From IMG/VR virus record IMGVR_UViG_3300042450_000422, positions 1-22,441 of that record: 22,441 bases of DNA; one strand, given 5' to 3'. A program made the translations under genes and the position numbers. The notes beneath the pieces were generated by a model that did no database searches, was not told where the DNA came from, and was given only the letters and a program-made list of their open reading frames with translations. The first letter of the stretch is position 1. Every line of letters begins with the position of its first letter. Origin of the DNA: a virus. Below, in pieces: positions 1 to 22,441 of this stretch.

Positions 1-1374
1 GATAGGTTTAACGAACGCATACAAGGCTCTCATTTTATTAAGTGAACCAGTAGCAGTTGATGCCTCACCAATAGTACCAGCAGCATCACTTGAAGGTAGA
101 TGAAGTACACTCCTTGACTTATCCATTTGAGTATTAATCTCAGTTCTAAGAAAGGTCAATGTGTCCATTGGTGGACTAACAAACTTCATGTAGTCACCTG
201 ATAGACCTGAGTCACCCTCACTCATTGATGTCTTAGGTTTTACCAATAGCATACCAGTAGGTGAAAAACGACTCTTAACACCAGCACCACTACAACTTCC
301 ACAAGTACGATAGCCACCACCAATAGGGTCAAAGATTTGACCATTATCACATCGGTTACCCTCTCTATCTACAAACTCACATATTTCACCAAGAGCAACC
401 ATGAAAGGAAATGCACTTGTAGCCTTAGACATCTGTAAGTATGATTCATCAAGAACCACTTGGTCAAGTAAAGGAACTGCTGTAATGAATGGAGATTGAA
501 ACACCAATTCATTATTAACTAAGAGTGGTGTACCCATCAACTTTCTACAAGGTACATAGCCTAAGTCATGCTGAAAGTAAACAACTGGTTCACCAAATGT
601 CATGTCACTCTTCTTACCTACTTGCTCAATTCTCCAAATGTTAACATCATCAAATAACTCAAGTATGATACCACTTTCTTCAGTCTTACTACCTACCTTA
701 ACATAACTATTATCTTCATCAATCACTAAGTACCATCTACCATATTCTTGACCTACGATACGTTTGCAATTGTAGTAAGATGGCATTGGTTTAATTAGGT
801 TGTTACCCATCAATACCTCTTCACCATTATCATTACTTTCAATATCAAAGTCTTCAGGTTCGATGGCAATGATACCATTAGGGTCAATCAACTTTAATGT
901 AGGTAGCATTGACTTTACAAATGCCTCAACACTACCAAACTTTTCAATCTCTTCATTAATGAATCTACTAAAGGTGTCTTCACCAAATCGTTCATCTATC
1001 TCAGGTCTAACATTAATTGACCAGTTTTGGTCAGCAAATGCACGACTAATAGTAGCCTTAAAATCTTCAAAGACATTAAGAGTAGTAGCCTTGTAGTTAG
1101 CTTTGATGTACTCATATTGTGCTTCTGTTTGGTTTGGACTTCTAACAGATAGAAGATGTTCAGGGTATACATCAGCACGTGCATGAGGTAAGATTGAATC
1201 ATACATCATAGCAGAGAAATTATACCCATCCCAATATTCGGGATACTGGTACATTCCTACCCTACGTTTTGATATAGGATTGATTGCAGACCTTGACTTG
1301 TCATTTTCGAATGCCTTGTGTTTCTTAGCAAACTTATTAACTATCTTATTTACCTCTTCTATTGAGAGTGCCAT
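1..1374 (-). CDS. Probable portal protein, C-terminal part beyond window
   Basis: This frame is open from an ATG at 1374 to the left edge (458 codons, no stop), so the gene is cut by the window. The likely role is the portal: a dodecameric ring at the head vertex through which DNA is packaged. Support is its size, a virion setting, and a C-terminal stretch (around residues 425-455, SRSVLHLPSSDAAGTIGEAS then LNKMRALYAFV) that resembles the stem and late region of SPP1-type portals. Around residues 345-385 an insertion holds four cysteines (C, C, then CGSC), which suggests a zinc-binding knuckle. The start overlaps the stop of a 25-codon ORF as TAATG, implying translational coupling. It could instead be another large head or connector protein; the portal call is inference from family resemblance. 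Confidence 0.62.
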   Translation of the reverse strand, partial: MALSIEEVNKIVNKFAKKHKAFENDKSRSAINPISKRRVGMYQYPEYWDGYNFSAMMYDSILPHARADVYPEHLLSVRSPNQTEAQYEYIKANYKATTLNVFEDFKATISRAFADQNWSINVRPEIDERFGEDTFSRFINEEIEKFGSVEAFVKSMLPTLKLIDPNGIIAIEPEDFDIESNDNGEEVLMGNNLIKPMPSYYNCKRIVGQEYGRWYLVIDEDNSYVKVGSKTEESGIILELFDDVNIWRIEQVGKKSDMTFGEPVVYFQHDLGYVPCRKLMGTPLLVNNELVFQSPFITAVPLLDQVVLDESYLQMSKATSAFPFMVALGEICEFVDREGNRCDNGQIFDPIGGGYRTCGSCSGAGVKSRFSPTGMLLVKPKTSMSEGDSGLSGDYMKFVSPPMDTLTFLRTEINTQMDKSRSVLHLPSSDAAGTIGEASTATGSLNKMRALYAFVKPI

Positions 1375-1451
1375 TATGCTACTGATTTAGGAGTTGTAGT
1401 ATTTATGATGTGTGAACCACATGACTTAGAACGACAAAATGTAGGCTTCAT
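1374..1451 (-). CDS. Tiny Cys-containing ORF (25 aa) coupled to portal
   Basis: A 25-residue ORF fills the gap between the methyltransferase and the probable portal. It begins with ATG and ends in TAA, which overlaps the portal ATG (TAATG). The peptide starts MKPTFCRSKSCGSH and so carries two cysteines and a histidine, but is too short for a complete zinc finger of known type. It starts only five bases after the methyltransferase stop, so it fits the packed operon. It may be a real micro-protein or only a leader that delivers ribosomes to the portal start. I do not recognise a family. Confidence 0.35.
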   Translation of the reverse strand: MKPTFCRSKSCGSHIINTTTPKSVA

Positions 1452-1455
1452 AGTT

Positions 1456-1971
1456 TTATTTTTTAGTGATTAATGTTATACCACGACCTTCAGGTGTGTT
1501 TAATGTTGTTGTGTTATAGTTATGTTGTGATGCATACTCAATAATTCTTTTAGGGTGTTCTATGTGAATTGTATCATGGTAAGCAATTACACCACCATCA
1601 CTAACCAACTTTTCAACTAAATTAAATTCGGGTAGTATTGAATCCCAAGAATGGTCACCATCAACAAATATTAAATCAAAATGTTGAGTTGGTAATGTTC
1701 TTAATTCATTGTGTGAGTTACCTAAGATAAAATCAATTGACTTACCACCCTTTGCCATATACAACTTGGTTGCATCTGTTCTATAATCATTGATATCAAT
1801 ACCAACATATTGACCACCTTTAGGTAGAGCCTTTATTAATGCTTGTGACGTTTCACCCTCAAATACTCCAATCTCAAGAATGGTATCATACTTGGACATC
1901 TTAACAAGTGCTGCTAAAAATTGACCTACTTCAATCTCAGAGTTCCATTCATGTCTTTCAATCTGACTCAT
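1456..1971 (-). CDS. Class I SAM-dependent methyltransferase
   Basis: This 171-residue protein has the Rossmann-type SAM-binding core. Motif I is ILEIGVFEGETS (residues 31-42), an acidic strand end follows at GIDIND (57-62), and the catalytic or metal-binding region reads DLIFVDGDHSWD (99-110), as in the Methyltransf_24 / CmcI-like group that often methylates sugar hydroxyls or small molecules. It lies directly after a glycosyltransferase, so a joint job in decorating a virion protein or host glycan is plausible; the substrate cannot be read from the sequence. It has no DNA-methylase DPPY or NPPF motif. It begins at an ATG overlapping the stop of an 11-codon ORF. Confidence 0.82.
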   Translation of the reverse strand: MSQIERHEWNSEIEVGQFLAALVKMSKYDTILEIGVFEGETSQALIKALPKGGQYVGIDINDYRTDATKLYMAKGGKSIDFILGNSHNELRTLPTQHFDLIFVDGDHSWDSILPEFNLVEKLVSDGGVIAYHDTIHIEHPKRIIEYASQHNYNTTTLNTPEGRGITLITKK

Positions 1972-2003
1972 TTCTTAGGCTTCTTTTTAGTTGGCTTATA
2001 CAT
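1968..2003 (-). CDS. Possible 11-aa lysine-rich leader ORF
   Basis: Between the glycosyltransferase stop and the methyltransferase start there is an 11-codon ORF, MYKPTKKKPKK, whose TGA overlaps the methyltransferase ATG (ATGA). It starts three bases after the glycosyltransferase TAA. It may only hand terminating ribosomes on to the next gene, or it may be chance. Evidence is limited to its position and the neat overlap. Confidence 0.2.
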   Translation of the reverse strand: MYKPTKKKPKK

Positions 2004-2006
2004 AAA

Positions 2007-2966
2007 TTATCTGTTAACGTATTTCTGACCTATGATTCTATCTATCTGAAATTGATGTGTTTTATTTTCTGATTTCATCATGACCTTTAGCAGCCTTTCT
2101 AACCATTCTGTATAGAATCTTGATGTAAAGTTACGACCACCAAAATATGATTGAAAGTAAAAGTTATCTACTACCTCTTCAAATGTCAAACCACGCTTAT
2201 TAGCAAAGTGAATAAACCCAGTCTCAGATTTACCACCACCTACTATACCATCATTTTTGTATGATGGGTCGTACTTAGTCATAGCCAATGCAACATTCAT
2301 GTATAGTTCATCGGGCTGACCACCACCCCACTTCATTCTTAATCTTTTTGTAGGTAGTTGATTAGTCGTATAAAGGATTCTAACAACACCAAATAAATCT
2401 TTGGACTCTTTACACTTCTTAATGAATTGAAGGCTGCTATTGATAGCTGGTAAGATAGCATCATGGTCTAATTTGAAATGCTCCCAAATATCATCAGCCC
2501 ATGCCCATTGCATTAATAATATATCACGACCTAAATCAATAGTATGATACCCTACACAATGACTGATGTAATGTCTTTTAGTGCTAATCAAATCATCAAT
2601 GAGTGGTTGAATGTCTTTAAGACAAACTGCATCAACATCAAGATATAGATTGTTTTTAAATGGTAGGTATTTATATATAGAAACCTTTAACATTGCTGGG
2701 TCAAATTTCCCATCAACATAAAGGTCAGAATGTTCTATTTCGCTTATTGAATCAACATACTTATTAATATCGTAGGTTGATGAATTGCACTTTTTAATAT
2801 CATCAACAAAGAGTGCAATCTTAACTGATGGCGAATGGTATTTAATTGAATAGGCAAGGTTATATGCTGCTTGATAATATCCAGCCTTGCCGAATGCAAA
2901 TAGTACCACACCTTCTGTATTATTAGAAGATGTGGTAATATCTTTAGTGTTAGTTTCCAATTCCAT
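2007..2966 (-). CDS. Glycosyltransferase (DxD type)
   Basis: The preferred start is the ATG at 2966, which overlaps the upstream stop as TAATG and gives 319 residues; an in-frame start at 3023 would overlap the previous gene by 58 bases. The protein opens with a Rossmann-like region (VVLFAFGKAGYYQAAYNLA, residues 20-38) and has NLYLDVDAVCLKD (106-118), where DVD is the nucleotide-sugar and metal-binding DxD motif typical of GT-A enzymes such as GT8-like transferases. A later GGGQPDELYMNVAL segment resembles the acceptor-side motif of these families. It sits among virion genes and just before a methyltransferase, so it may glycosylate a tail or capsid protein. Donor and acceptor sugars are unknown. 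Confidence 0.72.
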   Translation of the reverse strand: MELETNTKDITTSSNNTEGVVLFAFGKAGYYQAAYNLAYSIKYHSPSVKIALFVDDIKKCNSSTYDINKYVDSISEIEHSDLYVDGKFDPAMLKVSIYKYLPFKNNLYLDVDAVCLKDIQPLIDDLISTKRHYISHCVGYHTIDLGRDILLMQWAWADDIWEHFKLDHDAILPAINSSLQFIKKCKESKDLFGVVRILYTTNQLPTKRLRMKWGGGQPDELYMNVALAMTKYDPSYKNDGIVGGGKSETGFIHFANKRGLTFEEVVDNFYFQSYFGGRNFTSRFYTEWLERLLKVMMKSENKTHQFQIDRIIGQKYVNR

Positions 2967-3505
2967 TAATTGAACAATCCAGCGGGTGCAGCAAATTGTG
3001 TTGGAATGTTTTTTTCTCTCCAAGAGAAAGTAACTTCATATCTCTGCAATTCGTTGTTCTGTTCAGGGATAATAAAGTTAGCTGATGTAGTAATACCTAC
3101 TGGTGGGTCAATGTAAATAACCTTTCCTGAGTCACATAGATAAGCCATTATCCAACCTACTTTTTGTTGGTTTAATGAATTATAGAATGCATTGTTTTGG
3201 TCAGTTACATTGGCATCATAAAGAGTTGCAGTTCTATCTTCATTGATACGTATTGTAGTACCACAACCTACTGGTGAGTCAACCGTAATTGGTGAACCAG
3301 CTGGTAGAGCAAAACGAATATCTTCAACTAATACTGCATCACCACTAATAAGCATTTCTTCAATCTCTTCAGGACTTGTAGGGTCAACTAAGACCGCACC
3401 ACAAGCACCGATGATAATAGCGGAAACTCCGCCAAGTTTGTACTCGCCACACGTAACTAAATCGTGTGCTTCAAGTCCAGATTCGCAATAAGAGGCACAG
3501 CCCAT
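2966..3505 (-). CDS. Putative virion protein (179 aa)
   Basis: I do not recognise a named family. The 179-residue product has a cysteine-containing N-terminus (MGCASYCESGLEAHDLVTCG) followed by beta-rich, Ala/Gly/Val-rich sequence (VSAIIIGACGAVLVDP) and no signal peptide or obvious catalytic motif. It is the first gene after an 85-base intergenic stretch with a promoter-like sequence, and lies downstream of two large tail proteins and upstream of a glycosyltransferase and the probable portal. Strong expression from its own promoter would fit an abundant structural component such as a tail tube, head decoration or capsid-related protein, but this is inference from position. Confidence 0.6.
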   Translation of the reverse strand: MGCASYCESGLEAHDLVTCGEYKLGGVSAIIIGACGAVLVDPTSPEEIEEMLISGDAVLVEDIRFALPAGSPITVDSPVGCGTTIRINEDRTATLYDANVTDQNNAFYNSLNQQKVGWIMAYLCDSGKVIYIDPPVGITTSANFIIPEQNNELQRYEVTFSWREKNIPTQFAAPAGLFN

Positions 3506-3528
3506 TGTGTATAGATTTAAAGTTATTG

Positions 3529-3553
3529 ATGTTACTATTTAAGGTTGTAACAT
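3529..3553 (-). promoter_or_regulatory. Leader hairpin in 5' region of 179-aa virion gene
   Basis: ATGTTAC (3529-3535) and GTAACAT (3547-3553) can form a 7-bp stem with an 11-base loop in the probable leader of the 179-aa gene. It overlaps a weaker alternative pairing, AGGTT with AACCT. It may modulate translation or stability. There is no U-tract, so a terminator is unlikely. Confidence 0.25.
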
Positions 3554-3581
3554 TTAAACCTACGGGGCGCAAAAAGATTTA

Positions 3582-3608
3582 CAAATATAATTAAAATTCT
3601 TGATACAA
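3582..3608 (-). promoter_or_regulatory. Candidate Bacteroidota-type promoter for 179-aa gene
   Basis: Read on the minus strand, TATATTTG (3589-3582) matches the TAnnTTTG -7 box. TTG (3608-3606) lies 16 bases upstream, slightly short of the usual spacing of about 17-23. Transcription would start near 3575 and give a leader of about 70 bases. The box sits just after the end of the 553-aa tail gene, in the only sizeable gap of the structural module. Confidence 0.45.
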
Positions 3609-5252
3609 ATTAACTGAGTCTTCAGTAGTCATTCTATTTAAGTCTTGAGTTAATAAGAATGGTTCATTAGAGTTATCTAATATTGATGGTAAGCAATCAG
3701 CATCTGAGTCACCACATTGAACTTTAACAACCTTATTTTCTTTCTCAACTAAGTCAATGTTAAACGAACCTAAGTAGGTATCTGCATCTTGCCATTCAAT
3801 AGTAGGAAATGCATTGTCTTGTGGAAACATCAACACACCATTGACATAGCAATTGTCATAGTAAAAGATGGTAGAAAGAAAGTCAAGTACATACTCAGGT
3901 AGTCTACCAAAAAAGTATGTCCATTGTTTTAATCTATTGACATAATTAGCTGACCACTTACCCGATGCATATCTAAATGTGTTAGCATTGGTCACGTATT
4001 GAGCCTTTGACCTTTTGCCTTCAAGTCTTATCATTGGTAAAAATGATGAACCACCAAATGCTAAATTGAATTGGTCTTGAGCATTACACCCTTCAATCTT
4101 AAAGTATTTGCATGAATCATTATAGTCACCAATTGTAAGTATGTCACTAAACATATCCCATTGTATGTCGGATTCTGCAATTTGAATGTCAACATAATTC
4201 AATATTGCGGCGGCAGGTAATCCACCAAATTGTTGAACTAATATCTCAAGTGGGTTGTTGCCATCGGCAGTGATAAGCACCGTCTGATATCCAGTGCCAA
4301 ATACTTGCACCTCCTCTGTTCCAACTTTTACATAAATGCGCACATTGCTGCGGCTCTCGATGAACACACCCACATTATACTGCAAGCCATCGCATAAGTC
4401 ATTGCTTATGCTTTGAGTTATTGTAGCTTGTTGTGAACTTAATGAAAAACCAAACGCAACCGACCCTTCGCTTAGAGTCACAAGTGCGTTGCTTGGAGTC
4501 CATCCTGCCACCCTTCCTAAAGAATCGCTAAACACGCCATTGAAAACATAGTTCTGCCCACAGGTGTTGGTGCAGAAGTCTGTCATGGCTAATCGATAGC
4601 ACCCTGCCCCAAGCTCTACATCCGTCAAGTCAAAGGCAAATGTTATCTTATTGTCCTTAAGCGTGTAAAGCGGAGCAATCATATCAACCGTATCCAATGT
4701 CTCTGCATCCACAATACCCACCTTCATCTGATTGCCAGATGCAAGACCTTCAACTTTGATTCCGCTTGTGCTCAGACAGCCTACCCATCCATTGATATTG
4801 GGAGTCTGAAACACAAGAGTCATGCTGTTGCCAGTGATTGTTGGATTGGCAAAGAACAGCGTGTAAGTACCAGCTAATGTTATCTGATAACTACTACTTC
4901 CATACATTTCAACATTCAATGTGCCTTGCTCCAATGTCAAGATGGTGAACGTCACTTGATAAAGTTGGTAGGTGTAGTTGGTTGTTAATGAAATAGCATA
5001 GATGCCGCTATCTATAACATCATCGCTGCAAATGGTATTATCTTCAAGGTTGTTGCCCCACCCTGATTGAAATGTATCATAAGCATACAGCACCGACAAT
5101 GGGCAAGGTGTTGACTCCACTTGAAAGAATATTTGGTCATTAAAATCAATCAATTGTTTATATTCATTACTCCCACATTCAATACAAGGTGTTAGTATGT
5201 CATCTTGTGTATGAAATATAATAGGCTGATTGGGTATAGATATAAAACTCAT
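3591..5252 (-). CDS. Large tail/baseplate protein with lectin-like insert (553 aa)
   Basis: The order downstream of the tape measure points to a tail-tip or baseplate protein. Its ends (about residues 1-50 and 375-553) share composition with neighbouring genes. The middle, roughly residues 35-350 (about 4200-5150), is richer in G+C and uses codons such as GCC, GCG and CGG that are rare elsewhere here. This middle part looks like beta-sandwich modules; the second begins NGVFSDSLGRVAGWT and resembles carbohydrate-binding (CBM4/9-like or galactose-binding-like) domains. A plausible role is binding host surface glycans. The start overlaps the preceding gene by four bases (ATGA). The function is inference; the compositional shift is visible directly. 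Confidence 0.66.
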   Translation of the reverse strand: MSFISIPNQPIIFHTQDDILTPCIECGSNEYKQLIDFNDQIFFQVESTPCPLSVLYAYDTFQSGWGNNLEDNTICSDDVIDSGIYAISLTTNYTYQLYQVTFTILTLEQGTLNVEMYGSSSYQITLAGTYTLFFANPTITGNSMTLVFQTPNINGWVGCLSTSGIKVEGLASGNQMKVGIVDAETLDTVDMIAPLYTLKDNKITFAFDLTDVELGAGCYRLAMTDFCTNTCGQNYVFNGVFSDSLGRVAGWTPSNALVTLSEGSVAFGFSLSSQQATITQSISNDLCDGLQYNVGVFIESRSNVRIYVKVGTEEVQVFGTGYQTVLITADGNNPLEILVQQFGGLPAAAILNYVDIQIAESDIQWDMFSDILTIGDYNDSCKYFKIEGCNAQDQFNLAFGGSSFLPMIRLEGKRSKAQYVTNANTFRYASGKWSANYVNRLKQWTYFFGRLPEYVLDFLSTIFYYDNCYVNGVLMFPQDNAFPTIEWQDADTYLGSFNIDLVEKENKVVKVQCGDSDADCLPSILDNSNEPFLLTQDLNRMTTEDSVNLYQEF

Positions 5253-7270
5253 CTTAGTATCTTGTTTGATTTAAGTTCAAATGATGCTTCTTGTTCAATG
5301 ATGCTTTTGACATCCAACTTCTTGATGTATCCTTTAATAACTCTTAACGGGTCATCCCATCTACCAAATGAAATTGGTCTTGAAGAGTTATCAAGTATCT
5401 GCTCAATCTCAGTCATCGTTAATGGTCGGTCAAACTTATACAATAATCTTCTAATTGAGTTAGGGTCAACTTCAACCAATGCACTTGGCTCAAATGGAGT
5501 TCCTTTTATATATAATCTTGTTGCTCTTGACAGACCACTTACATTAACAGAATTTATTACTGGTTGGTCGCAAGTTGTTACATTTGCAACAAAATTACCT
5601 ACAATATCAATTCTTATTAAGTCAGTTTGATTACAAGCTACTTGTATATCAAAATCACAATATGCTACTGATAAACCAAGATATGTTGGTGATAATGCAC
5701 CATAAGTTGTTTGTACCAATGTACCTGAAGAATCAAATCTTCTTATTAATGCTTGAAATCTTCTACCTTTAAATCTTGCAGCAATTTGTGGAACAGCACC
5801 AAATGCAATGCTTCCTTCAACTTGATAAAGACCAGTATATGGTACACTATATGTTTGACCATCAAATAAATTATTAGGGTCAAAAAATTGATTTCCAAAA
5901 ACTAGGTAGCTACTATTAAATCCGCTATAATTTAAATTACCACCAAAGTTTATTTGAAAATTTGGGTAAGAAGATGGATTGTAATTTGAATTAGCAATTA
6001 CTATAGTATCATATGGATTAAATGCAACAGATAAATATTGAAATAAGCTATTAGGAAAACCACCAAGCCAGTTCTGAGATACTTGTTCATTTATGTAATC
6101 GGCATTATATACATGACCTCCTATACCTAATGGGTCTTGGTCATCTGCATAAATTGGTTCTGTTGACCCATAAAAGTTTGCATCAACAAGTACCATTCCC
6201 AAATCATACTGGTCATTATTATACCTCCACATATCATCAATTACATTAGTATCAAAAACAACATCTCCACTTTTCAAATCCATTACATTAGATGTATTAC
6301 AATCTCCCAGTATACCAAAGGTTTCATCTCTAAATCCACGAAATGCAATCTGTGGAAATAAACAACCACCAGCACCACCATTACATTGTGATGGATACAA
6401 GAATGGGTCAGAGCCAAAGTTCACAGCCGCATATAGCTGAGTCTTATCAAATGCCATCTTTATATCAGGTTGGTCATATAAGTTTGCTGAAGGGTTAAGT
6501 TGTTGAAAATAATCATAATTTTCAATTCTTAATAATGGTCTACCATTAGATTGTCTTTCAATCACCATTCCCAATCTTATCTTTTTGTTAAGTGCTTGAT
6601 ACAACTTATCAAAGGTCATCTGAGTAGGTGATTGGTTTGGAGTTCTAATGGCTAAACCATTTGTCATCATCAGAGTTTTGCCATATCCTACGCTATCAAT
6701 CTGGTTGCGGAAGTAGTCGCTTTCAAAATCTACAAAATTATCACTCATACAACTAACAAGAAACTTCAATGCATCATATATCTTGATACATCCAACAAGG
6801 TTTCCCATGTCAAAGTTTCCATTAGATGGATTAAAAAATGCAACATCATAAATAGTTGGTGTTACTATTGGTTGCAAGTTTTTTGTTATAGGAGAATTAC
6901 TATAAAATGGAATACTTTTATTGTTATTAATCTTAGTTGAAAATGAATCATCGTATAACTTAGTTGAAACACTACACCTATCAATGTCAAATGTACATTC
7001 ACTAACTACTATATACCCCTTAGTTAATTTCTTCCAAAAACCATCACAAATATATTGTACCTCAACATCAATCAATGAACAACCACCAGTATCAATTAAA
7101 TTATTGTAGATGTATTCAAATGCACCAGCAGTAAAGTTAAGTTCATTATTAAAGGAAACTATACGAGCGTTAATAGTTGACTCTTCTGCTATAGTAAAAC
7201 CAAATTCATTAGCATTAGTTGGTTGACCTCTATCAGCACCATCAATTAAGAATCTTATGTCTACTGCCAT
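5249..7270 (-). CDS. Large tail protein with C1q-like jelly-roll segment (673 aa)
   Basis: This gene directly follows the tape measure gene, overlapping its end by ten bases, so a distal tail, hub or baseplate role is likely. The N-terminus (MAVDIRFLIDGADRGQPTNA) and the cysteine-containing segments that follow look like a beta-rich assembly domain. A region beginning with YSVPYTGLYQVEGSIAF, in the C-terminal third, resembles the C1q/TNF-like jelly-roll pattern in which an aromatic strand follows 'tGlY'. Such folds occur in receptor-binding virion proteins. The C-terminus (PLTMTEIEQILDN, then GYIKKLDVKSII) is not recognised. The gene is notably A+T-rich. No enzyme motif such as a peptidase or lyase is evident. 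Confidence 0.65.
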   Translation of the reverse strand: MAVDIRFLIDGADRGQPTNANEFGFTIAEESTINARIVSFNNELNFTAGAFEYIYNNLIDTGGCSLIDVEVQYICDGFWKKLTKGYIVVSECTFDIDRCSVSTKLYDDSFSTKINNNKSIPFYSNSPITKNLQPIVTPTIYDVAFFNPSNGNFDMGNLVGCIKIYDALKFLVSCMSDNFVDFESDYFRNQIDSVGYGKTLMMTNGLAIRTPNQSPTQMTFDKLYQALNKKIRLGMVIERQSNGRPLLRIENYDYFQQLNPSANLYDQPDIKMAFDKTQLYAAVNFGSDPFLYPSQCNGGAGGCLFPQIAFRGFRDETFGILGDCNTSNVMDLKSGDVVFDTNVIDDMWRYNNDQYDLGMVLVDANFYGSTEPIYADDQDPLGIGGHVYNADYINEQVSQNWLGGFPNSLFQYLSVAFNPYDTIVIANSNYNPSSYPNFQINFGGNLNYSGFNSSYLVFGNQFFDPNNLFDGQTYSVPYTGLYQVEGSIAFGAVPQIAARFKGRRFQALIRRFDSSGTLVQTTYGALSPTYLGLSVAYCDFDIQVACNQTDLIRIDIVGNFVANVTTCDQPVINSVNVSGLSRATRLYIKGTPFEPSALVEVDPNSIRRLLYKFDRPLTMTEIEQILDNSSRPISFGRWDDPLRVIKGYIKKLDVKSIIEQEASFELKSNKILR

Positions 7271-10200
7271 TGGTATCTTGAATCAATTGAGTTGTTATAA
7301 CGTGCCTTTGATTGTCTCATGTCCTTTCTCAATCCTTTAAGTTCAGCCTCCATAGTTTTTGAGTTTAGGGTGGCATTCACATTAACACCCATCTCTTTAG
7401 ATTTAGAACCTAACATATAGTTCATCAATGCTGGTCTAACATACCTTTCATTGATTAGCTTCTTAAAGGCATCTGAGGATTGATTTAATGCATTCAATTC
7501 TCTTCTGTGGGCTGATGTTTGTTTTCTATTAACGATATACTCACCTTGCTCTGCTTCTACCATCGTGCCACCTTGACTATGTCTGTTACCGCCAATCTCA
7601 CCACCCTTTTCAAACTTAGGAACTGGTTGACTTTGAATTGCAGATATCTGAATTAAACCAGCAGCACCAACCAAGATTGATAATGGTATGTTTGGTAATG
7701 CCTCTGCTACTGCCCTTGCAGTTGCTACTATTGCTTGAAAGATTGCTAATGCCTTATCTCTATTTGCTTGTTTAGTTTTCTCTTCTGCAATTGCTTTAGT
7801 TGTAGTTTTTTCTAATTCAACTCTTAATTTTGCCTTTTCAATTTCTGATGCTTCAGAACTATTAATTGCATCAAGTTCTCTTTTACTTGATTCTGTTATA
7901 TAAGAAATTCTTTCATCAGTTGATTGTTTACTTAATTCATTAATTGAAGAAAATAAGTTGCCAATAGCATTAGCATATTCAAATACCTTATCAAGTCGTG
8001 CTTGTTGCTCTGCATTTAATTTAGCAGTAGTATCTGCATTAATCTTGATGACTGCTGCATTGTATGCCTCTTCACCTAATAGTTTCTTATCAAGTAAATT
8101 TAATGCTTTCTGACCTTCATCTTCAATCAATTTTATTCTTTGTTCAGATGTTGCAATACCTAATGTAAGTGCTGCTTGGTTTTCTGCATTGTCTATGTCA
8201 ATACGTTTGTTTGCCTCAATTACTTTTGCCTGAGTGATGTCAGCATCAGTCTTAGCTATGATAGTCTTTCTATTAGCCTCTTTGACTTCAAGTGAACTAT
8301 TAGATAATTCATTTGCTTTCAATTCTGCTTCACCTCTTGCACGTATCAAACTCAATTCTTCTGCTAAAGTAGTAGCACCTAACAATTTTCTTAATTCAAA
8401 TGCCTGAACTCTTAAATTGTATTCTTCTTGAATTGCTCTGCTGGTTATATCTATAATCTTTTTTTCGTGATTAGCCTTGAGTAATTCAAGGTCAGCATCT
8501 GTTGCTTGATTTAATTTTATTCTTGCTTCAAGACTATTTTTTTCAGCAGTAAAAGAAAGATTTGCTTGTTTAATTTCATCTTCAATTGTAGCAGTATTCA
8601 AAACCTTTTTAGCCTCGATTAACTTAACTTCATCTTCTATTGCTTTGTTAGTGGCTTCAAGATTAATTTTTGAAATAGTATTTGCTAATTGTGCTTGAAT
8701 TAATGCAATGGTTGATGCTCTTAACTTTGCATTCTTGATACTACCTTTAGCTGAGTTAATCTCAATTTCTGATTCTTTCTTAGCTATATCAATTGATGTT
8801 TGAACCGATTCACCAAATGTCAATTGTCTAATCTTTAATCTGTTTAATGCAGACTTTAACAATTCATCATTTAACTTATTGTTCTTTTCAGTTTGTTCAT
8901 CTAATTCTTTCTTATCAAATTCAGCATTAATAGCAAGTGCAGTTTCATTACCTTCTTTAGTAAGTTCGGCTTTTGCTGCATTGGTTTTAATTAATGCCTT
9001 TTTTATGTTTGCCAACTTCTCTTCATTTGCAGTATTGTCAGCAGCAATTTCTTGACCAGCCAATGCTACTTTACCTTCTGCATCAAATCGTGCTGCTTTG
9101 TTAGCAGTTCTTGATGCCTCATCATTTTTCTTTATCTGCTCTTCTAATCTCTTTTGTTCAGCAACTAAATTTTGTATAGCAATAACTTGTGGTAAGATAC
9201 CAATTTTAATAGCATCTTCTTGTTCTTTCAATGCATTCTTTCTTGCTACAGATGTTGCAGTTTCTTTATTAAGTAAAATATCTAAATTATCTTTTGCCGT
9301 TTCTTGAGTCTTGTTAAATTCTTTTAATGTTTCTTTATTATTTTTAATTGACTTTTCTGATTCGTCTAATGCTTCTTTGTATTTCTTATTGGCTTCTGCA
9401 TTCTGTTCGTATATTTTATACAAAGCACCAAACAAAAGAACGAATGCACCTATGCCAGTTGCTGCGATAGATACCTTTAATAAGTCAAGAGTCTTCTTTG
9501 TGGCTAATGTTGCTACCGCTGCACCTTCTTCAGCAGTTGTTAATGCAACAACAGATGCAGTAGCAACATTTGTCACTACTACCTTATCTTTTAGGAATAT
9601 ATTCTGTAAGGCTATCTTGGTAGCACCTTGACCTGCTACTAAATTAGCAATCTCATTAAGTCCTGTCAGTAGGGCTACTGATGCTTGTGTTCGTGCTATA
9701 GACTTGTTAAGGTCTTCACTTTCAATACCAAATAATGCAGCAGAACCTTGTGCAACTGCAAATACTGATGCAAGACCTTTAACTGCACCAATGGCTGCAT
9801 CAAACTTAAATGTATCAGATGCTAATGTTCTAATCCTTTCTTGTGTGTCACCTGCTTGGTCAGCCAATTGACCTGCTTCTACTGATAGTTGCTCAAATGC
9901 ACTACTACCCGATAGACCTGCTTCATCTAATTGATTTATCTGCTCTTTTAATGCTGCTAACCTACTCTTTAATGATTGTGCCTTTTCACCAGTATTGTTA
10001 CTATTCTTACCTAAAGTGAAAATAGTTTGTTGTAGACTACTAATTTCTTTATTTGCTTTTAATGCTTCAATACCAGTATTCTTAATACCATATGCTAATG
10101 ATGCACCAGCTTTAGCATATTTAACTGATTCATCATTTAATTTAACAATTGAATCTTTAGAAGAGTTGATTGATTTAAGATTTGCATCAAGTGATTTTTG

Positions 10201-10380
10201 TACATCTTTAGATGCAAATGCAGCACTAATTGATTTACCTACTGATTTATAAACTTCATTAGCTAAGTTAGCTGATGTCTGAGCAGAGTCACTAATCTGT
10301 TTATTAGCATTGATAATAGTATCAGTTACACTTTTAAGTGATGCTGCTTTCGCTTCATATTCAATGTATACTATTGCCAC
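7261..10380 (-). CDS. Tape measure protein
   Basis: At 1039 residues this is the longest gene in the window, and the product is dominated by heptad-like, Ala/Lys/Glu/Leu-rich helices predicted to form coiled coils, as expected of the protein that sets tail length and fills the tail tube. Hydrophobic segments lie near residues 300-320 (IAATGIGAFVLLFGALY) and near 910-935 (SILVGAAGLIQISAIQ). The C-terminus carries the FEKGGEIGG...GGTMVEAEQGEYIVNR pattern common at the ends of tape measure proteins. By the usual ratio of about 0.15 nm per residue, a tail of roughly 150 nm would be predicted, suggesting a siphovirus or myovirus. It follows probable tail chaperones. Confidence 0.92.
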   Translation of the reverse strand: MAIVYIEYEAKAASLKSVTDTIINANKQISDSAQTSANLANEVYKSVGKSISAAFASKDVQKSLDANLKSINSSKDSIVKLNDESVKYAKAGASLAYGIKNTGIEALKANKEISSLQQTIFTLGKNSNNTGEKAQSLKSRLAALKEQINQLDEAGLSGSSAFEQLSVEAGQLADQAGDTQERIRTLASDTFKFDAAIGAVKGLASVFAVAQGSAALFGIESEDLNKSIARTQASVALLTGLNEIANLVAGQGATKIALQNIFLKDKVVVTNVATASVVALTTAEEGAAVATLATKKTLDLLKVSIAATGIGAFVLLFGALYKIYEQNAEANKKYKEALDESEKSIKNNKETLKEFNKTQETAKDNLDILLNKETATSVARKNALKEQEDAIKIGILPQVIAIQNLVAEQKRLEEQIKKNDEASRTANKAARFDAEGKVALAGQEIAADNTANEEKLANIKKALIKTNAAKAELTKEGNETALAINAEFDKKELDEQTEKNNKLNDELLKSALNRLKIRQLTFGESVQTSIDIAKKESEIEINSAKGSIKNAKLRASTIALIQAQLANTISKINLEATNKAIEDEVKLIEAKKVLNTATIEDEIKQANLSFTAEKNSLEARIKLNQATDADLELLKANHEKKIIDITSRAIQEEYNLRVQAFELRKLLGATTLAEELSLIRARGEAELKANELSNSSLEVKEANRKTIIAKTDADITQAKVIEANKRIDIDNAENQAALTLGIATSEQRIKLIEDEGQKALNLLDKKLLGEEAYNAAVIKINADTTAKLNAEQQARLDKVFEYANAIGNLFSSINELSKQSTDERISYITESSKRELDAINSSEASEIEKAKLRVELEKTTTKAIAEEKTKQANRDKALAIFQAIVATARAVAEALPNIPLSILVGAAGLIQISAIQSQPVPKFEKGGEIGGNRHSQGGTMVEAEQGEYIVNRKQTSAHRRELNALNQSSDAFKKLINERYVRPALMNYMLGSKSKEMGVNVNATLNSKTMEAELKGLRKDMRQSKARYNNSIDSRYQWQ

Positions 10381-10483
10381 GTTGTTGAGATTTTATGAAC
10401 GATTCAAATTTAGTAATAAATAAATCAACATCACTATGCATTAGTTGATTGTATGACATTACATCACCGTCAACTATTGTCAT
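10361..10483 (-). CDS. Small protein between tail chaperone and tape measure (40 aa)
   Basis: A 40-residue ORF starts at an ATG sharing one base with the upstream stop (TGATG, a re-initiation arrangement) and overlaps the tape measure start by 20 bases. The product begins MTIVDGDVMSYNQLMHSDVD and is followed by FITKFESFIKSQQ. Its place just before the tape measure gene is where many phages encode the second tail-assembly chaperone. That protein is often made by -1 frameshifting from the first; this frame is indeed the -1 frame and stays open upstream through a TTAAAAA stretch. Independent re-initiation is the simpler reading. Confidence 0.55.
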   Translation of the reverse strand: MTIVDGDVMSYNQLMHSDVDLFITKFESFIKSQQRGNSIH

Positions 10484-11133
10484 CACTTGATTTTTAATTC
10501 TCGTTGTCGTTTCGGTCGCTCTGTATCGTGGACTGAATCTAAGTGGGTCAATGCTTTGATTAGGTTGCGTTGTGCTTCCACGTTGTACTCCCATAATTTC
10601 TGAAAGTCGCTTGGAGACATAGACATTAAGGGTATTAGCGGCTCTATACCCAGCCGTGTAAAAAAATCGTGTGAACCCTCCTTGCACATCTTTTCGAATA
10701 CATCAAGTTTTTCTTTGTGAATATCATTATTGATTATTGTTGGGTCTTCATCATCACGTATAATCCATGTAGCAGCTATGTTGAGCAGTAGGTCACGATG
10801 TATGATGGTGTCTTGACGTTCACGTATGATGTGAATGTAGGTAGCAACTAATGCTGCGTTCTTAGGGTTGGATAGACCAGCACTTAATGCTTTCTCCATA
10901 CCTTCTAAGATACCTTCCATCTCTGAACCACTAATACCTGAACTAAGTCTTTCAAGTAATGCCATCGACATTGAGAATCTTTCAAGTGGCATATTGGTCT
11001 CTTTAGGGAATCTAAGATAGTTATACCCATCTTGAGTGAATACCTTAACAAGATTGTAACTGGTTTGTTTTTTATTCCATCTATTGAATCGATGCCACAA
11101 CTTGTGAGGCATTAATTTTCTGAATAACTTCAT
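10483..11133 (-). CDS. Probable tail assembly chaperone (216 aa)
   Basis: The 216-residue, mostly helical protein lies just upstream of the tape measure gene, the usual place for the chaperone that coats the tape measure during tail assembly. Features include a basic N-terminus (MKLFRKLMPHKLWHRFNRW), Met-rich helices (SMSMALLERLSSGISGSEME) and a charged C-terminus (RPKRQRELKIK). The chosen start at 11133 overlaps the preceding gene by 53 bases; a second ATG at 11112 would reduce that overlap to 32. No enzyme motif is visible. Assignment rests on position and size. Confidence 0.55.
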   Translation of the reverse strand: MKLFRKLMPHKLWHRFNRWNKKQTSYNLVKVFTQDGYNYLRFPKETNMPLERFSMSMALLERLSSGISGSEMEGILEGMEKALSAGLSNPKNAALVATYIHIIRERQDTIIHRDLLLNIAATWIIRDDEDPTIINNDIHKEKLDVFEKMCKEGSHDFFTRLGIEPLIPLMSMSPSDFQKLWEYNVEAQRNLIKALTHLDSVHDTERPKRQRELKIK

Positions 11134-11341
11134 CTATTGTGTTATTGCTAACCAACCTATCTAAGTTGGTTAAGGTTAGTATTGTAGTTCCTTGATTCTC
11201 TATGACCATCATTATAGCATTGACATTGACTAATACCTTGCAGTCTCCTAAGTCAATTGATGATAATTCTTGTAACTCTTCATCTTCAATATTCTTATTA
11301 TACTCAATCAATGTAGATTGTAAGATGATAAAGTTAGCCAT
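11081..11341 (-). CDS. Small hypothetical phage protein (86 aa)
   Basis: The 86-residue product begins MANFIILQSTLIEYNKN and has a beta-rich centre (CKVLVNVNAIMMVIENQGTT) followed by IDEVIQKI. The pattern of hydrophobic strands, then 'nl d.l...titdeViqkI', recalls the small FlbD-like fold seen in many phage and bacterial proteins; that likeness is weak. It starts three bases after the zinc-ribbon gene stop and overlaps the probable tail chaperone gene, so it belongs to the same operon between terminase and tail genes. A connector or head-tail role is possible but not shown. Confidence 0.6.
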   Translation of the reverse strand: MANFIILQSTLIEYNKNIEDEELQELSSIDLGDCKVLVNVNAIMMVIENQGTTILTLTNLDRLVSNNTIDEVIQKINASQVVASIQ

Positions 11342-11344
11342 AGG

Positions 11345-11551
11345 TCACCAGTATTCATGTGGGCATTGTGCATCTTCTACCCTTGTTTTGGCTGGTAGGA
11401 AACACCCACAAGCATTACAAAGGTTTAATCTCTTATACCTATGTTGGCAGTTATTACATATTGCAGTTCGTTCACTACTCAACTTCTTATTCTTAGAACT
11501 TGCAGTCAGGTAGTAGTACCACCCTTTGATTATTGCATATAGTTTGCTCAT
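11345..11551 (-). CDS. Zinc-ribbon phage protein (68 aa)
   Basis: After a helical start (MSKLYAIIKGWYYYLTAS) the protein has two CxxC knuckles, CNNC at residues 32-35 and CNAC at 45-48, with further cysteines in CGCFLPAKTRVEDAQCP. The 'CGCxLxAKt...CP..W' ending is a recurrent pattern in small phage proteins encoded near the terminase or tail genes. The four cysteines should bind one zinc ion. The start overlaps the upstream stop as ATGA. No specific function is established; a structural or nucleic-acid contact role is conceivable. Confidence 0.68.
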   Translation of the reverse strand: MSKLYAIIKGWYYYLTASSKNKKLSSERTAICNNCQHRYKRLNLCNACGCFLPAKTRVEDAQCPHEYW

Positions 11552-11892
11552 AGTGTTAGATTAACTATTGATGGTTCAGTATCAGTTACCGCAATGCTAA
11601 AGTCAATGCACGTGTAGGTGTCTTCACCTATGGTCAAGTCTTGTCTTGTACCATTTGGTGTATCGGTTGTTATCCATAACGTATAACCTTGTAATGGGTC
11701 GATTAACACACCTTCAATGGTAATGTTACCAAACTCATCACTAATGGATACAAAGGTCTGAATGCGACCAGTAGCCTTATACTGGATGCAAACAAGGTAT
11801 GATGTATCGGGTTCTGCTACTCCAAAGGTTAGACCAGTAGCACATACATCTACATAACTACCTGAATCGTAACAAGGTGAACAAATGCTCAT
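11548..11892 (-). CDS. Hypothetical virion-associated protein (114 aa)
   Basis: The likely start is the ATG at 11892, overlapping the terminase stop as ATGA; a longer frame from 11934 would run into the terminase gene. The 114-residue product starts [20 protein letters not shown] and is beta-rich, with segments such as TSYLVCIQYKATGRI and GNITIEGVLIDPLQGYTLWI. This reads like a small immunoglobulin- or fibronectin-like beta sandwich, suggesting a head decoration, head fibre or connector protein. No family is recognised. It lies immediately downstream of the large terminase subunit and is coupled to it. Confidence 0.6.
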   Translation of the reverse strand: MSICSPCYDSGSYVDVCATGLTFGVAEPDTSYLVCIQYKATGRIQTFVSISDEFGNITIEGVLIDPLQGYTLWITTDTPNGTRQDLTIGEDTYTCIDFSIAVTDTEPSIVNLTL

Positions 11893-13210
11893 AGGTATCT
11901 TTTTAAAATTGAATTTACAAAGTAACGGAAACAATCAAGAAAATCTGCCCTCTCTGATAAGTTTTTTCTGTTTGACTTTATTATACCACCATCACTATTA
12001 CATTGTACTTGTTTAGCATCATAAACGAATCCTTTACACCTAACTGAGTTGACCTTTACATCAAGTCTTGTTAATGCGTTATTGCAGTCTATTCGACTAT
12101 TATAGTGCGTAGGGTTAGCTGGTATGATTATCTGTGAGTCAGCAAGGTATAACCTTCTTTTGATTTGGGTATAGGCACTTGAGTTATCACGTTGTTGGAT
12201 ACTCCTACCATTACCCATCGCATCACCAGTTATCCTAAGTAGACCACGAGGTACATTAAGACTTTCAACATAATCACAGAATGCATCAATGCTACCTTTG
12301 TCAATGTTTATCTCACCAACTACTGAACAACCTTTAGTTATGTGTTGCTGAATGATTAGTGCTGAGAGTGGGTTAATGTTAAAATCGACTGAGATGAATA
12401 CTGGTAGGTTAGGATTGATGGTTAAGGAATCGTCAATGTGTCTATCATCATCCCAAGCATATAAGAATGGATTATTAACTTCATCCATTACATCCCAATC
12501 ACCTTCAACAAATCGTGCATACTGAATTGGTGGTAGTTCTTTAAGTGACTCTAAGTAGTCTTGACTTATGTATGGGTTATCTGTGATACGTGAGTTAATG
12601 TATGACCACTTATCAGGTAATGTACCATTTCGCCACCTTTCGTAGATAACTGACTTCACCCAGTTGTTAGCTGGGTTGCAAGTAGCCAAACATACTATTG
12701 GTGCTTGACCTAATGCTTTATTCCAACTACCTATTCTTTCTTGAACCTTGTAAAATGTTGCTTCTTGTAGTTCGTTTACCTCGTCAAGACCAGCACCGTT
12801 TACCTCAAGTCCTCTAAATCTATTTAAGTCTTTATCATCATCAAATGATTCAGCCATGAAGATTAACTCTGAACCATTGGTAAACGTAACTACATTGGTC
12901 TCACGATTCCATGAACTAATGTATTGATTCAATCCATCGTTAAGTATTGAACTAAATGATGGAAAGGTAGTCCTCTTTAAATCGGGTAAGGTCTTACGAA
13001 TGATTACCCATCTTGAGCGTGGGTAGAGTAAACAGAGTGATGATAGTGTTAGTAGCAACCAGTATGTCTTACCACCACGTTATTCTTTCCCCCTTACATT
13101 TCTGCAAGGGGCAGCCATCGTATAGCACCACCGAATACAATAACCTTCTTGTATCCGTTGATAGCCATATCGTAGGCTTTAGTTTGTCTCTTAGTTAGTT
13201 TGAATGACAT
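11889..13210 (-). CDS. terL: Large terminase subunit (TerL), frame interrupted in Walker A
   Basis: TerL is the ATPase and nuclease that packages DNA into the head. The first part (ATG at 13210) reads 31 residues ending VIVFGGAIR, and the rest resumes as [11 protein letters not shown] from GGT at 13076; together they restore the classic Walker A of phage terminases. Between them 41 bases (13077-13117) break the frame. The second part has a Walker B-like [10 protein letters not shown], a coupling ATCNPANNW, and nuclease acidic residues in [14 protein letters not shown] and ITGDAMGNG. Without the gap the product is 426 residues, normal for TerL. The start overlaps the HNH gene end. The gene may be read through by bypassing, may be a natural mutant, or may carry an assembly error. 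Confidence 0.85.
13077..13117 (-). other. 41-nt coding gap with GAAA-capped hairpin in terL
   Basis: This stretch separates the Arg codon CGA (13120-13118) from GGT at 13076 and is not part of the expected protein. CCCCTTGCA (13111-13103) pairs with TGTAAGGGG (13098-13090) around a GAAA loop: nine pairs including one G-U. Frame 1 meets TAA at 13096-13094 inside the 3' arm. The downstream frame has TAA at 13082-13080, directly before a synonymous Arg codon CGT (13079-13077). The trinucleotide ACG occurs at both borders. Take-off at CGA and landing at CGT, both read by one tRNA-Arg(ICG), would restore TerL. Confidence 0.7.
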
Positions 13211-13715
13211 ATGCTTTGTTTAATCTCTTTATTGATGAAATAGAACAATTAAACATATCTGCTATAATTTGATTCTTAACTCCTTTAGATTTCAAATCAA
13301 CTATTGCCTCAATGCCTTCTTTAGTTTGTTTACATCTATGATGTAGGTGCAGTCTATTAGATTTACTCAAACCTAATTTATATGCGTGTATTTGATTTTC
13401 TGAGTTATTGACCCATTCAAGATTATCAACTGCATTGTTTAATTTATTGCCGTCAATATGGTTAACTTGTGGTTTACTATATTCATTGTCAATAAATGCC
13501 ATAGCAACTATCCTATGCAGTTTATAAGTAATTAATTTACCATCTTTCATTATGGCAAATCTCTTATAGCCTTTATTATCTATTGCTGGTTTTAACATCT
13601 TGCCCTTCAATCTTAATTGATTCTTAGATGTTGTAACTATTCTATCAATGCTTCTAACATTGCCTAAGTTTGAAACCTCGTAACCAGTCTCAAATACTTT
13701 CCATAACTCATTCAT
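13191..13715 (-). CDS. NUMOD4/HNH homing endonuclease
   Basis: The 174-residue protein starts with a NUMOD4 motif ([20 protein letters not shown], residues 3-22). It then has an HNH core with [11 protein letters not shown] (H67) and [19 protein letters not shown] (N85, H86, N92, N98), and ends in a helix-turn-helix ([15 protein letters not shown]) for DNA recognition. Such enzymes cut alleles lacking a neighbouring element and spread by repair. It overlaps the TerS stop by eight bases (ATGAATGA) and the TerL start by about 20, so it is stitched between the two terminase genes without an intron. About 75 bases downstream is the 41-nt interruption in TerL. Reads as intact. Confidence 0.9.
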
Positions 13716-14154
13716 CTTTGTCTCCCTCAGTCCTTATGATAATCAATGGCTCTGTAGTGTACATTGTGCTTTCACCATTGTTTGCCCAAAGTTTTCTTTG
13801 ACGATTGGCTAACCAATGTTTTGCTGCTGGTGTATCGGGTGGCAGTTCTTTTCTTAGTTGTACTATCTGACCATCCTTAGTCAATGCCTCTTCAATGATG
13901 GTCAAACCTAATGCACGTTTGTACATTGCTTTGGCTACTTTGCCGTCTGCATTCTCTTTCCCTTGCGTTAACGACTCAAAAAACATTGGGTGTTCGGTTT
14001 TCCAATTGTTTAATGTTTGTTCAGTTATACCTAAGATGTTTGCCATTTGGCTATCGGACAAACCAAGAAGAGCCATTTCAAATACTTGGTCATTGAATGC
14101 CTCCTTATACTTAGTTGGTCTACCTCCCTTGTTAGGTTCGTCTTGAGTATTCAT
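13708..14154 (-). CDS. terS: Small terminase subunit (TerS)
   Basis: TerS recognises phage DNA and presents it to TerL for packaging. The 148-residue protein has an N-terminal linker [11 protein letters not shown], a helix-turn-helix (residues 24-55, [20 protein letters not shown] then TLNNWK), the common 'p.F..al..gk..ad..va.amy.rAlG' helices (residues 57-90) that form the oligomer core, and a C-terminal [12 protein letters not shown] typical of TerS proteins. It precedes TerL, separated only by the HNH gene. The ATG overlaps the stop of the preceding 44-aa gene. Family identity is clear from pattern, though no search was run. Confidence 0.88.
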
Positions 14155-14285
14155 CTTTTACGTTTTGATTTTTCTGCTTCAGCATAAGCAATGGCTACTG
14201 CTTGTTTTGGTTCGTAACCTTCTTTGATTAACTTCTGAATGTTCTTATTGATTACCTCGTATGTATCTCCTTGTATGAGTGGCAT
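14151..14285 (-). CDS. Small conserved phage protein (44 aa)
   Basis: The ORF starts MPLIQGDTYEVINKNIQKLI and continues KEGYEPKQAVAIAYAEAEKS with a basic KRKR end. The pattern 'S/N.NI..l..EGy...QAVAIA...A' is a widespread short phage motif usually found near terminase or head genes; its function is unknown. The TGA overlaps the TerS ATG, showing operon coupling. Length is 44 residues, typical for the group. Confidence 0.7.
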   Translation of the reverse strand: MPLIQGDTYEVINKNIQKLIKEGYEPKQAVAIAYAEAEKSKRKR

Positions 14286-14300
14286 AGGTATCTGTTTGAA

Positions 14301-14687
14301 TTACAAAGTTACAAAAGAATTTAGTTTGTCAAGTGATATGAATTTCTGTAGTTCGAATCCTTGAGTCTTAAAGTTCATTGTTGTGCAATGTTCAATAAGA
14401 TAGTCTTTAGTTACCAACCAACTATTTTGTTCATCTACTATCTCAACCTTGTCAAAGGTCTGACCATTCTCAATCAGGTAGTAGTTGATTCCGTATGAAT
14501 TATTAACTCTCATAAGGTGCTTAGACCTTGACCTTATTAGCCTTAATGTCCTTGTTGATTTATCAATCTGACCTATGAGTCTTTTCTTACCATCAGCAAG
14601 TAGCAATGATAGATTGATGATTGAATCTTTATGTTTGGCAATTAACTTATTACCACTTGAATCTTCTATGGTGTGGGTCTTATTCAT
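14301..14687 (-). CDS. Hypothetical phage protein (128 aa)
   Basis: The 128-residue product begins MNKTHTIEDSSGNKLIAKHK and is basic with alternating hydrophobic strands, including LLADGKKRLIGQIDKSTRTL and SYGINYYLIENGQTFDKVEI. No domain, membrane segment or catalytic motif is recognised. The start overlaps the upstream stop (ATGA), and the gene ends 15 bases before the next start, so it is the last gene of the replication-side operon before the terminase group. Confidence 0.55.
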   Translation of the reverse strand: MNKTHTIEDSSGNKLIAKHKDSIINLSLLLADGKKRLIGQIDKSTRTLRLIRSRSKHLMRVNNSYGINYYLIENGQTFDKVEIVDEQNSWLVTKDYLIEHCTTMNFKTQGFELQKFISLDKLNSFVTL

Positions 14688-15067
14688 AACTGGTAGGTGT
14701 CAATTCGTTTCTTGACCATATCTATAAACTTATCCATCATTGATGCATAGTAGCTATTGAAATCTTGGTAGCCTTCAGGGTTGCGTTCAAACAATACATA
14801 GAGGCAAGACCTCAACCTTTGACTGGGTGTCTTACTACCCATCTCTTCAGCATCTATCTTGATTGATTTGAGTAACTCTTCATCATTGTAATTGAATGAC
14901 TCACCTTTGAATGCCATCACACCTACACCTGATGTCCATTGGTTGAATAACTCAGCAGCCTTTGCTGGAGAAAGTTCTTGTGTACCAATAACTACTTTTA
15001 ATGTCTTATCTCTTCTTGTGGCTACTGATTCAATTGCACAAGGTATAAGTAGTAGGTTACTATCCAT
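14684..15067 (-). CDS. Hypothetical phage protein (127 aa)
   Basis: The product starts MDSNLLLIPCAIESVATRRD, continues KTLKVVIGTQELSPAKAAEL and ends in helices (FNSYYASMMDKFIDMVKKRI). The early beta hairpin followed by 'TQELsp..aaeLf' recurs in small Bacteroidota phage proteins from replication modules, as far as I recall, but I know no function. It overlaps both neighbours by short ATG/stop overlaps and so is co-translated with them. Confidence 0.58.
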   Translation of the reverse strand: MDSNLLLIPCAIESVATRRDKTLKVVIGTQELSPAKAAELFNQWTSGVGVMAFKGESFNYNDEELLKSIKIDAEEMGSKTPSQRLRSCLYVLFERNPEGYQDFNSYYASMMDKFIDMVKKRIDTYQL

Positions 15068-15278
15068 ACTGCTCTTTGTAAAATTCTAATGCCCCACCAT
15101 TTATAAATCCATGTTGTTCACCATCTTCTTGACCGATGTCATAAGCAGACATGATTTCATTCTTATGCTGGTATACAATTCCATCATAGTTTGAATTGAG
15201 CCATTCAATAAATTCATCAATGTTAAGTTCATTTTGTTGTTGGTAGATTAGTTCAACAACTGATTGTTCAGCAGCCAT
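15060..15278 (-). CDS. Hypothetical acidic phage protein (72 aa)
   Basis: The preferred start is the ATG at 15278, within the end of the preceding gene (ATGGCTGCTGA). A frame opening at 15320 would overlap far more. The 72-residue product begins MAAEQSVVELIYQQQNELNI and is acidic and helical, with two aromatic-rich helices and a C-terminus HGFINGGALEFYKEQYG. This pattern is seen in small phage proteins of unknown function. It overlaps the next gene start by eight bases. Confidence 0.55.
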   Translation of the reverse strand: MAAEQSVVELIYQQQNELNIDEFIEWLNSNYDGIVYQHKNEIMSAYDIGQEDGEQHGFINGGALEFYKEQYG

Positions 15279-15477
15279 AGTGTTCAGATTTAGTTGGTTT
15301 AATTGATTTGTGTTCAGCACTCACCTTATCAAGGTATTCTTTGACCATTACCTTGATTAATGCCTTATGCGATGTTGGTATGCGAAATGTGATGTTAATT
15401 GTTCGTTCACCATACTTAAAGGGATGACCAGCACCTATCCTCTTACCACCTCTGTTATCTTTCTTTTTTAGTTCCAT
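15268..15477 (-). CDS. Possible ribbon-helix-helix DNA-binding protein (69 aa)
   Basis: The start chosen is the ATG at 15477; the frame extends to a TTG at 15486. The N-terminus is basic and flexible (MELKKKDNRGGKRIGAGHPF), a frequent lead-in in small phage DNA-binding proteins. It is followed by a strand RTINITFRIP and two helices (THKALIKVMVKEYLDKV region) consistent with a ribbon-helix-helix regulator. It is the first gene after a 42-base gap that holds a -7-like box. A role as an autoregulator of this downstream operon is plausible but unproven. Confidence 0.55.
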   Translation of the reverse strand: MELKKKDNRGGKRIGAGHPFKYGERTINITFRIPTSHKALIKVMVKEYLDKVSAEHKSIKPTKSEHYGC

Positions 15478-15483
15478 AGTCAA

Positions 15484-15491
15484 CAAATATA
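15484..15491 (-). promoter_or_regulatory. -7 box (TATATTTG) next to the 69-aa gene start
   Basis: TATATTTG on the minus strand fits TAnnTTTG and ends six bases before the ATG at 15477. No TTG is found at the proper upstream distance. If active, transcription would start at or beside the start codon, giving a leaderless mRNA. Judged from sequence only. Confidence 0.3.
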
Positions 15492-15519
15492 GTAATTATA
15501 TGATTACGTTTTGCATTGT

Positions 15520-16230
15520 TTATTGATTGTCATTTACTTTTTCGTTATAGTGTTTAGGATATGGTTTTTGTTTTAATAATACTTTACTTTTCCATTTTTG
15601 GTCAATCCAATATATATATCTGAATTGTCTCAAAGTATGACTTGTACATCTTTCTTTATTTGCTTGTAGTAAATCATATTTTTTACCTCCAGCTTTTCTA
15701 CTTGTCATCATACTATTGTGATATACTTCATCGTCTAATTCCCAAAATGTAGATGTATGTTCACCATAATAATCAAAGTTTGCACCTTGATAAACTATAC
15801 CATACCCTCCACACCTTTCATCTGCAAATGATTGAACCCACTTGATTGTTTTTATCTTGCTTCTAATGTATTTTATTGAGTAACTAATAGCCATACTTTC
15901 AGAATTTCTTGGTGCTATATCATCTAACCACATTCTATTCAATTCTAAGTATTGATTCATTTCAGTATCTTTTACAACACTACCCGCACTTGCTGGATTC
16001 ATAGCGTAACCAAATTGCAAAACACCTACTATAATATCATTCATAAAAACACCTAAATGAATATAGGTAGCATTGTAAAACTTTTTACTATAATGATTTT
16101 TTACAATTATTGAGTTAGCTTTATTTCTATCTATTTCTTTAATGCAAAATTCCTTATTACCAAATCCTATTATTTCTTTAGAGCCAAACATAGATAGTTG
16201 GTCGCTATATATTAAATCTTTTTTAGACAT
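15520..16230 (-). CDS. Mom-like DNA modification protein (GNAT fold)
   Basis: The 236-residue protein matches the pattern of phage Mu Mom-type proteins, which modify adenines in phage DNA and so block host restriction. It has NHYSKK (45-50), IHLGVF (57-62), GVLQFGY (69-75), YLELNRMWLDD (94-104) followed by PRNSES (107-112), and SFADERCGGYGIVYQGANF (134-152), the order expected of this GNAT-like family. It sits in the replication module after the helicase, with a PP-loop enzyme nearby. The actual modification here could differ from Mu's. It begins six bases after the tiny Cys-rich gene. A+T content is higher than in flanking genes, suggesting separate acquisition. Confidence 0.74.
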   Translation of the reverse strand: MSKKDLIYSDQLSMFGSKEIIGFGNKEFCIKEIDRNKANSIIVKNHYSKKFYNATYIHLGVFMNDIIVGVLQFGYAMNPASAGSVVKDTEMNQYLELNRMWLDDIAPRNSESMAISYSIKYIRSKIKTIKWVQSFADERCGGYGIVYQGANFDYYGEHTSTFWELDDEVYHNSMMTSRKAGGKKYDLLQANKERCTSHTLRQFRYIYWIDQKWKSKVLLKQKPYPKHYNEKVNDNQ

Positions 16231-16236
16231 TGTATT

Positions 16237-16356
16237 TTATTTACATTTTTTGTTAGTACAAAATATCTTACCATGATACACCTTTGCAAATTCGCACTTA
16301 CCACCTCTTATCTCGTAGTAGTTAAACTCACAAGGTAATGGTTCAGAAAGGTTCAT
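16237..16356 (-). CDS. Tiny Cys-rich protein (39 aa)
   Basis: The ATG at 16356 lies inside the helicase end (14-base overlap) and gives MNLSEPLPCEFNYYEIRGGK followed by CEFAKVYHGKIFCTNKKCK. Four cysteines and a histidine could form a small zinc-binding unit. Longer frames starting at 16446 or 16386 would overlap the helicase more deeply and are less likely. Function is unknown; it may be a helicase partner by position only. Confidence 0.5.
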   Translation of the reverse strand: MNLSEPLPCEFNYYEIRGGKCEFAKVYHGKIFCTNKKCK

Positions 16357-17728
16357 TGGTTTCTTTATCCCAGTCTTTATCTGCATAATGTCGTAAGTCT
16401 TTAGGTTGTGGTAAGTAAGTGCTGCCAATGTCGTGAGTAACCACATCAGTAAAGTTGGTCATATTGGGTGAGTGCCTGAACTCAACCACACCAGTAGCAC
16501 CTTGCCTATGTTTTTCAAATAGGTAGAAGATGTGATTAGTGTATGGTGTATCATTTTCATCACTCAATCCATAGTATGATGGTCTCCATACAAAAGCAAC
16601 TGAGTCAGCATCTTGCTCAAGTGAACCTGACTCACGTAAATCAGATAATATTGGTTTCTTGTCAGGTCTCTTTTCAACTTCTCTGCTCAACTGAGCAAGT
16701 GCTATAATTGGTATGCCAAGTTCCTTTTGTGCTGCTTTTAATGTTCTACTTATCTCAGCTACCTCAGCCTCACGATTGCCACCTTTAAAGCCTTCTATGG
16801 TCATCAATTGAAGATAGTCTATAATAGCCCACTTGCATCTACCTTTTCGATGTTCTCTCTTCATTACCCTTATTGCCTCGTGAACTCCACACCTTGCCTT
16901 ATCGTAGATTAAGAATGGTGCTTTCTCTATGTTACCTATTACCTTTTCAAATGAATGTAACTCAGATTGACTAAGGTTACCATCACGTAACCTTGAAGAG
17001 TGGATGGTGTCACCAGCATCTTGAAGTATTAACCTTTGACATAGTTGACTCTTATTCATCTCAAGATTAAAGTATATACCAGCCTCACCACTTTTCATTC
17101 CGTGAAATAGTGCTAATGCAGTCTTACCCATTGATGGTCTACCAGCAATGATTATGAATTCGGGATGGAATCCACCAGTAAACTTATTTAGTGACTTTAG
17201 ACCAGTCTCAAGTCCAGTAGTCTTACCCGATAATGTTAGTGCTGCTCTTCTATAGTATGCCTCACGTTCATCATTGGTTAGTTCAGATAGGTTAATGATA
17301 TTATCTGAGTTAGTACCAGTATCAAGTAGGTTGGTAAGAGATTTAATTATTGATGTGGCAGTTGTAAAACCATCGTTATTGATAAGACCTAATGACTGCT
17401 CAATTACAATTGATGCTATTGAACGCTTGATGTGATTGTCTTTTAAGATAGCAATGTATTCGTTAACTGGCTCATTGTAGGTTAGGTTGTTTGACCAAGT
17501 AACTATCTCAGATGTTTCTTTAGGTGTGAACTTATCTACTTCATTGGCAGTCATAAAGAAATTCACCAAGTTAGGAGTAAGACCTTTGTCAATTACTTTC
17601 TTGATTACTTGGTAACATCGTGAGGTAAGCACCTCATTGAATAGATGCTCACCTAATTGTGGTATAAGTTCCTGATGGGTTTCACCAGTCATAAGTATGC
17701 CTATGAGTGCTTGTTGTGGGTTAGTCAT
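16343..17728 (-). CDS. dnaB: DnaB-type replicative DNA helicase
   Basis: The 461-residue protein has the two-part layout of DnaB. A helical N-terminal domain (about 1-130) opens with PQQALIGILM, and a RecA-like ATPase domain contains Walker A GRPSMGKT (196-203), NLEMNKSQL (221-229), Walker B IIDYLQLM (302-309), IALAQLSREVEKRP (342-355) and DLRESGSLEQDAD (363-375). It should unwind phage DNA as a hexamer at the fork. There is no primase domain, so priming would come from another protein or the host. The start at 17728 follows an A+T-rich gap of 62 bases. All key residues appear intact. Confidence 0.95.
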   Translation of the reverse strand: MTNPQQALIGILMTGETHQELIPQLGEHLFNEVLTSRCYQVIKKVIDKGLTPNLVNFFMTANEVDKFTPKETSEIVTWSNNLTYNEPVNEYIAILKDNHIKRSIASIVIEQSLGLINNDGFTTATSIIKSLTNLLDTGTNSDNIINLSELTNDEREAYYRRAALTLSGKTTGLETGLKSLNKFTGGFHPEFIIIAGRPSMGKTALALFHGMKSGEAGIYFNLEMNKSQLCQRLILQDAGDTIHSSRLRDGNLSQSELHSFEKVIGNIEKAPFLIYDKARCGVHEAIRVMKREHRKGRCKWAIIDYLQLMTIEGFKGGNREAEVAEISRTLKAAQKELGIPIIALAQLSREVEKRPDKKPILSDLRESGSLEQDADSVAFVWRPSYYGLSDENDTPYTNHIFYLFEKHRQGATGVVEFRHSPNMTNFTDVVTHDIGSTYLPQPKDLRHYADKDWDKETNEPF

Positions 17729-17733
17729 TTTTA

Positions 17734-17741
17734 CAAATGTA
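17734..17741 (-). promoter_or_regulatory. -7-like box (TACATTTG) beside helicase start
   Basis: TACATTTG on the minus strand fits TAnnTTTG and ends five bases before the helicase ATG. No TTG lies at a proper upstream distance. The surrounding gap (17729-17790) is A+T-rich with no other element seen. Transcription from it would be practically leaderless, so it may be a chance match. Confidence 0.25.
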
Positions 17742-17790
17742 TTATTTTATTTGATTGTGTTATACTTTATTATTTTAGATTCAATATATT

Positions 17791-18645
17791 TTATGAGCCA
17801 CATTCTGACCATACCTCACAACTTTCACCACCAAGTAAGTCAAGTTGGTAATTGTAAACATCTGAATCATTTAATACTTTACCATTCCAATTTTTTGATT
17901 GTTGTAATATTTCTTTGGCACTCCTATTATATCTAAAAAATGTTTTGTTATGACCTAATGGGTCTATTGGATATTTGATTTCCATTTCATTCATAAAATC
18001 AAATGCTGATGGATTCTCTTTTGCAATTTGAAATAGTTTTTTATCTGATTTTTTCCAGCACGTTTTACAATTGCCTTGATAACCTTTTAACTCTAATCTA
18101 AATGGCATTGATTTCCAATAAAGGTTTATCATAGGTTTAGTCATTGGTATCATTTTACTATTGATAAGAGGATAAATAAAACCCATTTTTTTATAATCTG
18201 CATTCATTCTATCTGTTTCATCTCTTCTAATACCTATTGCAGTATGATAATATTCATCATTAAACCATATTTTGGCAAATGATTTTATAGGATTTTGTTT
18301 TAACTCCCTTGTGCAATGTGGTGTTGCTGGATTTGGAATACCATATTTTTTAATTATAGATTCAAATGGCTCTCCTTTACGTTTAGCATATTCAAAATTG
18401 GTTAAGCTATAACCAGTTGATTTTCTTTCATCTTGGTAAACTAAAGCCTCAACCCATTTTAATTTCAATTCAAATTTAATATCACATCTTTCAACAAACT
18501 CTAATGTTTGTTCATTTTCAATTCCAGTATTTGCAAATACAAATACTATATTATCATATCCTATTTCTCTATAGTGTTTCTTTAACCATTGAGCCATAAA
18601 GCCCGATGTTTCACCACCCGAAAATGATACTAATAGATTTTTCAT
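17791..18645 (-). CDS. PP-loop (PAPS reductase-like) enzyme
   Basis: The start chosen is the ATG at 18645, giving 284 residues beginning MKNLLVSFSGGETSGFMAQW; a longer frame to 18705 would start with TTG in a repeat region. SFSGGETSG (7-15) is the PP-loop that binds adenylated substrates, as in PAPS reductases, tRNA thiolases and DndC. Cysteines at C111 (PHCTREL), C193-x2-C196 (NCKTCWKK), and C276 and C282 near the end may hold an iron-sulfur cluster or act as redox residues. GIRRDETDR (138-146) is a typical family segment. In a phage, with a Mom-like gene nearby, a nucleic-acid modification role is plausible. Sulfur assimilation is the alternative. Confidence 0.78.
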   Translation of the reverse strand: MKNLLVSFSGGETSGFMAQWLKKHYREIGYDNIVFVFANTGIENEQTLEFVERCDIKFELKLKWVEALVYQDERKSTGYSLTNFEYAKRKGEPFESIIKKYGIPNPATPHCTRELKQNPIKSFAKIWFNDEYYHTAIGIRRDETDRMNADYKKMGFIYPLINSKMIPMTKPMINLYWKSMPFRLELKGYQGNCKTCWKKSDKKLFQIAKENPSAFDFMNEMEIKYPIDPLGHNKTFFRYNRSAKEILQQSKNWNGKVLNDSDVYNYQLDLLGGESCEVWSECGS

Positions 18646-18667
18646 AGTTATTTTATTTTTAATTATT

Positions 18668-18705
18668 TTTTTGTACGTATTGATTTTGAGTTTTTGTACG
18701 TACAA
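18668..18705. repeat. Twin TTTTTGTACGTA repeats with 12-bp palindrome
   Basis: TTTTTGTACGTA occurs at 18668-18679 and 18691-18702, 23 bases apart, about two helical turns. The second copy is extended into the perfect palindrome TTGTACGTACAA (18694-18705). The pair fills the gap (18646-18705) between the DUF6291 gene and the PP-loop gene. The spacing and symmetry suggest a binding site for a dimeric regulator or a replication protein. Confidence 0.5.
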
Positions 18706-19455
18706 CTATTTTACATCGTCACCTACATAGTGTTGACCTTGTGATGAACGATTAAAGACTACTGGTGGTGACTTGACAAAGGTGTTAGTCTTATTGTTAT
18801 TGAGTTCAAAGATACCTACCCAGTTATTCTGTATTGAGTTTTCAAGAATCTTAATAGCAACATCTTTGTTAGCCTTTGATAAGTCTCTAAGTTTCTTAGT
18901 CAATAACTCAACTGCATTCTTAGTAGGTATTTTTTTCATATTGATTCTCATTTGAATAAAGTTGATGAATGTAGCATTAAGAGTTACATCAGTTCCTAAG
19001 TATTTCTCTGACTCAATCAACTTGACAAAATCAGTTATAGATTTTGGCTCTTTGTTATTCTTTACTTTAACTATTTCTCTTTCATTAACACTTACACTTA
19101 CATTATCATTTACATTATCATTATCAGTTGATTCTGTTGAACACACCTCAACACTTTCAACACGTGTTGATTCTGTTGAACTCTGTTGAATTTGTTTTAA
19201 TGCTTTGACTTCTGCTGACTTCTTACCAGCCTTACTCTTTGCTTCTATTGATTCTAAGTAACTTTCATTGTCTCTATCTAATTGTAGTTTGATAGGATTG
19301 AATACAAAGAATAGCATATTAGATGGCTCAGGAAATGTACCATACAACTTATACTCAAAGATTAATCTTGTTAGCTTACCTAATTGTTCATCATCCAAAA
19401 ATCTTATTGTATCATAAGAATCGTGGTATAATAGAAATGCCTTTTTACGTTTCAT
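18706..19455 (-). CDS. DUF6291-type replication protein
   Basis: The 249-residue protein starts MKRKKAFLLYHDSYDTIRFL followed by DDEQLGKLTRLIFEYKLYG and AFxxIKLQLDRDNESYLESI-like sequence, which is the DUF6291 pattern found in phage proteins at the place of replication initiators or DnaD-like helicase loaders. A low-complexity linker of Ser, Thr, Glu, Val and Asn (around residues 88-125) joins it to a helical C-terminal region ending in KTNTFVKSPPVV. The linker DNA holds repeats that look like an origin. It lies just downstream of a promoter plus structured RNA and upstream of helicase and PP-loop genes. Its role as initiator or loader is inference. Confidence 0.7.
   Translation of the reverse strand: MKRKKAFLLYHDSYDTIRFLDDEQLGKLTRLIFEYKLYGTFPEPSNMLFFVFNPIKLQLDRDNESYLESIEAKSKAGKKSAEVKALKQIQQSSTESTRVESVEVCSTESTDNDNVNDNVSVSVNEREIVKVKNNKEPKSITDFVKLIESEKYLGTDVTLNATFINFIQMRINMKKIPTKNAVELLTKKLRDLSKANKDVAIKILENSIQNNWVGIFELNNNKTNTFVKSPPVVFNRSSQGQHYVGDDVK
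19083..19190. repeat. Origin-like repeats inside DUF6291 gene
   Basis: TCTGTTGAA occurs three times (19133-19141, 19172-19180, 19182-19190). Two copies belong to a 16-base repeat GTTGATTCTGTTGAAC (19127-19142 and 19166-19181). Between them is the perfect 14-base palindrome TCAACACGTGTTGA (19157-19170). An A+T-rich run with repeated TTACATTATCA lies beside them (19083-19126). Iterons plus an A+T-rich zone inside an initiator gene is the lambda O type of origin. The repeats also encode the protein's low-complexity linker, so selection on protein is an alternative. Confidence 0.4.
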
Positions 19456-19460
19456 AACAA

Positions 19461-19575
19461 TAAAAATACCCTATGAGGACTGCGGTCGAATCGGCTCAGA
19501 TGTTACTCTTTACCTCGCAGTCACCATAGGGTGACAATGTTTTACAATTCATTCAGGATTCGACCTCTGAATGGT
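19461..19575 (-). ncRNA. Structured RNA with kissing loops (about 110 nt)
   Basis: In the gap between the VRR-NUC gene and the DUF6291 gene the minus-strand RNA can form a 7-bp hairpin (19550-19556 with 19567-19573) and a long hairpin (19525-19532 with 19468-19475, then 19516-19522 with 19478-19484). The loops are complementary: GTCGAATC at 19485-19492 and GATTCGAC at 19557-19564 (plus strand). GTCACC/GGTGAC (19520-19525/19530-19535) offers a competing hairpin. A U-rich tract (19461-19467) follows the long stem, and a promoter precedes it. It may be a small RNA, a riboregulator leader for DUF6291, or replication-origin RNA. No known family is recognised. Confidence 0.6.
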
Positions 19576-19584
19576 ACTAAGTTA

Positions 19585-19615
19585 CAAAATTAATCTTGAT
19601 TAAGATAACTCTCAA
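19585..19615 (-). promoter_or_regulatory. Promoter for the structured RNA / DUF6291 gene
   Basis: On the minus strand TTG (19615-19613) is followed, after exactly 20 bases, by TAATTTTG (19592-19585), matching the Bacteroidota TTG-N17-23-TAnnTTTG promoter. Transcription should start near 19578, just before the first hairpin. It overlaps the end of the VRR-NUC gene (stop at 19592-19590). This is the best promoter match I found in the window. Confidence 0.6.
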
Positions 19616-19973
19616 TCACTTTTATTGTTTCGTCTACACCAGTAGAAAATAGTGCAGCATAACCAACTTCATTCAATGCCTTTAATACTTCTGCTTGTCT
19701 TTCAGTATGCTCATTGGCTTTCAATGTACCATCTTTCTTAAATGGGTTTGCTTTGTCAGTTTTGATTTCTATGAATAGACCAGCAAAGTTACCTTTAGGT
19801 ATAGCTATAAACAAATCAGGGTAACCTTTGATTGGATTTTGCGCTCTATGTTTATTTGCCATATAAGGACTTAGATAGAGACCAGCAGCAAAGTCAAATC
19901 TGAATATTACCTTTGGGTGCTTGAGTGTTAGATACCTTGCTATTACCTTGTAGATTTCTGCTTCTTGACTCAT
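19590..19973 (-). CDS. VRR-NUC domain nuclease (127 aa)
   Basis: The preferred start is ATG at 19973 (MSQEAEIYKVIARYL), where the VRR-NUC domain begins; a longer frame from 20024 only adds 17 residues unlike the family. Motifs are KGYPDLFI (49-56, catalytic D53), FIEIKT (67-72, with E69 and K71) and ERQAEVLKAL (91-100, Q93). This is the single-domain, phage-type PD-(D/E)XK nuclease, presumed to cut branched DNA during replication, recombination or packaging. It overlaps the 154-aa gene by 80 bases. Its stop overlaps the promoter of the structured RNA. Confidence 0.88.
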   Translation of the reverse strand: MSQEAEIYKVIARYLTLKHPKVIFRFDFAAGLYLSPYMANKHRAQNPIKGYPDLFIAIPKGNFAGLFIEIKTDKANPFKKDGTLKANEHTERQAEVLKALNEVGYAALFSTGVDETIKVIESYLNQD

Positions 19974-20358
19974 GTAAGTACAATTTATAATTATGAATAA
20001 TTTGCTCTCTCGAATTGTTTGCAAGGTAGTTATAGTAATCTAATTCATATACTGGCTGCCATTCGTATCTATAACTTCTTGGTGACTTATATTCTAAGTC
20101 TTTAAGTGAATTATAGATGTTGACTTTAGGTGCATTATTTTTTAATTCTACACCAGTCATTTGAGCCATCTTATCCTGAATCATTAAAGTAAGTCTATGG
20201 TTGTTTAATGCGAGATAGTTAGCTATTTGGTGTGATGGCAGTTCACCACCGCACATAAAGTATCTACTAACTGCAATAAGGTATCTTTCCTCAATTACCT
20301 TGAATCTCATATCCTTATCTTTAAGGTATTCGATGTGTGCTATTAGTTCATGGTTCAT
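19894..20358 (-). CDS. Hypothetical phage protein (154 aa)
   Basis: The 154-residue product starts MNHELIAHIEYLKDKDMRFK and is helical, with RYFMCGGELPSHQIANYLAL and LEYKSPRSYRYEWQPVYELD in the middle and a Ser/Asn/Gln-rich tail. I recognise no family. The ATG overlaps the upstream stop (ATGA), while the last 80 bases overlap the VRR-NUC gene in another frame. The tail lacks the feel of a conserved domain, so the gene may have been extended by loss of an earlier stop. A recombination or replication role is likely by position. Confidence 0.52.
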   Translation of the reverse strand: MNHELIAHIEYLKDKDMRFKVIEERYLIAVSRYFMCGGELPSHQIANYLALNNHRLTLMIQDKMAQMTGVELKNNAPKVNIYNSLKDLEYKSPRSYRYEWQPVYELDYYNYLANNSREQIIHNYKLYLHESRSRNLQGNSKVSNTQAPKGNIQI

Positions 20359-20585
20359 GGCTTCTTATATTTTGCATTATAATATTCTTTGCCATTGCTA
20401 TAATCTTCAAGAATGAATCCATTTTTACCTATTAGAAATGCATCATTCCAAGCAGATGTAATTTGATTCTGTTCAATGTCTAAGTAGCTTTCTATGACTT
20501 CTAATATCTCAGGGCATTCTTTGTTTAACTTAGTATGTAATTTAAGAAGTCTAAGTATGATTTCTATTGCAGTTTCATTTTTCAT
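20355..20585 (-). CDS. Hypothetical small protein (76 aa)
   Basis: The product begins MKNETAIEIILRLLKLHTKL, a helical leucine-rich start, and ends in a polar region (FILEDYSNGKEYYNAKYKKP). No motif is recognised. It starts two bases after the exonuclease stop and overlaps the next gene by four bases (ATGA). Probably an accessory of the recombination operon. Confidence 0.5.
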   Translation of the reverse strand: MKNETAIEIILRLLKLHTKLNKECPEILEVIESYLDIEQNQITSAWNDAFLIGKNGFILEDYSNGKEYYNAKYKKP

Positions 20586-20587
20586 AG

Positions 20588-21205
20588 TTACGATTTATAA
20601 GATGAATTAAAATGTGATTTGAGTTCATTAATGTTTTGGTCAAGGTATCCAGTAATTAACTTACGTGCTTCTAATATTTCTTGGTCTGAATGTCGATACA
20701 CTAAGATAGTATCTGAGTTACTACCTAACCTTTTAGACCTTGATGTTACACCAATATAAAAGAAGTTCTTAGGGTCTATTCCAGCTATCAATGAATACCA
20801 AACAGCTTGGATGTGGTTGTAGTGCTTGACCATGTCAGAGGCAAACACATCTAAGGTTCTTGCTGATGTGGTCTTAATGTCTGCTATCACATTAAGTTGT
20901 GAATTGTAGATGTCAAACATTGCTTTACCTTCTATGGTATGTCTACCTACTTGCACCTCTTTAATCATTGGATGCTCATTGATTGCACCGTTCATAATCC
21001 TTGATGCTACTGGGTGCTTTGCTATTGCCTTGTGTACATTGTATGCCTCAAGGTTCATTTGTTCAGGTTTCAAATCAAGTAGTTGATGATGTAGGCTAAC
21101 ACCTAACTCAAGTGCTACCTTTGCATAACTGATGTCACCAGTATAATGCTTCTTAATTCGTGAGCAAGATAGTGCTGGAAAGTAAACGAATTGGTCTCGT
21201 GTCAT
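20588..21205 (-). CDS. RecE-like PD-(D/E)XK exonuclease
   Basis: The 205-residue protein resembles the PDDEXK/DUF3799 exonucleases that act with a RecT-like annealing protein. It has SRIKKHY and LELGVSLHHQLLDL (32-45, with the GxxxH motif), EVQVGRHTIEGKAMFDIY (83-100, metal-binding D98), IADIKTT (107-113, catalytic D109 and K111) and HYNHIQAVWYSLIAG (128-142, motif with Q133). It would degrade one DNA strand from ends to make single-stranded substrates. Its start overlaps the preceding stop as ATGA. No RecT-like protein is inside the window; it may be further right. The family call is confident, the partner is not. Confidence 0.86.
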   Translation of the reverse strand: MTRDQFVYFPALSCSRIKKHYTGDISYAKVALELGVSLHHQLLDLKPEQMNLEAYNVHKAIAKHPVASRIMNGAINEHPMIKEVQVGRHTIEGKAMFDIYNSQLNVIADIKTTSARTLDVFASDMVKHYNHIQAVWYSLIAGIDPKNFFYIGVTSRSKRLGSNSDTILVYRHSDQEILEARKLITGYLDQNINELKSHFNSSYKS

Positions 21206-21720
21206 AACTCAATCCAATTAGTAGTGATTTCACGTTTGCATATCTTGTAGTCACCAGTAGCCTTTAAAAAGTTGATGCAACTATCTACACTAAATTCAAC
21301 CATTCTATCATGGATATCTTTAGATGGTATATGCCATGTATCATTTTCATTCTTTTCTAATTTATCACATACATCATAGAATCTATAAAATGATGATTTA
21401 CTAAACCTATGTTGACCTTTTACTTTTTGCATATAGCAACTTCTTGAATAGTCAGCAAGTTTTGCAAATTCAGTTTCAGATAATTTGTATTCAATTCTAT
21501 ACTTTTCAAACATATCTACAATCTCAAAATGATTTGACTTAGTAAAATAATAGTTTGGTGAATGTCCATTTGACATTACTCTATCTTCAATGCTTAATTG
21601 TGTGTCCATAGATGATTTGTAATTTCTTGGTTTAGTTAATCGTTTTATTATCTCAGGTCTTGTATCAACATCTGTATCAACATAAAATCTTGCAGTTTGC
21701 ATTCCTTGAGTTGCTATCAT
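21202..21720 (-). CDS. Hypothetical protein with possible HTH (172 aa)
   Basis: The 172-residue product opens MIATQGMQTARFYVDTDVDT. The central segment, IEYKLSETEFAKLADYSRSC then YMQKVKGQHRFSKSSFYRFY (residues 75-115), has the spacing of an XRE-type helix-turn-helix, with 'LSETEFAKLADYSRSCYMQKVKG' resembling 'ls..elA...gvs...is...G' of repressors. That resemblance is moderate. It could therefore be a phage regulator within the recombination operon. It begins three bases after the upstream stop. Confidence 0.55.
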   Translation of the reverse strand: MIATQGMQTARFYVDTDVDTRPEIIKRLTKPRNYKSSMDTQLSIEDRVMSNGHSPNYYFTKSNHFEIVDMFEKYRIEYKLSETEFAKLADYSRSCYMQKVKGQHRFSKSSFYRFYDVCDKLEKNENDTWHIPSKDIHDRMVEFSVDSCINFLKATGDYKICKREITTNWIEL

Positions 21721-21723
21721 AAC

Positions 21724-22374
21724 TTATCGAATTACTTGTGTTTTGTGTTCGTAAATTTCAATACCATCAATCTTCACCACACCGCACTTTTCCATAGCCT
21801 TTGTAAGTGGTGTGAGCAAGTCTTGGTAGTCTATACATTCAGCAGCAAATAATACATTAAGTACCATTGACCAGTTCACTTCACCATTGATTCTTGCTTT
21901 CTTAGTAACCCTAATGTTCTTAGGTTGCTCAGTATTGATGCTAACTGCTTGGTCAACAAAGTAACCAGCTAAAGTATTGAATACATCAAAGGGTGCATCT
22001 TCTAATGCTTTCTCAGATTCAATCCTTAGTTTCTCATTTGCCTCACGTTGTACCCTTTCTAACTCTTCATTGTAGGCTAACATCTTACTCTTAGCAGATT
22101 CAATGTACTTCTTAAGTGGCTCAACTGCTTCTTTCTCCACGTCCATGATTTGCTTCTTGTATGCATCAAGTGGTGATGTAATAGCCTTACGACTTGATTC
22201 AATTGATTTAACGACTTCATTTGCTAATTTGATAGTATGCTCAGTAATGTCGTAAGATAGTTTGTCCTCGACCTTATTTGGTGCATCATTGATTAGTTGT
22301 TGAGCCTTCAGATTATTAGGGTCATTAATGACTTGGTATAGCGAATCTATTTTTAATGTGAGTTCTGCTTTCAT
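21724..22374 (-). CDS. Coiled-coil phage protein in the recombination module (216 aa)
   Basis: The product begins MKAELTLKIDSLYQVINDPN. A long charged helical segment (about residues 45-125, including VVKSIESSRKAITSPLDAYK and VEPLKKYIESAKSKMLAYNE) should form coiled coil. 'ESSRKAITSPLDAYKKQIMD' resembles the DUF1351-like phage proteins that neighbour recombinases and contact single-stranded DNA or the exonuclease. A compact C-terminal domain follows. It lies immediately upstream of the exonuclease group, behind a GC-rich hairpin. Function is inference. Confidence 0.62.
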   Translation of the reverse strand: MKAELTLKIDSLYQVINDPNNLKAQQLINDAPNKVEDKLSYDITEHTIKLANEVVKSIESSRKAITSPLDAYKKQIMDVEKEAVEPLKKYIESAKSKMLAYNEELERVQREANEKLRIESEKALEDAPFDVFNTLAGYFVDQAVSINTEQPKNIRVTKKARINGEVNWSMVLNVLFAAECIDYQDLLTPLTKAMEKCGVVKIDGIEIYEHKTQVIR

Positions 22375-22389
22375 AGTGATTGATTTTAA

Positions 22390-22409
22390 GGAGGGCTATT
22401 ACACCCTCC
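22390..22409 (-). terminator. GC-rich hairpin upstream of coiled-coil gene
   Basis: GGAGGG and CCCTCC form a perfect 6-bp stem with an 8-base loop in the gap before the 216-aa gene. On the minus strand it is followed by TTAAAATC, not a true T-run, so termination would be weak. It could instead be an mRNA-processing or stabilising site between genes. Confidence 0.35.
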
Positions 22410-22418
22410 ATTGATTAA

Positions 22419-22441
22419 TTAAAAAGGTAATTTAGTTGGGT
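22419..22441 (-). CDS. C-terminal end of an upstream gene (partial)
   Basis: One minus-strand frame ends P-T-K-L-P-F-stop at 22421-22419, just before the hairpin. A terminal '..LPF' recalls the C-terminal tip of single-stranded DNA-binding proteins (usually DDIPF or DDLPF), which would fit a recombination module, but only six codons are visible and another frame ends nearby too. Too little to assign. Confidence 0.25.

Follow-up and report, generated by a model that had tools for sequence, protein, structure and literature searches.

Exchangeable genes for Mom and an SspD-related PP-loop protein in two slots beside a phage replicative helicase

Introduction

The Mom protein of phage Mu converts adenine to N6-methylcarbamoyl-adenine, in agreement with the molecule name under which the solved Mu enzyme was deposited ("Methylcarbamoylase mom," PDB 8bv8), and its known target is (C/G)A(C/G)NPy. 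PP-loop enzymes with three cysteines and a [4Fe-4S] cluster include the tRNA thiolases NcsA and TtuA. Related PP-loop proteins act on DNA, among them SspD in the SspABCD system of single-strand DNA phosphorothioation, in which nicking by SspB is reported to be essential (PMC8092258). Hundreds of phages, in turn, carry genes annotated as PAPS reductase that are read as sulfur-metabolism genes; our literature search, in which few subscription papers were covered, found no paper linking these genes to SspD.

Here, we analyzed a 22,441-nucleotide stretch of viral DNA (the window), for which a Mom-like gene and a PP-loop gene with clustered cysteines had been placed on either side of a helicase gene and proposed to form a DNA modification pair. 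The arrangement itself is as described in that original prediction, and the relevant features, all on the minus strand, are as follows.

15268-15486, minus strand: conserved small ORF ("RGGKRxGAG"), used as the downstream boundary of slot A
15520-16230, minus strand: Mom-family DNA modification protein, 236 amino acids, cargo of slot A (PF25680, phrog_1384, identity to Mu Mom, PDB 8bv8)
16237-16446, minus strand: small cysteine-containing ORF, on the helicase side of slot A (Pfam: none at E ≤ 0.1)
16343-17728, minus strand: DnaB-like replicative helicase, between slots A and B (PF03796, E = 5.5e-74; phrog_19)
17791-18645, minus strand: PP-loop protein, phrog_424/NinC-like and SspD-related, 284 amino acids, cargo of slot B (phrog_424, PADLOC SspD, profile-profile comparison, tree, AF2 model)
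18706-19455, minus strand: DUF6291/primosomal-like gene, upstream boundary of slot B (PF19808, E = 3.7e-21; phrog_6451, primosomal)

Results

The product of the 15520-16230 ORF matched the Pfam Mom profile along the whole domain (PF25680, positions 2 to 202 of 202), scoring 239.7 bits against a curated cut-off of 27.1 (E = 3.1e-71), and it also matched phrog_1384 (E = 2.6e-60). It shares 48.0% identity with Mu Mom, matches the solved Mu enzyme over its full length (E = 2.2e-65), and carries all 19 columns conserved at 95% or more in an alignment of 31 sequences that includes Mu Mom, with H46, Y47, S112, D137, and Y147 among the conserved residues. Judged by its sequence, the protein is a true relative of phage Mu Mom, confirming the predicted identity, and is a strong candidate for a DNA-modification and antirestriction cassette. 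The small ORF at 16237-16446 was considered as an equivalent of Com and rejected, since it is found in relatives both with and without Mom; its retention where Mom is absent argues that it is not a Mom-specific Com.

The PP-loop protein has 284 amino acids when counted from ATG, while the mechanical ORF runs on to a TTG at 18705. It matched PF01507 (E = 1.8e-5) and, more clearly, the phage "PAPS reductase/NinC" family phrog_424 (E = 7.4e-47). The SGGxTS PP-loop motif, which together with the latter match places the protein in the phrog_424/NinC-like family, and the predicted cysteine cluster (C111, C193, and C196) are all invariant across 41 aligned relatives. The best curated functional match was the PADLOC SspD model, with 45.7 bits over residues 5 to 237, compared with 362 to 464 bits for six genomic SspD proteins; the corresponding figure was 14.3 bits, over a short stretch, for E. 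coli CysH, and there was no match for TtcA. Profile-profile alignment with hhalign likewise scored highest against SspD (125.7 over 195 columns), followed by DndC (52.4 over 124 columns), CysH (40.9 over 62 columns), and TtcA (29.8 over 47 columns, TtcA being represented by one sequence). In the tree, a 99/89 branch splits the phage family and SspD from CysH, DndC, and TtcA, the last of these being one long row, and no DndC model match was obtained for the PP-loop protein at E ≤ 0.01. The full-length profile match, the three cysteines, and the tree position all indicate that the window protein is a relative of SspD; its score, far below those of the genomic SspD proteins, speaks against an orthologue. 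The contrary case named in the original prediction, a tRNA or sulfur-assimilation enzyme by phylogeny, was not borne out, the tree joining the protein to SspD, away from both CysH and TtcA.

These comparisons bear directly on the family's annotated name. PF01507 and phrog_424 both carry the name PAPS reductase, and PAPS reductases are among the best fold matches (Z of 11.7), so that the protein could be a sulfur-assimilation enzyme (PAPS/APS reductase) that raises the host cysteine supply. We consider this very unlikely, as no CysH model matched at E ≤ 0.01, the alignment to the CysH profile is far shorter and weaker than that to SspD, the tree sets CysH apart, and the conserved three-cysteine pattern is kept, whereas E. 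coli CysH has a single cysteine, at position 239. A PAPS reductase in the sense of CysH was rejected on the grounds of profile and tree.

Structure prediction was less discriminating. The AF2 model of the PP-loop protein has a mean pLDDT of 91.1, and searches with Foldseek and VIA-align returned PAPS reductases, NcsA, TilS, and LarE tied, with neither DndC nor SspD among the fold matches listed; the predicted fold thus does not separate PAPS reductases from thiolases. Against solved structures, the sequence gave weak matches only, to NcsA (phmmer E = 0.00084, best stretch of 42 residues) and PptA. The protein might alternatively thiolate tRNA, for example shielding it from anticodon nucleases or altering decoding during infection, a role in keeping with the three-cysteine [4Fe-4S] architecture of NcsA and TtuA and with fold matches at Z of 10 to 11. 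This role appears unlikely in light of the weak sequence kinship to TtcA (a single sequence), the alternation of the PP-loop gene with DNA methyltransferase and Mom genes in the same slot, and the lack of a detected tRNA gene in the window.

This alternation emerged from a comparison of 119 helicase loci, reduced to 89 unique loci once near-copies had been dropped. Mom is present in 4 of the 89 and the PP-loop family in 9, occurring together only in the window, and every one of these genes (4/4 and 9/9) lies in slot A or B; another Mom type, in slot A of locus L058, was excluded from the Mom count by the filter. The same slots also house five C5 methyltransferases, six small C5-like methyltransferases, and two ABC-GNAT fusions. 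The PP-loop subtype that occupies slot B in the window sits alone in slot A, replacing Mom, in the relative L032, and a second subtype occupies slot A of L080 and L139. The window mom gene is identical to that of L002 and L003 at 711 of 711 nucleotides, while the flanks are 87 to 93% identical. In this phage lineage, Mom and PP-loop genes are interchangeable cassettes in two slots flanking the helicase. Counting against a modification role for the slots, 11 of 26 slot-A genes of at least 150 amino acids are not modification genes by the models used, and methyltransferases overall are not concentrated there (11 of 38 accessory genes versus 37 of 161 elsewhere; P = 0.53); strict slot enrichment is moreover partly circular because the modification models were seeded from genes seen in the slots. 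A pattern scan of genome contigs yielded 2 relatives among 59 pattern matches.

The claim that the two genes form a pair was not supported. A single joint hypermodification pathway would fit their position on either side of the same helicase in the window and the presence of Mom and a phrog_424 gene on one record in L008, L011, L047, and L048. However, 11 of the 12 clade loci having either gene have only one, both being found in a single locus; phrog_424 is absent from 28 of 30 Mom records (both genes in 2) and Mom from 17 of 19 PP-loop records (again both in 2), many of these records being fragments; and in L032 the PP-loop gene alone fills the Mom slot. We give a joint pathway hardly any credence, and an obligate pair was rejected given how rarely the genes co-occur among clade loci and records.

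Members of the PP-loop family are also found on plasmids and in numerous unrelated phages. After removal of one record (G362) as a near-copy of another (G361), 13 counted records from unrelated phages had a C5 methyltransferase, N4/N6 methyltransferase, or Mom gene, and in 7 of them such a gene lay within 3 kb of the PP-loop gene (random mean of 2.4; P = 0.0045), while 20 of 34 PP-loop records had no match to these three types.

The original prediction had further connected the modification genes to missing GATC sites. The absence is real, with 0 sites in the window against 61.8 ± 8.0 expected from shuffles, but it is clade-wide: 43 loci with a helicase match of at least 85% and neither gene contain 46 GATC sites against 1,902 expected, 32 of the 46 being in one locus. 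We therefore rejected the idea that either gene causes the loss of GATC or is signaled by it, as relatives with neither gene are depleted too. The known Mu Mom target, in any case, does not contain GATC.

Discussion

Our data favor, with reasonable though not high confidence, a model in which Mom and the PP-loop protein work independently of each other, their genes being interchangeable DNA-modification cassettes in two accessory slots beside the replicative helicase. In line with the original suggestion, both qualify as candidate DNA modifiers, Mom on the strength of its family, the PP-loop protein through its kinship to SspD and through slots shared with Mom and C5 methyltransferases, and these unrelated genes probably both mark the phage's own DNA against host cutting enzymes. 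In this scenario, Mom would convert some adenines in phage DNA, and the modified adenines would block restriction enzymes whose sites overlap the Mom target. The PP-loop protein, as a stand-alone SspD relative, would adenylate its target using ATP and pass on sulfur, supplied by a host cysteine desulfurase, via a three-cysteine [4Fe-4S]-type site. We infer that the substrate is DNA, so that the sulfur would most likely end up in phage DNA as a phosphorothioate or other thio-mark, which may let this DNA pass as self or withstand nucleases; the gene would then constitute an SspD-like sulfur-modification and antirestriction cassette. Points against this model are the lack of an SspB or SspC match in the 12 window ORFs scanned, given the importance of SspB nicking in SspABCD, the 20 of 34 PP-loop records without a methyltransferase or Mom match, and a predicted fold that does not tell PAPS reductases from thiolases.

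Alternatively, the PP-loop protein may be a decoy against host phosphorothioation (Ssp, Dnd, or type-4 BREX), joining or poisoning the complex through which these systems transfer sulfur instead of acting on phage DNA by itself. A decoy would account for an SspD-like protein with no SspB or SspC model match in the 12 window ORFs scanned, all of them nonstructural ORFs of this linear-fragment record, by which the window does not qualify as an SspABCD system. Such a role is doubtful, since the ATP-site and cysteine residues are all conserved, as expected of an active enzyme, and the family's wide range of phages and plasmids includes settings where host Ssp systems need not exist.

Extending the cassette model, we tentatively propose that the phage "PAPS reductase/NinC" family as a whole may be misnamed. 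Its members could be one-gene, SspD-related DNA-sulfur modifiers that use only the host cysteine desulfurase, thio-mark phage DNA (as phosphorothioate or thio-base), and are exchanged at a given slot with Mom or cytosine methyltransferases according to host restriction systems. If so, a large category of auxiliary metabolism would become one of antirestriction, and phage-made DNA sulfur marks would be a concrete, testable prediction. A slot where Mom, PP-loop, and methyltransferase genes take each other's place also serves as a natural experiment that can show which threats each of them counters.

Among known PP-loop systems, SspD is the closest to the window protein, sharing the full PP-loop domain, the xCTxxLK and CxxC cysteines, and the same side of the tree; the window protein nevertheless stands alone, has the PP motif SGGETS instead of SGGKDS or SGGRDS, and is separated from SspD by a long branch. 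DndC also has a PP-loop with xCTxxLK and CxxC but lies on the opposite side of the tree. The phrog_424/NinC "PAPS reductases" of phages chi and Sucellus (a Dickeya phage) belong to the same family as the window protein, although they are apparently known by annotation only, whereas the window member lies in modification-gene slots. PptA (PDB 21fy, with a chain that agrees fully with a Vibrio phage VH-5 protein across 250 residues) represents a sister "SCG" PP-loop family, which falls together with SspD and the phage proteins in the tree and whose genes adjoin the PP-loop gene in L043, L044, L229, and L242. The SCG paralogue of L044 matches PptA strongly; its predicted structure is poor (pLDDT of 60.2), and 21fy is absent among the fold matches listed for that model. 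This is another subfamily, with the motif FSCG in place of FSGG. Finally, the likeness of the window Mom to Mu Mom extends over the full length, including the conserved H, Y, S, D, and Y residues, but the window lineage lacks a close cultured relative and is not a Mu-like phage, no Com was recognized in the window, and the mom gene occupies a cassette slot next to the helicase gene.

Gene order and identity of the two flanking genes

The window record is linear (22,441 bases; IMG/VR virus), and its genes lie on the minus strand. It has no close cultured relative: megablast against 50,697 phage records gave no match, and the nearest terminase to that of the window, from Flavobacterium phage 11b, is 27% identical. 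Exonuclease-like genes are followed by a VRR/resolvase-like gene, a DUF6291/primosomal gene, the PP-loop gene, the DnaB-like helicase, and Mom, and then by small conserved ORFs, the terminase subunits, structural genes, and the portal. Separating the terminase subunits is an HNH/homing-endonuclease-like gene (13191-13715) that only a few relatives carry. The Mom-like and PP-loop genes were both confirmed where the original prediction had placed them.

15520-16230, minus strand: Mom, 236 aa, in slot A
16343-17728, minus strand: DnaB-like helicase
17791-18645, minus strand: PP-loop protein, 284 aa, in slot B

Against the Pfam Mom profile, whose cut-off is 27.1, the 236-residue protein scored 239.7 bits. 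It shares 48.0% identity with Mom of phage Mu across 95% of its length, and its match to PDB 8bv8, the solved Mu enzyme ("Methylcarbamoylase mom"), has an E value of 2.2e-65. Across 31 aligned sequences, Mu among them, 19 columns are at least 95% conserved, and the window protein keeps all of these, including H46, Y47, S112, D137, Y147, and H171, residues which we take to be catalytic in Mu Mom. Judged by its homology, the gene is a clear Mom, which strongly suggests that its product would give adenine an acyl-type modification.

The PP-loop protein belongs to phrog_424, which includes phage NinC and "PAPS reductase" proteins, and is matched in 402 phage records. None of the CysH, DndC, and TtcA models of NCBIfam matched it at an E value of 0.01, and its sole PADLOC match was SspD (45.7 bits, residues 5 to 237). 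In control searches, the SspD model also matched phage chi NinC (53.4 bits) and further phage members, mostly across almost their full length; it matched E. coli CysH over a short stretch only (14.3 bits) and TtcA not at all. When profiles were compared, with SspD represented by six genomic sequences scoring 362 to 464 bits against its model, the phage family reached 125.7 over 195 columns with SspD versus 52.4 over 124 with DndC, 40.9 over 62 with CysH, and 29.8 over 47 with TtcA (one sequence), and, of the families tested, it was also the one that SspD itself matched best. A 73-row tree placed the phage family, a second PP-loop subtype (PP2), the sister SCG family, and SspD together, with CysH, DndC, and TtcA apart (support, 99/89), TtcA being a single long row of unsure placement. 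The AF2 model has a PP-loop fold (mean pLDDT, 91.1) that is not decisive, since PAPS reductases, NcsA, TilS, and LarE tied in fold comparison (Z about 10.7 to 11.7). On this sequence evidence, the protein is an SspD-related enzyme, and phrog_424, a very common phage family, is probably misnamed; a literature search found no paper connecting SspD with phage PAPS-reductase genes.

Independent cassettes beside the helicase

The two genes had been proposed to form a DNA modification pair. Each stands as a candidate DNA modifier, but the pairing is rejected: a phrog_424 gene is present in 2 of 30 Mom records and Mom in 2 of 19 PP-loop records (many of these records being fragments), the latter two carrying the same PP-loop and the same Mom proteins, and among 12 clade loci with either gene only the window has both. 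Mom and the SspD-related gene are two independent, exchangeable candidate DNA-modification genes.

Relatives were collected via terminase and via helicase, and removal of near-copies reduced 119 helicase-bearing loci to 89. Slot A, from the helicase to the g14684 gene, is nearly empty in most of them.

Genes found in slot A (L numbers denote loci of related phages)
Mom: window, L002, L003, L134
PP-loop gene: L169 (same contig as L032 and L060), L080, L139, L180
C5 methyltransferase: L114, L131, L152, L175
Small C5-like methyltransferase: L178
ABC-ATPase/GNAT fusion: L164, L165

A second Mom type occupies slot A of L058, which the helicase filter leaves outside the 89-locus count. In slot B, which runs from the primosomal gene to the helicase, 5 loci have PP-loop genes, 5 have small C5-like methyltransferases, and 1 has a C5 enzyme.

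Mom (4) and phrog_424 (9) were confined to the two slots in the 89 loci, accounting for 13 of 51 accessory genes there versus 0 of 161 elsewhere, and C5-type enzymes also clustered there (11 of the 38 other accessory genes versus 3 of 161); as genes noticed in the slots had served to seed the modification models, and the loci are related to one another, such counts describe site sharing more than they test it. Methyltransferases overall showed no such concentration (11/38 versus 37/161; P = 0.53), since N6-type enzymes sit elsewhere, as do ParB-like genes that the same model picks up. By the models used, 11 of 26 slot-A genes of at least 150 aa are not modification genes.

Cassette exchange is seen directly. 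The window mom is identical to that of L002 at 711 of 711 positions, and its neighboring stretches are 87 to 93% identical to L003, a carrier of the same mom. The PP-loop gene, in slot B of the window, recurs in slot A of L032 within a 916-base block of 88% identity whose neighbors on both sides differ in order. The main interest lies in the SspD kinship and the slot sharing of phrog_424, Mom and PP-loop genes themselves being of known kinds.

Other genes were observed in or near these sites. The fusion in L164 (5099-6238) and L165, a 379-aa ABC-ATPase joined to a GNAT domain, belongs to a predicted, uncharacterized type of acyl DNA modifier. A C5-methyltransferase-like protein of 217 aa, short relative to a full C5 enzyme, is encoded at L085:187-840 and in slot B of L131, L136, L138, and L151, directly after the PP-loop gene in L136 and L138. 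In another relative, close to its helicase, L096:2593-4460 carries a PP-loop gene (404 aa; weak matches to DndC) followed by a ParB-like gene, an arrangement resembling IbrA/IbrB.

Avoidance of GATC and other sites

GATC is indeed missing from the window (0 versus 61.8 expected), but its proposed tie to Mom and the PP-loop gene is not supported. Among loci at a helicase threshold of at least 85%, GATC occurs 46 times versus 1,902 expected in the 43 with neither gene (32 of the 46 in L168), 3 versus 370 in the 7 with the PP-loop gene only, and 0 versus 70 in the 3 with Mom only. The absence is a lineage trait. The palindromes GGCC, CTAG, CGCG, and CATG are also strongly avoided across the lineage, as are several 6-mers, among them GTGCAC (0 versus 87 expected in the relatives) and GGTACC (2 versus 57). 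Given this lineage-wide avoidance, the phages appear to be under strong restriction, with the two cassettes coming on top.

Modification genes near phrog_424 in other phages

As an independent check, 34 longer records of other phages carrying a phrog_424 gene were searched for C5 or N4/N6 methyltransferases or Mom, which were present in 14 and lacking in 20. After one near-copy was set aside, 7 of 13 records had their nearest modification gene no more than 3 kb from the PP-loop gene, versus 2.4 under random placement (P = 0.0045). A 169,658-base record (L233) has sixteen N4/N6 methyltransferase matches at about 78 to 116 kb, clustered round its PP-loop gene at 112 kb.

Proposed action and comparison with known systems

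By kinship to SspD, the PP-loop protein would perform ATP-dependent sulfur transfer. According to PMC8092258, IscS is able to substitute for SspA as sulfur donor, and DNA nicking in SspABCD is done by SspB. A scan of 12 window ORFs found neither SspB nor SspC, so the PP-loop enzyme would have to work by itself, recruit components of the host, or use single strands generated by replication; the last option, we speculate, would fit a position next to the helicase. Four loci (L044:2407-3159; L043; L229:7213-7920; L242:6861-7658) have, near the PP-loop gene, a paralogue of the SCG family, with FSCG in place of FSGG, a hint that the arrangement may be two-subunit in some phages. One phage protein of this family has a solved structure, named PptA (PDB 21fy), whose chain and a protein of Vibrio phage VH-5 are identical across 250 residues.

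Phage Mom proteins and ABC-ATPase/GNAT enzymes are described as DNA modifiers in PMC7824862, which fits what shares slot A here. In the PP-loop family, SGGxTS, C111, K116, GxRxDE..R, C193, and C196 are invariant across 41 aligned sequences. SspD and DndC both share its xCTxxLK and CxxC motifs, whereas E. coli CysH does not.
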